This document shows, in pieces, positions 1 to 64,000 of a stretch of DNA of 64,000 bases. Source of the DNA: Xylogone sp. PMI_703 (lineage: Eukaryota; Ascomycota; Leotiomycetes). The notes under the pieces are model-generated. The model was given only the letters and a program-made list of their open reading frames with translations, had not been told where the DNA came from and did no database searches. The stretch spans positions 620,001 to 684,000 of the forward strand of contig JAJTUQ010000004.1 of NCBI GenBank assembly GCA_021399445.1, given 5' to 3'. The position numbers were made by a program, and so were the translations under genes. The number at the start of each line of letters is the position of its first letter. Within the stretch, counting starts at the first letter, position 1.

Positions 1-2502
1 ACATTCGCCGCCAATTCTGCATTATCTGCTTCGCTGCCGAGAGATGTTCTGTATCTGGTGCTTTTACTAGCAACAGCATGGCAAAGTTTGACATTGTTGC
101 AAAACCGATACGTGACCCTGTGGTACCAATCAGTCATCTTAAAACCGTCGAAACCACCAAAAGAAGCAGATAAAGCGGAGGAAGACAACGTACAAGAATA
201 CCAAAAACCCGCAGAAAAACTCTGAGAGTCAAGCCCAGCAGTGAAATCAGTCACGATCTTCGCACATTTTTCTGCTGCAAGAATCACTGCTTCGGCTGCC
301 TCGCGGTTTCCCTCTGATCCATTATGAGCCGATGTGGGTGGGCTCCAAGCTACGCCACAGCCATCACTAAGGGCATTCCCATCTCTTGCTCCGTTATCTA
401 TATAATTTGCATATTTGGGAATTTCACGTACGTTTAATGGTCGAAGCAATGCACGATATAGCAGGACTTCAAGAGTCAGGTAGGCAAAGTGCAGCGCAGA
501 ATTGGATTCTAGCTCTTCGAAGCGAGTTTCGTCAAGCATAGAGCGCTTACGAATCTGGAGGGACGCTGGGAGACTTGAATACCAAGCTTTGAGACGTAGG
601 TGTATTGGTTGTGCCGTGGCAAGGGAGGAGTCGAAATCATTAGATAGAAGCCGTGATGAGCGGAGGGTGCTGGATCTGATTAGTCTTGAGAGATAAGCTA
701 TAGAGTAGTACTGTGAAAAATGACGACGTACTAGAATGAACGGTATACTTCCTCGCTGATTAACGACAATTGGGCAAGATGGCAGAATCGTGCACCGGAT
801 TCAAAAGTATGACCATCATTGTTTATGGGCGTCGAGCTGTCAGAGGTGTTGACCCCGTCGACGACAAAATCCTCCTCTGTCAACTCTGAAACATCCCACT
901 GATCTGAGCTGATCAGACTTGTGTAGCCTCCAAGTAGACATCGCCACTTCTCCTCGACGTAGACCATCCACCATAGCCGTCGTCGCAACCTCTTTTCCCA
1001 TGGAGGGATATTCCAGTCATGGCAGTCAAGATGCAAGGCTAAACTAGTTGTCAGTGCTATTAGCATGCCCATAAGTGACCAATGAAACGGTGTGTCCGAG
1101 GTAACGCTGCTCCGAGGCTTCTGGAGGTATAGAAGCATGGCCTGGACTAGTGAGAGATGTGGTGTATGTATCTCCCTGAATATTTCCTCATATGCGATGC
1201 GCCAGATCTTTGTGGCCGAGGGCTGGGAATACACGTTAGAAACGCATAGATAATCATCGTGTGGACAGTAGTGTAAAGAAGAGGCGTATATTGCGGCAAG
1301 AAGATGTGTTGGAACCCGTTCCAGAGTGGAAGGTGAGGGGGTTGGATTTTCCGGAGTCAGGCCAAGCTGCGAACGAGAAATGGCAGGATAGGACGGGAAA
1401 ACATATTTCAAAAATCTCGATACCATCAGTGATTAATATTATACTGCGGCTAGGCTACTTACAAGTCCATCAGCCTGCAGCCATCTTCGACCTTGACCAA
1501 TTCATAGAGCTCTTTTCTCATCATCTCAGGAGAAACGTTTGGGCGAATAGCAGTCTCCTCTTTCATCTCCCTTTCGAGGTCATCAGCTGATATCTTGAAA
1601 TACACCGGGACACCATTGGAAGAATGGGAATCTGGCAGTCCAGATAATGGGCTATCATCTGCGACCTTTCGATATGATAATTTGAATTGGTTGAACTCTC
1701 CCTTTTCGTCGTATTGATAATGGCGTAATAGGAACGGATCGGACTCCCCTGATAATCCAAAATACTGCGCATTTATTCCTCTCTTGTGGTCGATTGAGTT
1801 TATGGATAATCCATGTCGAGGTATACTCAGACTGTCGTGTGAATCATCGGCCAGTGTTAAAGCCGATTCGAGGAGCTCAGCATTCTCTGGTCCTCCATCT
1901 ATTCCTCCACCGTACATCAAATTACTGAAACCGCCATCTTCGCCATCATATTGACTTGTCATATTCATTTCTTCAAGCATATTCTCTCCAACAGCGCCGC
2001 CGCGCTGCAGGTATTCCAATTGAAAATAGACGGCATCTTGTTCTGTGGAATTCGGTGGGAGCGGTACGGGTTGGACAGTACCTCTCTCAATTTCATCACC
2101 ACACGTTGTATTAGGTAAATGTGATTCTGAGCTTGATCTTTGAGGTACCGACTTTTTTGCTGTCTTAGTTATGGGACTTCTGCCTTGGCCAGCTCTATCA
2201 TGACTCGGAAGCAAAGTTGCTGCAGTGGACGAGAGATTGTTAGTTTCAGGAGACGTAGCTCCTGCCTCATACCGGCCTGGAAAGTTATTATCCTGACAAA
2301 ATTTCTGACGCCTTTGACGCTTAGATGGACTCTCTAGGAAACTGCAATCCATTCCCAGCTTCCTACATAGCCCGCATGGAGGGGCGATGTAGATACGGCA
2401 GCATGCCTTCCGAGACCGGCACAAATCGCACGGCCTCGCGCGCTTCGATCGATATGGCCGTGAGAGCGGAGCTTGGGCTGATACAACCTCAGAGGAAGCC
2501 AT
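1..2502 (-). CDS. Zn2Cys6 transcription factor, TamA/Dal81-like (3' end beyond window)
   Basis: Nuclear regulator with an N-terminal Zn2Cys6 DNA-binding domain (C25-x2-C28-x6-C35-x7-C43-x2-C46-x6-C53) starting from the ATG at 2500-2502, then a low-complexity linker and a fungal-specific transcription factor middle-homology region. Exons read as 2502 to about 1469, about 1411 to about 734, then two more. A splice from the GTACGT donor near 730 to an acceptor near 672 keeps the frame, and another from a GTACGT donor near 190 gives a typical FWYSW-SRIGFAT motif. The ORF is still open at base 1, so the C-terminus is missing. The spacing in the zinc cluster and the late FWYSW motif resemble the TamA/Dal81 family (nitrogen-regulated co-activators), but a targets claim would be inference. 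Confidence 0.85.
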
Positions 2503-4185
2503 GAAAAGAGGTAGTTTTTGATAGAGGAAAAGCACAATAAGAACTTGATCCAAACGCGGGGAAAGTGTCTAGATGTCCAGGTACCTTACTCCTCCAGCGA
2601 TAACATACACTTTGGACGACCCACTCTTCGCGTCGATAAGCAGAGCCTAGCAAATAAACAGCTTCCTTCAAAATGAGCATAAGTGGAGGGAGGCGCAAAT
2701 TAGTTCACAAGCCAAACCGCGCATGGTAGGTAAGTAAGCTCCTACTGCGAGAGGCTATTCATAATCCTGACTAGTTCTGTTCCAATTGACATTGGTGCAC
2801 GCAGCTAGCCTCCAATCATCTTCGTGGCTTCAATGCAATCTATCATGTCTATCTCAGCAACCTTGCTTACGATCTCAGCGTTTGCGGTTAAAGTTTAAGG
2901 TTTGGCTTTGGCATGCTTAGTCAACAGAATTACTACAGTACATGGACTCTGCTGTCCCAGGTGTGGAGCGTGTACTGCTACGAGCGAGCCAGAACAGAGC
3001 GCAGAAGGGACATTCTCGCGCCGAGTGCCTAGCATCTTGCTTGGTACCTAGTTCGAAAATCCCACGCTCCTCGAAGAGGTGGGTAGCATCGATCTAAGTG
3101 CAGTGCTCGCAAAGTTGCTCTCCTTGTCGAGAGGTAAGAGAGGAATGGGTGTCACTGGCCCTAAAGTCGTCATTTATAGCTTTCTCATTGACTCTGCTGG
3201 TCATTGTCAGTTATATGTGCAGGTGGTTTTGTAAAACGAAAAGTATTTTGCTTGAAGAGCTCCACTGTGCGTGGAAAATGGATGAGGTAATTTTAAGAGG
3301 TCAGTTGATCAACAATAGTAACCGAGCAGAGATGCCATGGGGGTTCCAACAAGATCTATCATATTGCTACTACTATTACCAAACCGTAAAGAATGGAGAT
3401 AGCAAGGAAGTTTAAGCCCTCGATGCTAAACTAGTGTTGGATTTGATTCGACTTGACTTGATTGTTCAGTCTTAATCAGATCAAATTATAGTTAATTTGC
3501 TGGTAGCCAATTAACCGATTAATTAAAAACCACGTGATCCAGCTAAGCTTATTTGCAGTTTATAAGTGATTATAATTGTTCTGATAGGTACCGCATTATT
3601 GAGTGACGACTTGGCAAAGAAGAAGCAAAGCTGGTTAGACAACGGCGAATGGCCGAGGCTTGGCTGAGTTGGCCGCTGATAAGGGCATCGTTATCGGCCG
3701 AAGAAACGGCTGCCTTCCCATTGGCCAATGCGATGTACGAATAGCTTAACCCTGGTCTGTCGAAGACTTTCTAGAAACCATAGTATTAAGTCTCCAAATT
3801 GGAGGCCGATGGAAGGGATTCTGGTCTGAGTGAGCGTACAGATGCTGAGCTATGAGGTGACGAGCATATCTCAACGCCTACTATGTACGACATTGCTGTT
3901 TCTATTTTACAAGCTCCCTATATCGCCGGTAACACAGTGAATTGGCCTCTTTCGCGCATATTCTTTATTAAACCAATATGTAGAGTGAATAGTTAACATG
4001 ATTGAGCCAGATTGGTTATATCGGCATTTATCCTGGGCCAACGATTGGCTGAGTTACCAGTAACCTGACAGCCTGAGCAAAGGCTTTGTTGCATGTCTGA
4101 GCTGGCTTAAAATTTCGATACGAGTAGACGCAAGCAGGTAGAAGCAGACGGAAACAGACAGAAGAACTATGCGTGAATTGAAATT
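2503..4185. other. intergenic stretch without a supported gene
   Basis: No ORF here has recognisable domains or coherent splice structure. It holds the presumed promoter of the regulator that starts at 2502. Several short motifs recur loosely, such as TTGGCTGAGTT near 3660 and 4045 and GGCC-rich words near 3640-3730, which suggests old repeat debris. Confidence 0.5.
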
Positions 4186-4390
4186 CTGCTCTCTATAGAC
4201 ATGCAACAAAACTTTTGGTCATAGCTAGCTTTTGCCTATGAGAACACTCGGATTCAAGCTCTAATGCATCATAGACATACAACAAACACTTTTGGGCAGA
4301 GAAAGCTTAGTAAGCCTATATACGGTAACTAACTACCTGTGTTCGAGATCAGAGCCATCACAGACGTGCAACAAAACTTTTGACCAAAGT
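4078..4390. repeat. cluster of a ~21-bp repeat: one inverted and three direct copies
   Basis: The word AGACATGCAACAAAACTTTT occurs at 4197. Degenerate direct copies lie at 4273 (AGACATACAACAAACACTTT) and 4362 (AGACGTGCAACAAAACTTTT). An inverted copy lies at about 4079-4099 (19 of 21 bases match). The inverted copy and the first direct copy bound about 140 bp, like the termini of a small MITE; the two further copies are spaced about 76 and 89 bp. Confidence 0.6.
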
Positions 4391-4633
4391 GACTTCAAGC
4401 TGTGTGAGTCACCCCGGCCACCTTTATGGTGAATATGACGTGGGATTTTTGGACCAGTCTGAATCCCAAGATTCACTTATAAAATCCATTGGAATTCTGT
4501 CCTCTTAAGACAACAAATCCACCGCAAACTTTGCAACATTCTCACACTACATACAGCGGCAGTCCACAGCCCAGAAAATCTGCGAAAAAGAGCCCTTCCG
4601 TCAGAAGATAACCTCCTACGTAAGACTCCAAAG

Positions 4634-4908
4634 ATGCCAGAGCCTGAAAAGCAAAGCTCCAAGACGGAGACACAAGATCTGAACACGGACTCAAGCGAGC
4701 CAACCTGGGAAGAAATAAGGTGCTGGTTGTATGGCCCTGAAGGTAAAATTCACTGTTAAACCTTGTTAGATATTCTCTTACCTTAACTCCCTCAACAGGA
4801 GGACCAAAGGAGCCTCAATACGATATAATGTACGAATATGAAGATGCATACGAAGAGGCAAAACGTCAAGCAAAAGAAGAGCGGGAAAAGCGGGAAAAGA
4901 CTCGGTAA
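4634..4908 (+). pseudogene. small charged ORF, probably the 5' part of a decayed gene
   Basis: ATG at 4634, exon 4634-4742, a 56-nt GTAAAA...CAG intron (4743-4798), exon 4799-4908. The 72-residue product is very acidic, then basic (an Ala-Glu-Lys-Arg helix-like tail ending EKREKTR). I do not recognise a family. The frame continues past the TAA at 4906-4908 for another ~60 codons (reading through to LEIAY near 5090), so I think the stop is a nonsense mutation in a longer gene. The 3' continuation shares sequence with the duplicated block beside it. It could instead be a genuine short protein. Confidence 0.4.
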
Positions 4909-4968
4909 AAGTTGTTTATCAATACGGCCTCCAGCGGAGTAGGGATGCTGGGGGACATATTGAAGCAA

Positions 4969-5960
4969 AATGAGCTCGACACTCATGACCAGTTAGACAT
5001 TGTGAAATCCAGCAAGTCTGGAAAGAAATTAAAACAACTTCAAATCACGAAGATCCCTAAAGACGAAAAGCTCTTAGAAATTGCATATTAAAGGTCTGGC
5101 GGGCTATGTACGGCGTTTACATTAAAAACAATCTTAAAAGCAGGAAAAAGCCTTGAATCGTTTACCATTGGGAATAACAACCATCATAGGTTAGCATTGG
5201 ATGAGCAATATTTACTTATCTGCTCATCTGCTAGAACAGTGATGATTATCGATTTGTCATTGCTTTAGAGTAGAAAGATTTTACAGATCCTAAGGAAGAA
5301 AAGGTAAAACCAGAATTCTAATTTCAACGGATATAATTAACATGTTATCATAGAACTTTCCTCTGTATAAACCAGTTAAGAATTGGCACCAAGCCATGAT
5401 TATATGTTATAATCAATTGCTAACAAGAGATAATTTTATTATCTACTTCCGGTATAATTGAACCGTATTAATGAGTTCGCATGGCATCGAGTTACTGACA
5501 TTGTGAAATTCAGCAAGTTAAGACGGACCCTTGAGAAACTTGGAATCACGAAAATTCTTAAGAGCGAAAGGTTTTTAAAGTCCGTATATAAGAGAACAAG
5601 CGGACTATGTACTGCATTTACTCTAAAGACAATTCTAAGTTCGAGAAGGGAGATAGACGATTTCACCATAGGGGATAACGGGCGTCATGGACTGGCCTGG
5701 GATCAAGGTCATATCCTTATTTGTTCAGCTGTCAGAAAAGCGATAACTATATATTTACTGTACCTCGGAGAAGGATTTACAGGTCCTAGAGAGGAAAGAG
5801 TAAGACCAGAATGCTGATTTTAATGGATATAATTAACGTACTATCATAGAATCTTCCGTATAAACCAGTCAAGAACTGGCATGAAGCTATGCTTATATGT
5901 TATAATCAGTTGCTTACCGGGACAACTTCACTATCTATTTTCGGTATGGTTAAGCTATAT
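4969..5960 (+). repeat. degenerate tandem duplication, period about 501-503 bp
   Basis: Copy 1 (about 4969-5469) and copy 2 (about 5470-5960) align along their length. GACATTGTGAAAT at 4996 matches 5497, and TAAACCAGT at 5368 matches 5871. The corresponding peptides also match: GLCTAFTLKTIL is present in both, followed by FTIGNNNHH against FTIGDNGRH, and LLICSSAR against LICSAVR. Both copies carry stops or frame changes, so this is a duplicated gene fragment, not a functional tandem array. Confidence 0.75.
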
Positions 5961-5969
5961 ATACACAAA

Positions 5970-6174
5970 AGCGATATATAATAACCGCGGTCCACCTGAT
6001 AGTGTTAGAAAGTGGGGGGATCTGAACATCGAGTTCTTAGAAGACCGCCTGGATTGTGGAATTACCCGTAGGGTACAGGCAGATGAGAACAGCTTGAAAG
6101 TGCACTATGAGCTTTTGCGCTTGGCGCCAAAGATATGGGGTTTACCGACTCTAGAGTATAGCCCAGCTATTTAG
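5970..6174 (+). pseudogene. 3' remnant of the duplicated unknown gene
   Basis: An open stretch of about 60 codons ends at the TAG at 6172-6174. It follows copy 2 of the tandem block and keeps a protein-like composition (…VRKWGDLNIEFLEDRL… to LEYSPAI). There is no start codon of its own and no family I recognise. It is best read as the tail of the gene whose middle was duplicated at 4969-5960. From 6175 to 6801 I see only presumed promoter sequence for the dioxygenase. Confidence 0.35.
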
Positions 6175-6801
6175 TGTCTAGCTTAAAGTGAGAGATCGGC
6201 CAGTAGGATCACTTATTAGAACTTTTGTAGCATTCTTTCAATCAGCCGGGCTAGAGTTACGAATGCTGTCGTCAGAGGCGATACATCTGTGACATTTCTA
6301 GGAGAAGGAGTTCACAGTCCTGGGATAGATAGTGCTCTTTTAGTTATAAATATACGGATAAGGTCGTTCCTTAGTATTGCAGCTGGGTGGATAAAATATG
6401 TAAGAGAGAGCTCAATAAGACTTCTGGCACAAGCCCCCGCCCAGACGGTCCCGATCTCCCGATCTTGCAGCTGCAACGACCCCAGTGCCGTAGAACTCGT
6501 TTAACCCACTCTGCCCGTTATCAAAGTTATCTCTGCTCGTTATCTCGGCGAACTCAATCCCAAGCCACTTGCTGATTCGCTGTGCCCAACTTCCTCTCAA
6601 AGCACACATTGGGGCTCCAGCGACTTGCTATGGGTACAATAGGTCTGGTGTTTACGTTGAAAGTATAAAAGACAGCCTTATTGTTATTATTAATCCCAGA
6701 GGGAGTAGTCAGCTAGGAAGCAATACCATTACGACTCAAACATACAAAAAGATAACCGTCCTTGTCTAGTCCAGGTGTAATAATCAAAATACTTTACGAG
6801 G

Positions 6802-8229
6802 ATGGTACTCATCGATCCCAACGAGATTCCCATCATTGACCTCGCCAACCTTGAAACGGACTTCAACGGCGTGGCTGACGCGATCAAAGAGGTTGCAGCA
6901 ACATGGGGTTTCCTATACGTCAAGAACCATGGAATTGAACAGGAGAAGATCGATCGGATGTTCGAAATCGTCAGCATTTATTTACCAAGCCTCGCTCAAT
7001 CGGTGAGAGCTCAAAGTCGTTTACTGACATACTACTCACTCTAGGCCGATGTATTCTTTAATAAGACTAGCATCGAGGAGAAGCTGAGCACGCCTTGGGG
7101 CAGCATTGAGAATGCTGGGTATGAGGACAAGCGTGCGAAAGACGAGAGCAAGTAGGTTCCTGACAAACCCCGCTGTTGCTCAGGACTGTTGCACTGATGA
7201 TTCGAATCACTACAGGACGTACGAGGAACACGGCCGCGACGATGTTACCAAGAAGGATGATCCTAAGGAGTTTTTTGTAGGTTTATACATGATTTAAATA
7301 CCCTATACATGCATTGCCGTACTTCACGTCGGTACAACGACTTCGAAATACATATGCCACGGACACATAGACTTGAAGTATCGAATAATGTATACTAACA
7401 TGGCAGCTAGGTCTTTCGCAAGACTAACTCTTACGACCAACCACTACCACCGACTCTTGCAAAAGTCAACAAAGAAATCCAAGGCTTCATGAGAAGCGCC
7501 CACGAGCAGATCGCCTTGAAAGTGCTTGCCTGTCTATCTGTGTCTTTAGGCGTGAGTGCTCCTGACTCTACCCCTTCTCTATAAATCTCCAATGTCAACA
7601 AAAATCTAATAGCTTTAACCACACAGCTCCCAGACAACTATTTTCCCAACCTTCACAACTTCGATTCACCATCCTTCTCCACACTGCGACTCCTCCACTA
7701 CCCTGCATTAGATGGCGAAGATGCCACGACACCAGTACGCCTTCGCGCCCATACTGACCATACCGTCGTAACAGTCCTCTTCCAGCACAAGGTCATGGGC
7801 TTACAAGTACGGCCTCCGAATTTGACCGGCCCCGTCATGGACGGTGAGCAATGGTTAGACGCACCCATCATCCCCGGCGCCGCACTTGTCAATATCGGCG
7901 AGACGATGACGTTCCTATCAGGGGGCTTACTAAAAAGCACTCTGCATCGGGTAGCACGTTCTCCACGCCTCGAGGACGAGAGTAAAGAGCGGTTCTCATG
8001 CGTATACTTCTGCCACGCTAATGAGGACACAAAACTCGAGATGGCCGAGGGCCTCAAAGGTGGAGTCAGAAGGTCTCCCCCTATTTCCTGTGTCACTGGA
8101 AAGAGGGTAGAGACTGTTAAAGATTGGATTCAGCATCGGCATAGCCGTGGAACTGAGCTTGCAATTGAAAAGGAAGCTGTAAGGGAACAGCCCTCAGAGA
8201 CTACGAGGACGATTGAGGCGACTGCATAG
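6802..8229 (+). CDS. 2-oxoglutarate/Fe(II)-dependent dioxygenase (IPNS-like)
   Basis: Cytosolic oxygenase of the isopenicillin-N-synthase-like superfamily. It opens with MVLIDPNEIPIIDL, the usual N-terminal DIOX_N strand. The Fe(II)-binding triad is visible as H-x-D in RLRAHTDHTVV and the distal His in STLHRV; the 2OG-binding Arg lies downstream in the RFSCVYF region. Introns fall near 6971-7044, 7152-7215, 7278-7410 and 7555-7626; each restores frame. The first donor is uncertain (GTCAGC, or GTGAGA 33 nt later, adding 11 residues). The protein is about 350 aa, as expected. The C-terminus is Glu-rich and extended. The substrate cannot be read from the sequence. This is one of three such oxygenases in the window; the neighbours do not form an obvious pathway. 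Confidence 0.85.
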
Positions 8230-8579
8230 CTCTGAGAAGTGTGAGGGGAGTGGTGGCTAGGCAAGTTATGATAGTCTTTAAAACGTCTCTCTTTGAAGAA
8301 GACATACTTGTATGGTGTTAGTGATCACTGGCATGACGTTACTATAAGATCCTAGATCCTATTGCAGTTACATAGGTGATGCTAAAGCCACAGCACCGGC
8401 AAGTGCCAAGTATTAAATTCAGAAGCATGTTATAAATATTTGAATTTTTACCTTTTTATTATATGTACATATTTTACATCCAATATACATTCCCAGCTTT
8501 GGGCTGATTATCTCTATAATCTATTTTATTTTCCAACCAGATTATTTTTATCTTTTTTTCTCCTCCAAATGGTGGTCTA
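8230..8579. other. convergent 3' intergenic region
   Basis: AT-rich stretch between the ends of two converging genes, with TATAAATA and TTTTTATC runs but no coding signal. It presumably holds both 3' UTRs. Confidence 0.5.
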
Positions 8580-11507
8580 TTATGTTTCCCACCAATGTTT
8601 CCCCGCCGTTGTCCCTACTCCCGCCATCTCATTTGGATCACGATCATCCTGCAAGCTCGCACCGTCGTATCCCCATCTACGTCTCTGCTCCGTCACCCAC
8701 CACTTTCCTACCTTCTCAGCCGTCACGGCCCAGTTGGCTGCTTCGTCTCCGAATCTTCGCTGCAGGGTCTTTGCTAGCGCGTCCATAGAGTTTTCTTCTA
8801 CGGGAGCGACCTCGTTGGGATCGAGGTTGGTGTCGGTGAATCTGTAGGCCGCGGATTTGCAGATCGGGAGCACGAGTCGGAAGGGTACTGCGGCGGAGGA
8901 GACAGAGAGGAATGCACCGCCAGCGTTGAGTACTCCGACGTTCCATTGCTGCCGGCCGCTTTTTGTAGGCAGGAATGGGCGAATCAGGCTCTGGCCTTCG
9001 TATTGATGGATGAGACTTGAAGCAACGTCAAGATCTTGGTCGTTGAGTGACGAGGTCGCAATGAGAAGATCCAAGATGGTTGGCACGATCGACAGGGAGG
9101 TAGCGTTGATTGCCAGCTGTATCCGAGGGAGGGTAGGGTGATGGAAGACAAGTGGGACCCGGAGGTTAGAGATATGGCCGTTTTCGTAAGTCGAGTGTAT
9201 GCTACAATCTTCCTCAAAAGCATATCCGCTGTGGTAATAGTTAGTTATTTGCCTTACATACTTTCTTTTCATACGAAGGAGTGAAAGTTACTTACTGGTC
9301 TCCAACCATAACGACCAAAGTCTCGTCGGCCATGTCAAACTCATCTATCATGTCCATGATTTCACCAATCCAATTGTCATCGTACTTGACCGTATTGAGA
9401 TATCGGTTGAGTGAGTGTTCGAGCCCCCATCGTCCCCTCTGCAGGTAGTCAATCGTCTTTCCAGCTGCTGGTGGTGTATTCCACGGGTGGTGCGTAGAGC
9501 TCGTGAAATGCGACAAGAAGAGCCGCTCGTTCTTTTCCTGGGCCGATCGAAAGATGTCCCGCAAATATGGCCTGGCCTGGCTTTCTGGAAGTCCAAAGTA
9601 GTTGGAATCTGGCTCCGTGGGAGGATATTTTGCGGATTGGCCAACGATATCTTCCTTGGTGATTACCTCGGAGAATCCAATATGCCGATTTAACTCGTCC
9701 TGGCGGTCGAATTTATCAGTAATCGACTGGACAAATATAGATTTCCATGGCCGTTCTTTGTCAGCGCTCTGGTCCTGCTCCCTTAGAAGTGATTTTTTGT
9801 TGTGATTGAAGAGTCGGAAGATTGCTGGGAGACACGGTTGGTAGATGGGGCCTCCGGCCTCCACAGTGAAATCGACTGGAAGAGGCTGCACACCACAATG
9901 GCTTCCGATCATGCTCTTGAACGTAGACGTGCTTCCGGTAAAGGCTCCAACGACGTTAAGGCCCCCCTTGTCCTTCGCCAGGTTTCTCCAAGACCGTTTC
10001 CCTTGGGTGGTATGCTGTTCCTCCACTTCGAATCCGCTGGACTCACCCGTGAGAAGTTCGGCATTTACAGTTAGATTGGCCAGTTGCAGATTTGCTTCTT
10101 CCGCAGATTCCGCCGATCTGTGGCTTTTCATGATAGCGTCGTACATGTGGGAGCCTTTCTTTAGAGGAAATACGTCCTTCCTTGTCGATTCCAGGGAAAG
10201 GATGACGACGTGCTTGATATGGGCATTTGTCTCCTTGATTGCTTCGGCAATTGGTGATAGTATATCGCTGTCAAGATTGGAGATGCGCATAGGGTCGCTC
10301 ACTGGATTGTATTGGACAGTTTTGCGATAGTGCCTCCTGTCAACATTCTCTTCCCCCTCGAAAGTGTGCCGTCTTGATTCGGACTCGTGATGTTGGTGGT
10401 AGTGGCGACGGTGGTACCAGCGGTCGAAACCTGGGATTCGCTCGTCTGGTAGCCACGATGGAAGTGGTGTATCTCGATCGTTGTTCTCAGAAGCATTGAG
10501 ACTCGGCATCCATCCTACAAACTTACCCCGGGGTTGTTCCCAATGCTCAGGAGAGATAAGTTCTGGAAGAGGGAAAGGAGAGAAAGCCTGTGTCGAACCA
10601 GCTTGACACATTCCTTGAGAGGAAGGGTTCCAAATATCCAAGAGCGTATACGGAATGGAGGCGGACATGTGTGCGTAAGGAAAGCGCGGAGGTCGAACAG
10701 CTAAGAGAATCAAGACAACGAAAATCGGGGCGAGCAACAGTGCTCGGCGAATCCAGAGTCCTAGGCCAATCGCACGGCGTCCACGCAGGGCGGAATCGGG
10801 GTCCTCAGGGTCGCTTGTGATGGAGTCTACAGCAGGTTCCTGCTCTGTAGAGTCACCATAGATCAATGGTTCCGAATCAGGTCTACTTTCCACCTCCTCT
10901 TTCGACTCTGGGAGTGGTCGCAGATATCGAAACTCAAATGCATGGGCTACTACCAAGATGACAGCCTCGGTGCCGCTATATAGGGGATTGGATATAATTC
11001 GGGCCACCACAAATATGAAGACGGCTACCAGGAGAGCTGGCAAGCTACCTGAAAGGAGAAGTTTTAATCCGGCCGCATCATGGGGGAAGCTGGTTGCGGC
11101 TCCCCATTTTATCTCGCCGCCGGTCTCGAGGTAGAATGCAATCTGAAGCGACGAAGCTCCTACTATTAAAAAGCTTTGAAGGGTTAGCCATTGGAAGATA
11201 TCCAGGACCGAAGGTAAGGCAAAGCAAGACCGACTCACCTAAAGAGGGTCCTGAAAACTCCCAGCAATGGTCTACGGCGAGCGTTGACTTGCACCAGGGC
11301 CCAGAAGACGGCAGCATTGACGACATCGAGGGCGAGGAAGGTAGGGAGATATAGAAGAACGAGCAGACACGGTAAAGAGGTGCGATGGGTATATAGATGC
11401 AGTAACTTGGGAAGAAGCGTCGCTGTAAGTAAAGTTGAATAGTGAAAAGGAGCTGTCCAAGCTGAGCGAAATCTCGAAATGAGCGATCGGGGAAGTGGCG
11501 TTCCCAT
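8580..11507 (-). CDS. polytopic membrane protein with sulfatase / alkaline-phosphatase-superfamily domain
   Basis: Starts at the ATG at 11505-11507 (MGTPLPRSLISRF); a short intron near 11190-11237 joins the first exon to the main exon, and a second near 9240-9295 joins the C-terminal exon, which stops at 8580. The N-terminal ~200 residues contain several hydrophobic segments, and a further TM lies after a Ser/Asp-rich acidic loop. The soluble domain has the superfamily nucleophile segment VVILSLESTRKD, then a GSHCGVQPLP-type loop, STHHPWNT, and the metal-site VVMVGDQG spanning the second splice. The classic sulfatase Cys/Ser-x-Pro-x-Arg is absent, so a phosphoryl-transferase role (LtaS or phosphoethanolamine-transferase fashion) is as likely as sulfatase. 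It is a widespread single-copy type in filamentous ascomycetes; the position is probably plasma membrane or ER. Confidence 0.8.
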
Positions 11508-13647
11508 GCTGTGAATAATCGGGACGAACTTACGCTTCGAAAGAGCTAGATACAAAAGGAAAAGGCAGCACACATTAAAGAAGTTATGAAAGAAGAGAAA
11601 TTGGGTATAAAGTAGAAGAGAGGCGAGAGAAAGAGAGAGCGAAGGATTCAAAAAAAGGAAAGGAGATCGATTGATTGTACGCAGGGCATGTGCAGGGCAG
11701 GCATGGTGTTGAAGAAAGAACAAGGGCACGCGAGCAGAACAGATGAATGCCGAAGCTGACAGCAACGCAGCTGGGTACGATTGGCTGCTCCAGAGCCCAG
11801 GGCTGAAAAGAGACCCTGACACGGCGCTCCTTTTTGATTAGTGTTGATTAGGAAGAAAGCAACTCTGGGTCTGGGTACAGGTACAGGTACAAACCGTCAG
11901 ATCGGGCGAATAAAAATCAATAATAATCGATCGCAGGACTCAAGCGGACGGCGATTCTGCCCTGCTTACTTGGCTTTCATCACCTTACGGTAATACGAGC
12001 GGGTCATATTGGATCTTTACAGTTTAGAGGCCAGCCCCGGGTGATGCAACTGCACGATCGCGGCAAAAAAAGCTTGGTATTGCTGCCCCATAACGTAATT
12101 CGGTCTGGACTACGGGTCGACGCCCATACCCCTTTTCCATCCTTTCTCGCACTCTTGGGATGTTTTGGGCTCTGTGGCATCACCGCCTGTGGCACCAGAT
12201 CCACTGGTCCACTCGGGGTGTACTCAGCCCCGGAGGATCTCCAAGAGCAGATGCATGCGGTACTTGTGCTTTTTATTAGGATACAGTAGTGAAGGTTAGT
12301 ACTATACTATACAGGATAGAGTGGACTGGATCGGTACCTGACCTGGGGGACGGTCCCTTTATGCTTGATGGCTAGCGGATACTATTGAGCTTGGCTCCCA
12401 GGGGATATCCTCTTGGCACCATAGTGAGAGCCACTGGGCGACCACAAGAGACATGTGCCTTGCTACTATAAAAGTAGAGAGCACCAGATTTGCGCCCCAT
12501 TGATTCCTCAGCCTCCCTTTCTCCTTCTGCATCCCGTAACGCCGGCGCCGCGCCCTGCACCACAGCCCCCACCGCTCTGCGCCTGTCATTTTACTGTCGT
12601 CTATTTGCGGTATTAATACACTGTACCACTATAGGGTAACTAGTAAGTAGTCATAATAATAGTAGTGGTTAAGCCACCGTCCAGTATTATTGCAATACTA
12701 CTCACGCGACAGCAATAGCAACTTTCTGCGACCTGCGAAAATCCCCAACATCATCCCCACGTGACAACTCCGGATTGCAAGATGGCGAGATCGTTGATCG
12801 TGGAGATGTACTTAGGTGAGTTGAGGACAGCCTTACAGAGGATGGTCAGACGTGGTGCCAGCGAATGAGTTGCTTATTTGCCTCAGATCTGCTCACCTGC
12901 CTGAACAAGATCGCACTCGTATATTATCGTACACTGTACGGATGTAACCAGCCTAGCTTCAACGAGAGCAGCCACTCGTCCACTCAACGGGCCTTCATGC
13001 GGCTGAATCATCGTTTCAATGCGGACAGCAATATCGCATAATCATGCCAGCAGGACAGAGAGGAGTCTGCTACAGCAATGAGGTAAAAATAGGCTGGAAT
13101 TGGTCCTGTACAGTACTGTACTTTTGTCTAAATATAGGGTTCTACCGTACTAATACGGCGCACAGGGACAGAGGCCAACTCAGTAGGCGTGCTTGGTTAC
13201 AACCCCATAGTACGGTACCGGTAATGGCCTTGTCAGCCCTTAAGCTCACGGCCAGTTGGACAGCCGCATTACCCTTAGCTGCTTGTCGCTAGGGCAATAA
13301 GCACTATCTCGCTCGATATAGGCCAATAGTCAAATTCCCCCGCCAGACATGGTGGCGTGGGAGGGTTAGATGAGGAACTCCGTTTTGATTTCCGTGGGTC
13401 AAACCGGCGGCCTCGCTATGCAGGTGATTTTTGAGCTTCAATGATTTAAAAGTTTCAAGATAAACTTTTATATCTAAGATTTATAATGCAGGATAACAAT
13501 TCTATTTTGTTATTATATTCCTAAGAAAAAGGCACCCCAACTGAAAAGGGTGATAAAATGTTCTTTATAATCATCAATCGTGAAATGGACGAATTATATA
13601 TCCGGATTTCTCACACCGTTATACGCCCTACCTCCCGGTTGCCATTA
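11508..13647. other. 2.1-kb intergenic region
   Basis: No supported gene. The first ~300 bp upstream of the membrane-protein gene contain purine-rich tracts (AGAAGAGAGGCGAGAGAAAGAGAG near 11610, split here) and a short GTACAG triplet repeat near 11878, as seen in fungal 5' leaders. Open frames at 12041-12289 and 12359-12589 look like chance. Confidence 0.5.
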
Positions 13648-14156
13648 TCAGGTAGATCGAATCATCAGCAATCTCCGACAAATCACTAGCCAAGCCATGG
13701 TATAACCAGTAGCGTGGAGTATGTGCATTGACGAAACAAATTTTTCTTTAGCAAAGGTCGACCCATTTGCACCTGCTTGTCCAGCAGCCTATGTGTCATT
13801 GTCAGTAACTTTCACGCCTTTAATAGTGTAATGCTTACAAGAGGAAGAAGCTCTTTTCCACCCCAAAATGAATTCATGCATTCTCTAATAGCCATTGGCC
13901 AAGCAGAGCACAGTCCCCAGTAGATACAAGTCGCCGAGAGTGAACTTAAAGGCATCTTTGATTTCTCAATCTGGCTAACAACTACACCAGCACAAACAGT
14001 TGCCATGGCGTTGCTCATCAACCCGATGTGGCCGGCGAGTGCAAGTCGCGGGAATGGCACTGTGTAAATGAGGCCACCCCAGAGACAGCCACCAACGAAC
14101 AGGGTGCCACTGAGACGATAAAGAGGCAAGATTATTGAGGGGGAAGGAGGAGTCAT
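13648..14156 (-). CDS. small membrane protein, hydroxylaminobenzene-mutase-like
   Basis: Two exons: 14156-13839 and 13788-13648, separated by a 50-nt intron (GTAAGC donor, TAG acceptor). The product is about 152 aa with four hydrophobic segments. The segment FPRLALAGHIGLMSNAM, a PRL-x3-GH-x3-M-N motif, and the late HILHATGYTMAW helix resemble the HabA/hydroxylaminobenzene mutase membrane family found in bacteria and many fungi. The start is the ATG at 14154-14156; an upstream in-frame extension lacks such similarity. The enzymatic activity of fungal members is not established, so the name is by resemblance only. Confidence 0.65.
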
Positions 14157-15367
14157 TGTTGGAGGTTTTGATCCCGCACTGAGCGGTATTTGGCACTGTA
14201 ACGGCCTTTTGACTTGATAACAGCGACGATAGCGATCTTTAAAAATAACACCACCGTATATATAACAATGTTTTGTAGTGTAGAGTTTGCAGACATGATT
14301 TAGAAGAGCAATTTGAGGCATGCTCAGTGTAGCTAACGTTTATTAATTATTTATTGTTGGCCCTGCCTTGGCATATATCCTCCGCTTAACCTCCGCTTAA
14401 CATCCGTCGAACATTCGTCGAGCTTCACGACTCAGCCCAGTGAGCTCATGACCAATGGTTGTCCTGCGTACGGCCACATTTGCCATACTATCATTGTTAG
14501 GTTGAGTATCTATTTTAAGGGAGACGAGGGGGTGCGGCGCAGATTCGGGCAGTTAACCATTCATCTTGGGATACATCGGATATCATTATGGATAGCGTCC
14601 GAGCTGTTGGTGTTGTTTCTATGAAGATTCTTCCATCTCTCCCCTTCTTTCACCATCACTAGTGTTTTTCATAAGCCAACGAATTGATTACGAAAAGATG
14701 AAACAAATTTTTCTTCAACGTGTGGTCTTTCCAGCAAATAAACAAAAGAAGTCGGCGCGTGCGAAATTAATTAGCCATCATGTGAGGTTCTTACATTAAT
14801 AAAGAAGAGGCAAATGTGGTGGTTAAGTACCCATCTACAATGGCGTGTTGCCATCTAAGAACGTAGATTTATTACCCCCATAGGCCAAATAAGCTTTATT
14901 ACATATAGACAACTGCATTACGATATAGAGCGTTCTTGAATCAAACTCAACATGGGCTATCATATTTCAACTTGTTATTAGAGAAGGCAATTGCTTATGG
15001 CTCTAACCTGTCTCACCGATTACGTTCTTCTGAAGTCTAGGTATGCGGCACGGAGATGTATGAATACTACTAATACATGTTAAAACAGGATTGTGACCGT
15101 GTTAACTATCCCTGACAGAGAGATACTCCTGTTACTATTTGTTGGGCACCCGGGAGCATTCATGCTCAAGCTAGCCCCCCAAATGCGATGTTAACCGTAT
15201 ATTTTCGTTCTGACCTTCGCTTCCAAGAGTTTACACTCTTGATACCTTCATAGCGCCGTCTCCACGGACCATGGTCAATGGAGATTGGTTGTAGAAGAAT
15301 TTTTGTAAAACTATTCCAAAAAGAATGTTTTCGGTGTTTTAAGTTGAAGGATAGGTAGTAGCTGAAT
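14157..15367. other. 1.2-kb intergenic region
   Basis: AT-rich with no supported gene. It holds a small degenerate direct repeat near 14378-14425 (CCTCCGCTTAA twice, then CATCCGTCGAA and CATTCGTCGAG). The antisense ORF at 15166-15411 shows no domain. Confidence 0.5.
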
Positions 15368-17986
15368 TCAACTCCCATTACGGTCATCCGGTTCCCAAGA
15401 ATAACAATCAAACGCGCTTACAATGTTGAAGTTCTGCTCCATGCTTTCCAGCTCCTGGCACAAATGATTATTTAGAAATGGCCATGGTCCCGTATCGCCT
15501 TCATCTCGAATGTGATCATTAGGATGCAATAGATCGGCATCATTTTTAGACATGGAGTCAATTACTACGGAATTTCCAAAGCTGGAGCTAGAAAAAATAT
15601 CGAAGAGCGTTATTGAATCCGAATCCAGGCTATCTGAGTTGAATTGAGACAGGGTCTGTGGATAGAAGCTGGTCACATACGGTGTAGAAGGTACTTCTGT
15701 TGGCGCGCTCATACAAGGCTTTGTTGATATACTCATCGGAGAGCGTTGTGGGCCACCAGGGTGAGCTTGCATTTCAAAATTGGTAGAACTACCAATCAAA
15801 ACACCACTCGCACTTTGATCCGTTCTTTGGACCTCTCGGGGGTGTCTCATCGAGTATCGTACGTAGGTTTCTACAAATCTTGTGAAGCCATCAGCGATTT
15901 TTTCTAGCTTCCTAGCGAGCCGGTGATTATTGTGCATTTGAAGAAAATATAAAACCAGTTGGCGTAACAGCTGCAGATCTTCAAAGCGGTCGCTAGAGTG
16001 TGGATTAGACAATATATTGCCAAATATGACAAAATAGGGCATAAATGGCTGGTAAAGGGACTCCCTGTTTTGGTCATAGCTAGAGTATGGATGAGATGGA
16101 GGATACCCACGAGGACCTACCAAACAATGCCGTTCAATACCTGAAGTGAACTTGATACCAGATTACGTACTAAGCCGAGAGCTGACTTGGCAGAGAAGAG
16201 ACACTTCGCCTTTTTTTCATGATCCCATCGCGTTAAAAACACTATAAGATAGTGATATTGAAATTTCAAAGAATTGACGCTCATCCGAACAATATCCCTG
16301 CTCTCCGAGCACATTGATACGAACTTATAGATTGATAGTGACTGGGTAAATGTTAGTACATTGCGCCCCCAGGCTGAATGAATGTGCCTACTTTTCTTAT
16401 CGAATCCATCCATGAATCGACTCCGCCCTCGAACTTGCCTAATGTCGTTGCGCTAAGACCTCCTTCAACATATATCGTACTTTGAATCTTTCCCTGAAGA
16501 ATTGCGAGCGATCTTAAGTGAGGAAAATACGTTATTAAGAAGTCTCTGGAAGTGATATTGCTCAGAACTTCTGCCGAGATGACATTATGGTACTTGCTGC
16601 TCGTCAGCTGGACTTGGCTAGGCGGAGGAACATGCTCATATAAATTTCTCGGGAAGTAATGAAGTCCTTCCAAATGACATAGAGAGAGATTTATCAATAA
16701 TAAAAAGAGTCCAGAAAAGGCATATTCTTTCGGAATAAGATTCGCTACCAATTGGGGCTGTAGTTGTTGGCAGATGAAGGGCAACAGCTTGGGCCATCCG
16801 GCACGCCTGGCTAATAAGTATCCAGCAAAATTCCGGGGTAGAGACTTCTTGGCTATGCGAAGCAACCAGAATCAGGGCGTGGATATTAAGTTCTGATGGT
16901 TTGGAGACTATGATCGGATCTTCCAGCACTATCAGTGTGTTCCACATCAACCCTCGATTCACTTTTGTGTCTTGCATGTCTTTTGAGACTATGGAGGAAG
17001 ATAGAACGGAGTTAAAGATTAATAGCCACCCCCTTTCTTGGATCTTTGATGGATCAAAAGCAATTTTTTCTAGAAACTTATGTGAGAGGGGTTCAAAAAG
17101 GGGCCTGGCCCTATCCATCCAGTCTATGAATACTACTCGTGTCAGCATTTTTGTGTTCGGAACAACACTATACCCCCAGCCGACCACTAAGCCTACTTTG
17201 GATCAACTGCAGTCCCATTTCTCTTTCCGGTATGAAGAAAACTTCCTGTCTTCGCCGAAAGTTCTTAATTTGAGTACGAATTGCCGCAGCATCTTCGGAA
17301 TCGGCGGCGAAGAACGCATCGGATAGGCCAGTGAGACTATCTTCGATATTTAAATGTGCGACTTCCTGTAGAAACGCCCCTTGCAAGCTGTTTATCTCCG
17401 TGCTGGCTTGAGAAATGAAAGCTTTGATAGGGGATTGTCCAACATAGGGTGACTGTACACTATAGCATCCATGGAGCCTCCCAAGGTCTATAGGTCCGTC
17501 TAAGGAGACTATTGTTGTACTTTTCTGTGCATTTCGGACTCTATCAAGGACCTTGTCCTTGCGAGAGCTCTGTGAGTGCGAAGATGATTCTATTTGGAGA
17601 GACTGATTTGGCATGGCCTTGACGGTAGCGGACCACCTACGTGGACTCAGTGCTAAGTTCAGTACAAATGGAAATTGACAACGATAGCCTTACATATAAC
17701 GTGACCGCCTTTTAATTCGACCTTTTCTAGAATAAGTGCATATGACTGAAGATATTTCGCAATTACCACAGCTTGGTTTCTTACGAGAACAGCGGACCTG
17801 TACTAGAGTTATCAGGGCAACAAATCTCTCTGTGGTATATTTGGAGATAGTATAACCTTTCTACGTTTGCAATAATCACACTATATTAATCAAAGGATGA
17901 TCAGATAGTACGTTAATTCAGAAGAGAAGTCAGTTTCTCTTGGTAATACTTACAGCGTACTGCGAAAAGTCACTGTCATCTGGCAT
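15368..17986 (-). pseudogene. Zn2Cys6 transcription factor with an internal frameshift
   Basis: A first exon of only 11 codons starts at the ATG at 17984-17986 and ends at a GTAAGT donor (17953). Exon 2 (17880-17857) and exon 3 (from 17797) make the zinc cluster C-x2-C-x6-C-x6-C-x2-C-x6-C at residues 12-39. A linker, a middle-homology region (LFWTLFIIDKSLSMSFGR) and a Ser-rich C-terminus ending at 15368 follow through further 50-nt introns. All splices hold frame except one point: after SFGRTSLLP the frame shifts by one base at about 16640-16655, creating a TGA at 16636-16638. No splice sites explain it. The homologous reading continues for about 380 residues, so this is either a recent pseudogene or a one-base sequence error. 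Paralog of the plus-strand gene at 19883. Confidence 0.75.
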
Positions 17987-18310
17987 TATGACTAGATGGG
18001 TCTGACTAGATAGAATGTAGTATTTCTGAAATCTACAAATTTGTGTTGGGTTGGTAAGGGAGTAGTTCGGTGGAATATAGAGGGCTAACTAAATTCTTTT
18101 GCTAGTACAGCGGCATTGCAGTATGTATAGTTTAGTTTAGTGGCTACGCCGTAGTTTATCCACGTTTAGTCTTAGAGGAAATCTTCGCTCATTGGATGAG
18201 ACCCTTGTAGAAGGCTAAAAAGCAGCTAACCAAAAGGATGATTAATTATTAATAATGAATTTCTAATTATTACCTTTTAAGTCAGAATCCGATCTGAAGA
18301 GAATCTATGG

Positions 18311-18554
18311 TTGCTGTCGGAAGGCGGGCTAACATATAGATATGGAAGGAAATCCGGTCGGAAGTCAACCGATTGGATGGTGCCGGCAGGTAGCCAGCTC
18401 TCTGGCGGCCAAAAGCAACGAGTTGCTATCGTTCGAGCAATTGCTATGGAATCACCAGCAATACTTTTGGACGAAGCAACGAAGAATAATAGAAAGTGGG
18501 ACGCATGTCCAACTTTTGGCTAGAAAAGGTAGATATTGTTCCATGGTATCCTAG
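18311..18554 (+). pseudogene. relic of an ABC transporter nucleotide-binding domain
   Basis: The fragment contains the ABC signature ([19 protein letters not shown]) and Walker B (AILLDEAT). After DEAT the reading jumps, by a one-base frame change, straight to [18 protein letters not shown], which normally lies about 55-60 residues further on. The D-loop and switch-His segment are therefore missing. No Walker A or membrane domain is recognisable upstream. It resembles the C-terminal NBD of ABC-B multidrug transporters. Confidence 0.8.
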
Positions 18555-18559
18555 CGTCG

Positions 18560-19882
18560 GGGAACCATAATGTAAAGAGTGAATAACCCAACTCAAAACA
18601 TAAATTTGGAATTCAGGTTAGTGCATTATTAGGTAATAGATCATTGAGCCACCGGTACGAAACTGAATCCCGAAAGATAAAGCGATATTGTGGGAATTCC
18701 GACTTCTGAAGAGACATTAAAGTGCCATCCCACTGCTTTGACTGTGAGTGACCAGATGGCAGATGCGAATGTAAAATATCACACATCAATAGACATAATC
18801 GCATATAGCCACAGTCCGAAGTTTCTCATCAGTAACCAGTTTTGGGGTTTCATCAAGTTGCTCGACACACTCTTCTCTGTTGAAGGTGCCAAGGGGTAGG
18901 ATTGTGGATCATGCCATTCTTCCTATGAGAGGTGAGCCTCTGGATCCAACTGACAGATATTAAGTTTCTTCTAGATCGATCAATTATTTTGTTCATTCCA
19001 CGAGCCGGTATTTAGTTCTGTGATTTGCCTCTCAATTTGGACATCCATGGTCCACAAAGTTCAATGCCTGAATAAGCTGAAATGGGCAAATGTGGTATAG
19101 GAAAGGAGCAATGATGACCCGTGACAAGAAAGAGAAACTGAGTAGCAGGAAAGACATGTTCGAACGCATGAGAACATTGAAGACATATTATACGGGGCCA
19201 TCATTCCATGGAATTGGGAAGTTGAGAAGAGCTGAGACAACTGGAATTGTCTTGGAATTGTCAGAGATCTTCGTTTTCATCAACCAATCGTCAACTACAC
19301 TTCGACGGAGGCAAATTAGTAGCGAAGACCGAATGATGATTGGCTGTAAATAAAAGATACGTAAAAGCTTCGGAGAAAGCTAATGAAAAGTGGGTTAAGG
19401 AATATTTGGCCAGGCGTAAAAGATTTTCATTCCAATAATAAGTCTATAGTACCAGATGAAAAACATTCTTACCCTGTAACTTTGGAGACCAGAGGTTCAT
19501 AATCTTATCCGCTAGAGTGGATCAGTATTTATATTACCGTTGAAAGTACACTAGTAGCTCGTCTTGCTACTGCGCTGCATCATACCAGACTACTGTAGTG
19601 TCTCCGGAAATAGCCAATCAGATTTGTTCCAGCCGGAAGCCGAATCCACCAATCATTCACTTCTAACCAGAGCTTCGCCAATCATACGCCTGCTCAGAAA
19701 CTCAGTTGCCACGTCGAGCAGGTTCAGAGTCTTCTTCAACCTCCGATCGAGAAGCATCAGCAAATACCTTGAAAGGTGCGGAAGGAACAGAGACGCCTGA
19801 AAGAAGTAACGAAACTACGTCTATAGTCAGCAATTGGACAAATCGCTTAGCCATTTGTGCTCCAACACGGAGGCTCCTGCTA
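18560..19882. other. intergenic stretch between ABC relic and regulator
   Basis: Short open frames (for example 19090-19353) lack recognisable domains. The region probably holds the promoter of the plus-strand regulator and more eroded sequence. Confidence 0.45.
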
Positions 19883-21735
19883 ATGTCACTCGACACGTCC
19901 TCTAGAGATTCCAACTCATCATGTCGGAAAGGAAACCATCTACATACAAGTTTGTCAAAGTTTGCGGTATGCTCTTGAACAACTGACAATAATAAAATGT
20001 GATCTGACGTGTTAGAAGTGCGATCATTGTCGAGCCAAAAGGCTCAAATGCTCTCGGGAGTTGCCAAAGTGCAGTAACTGCAGACCGTGGCCTGGAGCCT
20101 GTGCATATTCTCACATTGCACCGGATAAGGAAAGACGGTAGGATCTGCTAGGTTCACCGTGATGAAAAGGTAGAGAGAAGCTTTACTGATGTGTGTATAT
20201 AGTATTGAACCTAGCCAGCAAACTGAAAGAGTAGCACAGACTTTCACCATAGCTCCAGTACACGTTCAACATCAGTTGATTAAGATTGAATCGTCTCTGT
20301 CCGAGCTCTTAGATAATGTGCGGCGACTCAACCAAACGGCTTGGCCCAGCTCGCAGTCTAACCATCGATCTGACGACACGATAGCCCCACACAAAACTGC
20401 CAGAGACGAAGTGGTAAAACAAACCTTAGAATATCAAGATCGGTTCGGAACACTTAGCCCTCTTTCTCGGATTAACACAGATCTTGAAATACTTAGACTA
20501 AATATGTCACATGTGCCAGAAAACTTAGATGTGGTAAAGAGTCTCCAGGATCTGTCGGAGAACATGGGGGCCGTCTACGGTCCGAGTAAGCGCATCAGAG
20601 AAGAACTTAGGGAGGCTGGGAGATCAGCAAATCTATTCTACATTCCAACTCGTGAAGATGGAGACGGCTTTATACAAAGTGAGCACTCGAGAAGAGGCGG
20701 GTGCCGGGGCATTGGAGCAACTAACTGAATTGTACAGCATTCCACAACCTTATGCAACTTGCATATCCACTTTACCTGCCTCCCCCCGATGACCTTATAC
20801 CCAAAATTGTCTATGAACCCTTTAAAGTTGCCGAGAGGAGTTGGGTTGTAATTTTTAATTGTCTCGTTCTTAGTACACTTCCAGCAAACAAGTTTCCGAA
20901 TTCAAGTCCTATCCGAGCAAAGTTCCGTAAAAATATTTGGATTGCTCTGAACGACACAAGTATTTTCTTCGAGCCACTCCTGAATAATGTTACGGCTCTG
21001 ATTACAGTTGCGACTCATGGTGAGGATTTCACAACACCGAATCTTTCGTGGATCCTAACCGGCTACGCCTGTAGACTGTTGCAAGCGATGAACATACACA
21101 CTAGCCTGGGTGTAAGCGATTCACCGATATATATGCAACGTTTATTTACGTTTTGGAGCGTATTTGCCATAGATAAATCAGTCAGCTTAGCTTTTGGAAG
21201 ACCATGCTCACTACCAACACACTTCTATGACATAGTGCCGTTACCAAAGTTGGCCGACTTGACGGACTTTAAGCCCCATCAGAAGCAAAAGAAAAATAGT
21301 ACCTTTGGAGCAACCCATTTTCTCCAGAACATACATCTATCAAAGCTGCAGGGCCGGGTTTTAGAGCTCCAACAGATTGCGGCAACTTTGGACCATGCGG
21401 TGTACTCTGGAATGAAGACGAAACTGAAAGAAGAGCTGCAGGTGTGGCACAGTGAAACGCAACAGGTTAGTTATTCATCGCAAGAAATGTGTTAATTTTT
21501 TCCCTGCTTCTGAGCCCTCATGCTAACAAGATAATTGATTAGATGTTGACTGTCAGTCTTGCCAAGGAGATCCTTGGTTACTCGAATGAGGAAGTCATTG
21601 AACTCAAGACAGGCCCTCGAATCCATGGCGTTTCAGCATCATCACCTGCTTGTTTTGCTCACAAGTCACGACAGTGAGGACCGGGAAACATGTCTGCAAG
21701 ATGCACGCAATGCATGGTCTAAAGCTTCTAGATAA
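19883..21735 (+). CDS. Zn2Cys6 transcription factor, C-terminally truncated paralog
   Basis: ATG at 19883; exon 1 ends at a GTATGC donor after SLSKFA, and exon 2 supplies the zinc cluster KCDHCRAKRLKC..CSNC..C. Later exons give a coiled linker, then a middle-homology region with TFWSVFAIDKSVSLAFGRP. It is clearly related to the minus-strand gene at 15368-17986: both share the short first exon, intron phases and motif order. Around 21590 the reading shifts frame relative to the homologous peptide (MAFQHHHLLVLLTSHDSED against its sister's LKFQYHYLIVFLTRWDHEK). It ends at the TAA at 21733, roughly 250 residues early. It may be a shortened functional regulator or a pseudogene. Repetitive AT-rich sequence follows the break. 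Confidence 0.7.
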
Positions 21736-22850
21736 CCCTATAAGTTTCTTTTCTTTTGTATTCAAATATCGAGGTTTCTATTGGCCAACCCCCCGCGGAA
21801 CCCTTACTTATATATCAGTTATATATCCCTATAAGAACGTTATACAATAACTCGATTAATTATTATATTTTAACTTTATATTATAAAAATATTATTCAAA
21901 TTAAACTTTAACTTTATCTTAAAAGGAGGTCACCTTTATATATATAGAATTAAGGCCTTAAACCTCTAATTACTCGCTTACCGCTCGCGGCGAGTCAAAT
22001 GTGATACTTATTCTGGCTGCATGCAACTCTGTAATTTGACACATAGCAGCCTGTGGTCAAATGAGTGGGATAAGGGTACTGGCGCGTGCTGCCATAGATT
22101 TCACCCAGATACAGCAAGACTGCACCACCTAAGTGATGAAGACGAAGTATTTGCTGTTCGAACTAGTAACTGCACAAAAGTGAAAGCAATGTAATACCTG
22201 GCGCTTTATTTAATTTAATTAGTGTGGAGTGGGATGATCTAAATTCTAATAAATGGAAGCTTATATAAAATAAATAATGTCATCATCTTACAACCTTATT
22301 AATTCAACCTGGATGTGTATAATATTAATTCTCTGTCCGCTCATGCTAATAACTAGTAACTACGTTTACACGAAGAGTTTATAGAATAGCACAAAATATT
22401 ACATTACAAGCTGAAGATCATTCTGTTCAATATAAAGGTATACGTGTACTCTCATTTGGATTTCTTTTCAACCGAGGATAAATGGATAATTTCAGATTTT
22501 ACCCCGAAAACGTTCCATGCAAATTATATTTAACTTAAGTCAACTGACCCCGCGAATTAAGTCTACGGGGCGTATTTATTATATTTCATTGGTCCCCTCA
22601 CCATGTTAGGTCTTCGTATACCAGTTAGTATATACTCCACCCTGCTTCACACGGTCTTCGCGGCCCTGACTTCCCGAACAGCCTATTAGCAGCAATGAGA
22701 ATCCAAATGAGGGTTAACGACAGGATGATGAGTTCCGAAAATATGAAACCACTACAAAATGATGATCAATGCCCAGCCTGTAGGCTATACTAGGACTGTT
22801 ACCTGCGTTCGCATATCGATGTTTATGTGTTGAATTATTTTGTATAGGCC
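21736..22850. other. AT-rich intergenic region
   Basis: No supported gene. Tracts of TTATAT/AATATT near 21840-21920 and 22200-22330 are consistent with degraded repeats. The last ~200 bp are the promoter and leader of the endoglucanase gene. Confidence 0.5.
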
Positions 22851-24279
22851 ATGAAGTCATTCTTTGCTCTGTCCTTGGCGGGAGTAGCTAGTGCACAGGT
22901 CTCGGCCTGGGGGCAATGTGAGTTGCAATTAAATATAGACGATGCTAGTAGTTGACTCTGATCGTCACAGGTGGCGGTAATGGATGGACAGGAGGCAGCT
23001 CGTGCGTATCTGGATACTGGTGCTCGACAGTAAATCCTTATTACGCTCAATGTACTCCTGGTACAGGTAATGCAGCTCATAGTTCCAGTCTCGATCTCTT
23101 AATAGATTGAGTTTTATTGGAGTGAGAGTATCAGCTGGTAACAATTTGACAGCTCCTGCTACTGCATCGCCGACCTCGACCACCACCACCGCCCCTAAGC
23201 CAGTATGCACGTCTGGCTGCTCCAAAGTAGCTTATGCAGGGGTTAACATCGCAGGCTTCGACTTTGGCTGCGGTAACGACGGTACCTGTAATGTTGGAGG
23301 ATACTACGACATAGTGCGTGATGATAATGGCCTGGACCAGCTGAGCCACCTTGCTTCTCTAGGACTGAACGCATTCCGCCTTCCAGTAGGCTGGCAGACC
23401 CTTGTAAATGGTAAACTTGGCGGTACCATCAACGCTACCGCTGTTGCGGACTACTTTACCCTAGTTCAGTCGTGTCTGGACAATGGAGCTGCGCTGTGTA
23501 TCATTGACATTCATAACTATGCACGATGGAATGGCGGAATCATTGGCCAGGGTGGCCCAACGAATGCTCAATTTGCCAACATATGGAGCCAGCTGGCGAC
23601 AAAATACAAGAGTGAGAGTCGCATTGCCTTTGGCATTATGAATGAACCCCACGACATCCCTGACATAACACTGTGGGCAGGCAGCGTACAGGCTGCTGTG
23701 ACAGCTATTAGACAGGCCGGTGCGACGTCACAGTTGATTCTGATGCCGGGCAGTGATTACACATCAGCCCAGCAGTTCATCACTGATGGATCTGGCCCTG
23801 CGTTGCTTGGAGTGAAGAATCCTGATGGAAGCACGACAGGCTTGATCATGGATGTGCACAAGTATCTTGATTCCGACAATACTGGAACAAGTTTGGAATG
23901 CACAACGAATAATATCGACAATGCTTTTGCACCGCTCGCAACCTGGCTGAGGAGCAACGGGAGGCAAGCGATCCTCAGCGAAACTGGTGGTGGCAGTAGC
24001 GCTAGCTGTGAGATGTATTTATGTCAACAGCTCCAGTATCTCAAGTAAGTATCTCCTCATCCCCCTGTACTTTTGTGTCTTTGTGTTTAAATCTATTCTC
24101 TGTGCACTAACTGGATCTCCACGTTTAGCCAAAATGCGGATGTTTATCTAGGTTGGACTGGTTGGGCTGCTGGAGGATTCGCCACTGGTTATCCGCTCTC
24201 TGAGACACCCACAGAATCGAATGGCGTCTGGACTGATACGCCTATTCTCACTAAGTGCATACTGGGTGCATGGCAGTAG
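22851..24279 (+). CDS. secreted endo-beta-1,4-glucanase, CBM1-GH5
   Basis: Extracellular cellulase. The signal peptide is MKSFFALSLAGVASA. A CBM1 cellulose-binding module follows (WGQCGGNGWTGG … NPYYAQC), then a short Thr/Ser/Pro linker, then a GH5 catalytic domain beginning near YAGVNIAGFDFGC. The acid/base is the Glu of IMNEPHD and the nucleophile the Glu of ILSETGGG; the GH5 DIHNYARWNG motif is also present. Introns interrupt the CBM1 (GTGAGT near 22918, acceptor near 22970), follow the CBM1 (acceptor near 23150) and split the C-terminus (about 24044-24127). The product is about 400 aa. Architecture matches the GH5_5 endoglucanases of Aspergillus and Trichoderma. Probably cellulose-induced; no regulator site was mapped. 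Confidence 0.93.
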
Positions 24280-24529
24280 TATAAATGCATGATAATCCCA
24301 GTCAGGGATTAAAACTGTATATGAGCAAGTACTAATGTACATATTCGATTAGCTACATGAATATCAGTGTTTTACTCTTGCGTATCAGATGGTAATAAAT
24401 AAGATCATGGTGAATAATTTGCTCTAGTTTGGCAAAGTTGATATGGGGAATGTACTAGGAGAGAGCAGTAGTCACAAAAGGAGTATCTTGACGGCTCAAT
24501 CGAAATACAATCATACACACAAATTATAA

Positions 24530-25699
24530 TTACACTTTAATCTCGGTTCCCGCAGCGCCATAACTTTGTGTATACCGATTGATACAGTGATCCTCAACCT
24601 TCAACGGCCCGTATTTAGGAGTCTCACCCGGCTTGAGACAGGTAGGGATACACTCGACAACCACATCAAGAGCTCCATCATTAAAAAATGCACAGCTATA
24701 TCTATCTTTATTGCTCAACGGGCTTATGACTCGATGCATGGTGGATTTAAAACGGTCATTTGTCCAACGTTCTGCAAAATTTATAAGGTCAGCAAAGCCA
24801 GCGATGTTAACATATCAAAGAGAGACTGACGCATTAGATCCCCTATGTTAACAACGTAAGCTCCTCTTATCGGTGGTACACCATGCCAGGTTCCTGTCGG
24901 CTTGTGCAAGACCTCTAGGCCACCAACTAATAACCAATTAATATCAACAGAAGATCTACGATGCTCATTTTGTTCACTAACCATCGTCCTGGAGAAGCAA
25001 TGTTAGAGCCCCAAAGTCTGTATGTGCACCCACGCCTCGTGTACGACCACTCTGGTCTGCTTTTGTCGGCGGATAATGATGGGAACGGCAAAGACAGATG
25101 CCTAGTTTGAGCATTAATGTCGCGCTGCACAACAGCCTCTAATTACTCAAGAATAACATACCATCTGGATCAGAAGCAAAATAGTCAAAATGGTGCTCGT
25201 CGAGTCCAAGCGCAAGCGATATGATCCGAAACATCGTCTTCGACAACTGATGAACGGATTCGTAGTATTCCATGTAGACATCGCGGAAACCAGGGATCAA
25301 TGCTTCATCAGGCCACTGGTTCTCGCCCTGCAGAAATCGACCACCGGGAGGAAGATCGCGTCTTACAGAAAAGCCTTCTTTTTGATCAGGCGTCGCATTT
25401 GGATCAAGTTCATCGAGCTTCTGCCCACCTATGCGCTCGTAGCCACGGTTACAAGGGGAGTTTGCCTGAGAGAGCTTTTCTTTCTCTTCTAGGGGAAGAG
25501 CAAAGAATTTACGCAGCATCTCAACATAGCGATCTTGAAGCTCCTGGGGAACTGAATGGCCTACGACTTGTAGGAAGCCTTGGTTCTCATATGCATCGCG
25601 GACTTGATCTGCGATGTGATACTTTTCCGCGAAGTTATCGGGCTTGTAGTAGCCCGATATGTCGACGATTGGAATTTCAATCTCCACTATGCTCCCCAT
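24530..25699 (-). CDS. 2-oxoglutarate/Fe(II)-dependent dioxygenase
   Basis: Starts at the ATG at 25697-25699 with MGSIVEIEIPIVDIS. Exon 1 reaches about 25155; later exons give GVGAHTDFGALTLLLQDD (Fe-binding H-x-D), GAYVVNIGDLM and STMHRV (distal His), ending in FFNDGALDVVVECIPTC and a C-terminal tail. Three short introns restore frame. About 345 aa, normal for the IPNS-like/flavanone-hydroxylase-like family. The NRGYERIGGQ segment is typical of fungal members acting in secondary metabolism or thymine-type metabolism. No metabolic partner lies beside it; the nearest neighbour is the endoglucanase, converging on it. Confidence 0.85.
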
Positions 25700-27360
25700 T
25701 TTTGCATTTGTGGTCTATCCTCCAAAGCGGTTCTGCGTTCGTATAGATCCCGCAGGTCTGTATCGAATAAGCCAACAAACGATTCACTAAATAGACAGGC
25801 AAACAAAAGGACGAAGTAACTATTATATCGCGTGCGTAGCTTGAGAAGTGATCCGACTGACATGACAGCCGCCTCATGCTTCCTAAATCAGCATGCATAT
25901 GCATACTTTATGCCATTCACAGCATCTAATGAACGGCGATAAGCGACATCAACGGAGCAGAGCGCAAGCAATGAACATTGCCAATGAGATTCACCATGGC
26001 GAAGATAAGTATACTCCAATAACAGGATGAGTTGCCTCGCTAGCATACCAAAAGCTAACGTGACGGTGTGCGTTCGGGGGAGGGCGCCTTTGCCCCATAC
26101 TATTTAAAGGGCTGCTAACGGACATGGGCGCAAAGGGTTAACGACAGAGAGCGGGGTGCAAAGGCTACAATTGTTCCTTAACAGAGGCCTGTTTCTCGGC
26201 CAGGGTCTTTAAGTGGGCCTAAGCTAAATCCACTCACGGTCGTGTCGGTCTGTTTGCTACAATAACTGACCTCACGTTACCAGATAATAGAAACATACTA
26301 CGATAGAGTCTATTAGATGTATAAGCATCTTCCAACAAATTCCTATCGTGCGATAATTATAGACTGTACTGTGGAGTGCTAATGACCTGCTGCCATTGGT
26401 TTTAGCCATAGAGGCGAGAAGCCTGAAACCTGCAGGGCTTGAGCTTGAGGCCCAAGATAGGCTATCCGTTAGGTTTCGCTGATATCAAAGCTATAAAGTC
26501 CGACCTGTGAATATAAAGCTGTAATTGAAAGCATATACAACGCTAAAGCCGCTGTCCCTGGGATCCAGGTAGACCACAGAAATCACACCACTGCAGAACT
26601 TATTCTGGATTGCCCAATCGGTTCATAACAAGGTACATTTTGGCTTATGGATCCAAAGAGGTCAGGATATACCAAGGTGACTCAGGGGAGATTCGATTGC
26701 CAGACTCAATCCTAGTCGTCCTATCTCCCAACAAATCAGACTACCTTGAATGTTTCCCTTTTATAGTTTGCTGATGATTACTCCGGGATTAGGTTGACAC
26801 TTCATCACCTTTAATCATACATAAGGATTACACTAGTGTATTACGAATCGTATGGCCTTGCATAATAAGGCTCCCCTGGCTATTTTTATTTATGTTGTGG
26901 GCATCTAGGCTCTGTATGCGCTACTACAATTGCTCCGGCAACTTCTGAGCTCAGATATCTATGTACATTAAGTCTAAATGATAACACTCTTAAATTTTGT
27001 AGACCACTATCATATCCAGAATGTGCGACTTTGTCCTATCTTATTAAATTATAATAGCCTACCCCACAGTAGTACGGCCTTTTAATGAGCCGTACCTCGA
27101 TGTCCTACACAATAATACGGTTATTCAAGATTACAATCCATTCTCCCCAATAGTTTCCTTCCATTATTTCGAGGCTGGATTGGCGTAGGCTCAACTCATT
27201 AAGGCTGTGGAACCCCATTCCCTGGGTATCATTGATGGGAAAGGGATGTAGTAGGATACCAAGCTTTGATCCATATTTGGTAGTCTATGTACTTCAAGGA
27301 GAAGCTCTCTGCCAGCAACTCAACAGCCCAGCCAGTTCGGACTATCACACCTCCTGCAAG
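25700..27360. other. 1.66-kb intergenic region with an isolated MITE-like end
   Basis: No supported gene. GTGGGCCTAAGCTAAATCCA, continuing CTCA, at about 26214-26237 closely matches one terminal repeat of the element at 41351-41685. I found no inverted partner within a few hundred bases. The rest is mixed AT-rich sequence. Confidence 0.5.
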
Positions 27361-28055
27361 CTACTTTGCGTGGCCAAGTTGGAGAATCTCATCACTCTCT
27401 AGGATCCAGTAATTGGATGGCGCTTTTCCGCTTGCCGCGAGTTCTGCTGCTCGCAATGCCGCCCGTCCGACAACATCCGCTTCTTGTCCAATCTTATCCT
27501 TCAAACTCGTAGACATTCTCCCAATGACTCGCACGGTGGTCTGTACGAAATCTGAACCTCCCTTGCTATTTTCCCGCTTACCGAGCAACGCAGCCGGTCG
27601 TAAGATGATAGCATTCTCGAAGTTGAGATCCGGATATTATCCTCAACGCCAACCTTCATTCGACTGTATGGGCGGCTTGCAAGCATGCCGCGGGTACCAG
27701 CGCTGGAAATAAAGACAAACGTTGGGATACCGGCCTCTTTGGCTGCTTTGGCAAGTTCGACGTTGAGATCATGGTCAATCTTCCACTGGTTAGCAATGCC
27801 CCCAGCGGCGGCACTAGTGGTCCCCAAAGCTGAAAAGACGGCTGTGGGCCGTGGGTCAAGAGTCCGAAGTGCAGAAACCCACTGCGAAGTGTCAGGCTCT
27901 ACCACAGCATTCAAAATTGGTGAGTGAGTTTTGGGCTCACGGCGGCCGATGGTTTGAACCAGGCCGAAAATCTGCGATTCAAGGATGCTGGTGAGAATGT
28001 GAGAGCCGACGAGGCCGGTTGAGCCGATAACTACCGCGGACAGTGGACTAGACAT
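27361..28055 (-). pseudogene. Fmp52-like NAD(P)-binding protein with a one-base frameshift
   Basis: Rossmann-fold protein related to Fmp52 and atypical SDR proteins, usually attached to mitochondria. The start is MSSPLSAVVIGSTGLVGSH with the dinucleotide-binding G-x2-G-x2-G. AVFSALGTTSAAAGG, KIDHDLNVELAKAAKEAG and FVFISSAGTRG follow as in the family. After VEDNI the homologous frame shifts: the expected NFENAIILRPAALLGKRE, and on to the C-terminus at 27361, is in another frame. The break is at about 27627-27633, where one G in a GG run seems missing. It has no intron-like signals. Full length otherwise (about 230 aa). Confidence 0.75.
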
Positions 28056-28608
28056 TGTGAAGAGGTTCCAGCAAGATTATCAAGGGCTAATTGCTAACGG
28101 GGACCAAACCAGATGTGGGAATTGCAGCTTGGGCGTGCTAGGTACTTTGCAATTTAGAGAGAAAAGACAACGGAAAGTATTTAACGAGTTAATGTTTTCA
28201 GGATACCGTGCTAATATATGCGTATTTGAGGACTCGCTCCATGATCCCAAATTACCACTAAGCTTTTGGTGCTCTACTGTAGTGACCGAGTACATACGGA
28301 GGTAAAGGAGATAAGTTGCCTCAGTATCCTGACGAAATCCTGGTTGATGTTACAATACGTATCGTGAGAGAACAAGTTCTTGCCAGGAGTAGTAAGGCAT
28401 CAGGCTCAACTCAACCTCGGGCCGCCAACTATCACGGCAGATCGTCCCGTGCTGCACTCCGATTGGCATGTTCGCTTACCACAACAGCCCATTGGCTCAG
28501 CTCCTCGTTCCTGATACTAGTTCCCCCAAAACGGCGGCATTTGCGGTGTTTTGCGAGCTAAATATTTGATTAATTAACACTTAAACCTAACTGAAATACC
28601 GATATCAA
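28056..28608. other. intergenic region upstream of the tRNA gene
   Basis: Divergent space between the Fmp52-like gene and the tRNA. Short ORFs such as 28057-28305 and 28316-28561 have no domains. A TAATTAATTAA-like AT block lies at about 28560-28580 just before the tRNA. Confidence 0.45.
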
Positions 28609-28732
28609 GCCTCCTTAGCTCAGTGGTAGTAAGTATCTCTTCGCCTCAAGATAAATGCCTATATCTAACCTTGAAAATAGGAGCGCATCACTAGTAATGA
28701 TGAGGTCGCGAGTTCAATTCTCTCAGGAGGCA
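28609..28732 (+). tRNA. tRNA-Thr(AGT) with a 52-nt insertion in the D-loop
   Basis: Acceptor stem GCCTCCT (28609-28615) pairs fully with AGGAGGC (28725-28731), discriminator A at 28732. D stem GCTC pairs with GAGC, but its two strands are separated by an insertion at 28629-28680. Anticodon stem CATCA/TGATG encloses CTAGTAA, with anticodon AGT at 28693-28695. T stem GCGAG/CTCTC has one C-T mismatch; the loop is TTCAATT. The A box (TAGCTCAGTGG) and B box (GTTCAATTC) are intact, and a T10 run at 28739-28748 is a Pol III terminator. Without the insertion the RNA is an ordinary 72-nt cloverleaf. No intron is present at the canonical 37/38 site. Confidence 0.85.
28629..28680 (+). other. GT-AG intron-like insertion inside the tRNA D-loop
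   Basis: 52 nt. It starts GTAAGT (perfect fungal donor), contains CTAAC at 28665-28669 (branch-site consensus, 12 nt from the end) and finishes AAAATAG. Its length is typical of this genome's spliceosomal introns. Exact removal joins GGTA to GAGC and rebuilds the D arm. It contains no TTTT run, so Pol III could read through it. Confidence 0.7.
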
Positions 28733-28738
28733 ACTTCA

Positions 28739-28748
28739 TTTTTTTTTT
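28739..28748 (+). terminator. RNA polymerase III oligo-T terminator
   Basis: Ten consecutive T residues begin seven bases after the tRNA discriminator, as expected of a Pol III unit. Confidence 0.8.
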
Positions 28749-29191
28749 AAAAAGTTGTGGGAAAGGCTGGCCCAGGACTTGGGATTCCTTTGATTTTGAT
28801 TCGTTGTTCTTGATCTGAGCGTTCTTTTATTATTTCATTCTCACTTTTTGATCATATTTTATTTCATTTCAGGACAGGGCTTGTTCTCTGCCGGAGTTGT
28901 ACACGGGCTCGGAAATTGTATGCAAGGACAACTGTAACATAAGACGCCTCTACATAACTAGTTTCGCTGAAAAGAGTATGGATCCAAAAAAAAAACAGAA
29001 ATACGGTACGCTGGCTGCTGACATAATAATGCTCCCGCCAATGATTTCTCACTCTTCCCAAGACTTCTCGTTTCCAACCTGCTCGTCACGATAGATATCG
29101 CTTCATGCGGATGCCCCCTTCGAGTGCCTGCTTCAAATGCGAATTACAAATGCAAATCTGGTTACAGAACTCACCCATTTCGAAAGTCAGA
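28749..29191. other. intergenic, promoter of the next regulator
   Basis: No supported gene. It contains AT-rich sequence and the presumed 5' leader of the Zn2Cys6 gene starting at 29192. Small ORFs at 28897-29094 are not protein-like. Confidence 0.45.
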
Positions 29192-30901
29192 ATGGAATCC
29201 ACTAATACTGAAAGCCCTGCTGTGAATAGGGTAGTTCATTCCCGGAATCGATCTGGCTGCATAACGTGTCGGTACGAGTTCTCCGCGAATCAAGTCGCAT
29301 GGTAAAGCTTTAGATAGCTGAGAAATGTTCTCAAGGATAGAAAACGAAGAATTAAATGTGATGAAGCAAAACCGTCATGCAATAAGTGCACGTCAACTGG
29401 GCGCTCCTGCGGAGGATATGGCATTTGGGGTGGGGGCTGTGGTAGAAGAGCCAACATAAGCCTCAAGCCCGACCGTCGTTATATGCCACACGGTCAGGTT
29501 CCCTTCAATATGTCTCTCCTACCATCTGGTAGCAGCCCCTTACAAAGGCGCGCCTTGGATCATTTCCAGCGATATATGAGGATCAAACTTCCAGGAGTTT
29601 TTGAGTCTAGCTTTTGGGGAAAGCTCATATTGCAAGCGAGTTTTCAAGAACCAGCCGTCCTCCATTCTGTTATAGCACTAAGTGCAGCTCAACTTGGTGA
29701 TGATAATGTCTCCTTGAGGGCATATAATCAGGCAATTCAAGACCTCCGGGCCCATATGGTTGGCGATACTCCGTATGTTCTTCGAGTGACTCTCATCAGC
29801 TGCATGGTCTTCATTTGTCTTGAACAACTCAGAGGTTCCCGAAAACTCGCCGACTTACATCTTCGGAGCGGGTTTCAACTGCTACAAGAGTTACAAACAC
29901 GCCAGCGAGGGCAAAGCTGCAATACCAGCCCACCCGAGTCAGTTGACAATGCAATTATTGAGGCTTTCACACGTTTAAACATCCAATGCGCACATTTTGG
30001 CCAGAGCTCATCTTACCTATACAAACTGGGACAAGAGATATACTATGGAAGGTTAGCCTTGTCCACACCACAGAAATTTAATTCCCTACAAGAGGCTCGC
30101 CAGATGCTTGATTGGTTAATGAATACGACGCTCTCTTTATCATCTCATGCGGAAGAATTGGCTGGTAGGCATTGTTCTATACCACGTAGTCTACGGAATA
30201 AGGTGAAGCAGCTCCAAGGGGCACTCCGACAGTGGCAAGCGGGACTTGAATCAAGCACGGTGATGATGACGTCCAACGGGAGCCTCCGTGATTTACTAGG
30301 AGCTCCCATGCTGTCTCTATATCACCATATGACCACAATCATAGCCGCAACTTGTCTCCGGAGCGGGGACGAGATGACCTTTGACAAATACACTGCGAAA
30401 TTCAAATCCCTCATAGTAGATGTGAAGAAATTGTGGGATACCGCTAAGGCTGAGCTCCAGATGACGCCGCCAGGTAAGCTAAGCTTTACCACGGATCTCG
30501 GGCTCATACCGCCTCTGTATTATACAGCGCTCAAATGCCGTGATCCTCAGCTTCGGCGAACAGCAATCGACCTACTACGGAACGTTCCTCACATTGAAGC
30601 CAATTGGGACGGGGTTTCTGCTGCATGTGTCTCGAAGAAAGTGATGGAGCTTGAGGAACAAGATCTGTACGATGGTTACAATTTTGTAACTTACATTGAG
30701 TCCGCCCCTGACTTTATCGATTGTACAAACCAGGCTATACTACCCATTGTACCGCGTTCAAGACGTATAAACACAGTCGCCGTTGCTCTTACTTCAGATG
30801 GTAGGGAAAAGGTTACTATAACTGTGAAACAGTATTTTCAAGATAATAATAATAGATCGTGGAGGTCTAATACGATTGATGTAGTAATAGCAGATAAGTA
30901 A
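29192..30901 (+). CDS. Zn2Cys6 transcription factor
   Basis: ATG at 29192. The zinc cluster NRSGCITCR | KRRIKCDEAKPSCNKC…C is split after the second Cys by a 65-75-nt intron (GTACGA donor, TAG acceptor near 29339), a position common in fungal Zn2Cys6 genes. The cysteines fit C-x2-C-x6-C-x6-C-x2-C-x6-C. The following ~470 residues match the DUF3468-type fungal TF C-terminal domain: LDHFQRYMRIKLPG, then FWGKLILQASFQEPAVLHSVIALSA. Its stop is at 30899-30901; the last ~30 residues, polar and Asn-rich, may be read-through of an unrecognised 3' intron. Candidate regulator of a local metabolic cluster, targets unknown. Confidence 0.82.
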
Positions 30902-31128
30902 GTTATTGTAATAATAAAAATCAAATTTTAGAATGAAGTCAGTTGGCACCTCGTTCCGCTTGTCTTTACATACAGAGCTCTTTTGGATCCTCTTCGAAAG
31001 GTTCGTAATATCCGTACAATTTCTTGTACGTTCGCCCAAAGCTTTTTATCTTGCAAGATGTCTGACAAGGTTATAGATTTATGTAATACCTCCGTAATCC
31101 AATTATCTATCCTAACTATATACTGTAA

Positions 31129-32262
31129 CTAAACCAGCACTGGTAAAGGAGCCTCGCCCCTTCTAGCACGCCACTGATTACTCGCAATAATCAAATCCTG
31201 GCAACCCTCTAAAGTCCACCCCCATTTTCTGATGAATCCAGGCGTCACTTCCCAGCTCTCCACGTTACATGGCTCATCCCAAACGATGAGACATCTTCGG
31301 CCTGCGTTAAGGTCGTCAGGATCTTCCCACTCCGGAACTTCCGGAAGTGAGTCAGAAGGATACCTGCTGCCCGATTGTAGTGGATTAGAGTAACTGAGAT
31401 ATAGATCACCCCACAAATCCAAACACATATCTTCAAGGTCGAAGCTAGTGCCTCTTTTTATCATATTGTCCCTAAACCTTGGACAAGGAAACATGCCGAA
31501 AAAGCTTGGGTGAGCACAGTTCATTTGGAGAAGTGTTGGGTATAGTGAAGCCGGGAGAGGTTGGTCAGGAAGAGGATGAATTATCGACAGGCCATCGCAA
31601 ATAGACGTGTACGTCTGCTTGATCGGACTTAATGGATATATGGCCCTTGAAAGAGTGGTTGCGCGAGTTAAGAGGCGCTTGTTGGCTGTTAGGCCTCGAA
31701 GAGCGTTGTATTGGATTAAGTGAATAAGGTGATCTAAAGAGAGTGGGAAATTGAAAGGCTTGTCATGTTTGCAACTGTTGCGTGTTGAAGCCATAGTGGA
31801 TGTATGCCGCGGTCTTGCATTGATGGGATCGAGTCGCTGCCTCAATCTCTTTCTGAATTTATCAACCCAGCCAGCTGAGAACTTGGGCCTCGGCATTCCC
31901 CTTGTATTTTCCAGTTCATCCCAAACCATTCTGGCTTTTCTTCCTATGGCTTCATTCGAGACAGTGAGACCTTGAGCCTCCATCTCCGGGATCCATTTTG
32001 ACAATGCTCTCTCGATTTCTGGCCACTGGCACTTCCGATCCCGAATCTTCAATGCGGTTGCACTTGGTAAGGTCATGGCATCTAGATACTTGAAGCGATC
32101 GCTCAAGCTTCGGCTAACTATGGATTGGCTAATCTCATGACCAAAGTGTATTTTGAACCATGTAATGAGTTCTGCATGAGTTGGCTTGGGCAGAGTGGAG
32201 TGATAATATTGGCGTAGGGCCGCCCGTTGGTAGTTGGGCACAGCTATCCTTGGAGCTGCCAT
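31129..32262 (-). CDS. CENP-B-type HTH protein, transposase-derived DNA-binding protein
   Basis: Intronless 377-aa ORF from the ATG at 32260-32262. The N-terminal ~150 residues contain paired helix-turn-helix units as in Tc5/pogo transposases and CENP-B/Abp1: YQRAALRQYYHSTLPKPTHAEL, then WPEIERALSKWIPEMEAQGL and FSAGWVDKFRKRLRQR. The C-terminal half has no DDE triad, only a fungal-specific region with many Trp and Pro residues. It is therefore either a domesticated DNA-binding protein or a transposase fragment. The frame is open over the whole length, which argues against decay. A motif TATCCTTCTATCGTG recurs at about 32345 and 32370 upstream. Confidence 0.7.
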   Translation of the reverse strand: MAAPRIAVPNYQRAALRQYYHSTLPKPTHAELITWFKIHFGHEISQSIVSRSLSDRFKYLDAMTLPSATALKIRDRKCQWPEIERALSKWIPEMEAQGLTVSNEAIGRKARMVWDELENTRGMPRPKFSAGWVDKFRKRLRQRLDPINARPRHTSTMASTRNSCKHDKPFNFPLSLDHLIHLIQYNALRGLTANKRLLTRATTLSRAIYPLSPIKQTYTSICDGLSIIHPLPDQPLPASLYPTLLQMNCAHPSFFGMFPCPRFRDNMIKRGTSFDLEDMCLDLWGDLYLSYSNPLQSGSRYPSDSLPEVPEWEDPDDLNAGRRCLIVWDEPCNVESWEVTPGFIRKWGWTLEGCQDLIIASNQWRARRGEAPLPVLV

Positions 32263-32752
32263 GTCTCAGACAGATGTGAGTTGTAGTGTCATGTATTGAG
32301 AATGCTAAATAAGAGTATTATCCTACTATCATGTCGTTATATATCCTTCTATCGTGTGCCTCGGTATCCTTCTATCGTGATTCCGCTAGCTGTGCCTTAC
32401 GCGTAGTGCGAAAAACTCTATTATTGGCTAAGCAGTGTCGGTCAGCGCGACATGAATATCCTCTCGGACTTTTATGTCATTTTGTATCCAATTAAATTTG
32501 CATATGCAATATCACAGCTAAATTCGAAAAAAGCTTGAGATACAGAAAGTATCCTGACCCCTTCTGCGTCTCCCCTGTATATCCTTCTAACATGATCGAC
32601 AAGCATCAGCGTGGAGAAGATGCCATTCTCAGTATAAGCTTTCAGGTGATAGTATGCTATTATATAAAGTGGTAGCAATTGGCAGTCGGTCTAATGTATT
32701 CTATCTTTTGCCATCACATCGACTGAAAGTTGTCTAACCTACTATCTTCAAA
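32263..32752. other. divergent intergenic region with short direct repeats
   Basis: Promoter space between the HTH protein and aldehyde dehydrogenase. TATATCCTTCTATCGTG-like words occur near 32341 and 32366, with a weaker one near 32577 (TATATCCTTCTAACATG). No gene is seen. Confidence 0.5.
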
Positions 32753-34358
32753 ATGCCTCTTCTCTCTAAGAACGATCCATTGCCCAACCAGCTCTTCATT
32801 AACAATGAATACGTACCTTCAAAAAGTGATAAAACGTGTGTTTTCTTGTTGACAAAGATTGATGTTAAATCGCTTACCAGTTTCAGTATCGCTTTATATA
32901 GTCCTGTAGACCAGAGACTTATCTCCAACAATGTTCCCATCGGTAACGAAGCCGATGTTAACTCCGCTGTAGCGGCCGCAGAGGCAGCATATCCCGCGTG
33001 GAAAAAACTACCTCCTGTCCAGCGCCGTGATATCCTCCTCAAATTTGCTGATCTAGTTATGGAAAATGCGGAAGTTCTAACCCATCTAACGTCGTTGAAC
33101 CTAGGCTCCCCAACAACCTCTGTTATCGAGTCCTGGCTTGTTGCTGAATTGTTCAGGTATTATGCCGGATGGATTGATAAAGTAGCAGGAGAATCATTTC
33201 CACAGGAAGACGGTTTCATGAGGATCGTTCGCTATGAACCTATTGGCGTTACTGCTGGTATAGTCCCGTGGAATGGTCCCTTGGGATTTGTAGGATTTAA
33301 AGCTGCACCATCGCTTGCGGCTGGAAACTGCTTCATATTAAAATCATCGGAGAAGACGCCTCTTGTCACATTAGCATTAGGAAAATTGATCGTAGAGGCT
33401 GGGTTTCCTCCTGGAGTTTTCCAGGTCATCAGTGGCGATGGCTCTACAGGTGCTTTGATCGCTAGTCACATGAAGATTAGGAAAGTCAGTTTCACCGGAT
33501 CTGTTTCCACGGGTAAGAAGGTACAGGAAGCCGCAGCTAAGAGTAACTTAAAACTTGTTACACTCGAGCTTGGTGGCAAGTCCCCGGTTATTATTTTCGA
33601 CGATTGTGATGTCGAGAAGTCGGCCGCTGCGGCTGTTGACGCTATCACTATCAACTCCGGCCAAGCTTGTATTGCGGCCAGCAGAGTGTACGTCCAAGAA
33701 GGAATATATGGCAAATTTATTGTTGCGTATAAAGCCATAATGGAGGAGCGGGCCAAAGGTTTCGGTGATCCGACTGATCCAAGCACAACACACGGTCCTC
33801 TTGTTGATGAGCTCCAATTCAAACGCGTATCCGGCTTTGTGGAACGTGGTGCATCACAGGGAAAGGTGCTGACAGGTGGGGCTTCCATGAATAGAGCGGT
33901 ACGTTATTGCTATCTATTAGATAGAAGAGATTATGACGTTTCTATTACACAGGGCTACTTTATGCTACCTACAGCATTTATCGACGTTCCAGCAAATGCA
34001 GAAATTAACACCGAGGAAATATTCGGTCCAGTATCTGTTATCCATAAGTTTACAGCCGAAGATGAGGTTATTAAACTTGCTAACGACTCCGAATTTGGTC
34101 TTATGGCTAGGGTGAGATCTTCCATTGATAGTATAGAAAACATAGCTAATCTCTTAGGTTTTCACAAATGATATTACGAGAGCTTTGCGTGTTGCCTCTG
34201 AGTTAGAGTCCGGGATGGTCGGCATAAACTGCATGAGTTTGTTTATGCTGAATGCACCATTCGGTGGTATGAAGCAGAGTGGTACCGGTCGAGAAATGGG
34301 AAAGGCTGGGATTCTAGCTTGGTTAGAGACAAAAACTATGATCATTAAGATGGTATAG
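32753..34358 (+). CDS. NAD(P)-dependent aldehyde dehydrogenase
   Basis: Class I/II ALDH-fold enzyme oxidising an aldehyde to the acid. From the ATG at 32753, exon 1 runs to about 32837, and introns near 32838-32880, 33898-33952 and 34110-34158 restore frame. Family hallmarks: VPWNGPLGF near the cofactor site, FTGSVSTGKKV (GxxxxG), the general base Glu in LELGGKSPVI, the catalytic Cys in NSGQACIAASRVYV, and EEIFGPVSVI. The final exon gives VFTNDITRALRVA … PFGGMKQSGTGREMG. About 480 aa, full length. The many HD/AT-rich neighbours do not fix a substrate. Could belong to a small cluster with the hydrolase and P450 downstream. Confidence 0.9.
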
Positions 34359-35551
34359 GCACTTAGTATTCGCATTTATCACCCCAATGTAAATCTAACA
34401 GTTCAGAATCAACTATTCGCAAGTATCCTCCAATCAAACCAAGCTGATAGTGTTTGCGCACCGGTTTAGGTACTTGATTAAGCCATTATCAGGTCGTTTA
34501 GAATAGCCTTTGCGCATGAGAGTCCAAATTTAGCCCCGTAAAAAACATTTGCTTGCCGTTTCCAATTTTTGGCCTGTGGTAATTAGTCGTGGTCAAGGGG
34601 CCCCGGAGCCTTTCTACCATTTACTAGCCCTTTTTGCTCCACCTCTTCCTATACTCTAATCACCAGGGGCAGGTTGGCTCATTATGGGCAGGAGTCAAAT
34701 GTTACTTTATTGGACATAGGCTTTGCATCCTAGCTCGATTATGTTATCGATGAGTGGAACGAATAGTAGAATGACATCTGAATAGACTGAATCTAGTATA
34801 CTCGCTGTGGAATTATGCATGCATAGGTCAACAATTATAGCAAGAGAACCCACTTTTAGGTCTTTTACAGTGTCTGAGTGCAGTAGACAAAATTTAAAGT
34901 TAAAGGAACTCCACAATTTCCTATATATGAGTTTCACTGGTTCTTACCAGCTATTAGTCCCATGAATAGAGCCGCCGTGGGAGATACCATGTTATTGAGC
35001 AATGCGAAAAATGCTTTCTTGAGTGTATAAAATTACGACATTGTAAGATCAGGAACCTTATAAGATCTTTTTCCCTTAGTAGTTTTTAGTCTTATTAGTG
35101 ACAATTTGTATATAATTCCTAAGCTTCACGCGTCTCAATACTCTCAAAGAAGTCACACGGCAGAATACCGTCTGCTAGACGAAAATTACTATTATAATCA
35201 TCGACAATGTGTTTTCCCCATTTCCCTCTATTACATCAACAGGTAGAATAACTATAATACAACTATAAGACATTCAGTTCAATTGGAAGACTCACACAAG
35301 ATACACTTACCACTATTTACCCTTTACCAAAGTGCTACTCCACCTTCTAAGCGTATACCAGCTTGATTATTGCTCTCCTATAATATCCGTCATTACTCTC
35401 TCACACCGTCCACACTCTCTAACCGTCGGAAACTTTTGTTTTAAAGTCTTCTTATCAATAGTAGCTTTATCATCCCTGCTGAAAAGTTAGTTTATAAAGA
35501 ATTAGACGGCTAAATTTTACACATACATAAGCACCATGTGGTCTATGGCAT
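34359..35551. other. 1.2-kb intergenic region
   Basis: AT-rich and without a supported gene; the short reverse ORF at 34707-34937 has no domain. It could contain the 3' UTR of the aldehyde dehydrogenase. Confidence 0.5.
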
Positions 35552-36420
35552 TCAATTCGCCATTTCTATCTTCTTCGAACGTCCTTGGGGATGATTGAAC
35601 CGGTCAAGGCATACAGCCCCATCATGGATCCATGATTCACTGAAGTCAAATATGACCGGACTTCCTGTGACAGAATAATCAATCAGGTTGTCTGATCTTA
35701 TATCACCGTGAATGATTTTGTTTTGATGAAATGGATCAACCATCTCATACAGATGGATAAGACAATGAATACCCTCGCGATCGAGCTTAGATCGTAGTTG
35801 TTTGGCTCTCGACAGTAGGTCAGGAGTTAATTTGAGGGCTTTTTGCATAACAGGCCGCGAGTTATGTAGGAGTTCAAGAACGATAATTCATACACTCTCG
35901 GGAGAGTTAGGTACCGCGTAGGACCAGGATCTGGGACAATCTGAGCGTGACAATCGGTTGTATCCATAATACTTGGGGAAGAATAAACGTTCTGGTCCTG
36001 TTATATGTTGATCTAGATATTCATAGACGCGTCTTTCGCGGCGAAATGGATCAAAGTAGGCCTCGAGCTCTCGATCCGAAAGCCGAAATCCTTTTTGTTT
36101 TAACCTGGATCGGTCATGAATCTTACTTTCATTATTGTATGGTTTGAACTTTGTGAAATAATTAGTTTATTATCCGTAAGCCGATGTACAGTGGGGAGAC
36201 TTGCTATCTTGACTAAATAGCGATTTCCAGTGGCTGAGGCAGCTTCGTAAGTCAGAGACCTTCCACCTTCATCTATTTGTCTGGTTAACTCCAACTGCTC
36301 ATTGAATTTACGATGGCTCTGAGTGGGAAGCATTTGGGTAAAGTGTCTGATCGATAGTAAGAGTAATATGTTAAGTTTCCCGTGATGCAGAAAGTCACCT
36401 ATTCTCGCTATCGCTTGCAT
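35552..36420 (-). pseudogene. broken protein-kinase-like gene
   Basis: N-terminal piece (36420 to about 36106) includes ELTRQIDEGGRSLTYEAA and NRYLVKIAS (like a glycine-loop and VAIK-Lys region). A frame change near 36105 leads to SRLKQKGFRLSDRELEAYF … VYEYLDQH, then an in-frame TGA near 35888 (…NSPESV*IIVLELL). The last piece has the catalytic loop IIHGDIRSDNLI and the DFG-equivalent VIFDFSES. The catalytic Asp is present, but the frame is broken at least twice. It resembles the fungal kinase-like proteins (APH/choline-kinase-like). Relic, not active. Confidence 0.65.
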
Positions 36421-36432
36421 TACCACTTTCAC

Positions 36433-37402
36433 TGTAGAGACAATGACTAATCTCCTAAACTACGCACGCTATAGTAATGCGGTGAACAAAGGCTTGGTGC
36501 CTCAGGGTAGTATGCTATATGCTGTAACCTGGATTCTATTCTTATATACGCTTAGTAGACTATAAAATAATGTTTCAGTCATAAAGTAGCTATAACTTAC
36601 ACCTGTTTACGTAGATAACTGTACCAGAACCTGAGACCCTGAGAGCGCTTTGGCCCGAGCTACTGCAACCTCAGTACTACTTATAACCTTGAATAAAACT
36701 TAGCAAACTTGAATTGTAGTTTATTCTCATTAAACATAAGTAATATGATTAACATACACATGGCTGTTGGTACACCCATATCAATCGCTGCATGCGGTCC
36801 GGCCCGGAAAGCGTGTATAAGTAATTGTGCTGATAATTGACTGCCAAAGTGGGCGGAAGGAAGGGTTGCATTTGATTGGGCGAGTCAGTTGCCCTCCAAT
36901 CAGAGCTGAGGATACACTTGGGGAAACACTATCGACCATAAAGTCTGGACGATGATGTTGACATGTAACCCCTTTACTACTTCCTCGAAACTTGTGGTCA
37001 TTTCAGAAGTCTTACTAACCAATTATACCCTTAATATTTCCTATAACCTATTTGTACTATGATTGTGGATGTCGGTCTGCTTCCCTTGGCTTGGACATAA
37101 GGTTACAGTTCACGGCATTGCTATGAGCCCCGCAGCTATCGGGACGGCGAAATCCTGGCATGGCCGTTAGCTGGCAGCCGCCAGTATTCATTAGTCAATC
37201 AGACAGTTCCCTAATTGGACATTAGATACGTAATTCCGGCATAGAAATAAGGCATTACTCAGCGCAATGTCCGGTTGTTGCCCGGCCGGCCAATAAATAC
37301 TGACAAGTTACGCTTCGGTATTATCACTTCACTCTGTCATATTGAATTGAGGGGTGAGTTTAAGGAAAGAGAAAGAATAATAAAGATAAAGTGAAGTACA
37401 AT
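36433..37402. other. intergenic region
   Basis: No supported gene. It lies between the kinase relic and the hydrolase; the last ~150 bp are probable promoter (GGCCGGCCAATAAATACTGAC near 37283). Confidence 0.45.
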
Positions 37403-38580
37403 ATGGACCCGCCAACTTCTCACGGATCTCTCGAACCCAGTGTGGCCGAACAGTATTCTCGTAACAGAATCCCCCCCAATCTTATTTCGCGCTTCGATCC
37501 GGTCTATGTCGAGTACTACAACAAATACAACGCCGGTCGACCCGCCACACACCAGATCCCTATCAAGGAGTTCCGTGCCAATCCGGAGAAATATACTATA
37601 ACACATGGCCGCGACCAAGTATCAGCAGAAGGTCTCGATAATATTGATCAAAAGTGCCCCGTAAAGGATGGCCAAATAACTGTCAGAACAATTACGCGAA
37701 GCTCTGCCAAGTCGACCAAAACCCCTAGGCCTGTTTATATCAACTTCCATGGAGGTGGATGGGTTTTCGGAGGGTTAGATACCGACTTTGACTTTTGCAA
37801 GAGAATTGTGCAACACCTAGATTGCGTTGCGTTTGATGTCGATTATCGCTTGGCGCCAGAGCACCCCTATCCAATACCGGTAGAGGATTGTATTGCCGCT
37901 TTCCACTGGGTGAGTTAGATCCAATGTGTCCGATGTTTTGGCTTGGGCTAATCTGTGAAACTAGATTCGAAACGAGAAGAAAGAAGAATTCGGACTTGAT
38001 CTCTCACGCGTGGCGATAGGAGGTGGTTCTGCTGGAGGCCACTTATCTGCCGTGGTTGCGCACGTCTGTCGAGACCAAAATATTCCTTTAGCTCTGCAAA
38101 TTCTGTTAGTCCCGGTCATCGACCTTCACGTGTTTACTCCAGATGGAGAATTAAGACCAGATGTTCCCTACTCTTCCTACATCGAGCTAGCAGAAACCCA
38201 GCCTTTGCCGCTGGAGCGGATGATCTACTTCCACAAGTCGTTCCTGGGATGTCCAAGGCCTGCAGCACTGGAGCATGAATGGAAGGTATCTCCGATTTTG
38301 GCACCAAGCTTCAAGAATCTTGCGCCAGCTCTAGTCATCACGGCTGAGATGGATGTCCTTCGCGATGAAGGAACGTTATATGCACAGAAGTTGAAGGAAG
38401 CGGGATGCCAGGTTGAGTTGGTGGAGTTTGCAGGTGCACCGCATACTTTTGCGAAACTAGATGGTAAGTGGAGTCAGCTCTATATCTAATAATTATTAAC
38501 AATTTGGAGCTATTATGGATACCGGTAAAAGATACAACGAAGTAGCACTGGGCGCACTAAAGAAAGCTTTTAATCTTTAG
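37403..38580 (+). CDS. alpha/beta hydrolase, hormone-sensitive-lipase family
   Basis: Esterase/lactonase-type serine hydrolase of about 340 aa. Introns: about 37911-37965, and from the GTAAGT after KLDG (near 38463) to an acceptor near 38508, joining FAKLD to AIMDTGKRYNEVALGALKKAF and the stop at 38578-38580. The oxyanion-hole motif is HGGGWVFGG, the nucleophile elbow GGGSAGGHLS (Ser), and the acid Asp (EMDVLRDEG) and His (GAPHTFAKL) complete the triad. No signal peptide, so probably cytosolic. HSL-family members often occur in fungal secondary-metabolism clusters; here a P450 lies 500 bp away on the other strand. Confidence 0.88.
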
Positions 38581-39090
38581 TTAATCATCTATCGATCGGA
38601 AATACAATCGTGTTGGATAGTGCTATGAGTCTCTTTACCTGCTTCATCAATATCGACAACATTAAACGCTATTAGTGCTATATAATTTACTTTGCATGAA
38701 TCCTATTATGTGCTACCGGTTGAACAGGTGTCCCAACGGTAATCAAACACTTTATTTAAAGATACTTCGTTGTACGCCCCGAAGTTCTGCACAAAAAAGC
38801 ATGCTATCTGAATCTGCAGAGTCGATCGGACTTACTGCGTATATTATGTGAAATCTGATCGAATTCCAAATAAAATTCTATCCCAATAGTTTTCTAATTT
38901 GACCCACTGTTTGGCTTATCACAATAACTCCTCAAGTTTTTGCCTCCGGCCGGCTGAGTTGCTGATAGGAGTATCATAGCTAGTCCGGAATGTCCCATTC
39001 CGGATCATGCATATCCCTTTATTTAATATACATTATCACCTTATCCGGCCCAGTCATAAGATCCAACGCATAGGAATCCAGATCCCGACA
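38581..39090. other. convergent intergenic region
   Basis: 3' ends of the hydrolase and P450 genes face each other here. No ORF is supported. Confidence 0.5.
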
Positions 39091-41020
39091 CTACATCTCC
39101 AACTGGCGTCTTCGAAACTGAATCATTGGACCCTCTTTAATACCAGTTAGATGATCTTTCAGCTGAAATTCGCCCACCCGGTGGCGGCCATAGACCTCCT
39201 TAGGACTTCCCTCCCCAATAGTACCGGCTAGTCCGTCAGGAACTTTCATGTCGTATTCCCAAATAAGACGCCCAAGAGTTACCATAAGCTCCATGTAGGC
39301 AAGACCTCTACCTGGGCACGATCGAGGACCTGTAGAAAATGGAATATATGCACTACGAGCAGCGTCCATGGAAGATCGCTCTTCAGCAAGCCATCTCTCA
39401 GGCACAAACTTGAACGGCTCCGGATAGTAATCAGGGCGGTGGTGTACGGCGTACATGGAGGTGCCCACTTCGTAGCCTGCTGGGATGAAGTTTCCATCAA
39501 CACGGATACCATTTTCTTCTACCTCTCTCCACATCGAACCTCCTGCAGGCGGGCTGAGCCGCAAAGCTTCTTCGACACAAGCACGCAGGTAGATGCAGCT
39601 ACTTAGCTCTGGCCCGTGGCGAATATCCTCTAAAGAGGAAAACCGATTCCGGACCTCAGCAGCGGCTTTTTGTTGGGCGGCGGCGTCGCGTGTGATGTAG
39701 AATAAGGCCGCGGCAATGGCAGTTGAAGTTGTATCCGAGCCTGTAGGTGGGATCAGAGTTATATTACTTTGCTATAGTGATGACTGACAGAGGGGACTCA
39801 CCCGCCACAATCAGGAATTTGGCCTCCGCCCACAGCTCGGACATGGAAAAGCCTTGACCAGTCTCGGGGTCTCTAGCATCAACCATCAGAGAGAATATAT
39901 CCATGTGCTCGGACTTGCTTTCCTGCATTCTTTGCTCAGTGAGTTGTCGGGCAAGATTCAAGAACTTCTGGCCCGTTTTCACACTAGATGGAGATACTAA
40001 GCGTTCGAGTTTATATTTTGCAAGCTCCGGGTACTGGATATAAACGCTTGCTCGTTTATTTACTGCGAAGATTGCATCCATCACATATCGATTTTTTGGA
40101 TTGTCTAGTAACTCAAAATCTCTTCCGAAGGCAATACTCGCCATAATGTCGAATGTAAGATAATTGCCTATATTACGAGCAGAGGTTAGGAGCTTATTAA
40201 TACTGGGGGGTTGGCAGAGGCTTTAGACTTGAAACCGATTAATTTGACTTACAAAGCGCTGCCATGTTTCTGGGGGTACTCCAATCACCAGCAGAACCCG
40301 GAGCTCCCTCAAATTGATGGTCGTTCTCGGGGGCCATCAGGGAGCAAAATTTCCGTATTCGAGTAGTAATTGCCGGCTCAAATCCTTTTATGGCAGACTC
40401 AGACAAGCCTTGACTGATAATGCGACGTTTCTTCCCATGGACAACTTTGTCTACTGCAGATATGGTGCTTACTGCGGCAGGAGTTGGAGGCAGAACCGAG
40501 TAGGATAAGCCCTTCTTAACGTGACTTGAATGGCTATAAACATCTAGAAAATACCCGACTAGTAAGCAGCCGAGCTGGTTGTTAAAGTTTCAATGTTCAT
40601 ACCTTTAATTCCATTGACGTTATTGACTAACAAACGGTTGGGTGCATAGCGGACCACGTCCCCTTCAATTCGAAATGATGGTTAGATGCAAGATACAAAG
40701 TGACATGAAACATCTACCCGATAGGCTTACCATACTTCTCGTGGCATCTCCACATATCTATATGAATATCTCCCCTGAATGCATAGTACACACTGTACCA
40801 ATTCGTGACCTTGGCAAGAAGCGGTCCGGGATACTTTGCTAAGGGGTGTAGAGTTAAGCGATAGATCCAAATACAGAGCTATTCCCATTAGTACTGGTTA
40901 TGTATGGTATGGAATATCTTGGAACCATACGGTGTAGAGCAGATAGAAGACTATGACACTAGCAAATATCTGCCCTGTGCTGAGTTGAGCCATGGCTCCG
41001 AGGAGGGTCGCGAAAGCCAT
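39091..41020 (-). CDS. cytochrome P450 monooxygenase
   Basis: Microsomal P450 of about 500 aa. The start is the ATG at 41018-41020 or 40991-40993, with an N-terminal membrane anchor ([12 protein letters not shown]). After an intron comes the Pro-rich region [17 protein letters not shown], then [11 protein letters not shown] and [13 protein letters not shown] (C-helix). The I-helix AGSDTTSTA is split by an intron, followed by the ExxR motif EEALR, the PERW loop and the heme ligand [15 protein letters not shown]. All five or so introns restore frame, so the gene looks functional. It belongs to the group of fungal CYPs with a short C-terminus (FRRRQLEM). The substrate is unknown. It could act with the neighbouring hydrolase or serve the RiPP cluster further right. 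Confidence 0.9.
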
Positions 41021-41350
41021 CTCAGTACCTGATAGTTTTCCTGTCAGGCTATGTGGACAATTCTGCTTATACTGTTGAAATCAAATAATCAATTACTGGA
41101 AGCGTATGCAACATATATAGACATCTATCGTAATGTCAACCGGTCAAACCTCTTGGATGATTACTTCAGCAATTATTCACGAGCTGCGTGGCTCGTCTAC
41201 GGTAATGATTGACGTAGTGCCATATTTAGAGAACGATCCAGCTTATGCCGTCTCCACTGCTCTAGTCGCGGCACTCTCCTACTCTAGGATACGGTATGGT
41301 AGTATCCCGCTTACATCATCTCATATATTCATATATCCGGATAGATACGG

Positions 41351-41685
41351 GTAGGTTTGAGCTAAATCCACTGATTGGTTCAACTAAATCCACTTAGTAA
41401 CTTCAACTGATGTTAACGTCTCACATGAGAACACATTCTACACATTAATTCATTATAAACTAGTGCAAATTAATCATTATTATAAACTACCCATATTCTC
41501 ATTCTCATTCCATTGATTTTTTCTTTTTTTTGGAATAAAGTCGGTGATCACGTGTAATAAAGAGAAATATTTAAGAGAGTCCTTAGAGGAACATCAGACG
41601 CTAGATCACTTGTGGAGTTCGTACCTGGAGATTCAAATAAGCACCAAATTTGTGGGTAACATGAGTGGATTTAGCTTAAACCCAC
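41351..41685. mobile_element. MITE-like element with ~22-bp terminal inverted repeats
   Basis: The left end GTAGGTTTGAGCTAAATCCA (then CT, from 41351) and the inverse of the right end (41664-41685) match in 20 of 22 positions. About 335 bp, non-coding and AT-rich, with a second partial TAAATCCACT word at 41385. No clear target-site duplication. A lone similar end occurs at about 26214. Confidence 0.6.
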
Positions 41686-41689
41686 GAAC

Positions 41690-42520
41690 AAGGTCTTACT
41701 GAATATCTTGGCAATACAGAACCCTATAAGGGTATCTGCTAATCCTCAGATTTGCCAGATTTCTGCTCACGTGTTAATTGACGAAGGAGCGGCAGTAACC
41801 ATATAGCTCTAGATTCGGGGGTATACACTATCTAGGATATATCACTTTCTTGATTGATCAGCTGTATCTGTCACTTGGTGGTTCCAGATTATCAGCTAGA
41901 TCCTTTGGGGGACCGTCTAATCGATTACTCTCATGATGTTAATGCCATTGCTACACACCTATTGCAGCGTCCACTCCGGCGTTATCGTACAAAGGCAACG
42001 TAGCAGGCTTCGTTCGGAGAATTTCAACTTCAAGTACACTCGGACCTGCGCCATACTAAAAAGGGCGACCATCATTTCGTTTATTCACTCTGACGAGAAT
42101 AATTAATATTAGCGTCACCAGTACGCAGTACAGAGGCTTACCTCCGTATTCTCCGCTAGTTATGTATTATTAGAGTTTCCCACATCTTTGCTTACAAGAC
42201 CAACTGGCCCACTCTCGAACCCTCGAAGACCGCAGGGGCCTTTTATCGGAGGTAAGCCGTTTCGGCTGAACACCACGAATACGAATACGTGCAGGCACTG
42301 CGCCCTTTATCTTCTGCAAGGCAATCACTGGACCGGCCCGACACGCAAGACGTTCAGGTCTACCGCCAATGCACCAAGGAACTTCCCGCAGAAGTAGGTG
42401 AGATTTTACGAAGTATGGTCCATATTAGGTTAGCTGGAGTCGCTGACACTGCCATCTCCGGGACAAACTTTCTACGTAAGCAGCATAGACATGGAGGGCA
42501 TGGGCTCACCTAGCGCATAT
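41690..42520 (+). pseudogene. LTR-retroelement coding relic
   Basis: At about 41700-41815 the translation reads …ILAIQNPIRVSANPQICQISAHVLIDEGAAVTI, the look of a retropepsin-type ILIDSGA active-site segment with an altered core. Stops follow. Near 42270-42310 a CRHC-containing peptide resembles fragments of gag-type zinc regions. Reading frames change repeatedly. Too broken to assign to a superfamily firmly; Ty3-like is a guess. Confidence 0.4.
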
Positions 42521-43455
42521 CCAGCAAATGTGAAATCATTACAGTACGGGTAGCTGCCGTAGCACGTTCCATCGGAGGGTCATCATCTAGCTGCTTCCAC
42601 GGCCACAAGCTAATTAGGACTACCGGCCCTTAGGTCTTCCGGACAGCACGTCCTATAGTTGCGGAGCCTAGTGGACGACCACGTAGGTAGACTCACGATT
42701 GAGAACAGTTAGAAGAGTGACCCGACCATGATGCTGTTCAGTCCTGCTGCATCAAGAAAAACAATCTAGGATACGGCACAGTACATTAGGCAAAACCCAC
42801 TGACTGCGCCATACTGTATCATTGCCCTTTACATGGTTCAGGAGCCATTCTAGACCTGAATCAAAGTAAGCACTAGACTATTCATATGGCCAATATCTAC
42901 GACAGCCAAAGCTTAGAGTACCGGTGAGGCAATCTGTAACTTAACTGGGAAATGCCAAGGCGTTTCCGGGATCCACAAGCTTAGTGTCAACCTCCGGATC
43001 TGAGAGATTCAAGGTTTTTGGATTATATCATACATTCTCACGGCAACAGAATTCGAGCTAGGTCACTGTATTACACCACATGGCCCGTTTACCTAATACT
43101 GTCATTTAAGTTAGGAACCTTCCAGTGCTGACAATAGACATTGTATGTGTTACATTACCACCCTAGTTCAAATACGGTGACCGTTAGTACTGGTCTCACA
43201 AATAGGAAATACGATTTTGCCAATCTTTATTGGCTTACTGGGCGATAGCATGTGCATGCATAAACTATGTGAAAGACATTGACACGCATAATATCTGATT
43301 GAGGGATTGTCCGACCCAGAAAGCCAGGGGTTGGATCCGTATGATTTTCCCCCAATTCTACAGCCGATAAGAAGTATATGGTTATAATAATAGCATTCAC
43401 AAGCTGGTGTTCGTAGGTCTCCTCCTCAATGACTAATAGTTGAATATAAGAAAAC
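42521..43455. other. gene-free stretch
   Basis: No recognisable peptides. It is a continuation of repeat-like and eroded sequence left of the carboxypeptidase relic. Confidence 0.4.
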
Positions 43456-44260
43456 TTGCCGTCGAACTGGTCGTCTCAATACGATAACGCTAAGCTGAGT
43501 TCGCAATATACTCGTTTAATGGAGGCAGCTTCTAGGCTAATAGAACTTTACTGTCTTGCATCACTAGCTTCATTTCCTTTTATTATCAACATTGACCTAA
43601 CAACGAGTAATTGCTTTGTTAACTCTCTCCCAAGAGCACCAGCAGATACGCAGGTGAAGATGTATGCAGGGCCAGTTCGATACGGGCTACAGCCACCTTG
43701 GGCTAGCCCCTGATCATAATGGAACTTTGTTTTCCGGTATTTTCAGAGGCAGTATATCGCAGTCAAGAAAATGACAGTAATATGGCTGAATGGCGGACCC
43801 TGATGCAACTCAGAAGATAGAGCTTTGATTCATTTTGGTCCCTATAGAGTGGGTAATTCAACAAGGTCCACTACTTGGAATAAATGAGAACTCGTGGAAT
43901 GAGTTTGCGAATATAATGTTTCTTGAAAACCCTATGGGAACTGGTCTCAGGTATCTGGACCCAAGATTTATATCCACGAACTGCCAGAAACGGCGGACCC
44001 ACTTATGGAGTTCCTTGAGAGGTGGCTGTTCTCTTTTCTGAATACGAAAAGGACGATGTGAGCAGTGAAAATTGACCTTAAGGCTGAAACCATTGATATC
44101 GCTCTAGCTATATCTTGCCGGAGAGTCACAGTATATTCCAGAAATTTTCAGAGCTATCCTTGACCAGATCAAATTTAAGTCTAGACAATCGCAGCGACGG
44201 AAGGGTCGCCTTATTGGAAATGGGCTGATCTTACGACAAGAGCAATATGAGTAACACCCC
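43456..44260 (+). pseudogene. KexA-type serine carboxypeptidase relic
   Basis: Pieces of a Kex1/KexA family serine carboxypeptidase (peptidase S10; trims Lys/Arg left by Kex2) are spread over three frames. First is a signal-peptide-like LYCLASLASF, then FVNSLPRAPADTQVKMYAGP, then VIWLNGGP and GPYRVGNST, then NENSWNEFANIMFLENPMGTG, then GES near 44120 and [16 protein letters not shown]. The catalytic-Ser GESYAGQ segment has lost bases. The gene has multiple frameshifts and no open frame longer than about 85 codons, so it is inactive. Confidence 0.7.
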
Positions 44261-45173
44261 TCCTTCGCATACGATAAGGGATGTCAGAAAGCAAATATCA
44301 TGTGGGATACACAAACTTGTTCTATGGGTGATACTTTATATCACTTGCTGATGCTCAATCACAAATGAAATAGCTACGAAGATAATCCCGGGGAATAAGC
44401 AACCTAATTGTTTAGATAGCGGAATAGTGACGAAAGCAACTGGATTTATATGAGATTGAATATACGCATCTGGGCATAAAATAACTCCCTGTTACCGCAG
44501 TGTTTTCGATGGATATCACATATGGGGCGAGTGCTTGAAATAGCAGAACTAAAACTGGAGATTTTGCACCTTGCATAATATTCTGTGCATTGTTTGAATA
44601 ATTGCATAATCTGAATACCTTACGGGCATAATGATAGGTACAATATCCAACAAATTTTACGGAAAGTTAGCTTCATGAACTGTAGGCTAAAACCCTACAA
44701 ATTGTTGGGAATCTAAGGTACGTCTAAACCTAATGTGGTAGTATATTTGGTATTTCACTCCACGGATTCGCTCTGATCTTTAAATACATCCTAGCACTTT
44801 AACACAATAAATAGAGAATATCACGATTCACTCTAAGTTCACGAAGAATGCCACCCCAAATAATACAGAAAGATGGTGCCAGATTATTAGAGCCCAATGG
44901 CGGGGGCTCTACGTGGTAATTTCAACATGTGCTCAACTCTCACTGCCGCATGCAGTAGTAGTGACCCTGGTTCTCTCGCCGGTCCATTTTAGGGAAAGTG
45001 TCCCCTTCAACTCATACACATAGCTATTGTGTCATTCCTCCTGTGCGAGAGTGTTGTTTCTCTTAATAGCAAACTGTTGTATCTCTTCGTTTTGTGCGTG
45101 GAACTCTCGATTTCTCTTGTTAGGCTTATAAGACATCATTGGTGGTATTAATGGTCCTTATAAAGTCACGAAT
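44261..45173. other. intergenic, upstream of the ABC transporter
   Basis: No supported gene. The final few hundred bases probably carry the promoter of the ABC-C gene. Confidence 0.45.
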
Positions 45174-48100
45174 ATGTATTCGGATGAGGATGGCGTTGCC
45201 ACAGAGCAGTCGCAGGCTGCCTACGACTCTCGTATGCGTATTTTGATATCTGCGAGTTCCATACTATCATGTTTAGGTTTTAGCATTGCGATTCTTAACG
45301 GTGAATACACCAGGGAAAATCTGCGCTACATATTATCCATCAAGCAGCAAAATCTTTTTTACTGGAGTACATTTTTGTGGGTGGGTCTTGAAACATAAAT
45401 ACATTGACATCTCACAATTTAAGACTAACTTGATGACTAGCCGGTCCTATCCCTCCATAGCATCACTCTTCATTGGAAGGATAACCCTGTATATACCTAT
45501 ACTGCTGGCCTAAGAGGATCCTTCTTATCTTCCGTTATTGTCTGTACTGGCCTCCTTACCAAAAGCCAAAATAGCGAATGGCCTCCTTTTACTCTATCAC
45601 CTACATCTCTGCAAATTTATGTGGCAGTATTATTAGTCGTTATCCAGATTCTTTTCCCCCGTCGTCCGGATCTTTTTACAGCAGAGGGAAAGTGCGTGGA
45701 CCTTGAAAAAAGCGCTTCCGCCTTTAGTCATTATTCCATGCAATGGTGTGCTAGGTCTCTTGTGCTTGCTGGCAAGCTCGGTAAGCTTGATGGACTTCCT
45801 GTCCTGGATTATCTCACAAGATCGAAGAGTCAACCACTACTTGTCGCCACAGATAAGACTACCTTGTGGGATCGCATTATTGACGAGCGCTATCTCGGAT
45901 TTGCCAAGCAATGGTCTCTCATGTTTGTGCGATCAATTGTGACTTTTGGTCCGCCTTACTGTATTATGCGATTACTTAAAGTCTTGGAAGATAGTCATGG
46001 CCAAACAGCTGATGCTTGGATTTGGCTGATTGCCATTACAGTATCATCCACGTGTCAAACTGTCATCAACTATCACTTGATATGGATACAGTGGTCAGAA
46101 ATGGGAATCCCTATTCGAGCACAGCTAATTATGGCTATATTCCAGAAAGCTTTGCGCATGAAGGACGCTAAAGAGCAGAAAAAGAGCTTAGATTCTAAAG
46201 CTATTTCTGACAAACCCGAGGCGGTCAATCTCATTTCATCAGATACACAGGCTTTCAGCAAATTTACTGCAGTCAACTATATAATTCCCGCCTCGTTTGT
46301 TAGATTTTTCTTCGCCGTGCTATTTCTCTTGAAGCTCCTTGGATGGCAGAGTACTCTCGTCGGGATGACAGTCACAGTCTTATGTGTTCCTATACATACA
46401 TTCGTTATCAAACAGCAGCGGGTTGCTCAAAAGAATCTCACTGTAGCTCGTGACAAAAAGACAAAAGTAATTAATGAAGCCTTGCACTCTCTTAGACAAA
46501 TAAAGTTCTCTGCCTTAGAGGCACAATGGGAAGAACACATTCAGACATTTCGACAAGAAGAGCTTAAACATTTGCACCGGAGCTATACTGCGACTAACAT
46601 AAGATCAATCTGGGGTGTTGCCGCCCCATTCATTGTTGCTGCGGCTTCAATATATACCTATGCATATCTCCAGGGAGTTATTACCCCATCGATTGTGTTT
46701 CCAATGATAGAGGTGTTGCCTCACCTTCAAGGAACTTTGGGGTTCGTTCCTGTGGTATTTCAGGATTACTTCGGTGCTAGAGTAAATGCGACTCGCATGG
46801 ATACATATTTGAGAGCGCCAGAACAGAAGAAGTTTCTTGGCTCAAGTCCATCAGGCCGCGTTATTTTCAAAGACGCTTCGATTGCCTGGCCGTCCGATGA
46901 TATGGAGGATGGAAGTCGGAAGAAGCAGGTTACTTTGTCACACCGATTTTCTCTTCACGGTCTTAATCTTGAATTTCCTACTGGAGAATTAAGTGTAATT
47001 TATGGAAAGACAGGGTCGGGAAAGAGTTTATTGCTCGCTGCCATTATTGGAGAAGTTGACCTTCTTGGTGGTCGTATTGACGCTCCATCAGCGGCCGAAG
47101 GTCAGCCAGTCGCATTTGTTTCCCAATCACCTTGGCTTCAAAACGCTACCATCAAGGACAATATACTATTCGGACGTGCATTTAACAAGGAAAGATACGA
47201 AAAGATTTTAACAGCTTGCGCACTTCGACCTGATCTTGCGGCCTTGGCAAACGGAGATGACACTCGGATAGGTTTAAGAGGCGTCAAGCTTAGTGGTGGC
47301 CAGCGAGCTAGAGTTGCATTTGCTAGAGCTCTATACTCTAATGCTCGGTTATTGATCTTAGACGATATTTTTTCAGCTTTAGATACGCATGTCTCCAACG
47401 ACATCTTCAGCGCGCTCACTGGTGAGCTTTGTGAAGGCCGTACTCGGGTTCTAGTAACACATCAGGTCTCACTGTGCTTACCGAAGACTAAATACCTTGT
47501 TCAAATTGAAAACAACACAGTATATTATTCAGGGAACCCTAGCTCTATCGAAAGAAATATACATGTAATTGAGGAAAAAATTAATACTCCTAAGGCAAAT
47601 GCGTCAACAGAAGAAACATCAACCGCAGATTCGAGCCAAAAAAGTGTTAAAAACACATCTACTATTAATGGCGGCAAAAAGGTCAATTCCAGGGCTGATT
47701 TAAAGGTGTATAAGAGTTACTTTGCCGCTGCTGGAGGCCTTGTATTTACTCTCATATATATTCTGGGTCTAGTCACCAAGCAACTGCTGAATGCAACCAA
47801 TACTTGGCTTCTAGGTCGCATCAAGTCATCTCGGCCGAAAAGAATTGGGCTACCAGGGGAGGCCATACCACCTATGGTGGATATGGATGGCTCACTGCCA
47901 CCACATCTTAACGTCTATCTCTGGAGTTCATTATCGGGTATTATATTAGAGTCACTTTTTAACGTGCATACCTTCTCGGGATCAATGCGAGCGTCAAAGG
48001 TTTTATTCCGTAAGATGGTCTCCAGGGTTATCCGAACGCCTCTTCGTTGGCTTGATACAACAGCTATTGGTGAGATGCTGAAACGATTTACTTCAGATAC

Positions 48101-49532
48101 TAGAATACTTGATGACTCGATTCTTGTGACTCTCTCTGAATTTTTGGACTGTTTAATTCAGCTTATAATAGTCATTGGCGTTGGGTAAGTTTTCCATTTT
48201 GCAAATCATTGAATTAATCTATTAATGTCTTTTAGGTTATATACGTCTAAGTACACCGGCCTTTTAACTCTTGCGCTTCTAGTCTGGTCTCTGAATATCA
48301 GTCGCGATTATATTAAGGCTCGGTCTACAGTGAGACGCGCTGATGCAGAGCCTATGGCTAATATCCTGGAGCATTTTACCTCGTCATCAGCTGGAGTTTC
48401 TACGATCCGAGCGTTTGGAGTGGTTGATAAGTTTATTGAAGAGATGCATCATCATCTTGATAAACTCTCTACAGCTAGGCGATACTTTTGGATCTTCAAT
48501 CGTTGGATCGGCCTCCAAATGTCCTTTCTAGGCATCTTGTTTACAGCAGGTACGGGCATAATTCTTTTGTCTTCTCGATATATTATTGATGCGTCGCTTG
48601 TGGGATTTTCCCTCACATTCTCTCTACGATTTTCCCAGGCCACCTTCAAGGCTGTCAACAATTGGGGAGCTCTTGAGACATATATGGATGCAGTGGGATC
48701 GATCATTAGGTACTCAGAGCTGGAGATAGAGGAACAAAGTGGCAAAGATGCTGCGGAAGATTGGCCCTTGAAAGGAGAAGTGCATGTCAAAGGACTTAGC
48801 GTTGCTTATTCAGCTGATCTTCCACTTGTACTTGAAGATGTGAATTTTACAGCTGAAGCTGGTAAGAGGATTGGGATTGTTGGTCGTACCGGTGCTGGGA
48901 AATCATCGTTGACTTTATCATTGCTCAGACTACTTAAGCCTCGGGATGGCGCCGTCCTTATCGACGGAATCGACATCTCTACGATTAAGTTGAAATCCCT
49001 TAGATCAAAGATCACATATATCCCGCAAGATCCAGTATTATTCTCTGGGACTATTCGGTCCAATCTGGACTACTTCGGACAAGTCCCAGAAGAAACACTG
49101 AAAGAAGCTCTGCGGCGAGTGAAGCTACTAGCTGAGGAAGGCGACAAGGAATCGGGGTTGTTTACTCTCGATTCCTCTGTCAGTGTAGGTGGAGCAAACA
49201 TGTCCCAAGGCCAAAGACAACTGCTATGTCTTGCACGAATCCTGATTAAGAACCCAAAAATTGTTATCCTGGATGAGGCGACATCGGCCGTCGACAATAA
49301 GACAGACTTGCTGATCCAGAGCATCATCAGGAATGAGTTTAGCGGGACATTAATTGTCGTGGCCCATCGCTTGAGAACTGTCGCCCCGTTTGATCAGATT
49401 ATAGTTATGGATCAAGGGAAAGTGATGGAGATAGGGAGGCCAGCGGTACTTCTAAAGGATAGGGGCCTGTTCTATGATCTTGTTCAAAATAGTCCGGATA
49501 AGGAATTCTTGACAAGTACAATTATTAACTAG
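45174..49532 (+). CDS. ABC-C (MRP-type) full transporter
   Basis: Membrane exporter of the MRP type, about 1,370 aa. An N-terminal exon from 45174 (possibly TMD0) is joined by one intron (about 45380-45480, exact sites not resolved) to a long exon reaching 48185; an intron of ~49 nt (GTAAGT at 48186) precedes the last exon ending at 49532. NBD1: Walker A GKTGSGKS, signature LSGGQRARVAFA, Walker B LLILDDIF. NBD2: GRTGAGKSS, signature MSQGQRQL, Walker B IVILDEATSA and VVAHRL. Two TM domains flank NBD1. All motifs are intact. In this location a role in toxin/secondary-metabolite export or self-protection is probable, but inferred. Confidence 0.88.
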
Positions 49533-49672
49533 ATGTCATTACTGTGGGAGAGCAGAGCAGGGGCAGAGGTAGTCGATATAAGTCAAACAAATAAGATCAG
49601 GTTTTGAAAATGTTTGTAGAGGATGTTTGAACCTTTATACATTGGTTAACACGCTGTATTGCCAAATACAAT

Positions 49673-50780
49673 CTAGACGAGTATTCCATCTTTCTCCATT
49701 CCTCCTGTGAGAATCGTGTCCCTCTCTTGTTTTTCGTGAGGTTCCCTGAAAACGTTATACTTTTCGTCGTGCCATTCCCTTGCCTTGAGCTCTCGACCTT
49801 TACTATCAACATAAACAGCGTCATCTTCTGGTCGTAGGAAATATGCAATAGAATAACGATGCTCTTCCTGCCGCTCCGTTATTGGGATTACTCTATGGAC
49901 ACACGAACTCAATTTATGACCAGACAGGAAACGAAGCGAGTCTCCAACATTAATTACAGCATGGCCAGGCTTGGGAGCTATAAAACCCCACTCATTCGTC
50001 TCTGGGCTTAGGACCTGTAAACCCCATGTATTACAGAACAACAGAGTTAGGCTACCGATGTCTGTGTGCATATTATGACCTATACCACCTCCTTCTTGAA
50101 GTTGTTTCGGGTATCGGAAAAGTACCATCGTCGTCCTCGCTGGCACATCAGGGCGGTGACTGTTTTCAAAGCGAGCAGCACCACTCAAGTCCATCCCAGT
50201 TGAAAGACATTCGAGTAATTTTAAAACAATAGAGTGAGATCCTGAGATAAAGCTGTCGAACAAATTCATATTCTTCTGAATGGAATTGGGCAACAACGGG
50301 GACCGAGACTTCATTTCGGCTTCAGCAATCTAAATATCTGAAGATTAGTACAAGCACCTTCATTACTAATTGCAATGAATGCTTAGCACTTTTAACGTCT
50401 CGTAGCAATCTCTCTCTCCTCTTTTAGCTCCCGTATAAGTTCCAGTAGGGGTGTATCTAATAAGTCAGCTATGGGTTCATTATCCAATGGTGCAATCCTC
50501 ACCCATGTGTGACGGACTGTCTTATATCATGCATCTTGACATCTAGTGGTTGATCGAAGTATGCCTCCATGAACTGAAAGGCACTATGTGAGTTATCTAA
50601 CACTGGTTGAGCATTGCCAGTTAAGTTAAGATAGAAAAACCCAAGAGACTTGCAAATGTCCACCAGTTTAGTTATTTCAGTGTTGTTTCCAGACAACAGT
50701 TCGTCATAGCTTATGACTGGAAGAGGAGCAATATGAATATTCTCATAGTTACTTGTGAGTACAGTCTGAGTAGCCATCAT
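49673..50780 (-). CDS. 2-oxoglutarate/Fe(II)-dependent oxygenase, cluster member
   Basis: Third IPNS-like oxygenase. Start at 50780 or 50777. Exon 1 ends after HG, a ~48-nt GTGAGG intron joins to YTPTGTYTGAKRGERDCYETLK, and another near 50331-50393 joins to IAEAEMKSR. The Fe site is NMHTDIGSLTLL (H-x-D) and SSCVHRV; the 2OG-binding Arg is in RYSIAYFLRP. About 350 aa. It lies 140 bp from the ABC transporter and beside the MFS gene. Such oxygenases do hydroxylations or desaturations in fungal peptide pathways, so I assign it to the RiPP cluster by position only. Confidence 0.85.
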
Positions 50781-51215
50781 CAAGTGTTTGAGTGTTTACA
50801 CTGAGGAGCGACGGCCGATGCGCGTATGTTGAATCAGTAGCAATGCGAGTACCTCTAAAATAAAGCGGGATAGCAGATAATTATAATAGTTAGGTAGCTT
50901 TGTACTTTTTGGAACGAGTATAACGAGGAGAAAGGGAAAATAAATCCAGGGAGCATCTGCATGCACGCCCGGGCGAACAAGGGCTCGCTATGCCAGACAC
51001 CTTCCCAAAATTAACGGCTTAGTCCGTGGCGCCCACTAGTTCTGGGGGCAATTTGGCAGTGTCAGTCCACTATAATTATTGCTTACTACCGCAGTAGCTA
51101 CTATGGCCCACTGTTACAGGTAGTCCGTAGACTGGAATACGGTAGCCCTCGTACGTGGCTATTAATGCTCTCCTAACGTAACGCTTCTACTTAATACATA
51201 CTTCCTAAATAATTA
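50781..51215. other. intergenic region of ~430 bp
   Basis: Promoter of the oxygenase gene on one side and 3' UTR of the MFS gene on the other. No ORF. Confidence 0.45.
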
Positions 51216-52631
51216 TTATACACGCCATTTACGTTCAATACTCGCTTTCATTGTTCTGGCCCACATGACAGAAAGAGTTGCGCCAGTAAGCAAAACACTC
51301 ACAAGGAAAAATGATCTATCAAAGCTAGTTGGGGTGCCTCTTGATTCCTTGCTATGTTGTATCAATGCACCGCCTACAGGCGCACCAAGGAGTGTCCCAA
51401 TTCCACGGATCATGTACAAAAGTCCACTAATACTTGGAAATACCTCAATTCCGAACTGCTCTGCTAAAGCAGTCGGAAAAAGTGAGACATATGCTCCAGC
51501 AGAAATTCCATAAATACAAGCATACATAATGAACACATTTTGATGCGTATCAATAGTGATCTGGATATTTGATACACACCAGAGTCCAAAAGTAGCACCA
51601 GCACTAATGAAAGTAGAGAGCACTAGTGCGTTGAGCCTTCCAAACCTGTCTGCAAGATGCCCAATTATAATCTTGCCTCCACAGTTGAAGGCATTGCTCA
51701 GTGCGATAATGTTTGCTCCAGCGGTATTGCTGTATCCCAAAGTCCTAGCATATGAGGACATGAAATAGACTGGAATCATATAAGCTGCTGCTTGAAGAGC
51801 AGTTCCACTTGCGTGAGCTATAAATTCGTTAGAACGAATAACTTTAGAATTGGTTTGGTGAAGGTTTGGTCTATGGCGAGTATTGTGAGTATTCAGTGCA
51901 TCAAACCGATTTGTTACCGATTCATTGACTTCCTCTAATACAGATGCTGAGATGATTATTAGGATAGCAGCTATAACACCCGTTATACGGAGTGTGTATC
52001 GAAATCCCACTTCAGTCATAAGATATCGGAGAAATGGAGCCCATGCCATTCCACCTAACCCAGTGCCGCTCGTTATGATTCCCATTGCCAATCCCCTCCT
52101 TTCATTAAAGAAAGCTGGTGATACAGTGACTGCTGGAATATATATCAAACAAACTGCGCAGCCTTGAAGCAGCCCCTGAGTGAGCACAAAATGCCAAAGT
52201 TGGGTGCCAAATGATGCTGCGATACTTGCTGTGACAAAAACTACACCACCGAGCATTGTCACAGAGCGTGGCCCGTAGGTCTTTGTCCATGCACTGACGA
52301 TTGGAGCACCGATTGTCATTAAAGATGCAGAGAGAGTCCCAATAAGGTCAATCTGCCCTGGGCTTGCATCCTGGAATGGGCCTCCTAGGCCCTCATAGAG
52401 TTCTTGGTATACTCCGAATGCAAAGTTTATACCACAACCAGTAAATATAAGTGCTAAGCATGAGACGACTATTACGATCTGTTTCCTACGTCGGTGATAT
52501 GTTGCATATGTTGTGATTTCACTTGGCTCGTCAGAGAGCGTCTGCATAGGAACTGGCGCATACAGCACAGGATCCGAATGCTTATTGCCAAAGTTGGCAA
52601 TCCTCGAGAGAGAGGTCGGGAGATTGTTCAT
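51216..52631 (-). CDS. MFS transporter, monocarboxylate-porter-like
   Basis: Single-exon 471-aa protein, start ATG at 52629-52631. About 12 hydrophobic segments with the N-half starting at IVIVVSCLALIFTGCGINFAFGVY. Signature-like RRGLAMGIITSGTGLGG and DRFGRLNAL loops fit the MCT-type (SLC16-like) MFS porters found in fungal secondary-metabolism clusters. The cytosolic N-terminus is hydrophilic. Probably exports a pathway product or imports an intermediate. The gene lies between the oxygenase and the first UstYa gene, in the same orientation. Confidence 0.88.
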   Translation of the reverse strand: MNNLPTSLSRIANFGNKHSDPVLYAPVPMQTLSDEPSEITTYATYHRRRKQIVIVVSCLALIFTGCGINFAFGVYQELYEGLGGPFQDASPGQIDLIGTLSASLMTIGAPIVSAWTKTYGPRSVTMLGGVVFVTASIAASFGTQLWHFVLTQGLLQGCAVCLIYIPAVTVSPAFFNERRGLAMGIITSGTGLGGMAWAPFLRYLMTEVGFRYTLRITGVIAAILIIISASVLEEVNESVTNRFDALNTHNTRHRPNLHQTNSKVIRSNEFIAHASGTALQAAAYMIPVYFMSSYARTLGYSNTAGANIIALSNAFNCGGKIIIGHLADRFGRLNALVLSTFISAGATFGLWCVSNIQITIDTHQNVFIMYACIYGISAGAYVSLFPTALAEQFGIEVFPSISGLLYMIRGIGTLLGAPVGGALIQHSKESRGTPTSFDRSFFLVSVLLTGATLSVMWARTMKASIERKWRV

Positions 52632-53003
52632 GTTTATTAACCGAGGATATTATTTGACTTTGGACGAAAGTAACAATTGACTCACAAGGAGATATCTTGA
52701 TCTGAATAAACTGTAGATTGCAATGAGTAAACGATGATAGATTTCTTGCTTTGAAAGATTCATGCCAATCACAGCAAGCAGTCGAATAAGCAGTAGAGCG
52801 ACAATTCTCACTCCGGTGCTAACCAACGTGTACCGGCCGTCCACCACCGTGACATTAGTAAGAGCCACAAAACAGCAGATGGTAATATCAAGTTATGGGG
52901 AACTAGAAGGAGCTCCCTTCCCATATCGTCACGCACCCCGTCTCGGAGAAGCTGGACTCCCAGTCATTAGCGCATGGCAAATATATGCAAGAATAGTCGT
53001 CAG

Positions 53004-53384
53004 TCACCAATGCCACCTATAGGAACATAGACACGAGTTTGCGTTAGCAAACGGCGCAGCCAATGCATGAGCGCAGTGGAGCAAAGGAACATCTGTACAA
53101 ATAGCTTCCAATCTTGGCTTTGTGGGGTTCTTGTAAAAATTCCGAAGAAGCTTGGTAGGAGCTAAGGAGTAAACGGCATTCATGTAACCATTTTTGTGGA
53201 TTCCTGCAGGAGTCGTATCTGCATCAAAATAAGCGTAGTTCGTGGACAGTGGTCCGTAATATATCTTAGTTGACGTCAATAAAGAATATGGATAATGCAC
53301 GTGTAGCGACCTCCGCTTTACTTTTACGACCCTTGCTAAAGAAAGAGGCTGAAACTGAGTTTGGCAGAAGTCACCGTCAAACAA
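53004..53384 (-). CDS. unrecognised ORF, 126 aa
   Basis: Open frame beginning MFDGDFCQTQ and ending CSYRWHW. It is Tyr- and His-rich and contains LLTSTKIYYGPLSTNYAYFDADT; five Cys. I do not recognise a family and see no clear signal peptide. It lies between the MFS gene and a UstYa gene, in the same orientation, so may be an exon of a cluster gene or a gene relic. The neighbouring reverse ORF at 52650-52868 has no clear relation to it. Low confidence that it is expressed. Confidence 0.3.
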   Translation of the reverse strand: MFDGDFCQTQFQPLSLARVVKVKRRSLHVHYPYSLLTSTKIYYGPLSTNYAYFDADTTPAGIHKNGYMNAVYSLAPTKLLRNFYKNPTKPRLEAICTDVPLLHCAHALAAPFANANSCLCSYRWHW

Positions 53385-53635
53385 TTTGATAATTAATACA
53401 AGTTTAGTTTAGAGTCATTTCCCACAATTTACGTACAACACTCAAGTCAGTACTAACATGATCCCCCTACGCATTCCTACTGGCATTCCATTGGATACTT
53501 GGATAATTGGTGACGGTGAATAGTAATATCTCCTCAAGCATCATAGAAAATTCATCGGTTTTTGGTTTCAAACTATAAAGCAAAACTACTAGGGGTCTTG
53601 TGTGTTCTCATTTACATGGTTGATACGCTCAAGAA

Positions 53636-54595
53636 TTATGACTCGTTATGCGCTCCTGGTGTATCATATATCGGGTAAAGCTCACCATACAAGTCATCTT
53701 GTCCTACCGGCTTATGAGCATCAGGCGCAGTCCAGTCCTCCAAGGACATTTCTTGCTCGTAGTTTTTCATCATCCATGCCTGAATAGCCGTCCAGTCTTT
53801 GCATTGATGTATAGTCCCCCAGCCGTCGGCTACTCTTCTCTTACCATCTAAGTCCTCCCTAGCAGACTCGTACGTCAGATCGAGGTTGCAGAGAATCAAC
53901 TGCCTCAAATAGTCAAAACAGTGATCAGGGCGGCCATTATGGTTAACATGTTTCCTGCTCGTCGGCGTATCCACCAGGTGGCCCAGCATTCGGAGTGTAA
54001 TTTCATTTCTTAATGTGCGCTACAACTTTCTCAGTCTCTCATACAAATAAGATTGAGAATGCGCCAGAAACTTACCAGACAATGGAGGCCGTGCAACCCA
54101 GATATAATTAGCCTCTCTCCATGCTTCGAAACGGGAATGCCAGGTTTTAATGAATAGCGTGTTGCGTCATCAACATAAATATGGCCGTGATGAACTAGCA
54201 ACAGTTCAGTGTGAATTCTGGCACTAATAATACCAATATAAACTTACGCATCGTGTACCACTTGTCAGTTGCGGCGACATCTGTCAAATTGGAGTATTCC
54301 GGATGAGGTTCAAACGTAACTTCGACAGTAGGGACTAAGTGATAATGAGCCCTGTTTGTATTCAAGTTAGGAATTCTAACTTACAGTCTGGTATAAGGCC
54401 TGGTGGGTTTGCTTTCTTGTGGATTACTACATATGAGAGCGCAATTATCAACGCCGCAAGGAGGGCAGCTATGAATCCACTTGCAAACCATAAATATGGT
54501 GAACCTGAGCGCCTCGGTGCCGTTCTGATATGGGGGTCGAGAGACGACTTCTCTATTTCGTCATCTACTTGGTTCAACGCTGTGTATCTCTCCAT
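53636..54595 (-). CDS. UstYa/DUF3328 family oxidase (I)
   Basis: Start ATG at 54593-54595. Exon 1 has a hydrophilic N-terminus and one TM helix (FIAALLAALIIALSYVVI). Later exons read RAHYHLVPTVEVTFE, then HHGHIYVDDATRYSLKPG, then ISGLHGLHCL (first HxxHC motif), and the last exon carries PDHCFDYLRQLILC. The second motif has Arg where a fully canonical HxxHC has its first His. Three short introns fit. The last ~60 residues end NES. The UstYa family carries out oxidative cyclisation in ustiloxin, asperipin, phomopsin, victorin and cyclochlorotine pathways. Divergently placed 880 bp from the candidate precursor peptide gene. Confidence 0.82.
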
Positions 54596-55476
54596 TACTT
54601 CTGGGGTAAAGGATAACGGATAATGTGAGGATGGTACAATGCAGAAGGGCGAGGGTTCAGAAATGTTATCCAAAAAAAATAGTATCAAGACGCCCAAGCG
54701 CATTACCAGAAACTAGCAAGCAAAGCACACATTAGCTCGGCAGTACACTTTACTGATAGTAAATTATCCCTTGAACGCTCAGAGTCCAGGAATAGCCCTT
54801 TTAGGCATAGATCATATACAGCAATACTGCCCGCCAAAAATTCCGATGGGCGCTTATTACGGCCATAAATACCGGGTAATCAGTCTAAATGAAAGTCCGA
54901 GTTTGCAAGGGGTAACTGCTGCATTTATGGGGCGCCCCGGTTTTAATCAGTACAAGGATTGACATCCACAACTATCTTTCGCTCTGCATGTCTTTTTCAT
55001 TGCAAGACTAAGAAGATTTCATGACCAAAGCTTAAACAAGTAATATAATATAATATTTTAGAATAATGACAATAGGGGTTCACGTTATACTTATTTTGGT
55101 TCTGTCTCTTGTCATGTGCACTCGTGTGATTGGCATGTATATGCTTCCGTGAACAATCGCTTGCGGTTTTTCCAGGAAAAATGAGTATCTACTGTAGAGA
55201 AGGCAATAATTAAGAGGACTATCCTTAAATTGGAAGGTAGCATTAAACCTTTTGCTGACACGAGTATCGAAACTCAAATCAGAGATGTTCTGTGAAAACA
55301 GATGCTACTTACCCGTAGACGAGACCAACTACTGGCGGTAACATGTACGAGACCTTTTACATATATAAGGCTTGTTTGGTTTCTTGAATGTATTGCTCAA
55401 CATCTTGAAATATCTTCAGATAACTGCTTGAACTTCATCATAAATTATCTCCAAATATCTATCACACACACACACA
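54596..55476. other. divergent promoter region between UstYa I and the precursor gene
   Basis: 880 bp without a credible gene. It probably drives both the precursor and the UstYa gene. A CACACACACACACA microsatellite lies at 55463-55476, directly ahead of the precursor ATG. Confidence 0.5.
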
Positions 55477-55739
55477 ATGCGTCTATCATTTGCTTTTGCC
55501 ATCGTCGCTCTTTGCAGCGTAGTCAGCTCCATTGCAATTCCCAACCCGAGTAAGCTTTTCTTCAGTTATATTATTACCTAAGAATACTACTTACCATATC
55601 AAAAACAGATGCTGTGGCGGTTCGAGATGCCAACGCGGAGGATGTGAAACGTGGCTCTCTATGCTCACGCAATAAGAGATATGAAGGCGACACTGAAGGT
55701 GATTTGGAGAAACGTTACGCCGGTGACTCTGAATGTTAG
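55477..55739 (+). CDS. candidate dikaritin-type RiPP precursor peptide
   Basis: Exon 1 55477-55549, 59-nt intron (GTAAGC…ACAG, 55550-55608), exon 2 55609-55739, giving 67 residues. A signal peptide (MRLSFAFAIVALCSVVSSIA) is followed by IPNP and a short acidic pro-region. Lys-Arg pairs at 38-39, 47-48 and 59-60 are Kex2-type sites. After the second and third lie Tyr49-Glu-Gly-Asp and Tyr61-Ala-Gly-Asp, so the pattern is KR-Y-X-G-D. Ustiloxin, phomopsin and asperipin precursors likewise combine a signal peptide, Kex2 sites and repeated Tyr-containing cores. Four UstYa genes and an oxygenase surround it. The core is not one I recognise. Too short for most gene callers. Confidence 0.75.
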
Positions 55740-55795
55740 ATACAGAAAGTGATCTCGAAAAAGAGTACAGTGGTGATACGATGGATGTAACTTAA
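55739..55795 (+). pseudogene. out-of-frame third repeat of the precursor
   Basis: Immediately after the precursor stop, in another frame, 18 codons read like a further repeat: DTESDLEKEY then SGD, compared with in-frame DTEGDLEKRY. A shift of one base joined to the in-frame stop would separate them. The Lys-Arg site has become Lys-Glu. This suggests loss of at least one core unit by a small indel. I describe it as broken. Confidence 0.6.
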
Positions 55796-56178
55796 AGTAT
55801 CATCATATATCTCAGGTGTCTCTATTCTAGACTAGAACATTAGTCATTAATGCCTCATGAGTCGTGAATAGCTTAACAAGAAATACAATCTTATGATGGT
55901 ATATAAGAGAATAATTTCAGTCCAGCTACACTTGTTATATCTTGAGGCTTAATCTGTTATTACGTAGATCACCGACTGCCAACTCGTATTGGCACCATAG
56001 AAATTCAAACATGATAATATCTGATATTTAAGAACTGTTAAGTTTGAGTTTAGTTTTCTGATTAAATTGGTGTATGTTAACATTAGTGATAAGTACTTCC
56101 CAGACCACTCTTCATAAAGGTCTCCAAGGTACCCAAAAATTCTTTTTTTCTATCTTGTAATGTATCAAAGATTCATAT
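55796..56178. other. intergenic, 3' UTRs
   Basis: AT-rich; no gene. Probable 3' UTR of the precursor and of the acyltransferase gene, which converge here. Confidence 0.45.
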
Positions 56179-57594
56179 TTATTCATCCTGATTAGAGATG
56201 CTACATTTCTTTTCTATCCAAACACTCAACCTTTCACATGGTTGCTGAACTAACTCACGGAATACGTCTGCTACCCACAAAAGGAGAATGAAAGTTACAA
56301 GCATACCCAATCCAAATCCGGCCTGATACTGAAAAGCTTTTTCATTGCCAGTAAACCACCATATAGCAGGCACAGTGTGATAGCCAATGATATGCAACAA
56401 TGGCTCGTGCACAATATACATCGAAAATGAGATCTTGCCAAGATATTGCATGGGCGTTGTTGTGAGTATGCGCTGAGTGATCTGCGACTTTGACAATAGG
56501 ATAACAATGCAAAAGCCCGTGAGAGCATCCCAGTAGTGATAGTTTGTCGATATCAAGCACATCCACTGATATCCTGGAACACAAATGCCATTGTTATAGC
56601 GAGGAAATGAGGCAACGTAGAGAGTTAATAGAGCACTTGAGGACCAAATTGCTTGAGAAATTCTTGGAGAATTGGACTGTCTTGCAATTGGTATGACAAC
56701 AGGCCCTAGGTATTCCTGCCGGCTAAGATCAAGTTCGCACAGAATTATGCCTCCAACAAAGAGAGAAAGCTCCCATCTTGTGTGCAGCAGACAGAATATA
56801 GCCATCGCTCCTAAGAGTAGAAGACGGTAGAATCTGCGGACCCGCGCAAGTCCTGCAAGAATCAAAGCTGCTACCATTGACCCACGGAAAGTTAGCGGTA
56901 TGGTCCAAAGGTGAGGACCGTACTCTGCTCTTGGTGTCTTCCATGTGAATGGATTGGTAAGATCCATAAGGACAAACTTGTACCAATCAAGGAATTGTAC
57001 CCAAAAACTGTTGAGAAACTCTGGATGGACCGGTATGTGTCCCGGCATAGAAGGATAGTCAAAATTAAACCAACCAAGGCTTACACTGACCATCACCAAA
57101 AAAGTCGAAATAATAGTAGGCAGGAAGAGGCGAATTCCCCTATGAAAGATCGTACTCGATAGACTTCGAAGAAGCGCATCCCATGATTGAATCCTTATTA
57201 ACTTAACTGGCTTCAACGAAAGAACATATCCCGAGACAACAAAGAACATGGGCACCAGTGGACCGGCGTAGAGTAAGCGTACAATGGGGAGACGTAGTAA
57301 CCCATTGTACTCCCCATCTCGTTCACCATACCCATAATCAACGTGTAGTTGCCACGGAAGAGAGAAATGACGGACGAAGACAAGACAAGCCACAAGTCCG
57401 CGCAATCCGTTGAGATATGAAGTTGGATAGAGCTTTTCTGGCTCTGGATTCTGTTGCATTATTCGACGCCGGATGTAACTGGGTAGCAATGCCATAGCGA
57501 TTGCAACCATTTGGGCACATGAGAATCTCCATGCTGCGTACAATCTGCTCTCTCTTCCTGATACAAATGGATCGGTTTCCTTTGAGGTAACCAT
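56179..57594 (-). CDS. acyltransferase-3 family membrane protein
   Basis: Single-exon protein of about 471 aa; the ATG at 57592-57594 is the first proper start. Motifs of the acyltransferase-3 (OafA/NolL-like) family: YLNGLRGLVACLVFVRHF, with the conserved Arg and His near residue 70, MFFVVSGYVLSL, and about ten TM helices; the C-terminal part includes FSMYIVHEPLLHIIGYH. It transfers an acyl group in the ER or Golgi/plasma membrane. Such proteins occur in fungal peptide-modifying clusters (cyclochlorotine and other pathways). Acylation of the RiPP product is therefore plausible, but only inferred. Confidence 0.88.
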   Translation of the reverse strand: MVTSKETDPFVSGRESRLYAAWRFSCAQMVAIAMALLPSYIRRRIMQQNPEPEKLYPTSYLNGLRGLVACLVFVRHFSLPWQLHVDYGYGERDGEYNGLLRLPIVRLLYAGPLVPMFFVVSGYVLSLKPVKLIRIQSWDALLRSLSSTIFHRGIRLFLPTIISTFLVMVSVSLGWFNFDYPSMPGHIPVHPEFLNSFWVQFLDWYKFVLMDLTNPFTWKTPRAEYGPHLWTIPLTFRGSMVAALILAGLARVRRFYRLLLLGAMAIFCLLHTRWELSLFVGGIILCELDLSRQEYLGPVVIPIARQSNSPRISQAIWSSSALLTLYVASFPRYNNGICVPGYQWMCLISTNYHYWDALTGFCIVILLSKSQITQRILTTTPMQYLGKISFSMYIVHEPLLHIIGYHTVPAIWWFTGNEKAFQYQAGFGLGMLVTFILLLWVADVFRELVQQPCERLSVWIEKKCSISNQDE

Positions 57595-58933
57595 TATCAA
57601 TTAATCTGTAAACATTAGAATGTGTATCTCATCTTACAGTACTTGATACCTACTGGTGATTGACTCACAAAAATGTTGTTTCATTACTAGAATCACATAA
57701 TCATGTCAATACTATCCGCTCTATGTTTCACACTGACTCAAGTAGGAAGCTAGTTTCAACGAATTTCCCGGCTAAGGATCCTAGGGAACTGTAGCTGAAC
57801 AATCCCCGAAAAGTTAGGATGTGCGGTGTGCTAGAGAACCAACTCCCTGTCGCGCCACAAAGACCTTGTACGTAATGTAATGTAATCTTACAGGAGTCAT
57901 GTCTGATATATCCAACAGAGACCGCAAGCACAAGGCTAGAGCGGGGTACACTATACGCGGATAAGTAGAGGTTATTTGTCATTCGAGGCCACAATGATGC
58001 AGCGTGAGTTGGTGTAGTCACTATACAATTGATAACGGATCTACGTTCTCAAAGTAAAACATGTGTTTGTTTATGGCACCATACTGTGTAAATAGCTCAA
58101 TTTAAATACCTTACCCTTTTAAGTAATGCCTTCCTATCTGACATTTCCTTCATACCTTCCTATTATGTATATTTTATAGCCTCTACCCCTTTCACTTGTC
58201 AAAATCATATAATTATCATTTTGTAATAGCAATAATATCGCACAAATTATTGTGTAGTTGAATGATATGTACCATAAATAATTATATCCTGAATACTACA
58301 CGAACAAACCACCTTCCTTTTCCATCTATAACTCCGAGAATTAATACGGCCCTATTTTGTACTATAGAGAACGAGGAGATGTTGAGTTTATTGTTTTATT
58401 ATCCTGTGCCTACTCCAATATACCTTTCTCCAGGGTCAAGTATACTAGTAATAAAAATTGTACTGCAATACAGCATTACCAGTTTATTTGAAGACGTGAG
58501 TATGATCTATAATGTTTTAGAAATGCCAGTGGTACCTGCCAAAGTGAGGCTTTACAACATGCAGTTCGGCGCACGCTTATTGTTACCTCAAAAGCTTAAC
58601 ACACACCGGCCTCGAGCTAGAGAGATTATGTGACGCTCATGACGCAGTGCGGGGACAAAAGCTTAGCCTCAGTTCTGCATCTGCAAGCCCGTCTCACCGC
58701 TAACCTTGCAGCTTGAAGCCAAGTTTCAGACAAGATATTAACCGCCGTCTTGGCGCATACAGGTGATCCGTAGTCGGCTTGGCGTGGACGAGAGATCAGC
58801 AGGATGCTGGACAGCCTCTCCATTCTACGAGAGACAGGTAGGACCGTACCACCCTCTTTGATGTAGAATCTGGCAGTTATCGTTCACTTGTACTTTGCTT
58901 TCTCGGTGCGCCTGGAAACTTTCCTGGCAGAAA
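57595..58933. other. 1.34-kb divergent intergenic region
   Basis: Between the acyltransferase and a plus-strand UstY gene; AT-rich (TATTTTATAG and similar words near 58160). Short ORFs have no domain. Probably a shared promoter. Confidence 0.45.
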
Positions 58934-59728
58934 ATGGGACTCAAGGAACATGTCCTTAACGACTCTGAGAATGGCAGGCAAAAGTTCGTTAACTACAATT
59001 TGATTTTCTCAATCTTTTGCTTTTGCTTGTCTCTGACATTGTTTCTCTTTCTATTCTTCGTACCACCTAGTGACCGAGTGTGTATTGTGAGGTCTGTGGT
59101 CTACCAACGAGCGGCTGAAGCTATACGCTATGAATGGGTAAATTTTGGTGACTACTGGTATCCAACCTCAGTGTATAGGCATGCGAGTCCAGAAAGGGAC
59201 CCTGCATGGGAAAGACTGATGAGCCGTAAGCTATAAGACATAAAGGTAGCACCAGCATGGCTAATAAGTTGCAAGACGATGTAATCAGTATATCTGAAAG
59301 CGAACTATCAACACTCCATCAATCTTCAGAAATAGAATGGAAACAGTTCACAGATGGCGAACGAGCGGCTATACTTGGAGTTTTCCACCAAATGAATTGT
59401 TTAGTAGGTCTGCCTCGAACTTATTCCGTCCACTTTCCACTGATATTATCTGCAGAACCTACTCCGTCGCTATGCTCACCTAGAGCTGGAGGACAATGAT
59501 CGCACTCTGCTTCGGGAGGATACTGACCAGTGTATCGAGCTTCTTCGACACCATTTGATGTGTACTGGTGATGTTACGCCATTCTTGGAGTTGAGTGTCG
59601 ATACATTCGCTGGATCAAAACCCGATCTTCGAACGATGCATAAGTGTCGAAATTATGATGAATTAAAGGACTGGGTGAAGCAAAAGTCCCGTGGAAGATT
59701 TCATGCCAACTGGGATCCAACAAGATGA
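58934..59728 (+). CDS. UstYa/DUF3328 family protein (II), divergent motifs
   Basis: Start ATG at 58934. Residues about 17-40 form one TM helix (FSIFCFCLSLTLFLFLFFV). Exon 1 continues YQRAAEAIRYEWVNFGDYWYP. Later exons give ESELSTLHQSSEIEWKQF and then VFHQMNCL, joined by a short intron to NLLRRYAHLELED … DQCIELLRHHLMCTGDVTP. Here both metal-like motifs are imperfect: HQMNC lacks the second His of HxxHC, and DQC replaces HC in the second. The C-terminus (HKCRNYDELKDWVKQ) is conserved. The exact splice near 59220-59280 is unresolved. It may be a partner of a canonical UstYa rather than an active oxidase. Confidence 0.75.
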
Positions 59729-59945
59729 TATGGCTTTAATGAAATATGTCCTATGACTGTGAAAATTATGGATGTTATAAGTTCTGATTAGACATACTGA
59801 CCGAATCTTAACCATACATATTGAGTATCCAAGTTAGTTAAATCGGAGTTAGATTTAGCACAATATATGAAGTACAGCAGCTTTGATTCACGATTCCAGA
59901 TATGTGGAGGCAAAAGATTCACAGGACAGGTACATATACATGATA

Positions 59946-60981
59946 TTACATTGCATGTGTATCTATGACAGATGAGTTTTTCTCATAATGAGTATCAGCA
60001 TGCTTCCTCAATTCTTGTGTTGCATTGTAAGGCTCAACAACATGCTCCTCAGCCCAGTCAATCAGTTTTTGGAAGTTCCTACATCGCCGTTGGGAGTTTG
60101 GATACACCACTTCATCTCCATTCCTATTGCTTTCAATTAAGTAGGGTGTTTCATCAGAGGCACACATGAGAACAATTCTCAACATCTCAATGCAGTGTTC
60201 GACATGGTCAAGAAGCATTGCTGGTCCTTGGTCAAATGCAGGTAGATCATTGTAGTTATAATGGTCCCGATACGTATATTGACGAACAAGGTTCTGGGAA
60301 TGCCATATTAGAATAAAATCAGAATAAGAGGAAATTTATTTACCATACCAGACAATGAATCTGGTGAAACACCTCGAAAAGTGCAGTCACTCCTCCACCA
60401 AGCTCTGGAGCTGTGTAAAGCCAGTTTTCACTTACTGACTTATTGAGCAAATGTAACTTGGATGCCGGAATACCTAGTGATCCATCTATAAACAGTGCTT
60501 GAGTTAGTATGCCAGTTTGATAGCCAAAGTTTGTGAACCAGAAGGCGGCTTTTACATTGCCAGAGATAATCCCATCTCGCTTCAATCTCTTCCGTAGGCT
60601 TTCCAGAATACCCGTCCGTATTCACCATGTCCCAGGTCGTCCATTCATATTCCACAGCTTCCATCATGGGTGCTTAAGAGCTGTTACTTTAAAGCTTTCA
60701 TGATATGCTCTGAGGAATCTGATTAACTTACACCATGTGGACATTTTACGGGTGCATTGTTCGTCAGTTGGGAACCTCGAGCTTGCAAAAACTAGAATTG
60801 CAGAGACCATATATAGGCATAGTATAATGGCACCGCGCCATTTGACGATATTTTCTGAATTAAAGGGAATATCTCTCAGCGATCTAAGTCGTCCTGGCTC
60901 GGGCCTAAAATATAACTCTCCTTCAATACCATCATCGTCTGAAGATTTCAAGTTCTGGTATCGCCCACTTGTCGACATCAT
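59946..60981 (-). CDS. UstYa/DUF3328 family oxidase (III), canonical motifs
   Basis: Start ATG at 60979-60981. N-terminal cytosolic region, one TM (AIILCLYMVSAILVFASS). Exons: EYEWTTWDMVNTDG, then LWQYGSLGIPASKLHLLNKSV (splice near 60560-60480), FEVFHQIHCL (first HxxHC motif), a ~60-nt intron, and HVEHCIEMLRIVLMC (second HxxHC motif). Both HxxHC motifs are complete, so this is a good candidate for the active oxidative cyclase. The family tail (RRCRNFQKLIDWAEEH) is intact, ending at 59946. The gene converges with UstY II. Confidence 0.87.
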
Positions 60982-63130
60982 CTAAGCAATTGGTGGAAAT
61001 ACAACTTTGCTAAATTGCAATGTTCATTCACAAATGTGATGCGATTGATGATTAAGCATGTCTATCCCGGTTTATCGTTCCAAAGCTAGGTTTACCATAT
61101 CAGCTTTCCCCAACCATCCGTGCCAGGAAATGGTGTTCCTCCCAGCCACATGATCAGAAAAGCTTATTCTACCTCTCTTCTTGTTGGAGCTAACACTCAC
61201 ACATCCATGTATGCCTTAAAGCACGCCATGGCGGAGAATTATGAGCATTTTGCGTCGAAGGAACCTACTTCGTACAGAGCGCTACAAGCTGCCCGTTTTA
61301 GGCAAAGCAAGATAGACCTGAAAAGCTTGAAATGCAGCAACTGCTCATCCGCGTCCACTAATCCACAATTACGTGAAGGCCCGGGCCACAAGATTGCACG
61401 GGCAGATGCAGGTGGCGCAGTGCAAGCTTTGTCTCCAGCCAAATAGACGATTAGTTATTATCAGCCACGGAGATACACCCGAAAGGGAGTGTAAAAGTGG
61501 GACGGCTGTGCTGTGCTGGCTTATTTCCGCACATAAACCGTTGGCACTAACGAGGGGTTCACAGGGCTCAGGAATACGCATCTGAGTTTCATCCTGTATG
61601 TTGTTATCTTGAAAGATTAAGCAATATGCTCCTGCATGTGGTAATAAATTCAATTACAGTTTGCTATTATTTTATTACAATTCAAATAATACAGGTACGT
61701 AATTAAAAAGTAACATTGTATAGTGAAGGTGCCTTATTCAAATTGATCACAATTCTAATGAAATTACAAGAAAATATTAAAATAAATAAATAAATAAAAA
61801 CTACCTTATATTTACTCTTCCATTACATAATCATTATATCTTTGTATGCTGCTTCTTATTTGGCACACCGTATAGTCCCCAGCTCATAAGGTATTTACTA
61901 ATATACTAGTGCTGAAAGACTGCCCCTGCTTCGGCGATAAAGTACACTTTAGGAATGATGTGTTCTCCAGTATTGATAACTCGCATTGGAGAGCGTTACA
62001 TTTTGAATTAGTACAACACCGGTACAGGCCCTGGATGGTATACGTCCCTTCTAATGACTGCATAGTGCCCATGTATCTTGATGATAAATCCTATACGTCT
62101 ATCCCGATACATTAGCTCCTAATCATAGGTGTGATATCAAGCAGGTATGAATATTACCCATGCAGATTTCTCTAGACAGCAAGAACTTCATTCTCTCCTT
62201 CTGCCGAGAGCAGATCTTCACGTAAGAACTTTATTTGCTTGTCCTCACAAGAACAGCTTTTCACGTAAAATTTCACACAACTGTAGAACATGAAACATTC
62301 AGATTGGAGCGATAATAGGCCAAATGGTATCATGGGGGCGTTATGGCGATCACAGCGCCGTTATAGGCAAGTGTCATATCCATAAGCATGGGTTATTAGC
62401 TGTTCAAGATAATACACAGAACAGCCGTGCACTCTTTACAAGATAAAGCTGTATTTACCCATGTAGGAAGTATTTGTCACATAGAGTTTTGCAACAGTAT
62501 CTTCCAATATTTAGCACATGTTGTCCCACGTATCTTTTTCTAACAAACCAGCCTACTGACCCAAATGTGTACGCGTATAAGTGGATTAGGTTACAGGGGC
62601 CAAACCGTTGAGTGGAGTCTGCGGATATACCGTGCTCCCGCGGATAACCATGCCCCTCAGTGGCTTGTCATTCTCCCGAGGTCCATGATATTAATTTGCA
62701 CCCCTGAATTCTATACTTATTTTAACTACAAAGCGATACCACCTCGAGGAAGGCAATTCGGAATTGCAGACTCCACAACTAAAGATGCAGTCATATGCGA
62801 TGTGACCGACTGCAGTATTTACGATTTTCGCATATGCAATGTAACAGAGGATCTGGCCTTGTCTTCCCACTACGTACACACCAGTTGTCACTGCGTCTAC
62901 AATGCATATGAGGAAACTATTAGCGGGTATGCTTGAGTGAGGGTATCTTGTCCTACCCAGATTGTAACAGACCAAGTCTCTGGTAGGATACGGGCCATCT
63001 TTTGATGATCTTCAACTTTTCTGCTTTCGTCTCGGGACTTAGGATTGACAGCAGGCTCAAATATCTCTGTGCCAAAACCTAGAGTACATGAAGGTCTACC
63101 AAAAGCCAAAACCTTTGGAGAACTGTCGAC
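60982..63130. other. 2.1-kb intergenic region
   Basis: Divergent space between UstYa III and UstYa IV. Open frames at 61120-61446, 61909-62115 and 62565-62936 show no known domain or signal peptide with Kex2 repeats. A very AT-rich tract is at 61660-61820. I did not find a second precursor gene here. Confidence 0.45.
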
Positions 63131-64000
63131 ATGTCTCCCATATCATCTCTTTTTAGCAAGAGCAATGATCTAAGATATTCTTTAGCAAGTGATGACGATG
63201 AGACCTCGGGGAGTGAATCACACTCCTTTCTTCCAGAGAAGGCACATATACATCCGAGAAGTTCCTCAACTTGGTACCTAGTGATCCCTTGGATAGTATT
63301 AACCGTGGCTTTTGCTTGTCTGAGTTTATATTTGTACGTAACGACTCGTCCCTCATACCTTGGAAAGTTTGAAACAGGTTGGAAGACCGACTTTGGTATG
63401 TGTCGTATTTCCAAGAGAGCCATTACAGTGCTAAAACATAACTTAGGACCCGCACGACAGCATATCTCGACTGAGCAAGTTGTATTTACAGGCAGTCCAG
63501 CTTTTGATTTGGACTTGAACTATTACGTCCCTCACCCGGATCCCATCAAATATGTCGGAGATCCTTCTCCAGATATTGACAATGCATGGGAGGAGTTAAC
63601 TTGGGGTGTGTACTTTGAGCATTTCCGAGGCTTTACCTTTATTTACTGGCTGTAGGTCGGTATATTTTGATCACGGAGGAAGAAGCAAGATCTTCTCTCG
63701 CAGATCAATTCGGTGATATTCAGCAATTTTGGAGCCCAAAGAGAGGTGGATATATAGGAGGCTTGGATATGTTCCACACCTTGCATTGTCTGGTAAGGTC
63801 CAGTGACAAGAGTCTTAAGCTTAAGATCTGAGCATACGGCTGACTATGCACGGCACAGAACCGATTAAGGAAGGAATTGAATCCCGAGTACTATCCAATG
63901 ACTCCTCACCCGAATCATAAAATACATCAATGTAAGTTTCATAGCTAAACCAGGTATTAGAGAGGAGCTAAAACTTCCATCCAGCCCATTGCATTGAGCA
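63131..64000 (+). CDS. UstYa/DUF3328 family oxidase (IV), cut by window edge
   Basis: Start ATG at 63131. One TM (WIVLTVAFACLSLYLYV). A ~58-nt intron (GTATGT donor near 63396) joins to GPARQHISTEQVVFTGS, then VGDPSPDIDNAWEELTWG; another from GTGTGT near 63605 to an acceptor near 63655 joins to RYILITEEEARSSL. GLDMFHTLHCL is the first HxxHC motif, followed by NRLRKELNPEYYP after a short intron; an HC-I-E at the very end of the window looks like the start of the second motif. The typical IDNAW-x2-L motif of the family is intact. The rest is outside the window. Confidence 0.85.

What the first reader, a model, noticed from the sequence alone, without database searches (positions are those of the whole stretch)
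28609..28748. tRNA-Thr(AGT) gene interrupted in the D-loop by a spliceosomal-type intron
Seen in sequence: after GGTA the tRNA is split by 52 nt that begin GTAAGT, carry CTAAC 12 nt before the end and finish TAG; removal gives GGTA+GAGC and a complete cloverleaf. Acceptor, anticodon and D stems are perfect, A and B boxes are intact, and a T10 terminator follows. Eukaryotic tRNA introns normally sit at 37/38 and are cut by the tRNA endonuclease; this one is in another place with Pol II splicing signals. If removed, it would be a spliceosomal intron in a Pol III RNA, or a new tRNA-intron type. The alternative is a decaying tRNA gene (there is one T-stem mismatch).
Basis: partly seen in the sequence, partly recalled or inferred. 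Interest (0 to 1): 0.88.

Follow-up and report, generated by a model that had tools for sequence, protein, structure and literature searches.

The report
Transfer RNA genes with spliceosomal introns
In this fungus several transfer RNA genes carry extra stretches that look like the introns of protein genes, so the machinery that normally splices messenger RNA probably also has to splice these transfer RNAs.

Summary
Window 28609-28732 is a tRNA-Thr(AGT) gene split between nt 21 and 22 by a 52-nt GTAAGT...CTAAC...TAG insert. Its genome (50 Mb; inferred to be Xylogone sp. PMI_703) holds two uninterrupted copies identical to the predicted spliced 72-mer. It also holds at least eight more tRNA genes with such inserts: three Thr, two Pro-UGG, three Pro-AGG, at 14/15, 19/20, 21/22 and 32/33. 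All 10 inserts have GTRAGY, CTAAY 10-14 nt before the end, and YAG, like protein-gene introns here. The three Pro-AGG genes, with differently placed inserts, give the identical 72-nt tRNA; no uninterrupted Pro-AGG gene was found. Exons are conserved while introns diverge, so decay is rejected. I conclude that spliceosomal introns invaded functional Pol III tRNA genes; three of these genes also keep a 37/38 intron. Not shown: spliced RNA, or which enzyme cuts. Two U6 genes of the genome carry spliceosomal-type introns too.

The parts
28609..28732 (+). tRNA-Thr(AGT) gene, interrupted
   Evidence: Rfam RF00005 51.9 bits; spliced form = 72-nt tRNA-Thr(agt)
28609..28628 (+). exon 1 (20 nt; tRNA numbering 1-21)
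   Evidence: identical to the first 20 nt of the uninterrupted copies
28616..28626 (+). A box TAGCTCAGTGG (Pol III promoter element), intact
   Evidence: read from sequence; motif name recalled
28629..28680 (+). 52-nt spliceosomal-type intron between nt 21 and 22
28629..28634 (+). 5' splice site GTAAGT
   Evidence: commonest start among inferred protein-gene introns at 3 of 3 settings (second to GTGAGT at the strictest setting)
28665..28669 (+). branch-point-like CTAAC, 11 nt before the intron end
   Evidence: conserved in 4 of 4 Thr introns
28678..28680 (+). 3' splice site TAG
28681..28732 (+). exon 2 (52 nt)
   Evidence: 100% identical to the uninterrupted copies
28693..28695 (+). anticodon AGT
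   Evidence: ARAGORN on spliced form
28710..28720 (+). B box GAGTTCAATTC (Pol III promoter element)
   Evidence: read from sequence; motif name recalled
28739..28748 (+). T10 run, Pol III terminator

Best explanation
These are working RNA polymerase III tRNA genes that gained U2-type spliceosomal introns. The primary transcript (A and B boxes in the exons, U-run terminator) is recognised by U1 at GURAGY and by U2 at CUAAY. The spliceosome removes 52-59 nt and joins the exons; RNase P, tRNase Z and CCA addition then finish the tRNA. Three of the genes also carry a 37/38 intron, which the tRNA endonuclease and ligase would remove. Shown: anatomy, number of copies, exact identity of spliced forms, conservation of the exons. 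Inferred: splicing itself, the spliceosome as agent, and the order of steps.
For: (1) 10 of 10 long inserts in the 9 genes start GTRAGY, end YAG and have CTAAY 10-14 nt before the end; lengths 52-59 nt. Protein-gene introns inferred in the same genome: median 61 nt, branch-to-end median 11 (29 found, 2 in the reversed control). (2) Two uninterrupted Thr(AGT) genes equal the spliced form exactly. (3) Three Pro-AGG genes with inserts at 19/20, at 19/20, and at 14/15 + 32/33 + 37/38 all give the identical 72-nt tRNA-Pro(AGG), so each gene fixes the intron borders of the others. (4) Exon vs intron mismatches: L131/L129 0 of 72 vs 17 of 56 (p=1.6e-7); B/C 1 of 72 vs 13 of 53 (5.1e-5); L092/L128 4 of 72 vs 21 of 56 (7.9e-6); W/A 0 of 72 vs 5 of 52 (0.012); the other four Thr pairings agree (p 6e-5 to 0.015). 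The 4 exon differences of L092/L128 are two compensated pairs, 4:69 and 53:61 (read). (5) The searches made found no uninterrupted Pro-AGG gene and no uninterrupted Thr-CGT gene. (6) Two U6 loci carry 1 and 3 GT-AG introns and are identical over 102 nt when spliced. (7) No strict bulge-helix-bulge in the GT-AG register, 0 of 10. (8) No TTTT inside any of the 9 genes, and a T run of 5-10 that starts within 14 nt after each.
Against: No RNA data. Thr genes B and C have a U4-U69 mismatch in the acceptor stem. Thr-AGT (2), Thr-TGT (2) and Pro-TGG (1) genes without D-arm inserts exist, so for those families the cell could do without the split copies. The lack of TTTT is only weakly better than in protein introns (0/10 vs 14/38, p=0.020; size-matched 5/22, p=0.13). 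The strict bulge-helix-bulge test also fails to mark the three 37/38-type inserts (1, 3, 1 of 4 central pairs), and moving the border by one base gives 3 of 4 and 4 of 4 central pairs in the two Pro-UGG genes, and 2 of 4 with 3 of 3 outer pairs in the four Thr genes, so an endonuclease is not excluded. The intron survey demanded the motifs it reports. Relatives could not be searched.
Confidence: 0.85

Rival explanations
1. The inserts are removed by the tRNA splicing endonuclease and ligase, as in red algae, nucleomorphs or archaea with introns at unusual tRNA positions; the GT-AG look is coincidence or ancestry.
For: Such introns exist in other lineages, including D-loop positions (passages of PMC3978253; PMC4090602). 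Three of these genes carry a 37/38-type insert as well. A one-base border shift gives 3/4 and 4/4 central pairs in the Pro-UGG genes, and 2/4 central with 3/3 outer pairs in the Thr genes.
Against: In the GT-AG register the central helix has 1-2 of 4 pairs in 10 of 10 introns, about the random mean of 1.5. What stays constant across diverged introns is GTRAGY, CTAAY and YAG. Size and branch distance match protein introns.
Confidence: 0.09
2. Decaying or pseudo tRNA genes carrying inserts that are never removed.
For: Copies without D-arm inserts exist for some families. [quoted passage not shown] B and C have an acceptor mismatch.
Against: Exons conserved while introns and upstream flanks diverge; compensated changes in Pro-UGG; identical mature Pro-AGG from three differently split genes and no uninterrupted one found.
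Confidence: 0.04
3. Assembly artefact or contaminant sequence.
For: None found.
Against: Nine genes on three large contigs (C1 9.1 Mb, C12 8.2 Mb, C20 6.9 Mb), three genes on each, with differing intron sequences.
Confidence: 0.01

Closest known systems
mRNA-type introns of U6 snRNA genes in fungi (fission yeast and others)
   Same: Spliceosomal intron inside a Pol III RNA gene; GT-AG introns are present in two U6 loci of this same genome. [quoted passage not shown]
   Different: U6 is itself part of the spliceosome, which is the explanation given for its introns; tRNAs are not. [quoted passage not shown]
Spliceosomal introns of fungal U3 snoRNA genes
   Same: Spliceosomal introns in a small structured RNA; paralogs in one species may differ in having the intron (passages of PMC5832005).
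   Different: Different host RNA class.
Canonical eukaryotic tRNA introns at 37/38
   Same: Interrupt Pol III tRNA genes; many in this genome and an insert there in three of the nine genes.
   Different: Position, mostly shorter length, no GT-AG and branch signals, cut by endonuclease rather than spliceosome.
Ectopic tRNA introns of Cyanidioschyzon merolae, nucleomorphs and archaea
   Same: tRNA introns outside 37/38, including the D loop or D arm (passages).
   Different: Archaeal and C. merolae ones are bulge-helix-bulge introns, the Guillardia nucleomorph ones 3-24 nt; these have spliceosomal signals and sizes.
Spliceosomal introns in rRNA genes of ascomycetes
   Same: Spliceosomal intron in a structural RNA gene (recalled; only a reference title on a messenger RNA intron in nuclear 18S rDNA was seen).
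   Different: rRNA, not tRNA; not a Pol III gene.

Membership tests
U2-type spliceosomal intron | GT...AG borders with a GTRAGY-like 5' splice site | tested here: met
   10 of 10
U2-type spliceosomal intron | Branch-point motif CTRAY at the genome's usual distance from the 3' end | tested here: met
   10 of 10 have CTAAY 10-14 nt before the end; inferred protein introns median 11, IQR 10-16 (29-intron setting, which allowed 4-25)
U2-type spliceosomal intron | Length typical of the genome's introns | tested here: met
   52-59 nt vs median 61, IQR 55-76 (which allowed 40 to about 130)
U2-type spliceosomal intron | Excision by the spliceosome through a lariat | not testable with these tools
   needs RNA
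Functional tRNA gene | Complete cloverleaf with right isotype after intron removal | tested here: met
   9 of 9 spliced forms called Thr or Pro with the expected anticodon by ARAGORN (B and C with one acceptor mismatch); of the 9 genomic forms 8 were called as another isotype and 1 not found
Functional tRNA gene | Selection on the mature sequence | tested here: met
   exon vs intron divergence in 8 of 8 pairings compared, 4 of them separate; three identical Pro-AGG products
Functional tRNA gene | Expression and aminoacylation | not testable with these tools
   needs RNA
Canonical eukaryotic tRNA intron | Position 37/38 | tested here: not met
   the 10 long inserts are at 14/15, 19/20, 21/22 or 32/33
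Bulge-helix-bulge tRNA intron | 4-bp central helix flanked by two 3-nt bulges at the borders | tested here: inconclusive
   1-2 of 4 pairs in the GT-AG register for 10 of 10; but the three 37/38-type inserts score 1, 3, 1, and borders shifted by one base reach 3 and 4 of 4 in Pro-UGG
Group I or II self-splicing intron | Catalytic core | tested here: not met
   52-59 nt is too short (general knowledge); no such Rfam hit in the window

The most novel reading that the evidence does not exclude
In this fungus a whole decoding function (tRNA-Pro-AGG, perhaps also tRNA-Thr-CGU) exists only as genes that need the spliceosome, and one tRNA (L130) needs both splicing machineries: two spliceosomal introns and one endonuclease intron in a single 72-nt product. 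Translation there depends directly on spliceosomal processing of Pol III transcripts, and spliceosomal introns have spread through Pol III genes (tRNA and U6).
Probability: 0.6. Interest if true: 0.96.

Novelty: new variant of a known kind. Interest (0 to 1): 0.92.

Why it matters
Textbooks divide the work: tRNA introns to an endonuclease and ligase, mRNA introns to the spliceosome. Here single tRNA genes appear to use both. It would show that the spliceosome can act productively on tRNA precursors, and that spliceosomal introns can invade very short, tightly folded genes. It gives an unusually clean record of intron gain or loss, because the mature tRNA barely changes and paralogs with and without the intron survive in one genome. 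It also warns that tRNA finders miss such genes: at its gathering score Rfam's tRNA model reports 2 of the 9 (window and A). B and C were not reported at that threshold, and at E up to 5 L131 gave one partial match of 21 bits while L129, L130, L128 and L092 gave none.

Tried and rejected
Decay: rejected by exon conservation and by the T-stem mismatch being present in uninterrupted copies. Transposon footprint: no target-site duplication beyond the one shared border base was seen (read). Group I/II: no Rfam support. Search of prokaryote genome contigs and of viral contigs with the Thr D-loop pattern: 0 matches each, as expected for a fungus; plasmids, 0. Own-genome pattern for D-loop 5' splice sites with two bases between R15 and GG: 1 hit (7 in the backward control), not a tRNA. 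With one base: 6 hits (11 in the control), all 6 of them tRNA genes on reading. The looser GTAAGT pattern: 39 hits against 53 in the control, 5 already known; of the other 34 fetched, 1 (L095) has a B-box match downstream and is a tRNA. I ran Rfam on 17 of those 34 (no tRNA among them); L095 itself was scanned as L131. The tRNA inventory is incomplete: one search scored 63 of 1824 candidates, so 9 interrupted genes is a lower bound. T-run depletion in the introns was tried as a Pol III test and is weak. Folding the unspliced RNA gave nothing (z -0.84). Two covariance models were built; one was used only on sequence already held, where it ranked the four Thr genes first. Literature: searches listed no title or abstract start that reports a spliceosomal intron in a tRNA gene; only listed rows were seen (15 of 86, 15 of 24 and 15 of 27 papers), the library holds only openly licensed papers, and the U6 paper of Canzler 2016 is not held (known to me from the reference list).

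Full report
What is in the window. Positions 28609-28732 (+) hold a tRNA-Thr(AGT) gene whose D arm is split after nt 21 by 52 nt (28629-28680) that begin GTAAGT, carry CTAAC and end TAG; a T10 run follows at 28739-28748. Rfam's tRNA family is the only gathering-level match in the 64-kb window (51.9 bits), with an insertion of 53 nt placed in the D arm. ARAGORN with the bacterial code and no intron option finds no tRNA in the window, but calls the spliced 72-mer tRNA-Thr(agt).

Where it is. The window is C20:620001-684000 of a 50.1-Mb genome in 25 contigs. A window protein, aldehyde dehydrogenase, has its best match (of the best 120 listed) in a record of Xylogone sp. PMI_703 whose longest contig is 6,927,901 bases, the length of C20. 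Its residues 1-419 align at 92.29% over 454 columns, which is what 419 identities and 35 gap columns (an unremoved intron) would give. So the organism is very probably that leotiomycete (genus lineage); PMC11708051 calls it a mycoparasite (passage).

Copies of the same tRNA. A search of the genome with the spliced 72-mer gives two uninterrupted genes, C12:4193681-4193752 and 4193850-4193921, 100% identical to it, and three further interrupted genes on C12: A (AGT, exons identical to the window), B (anticodon CGT) and C (anticodon TGT). Their introns are 52, 55 and 56 nt, all with GTAAGT at the start, TCTAAC near the end and TAG; the middles differ. The spacer between the two uninterrupted genes resembles the spacer between A and B: 67 of 78 aligned bases equal, reached by 0 of 500 shuffles. 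So a tandem pair exists in a form with and a form without introns. I could not tell whether this is precise loss or gain.

Other tRNA families. A pattern for a D arm running straight into GTRNGT gave six hits: the four Thr genes and two tRNA-Pro(TGG) genes. These are L092 (C20:1064791, intron 56 nt, GTAAGT...CCTAAC...CAG) and L087/L128 (C1:2787812, 59 nt, GTGAGT...TCTAAC...CAG), both at 21/22 and both also holding a 14- or 13-nt insert at 37/38. A looser GTAAGT pattern gave 39 hits, no more than its backward control (53). Of the 34 not already known, one is a tRNA: L095/L131, tRNA-Pro(AGG), with a 56-nt intron at 19/20. A DNA search with the spliced Pro-AGG form gave 3 candidates, all three interrupted: L131; L129, at 19/20 with GTAAGC...GCTAAC...CAG (57 nt); and L130, which has 55 nt at 14/15 (GTGAGT...ACTAAC...CAG), 58 nt at 32/33 (GTAAGT...CCTAAT...CAG) and 19 nt at 37/38. 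In all: 9 genes, 10 spliceosomal-type introns, 4 positions.

Why they must be removed. The three Pro-AGG genes, split at different places by unlike sequences, all give the same 72-nt tRNA. Where one gene is split another is continuous, so the borders are fixed by comparison to within one base, and a GT-AG register exists for 10 of 10 introns. Exon and intron mismatches: L131/L129 0 of 72 vs 17 of 56; B/C 1 of 72 vs 13 of 53; L092/L128 4 of 72 vs 21 of 56; W/A 0 of 72 vs 5 of 52 (Fisher p 1.6e-7, 5.1e-5, 7.9e-6, 0.012). The four remaining Thr pairings agree (W/C 8.6e-4 and A/B 6e-5; W/B 6.8e-4 and A/C 0.015). The one B/C exon difference is the first anticodon base; the four L092/L128 differences are two compensated pairs (4:69 and 53:61). 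Against: B and C share a U4-U69 mismatch.

Need for the genes. Genes without a D-arm insert exist for Thr-AGT (2), Thr-TGT (2, L004 and L009, of another sequence family) and Pro-TGG (1, L127, which has a 10-nt 37/38 intron). For Thr-CGT the patterns found only gene B; the other CGT hits, L041 and L082-L085, are not tRNAs by ARAGORN and Rfam. For Pro-AGG only the three split genes were found. ACG (39), CCT (69) and CCC (29) codons are in use in nine long window ORFs, which are mechanical ORFs, not all proven genes. The inventory is incomplete (one search scored 63 of 1824 candidates), and other tRNAs could read these codons by wobble, so need is likely, not proven. That the single CGU gene of baker's yeast is essential is recalled, not checked.

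Which machine. Introns of protein genes were inferred by joining open frames in 47 held segments of this genome (205,088 nt; same selection rule). At the strictest of the three settings, 29 introns were found against 2 in the reversed control: median 61 nt, branch-to-end median 11, GTAAGT and GTGAGT the commonest starts, CTAAC the commonest branch. The looser settings gave 38 against 9 and 50 against 33; the still stricter one gave 23 against 0. The search demanded GTRNGY, CTRAY 4-25 nt before the end, YAG and 40 to about 130 nt, so these features are partly built in. The tRNA introns fall inside. The 37/38 introns of other tRNAs here show none of these signals by eye. A strict bulge-helix-bulge is absent in the GT-AG register (1-2 of 4 central pairs in 10 of 10, random mean 1.5), but the test also fails on the three 37/38-type inserts, and shifting the border by one base gives 3 and 4 of 4 pairs in the Pro-UGG genes and 2 of 4 with 3 of 3 outer pairs in the Thr genes, so it is not conclusive. 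U6 supplies a same-genome precedent: of the four U6 matches, L078 (over Rfam's cut-off) has one and L079 (41.2 bits, below the cut-off) three GT-AG introns of 51-54 nt with a CTRAY 9-14 nt before the end (one 5' site is the weak GTTCGC), and both give the same 102-nt run, terminator included, when spliced.

Pol III features. A and B boxes lie in exons, no TTTT occurs inside any of the 9 genes, and a T run of 5-10 starts within 14 nt after each. None of the 10 introns has TTTT against 14 of 38 protein introns (p=0.020), or 5 of 22 of like size (p=0.13); with the four U6 introns 0 of 14 (p=0.0055 and 0.070). This is weak support only, and that 38-intron set has 9 in its control.

What is known. 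[quoted passage not shown] PMC3978253 (passages) describes D-loop introns in C. merolae with bulge-helix-bulge motifs. PMC8450103 (passages) says eukaryotic tRNA genes are limited to one intron; three genes here would have two or three. PMC5832005 (passages) calls U3 and U6 the only small structured RNAs known to be often interrupted. Ten searches listed no report of spliceosomal introns in tRNA genes; three of them listed only 15 of 86, 24 and 27 papers, and the library covers only openly licensed ones.

Judgement. The machinery is known and spliceosomal introns in a Pol III RNA are known from U6; the substrate class, functional tRNA genes, is new as far as I could search. I therefore file it as a new variant of a known kind, with high interest, and hold about 0.85 for spliceosomal removal and higher for removal by some means.

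Noticed in passing
L078 (C20:2705914), L079 (C21:3523655): U6 snRNA loci with one and three GT-AG introns; the first intron has the same position in both; spliced forms are identical over 102 nt.
   Followed up: yes
L080 (C12:1734791): Degenerate U6-like sequence lacking the ACAGAGA part, probably a pseudogene.
   Followed up: no
L130 (C20:4000593): A tRNA-Pro(AGG) gene with three inserts of two kinds (14/15, 32/33 and 37/38).
   Followed up: yes
L038 3682-3922 and L039 5626-5955: Two tandem tRNA-Thr pairs with related spacers, one pair without and one with introns: a natural pair for studying intron gain or loss.
   Followed up: partly
L073, L075 and others: Long 37/38-type tRNA introns (ARAGORN: up to 51 nt) in several isotypes of this genome, without GT-AG and branch signals by eye.
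   Followed up: partly
window 31129-32262 (-): ORF combining a centromere-protein-type HTH (ABP1), a Tc5 transposase DNA-binding domain and DUF3425: an unusual domain mix, perhaps a domesticated transposase DNA-binding part.
   Followed up: no
window, L039, L131, L129, L130, L128, L092: At its gathering score Rfam's tRNA model reports only 2 of the 9 interrupted tRNA genes, so standard annotation may undercount such genes.
   Followed up: yes
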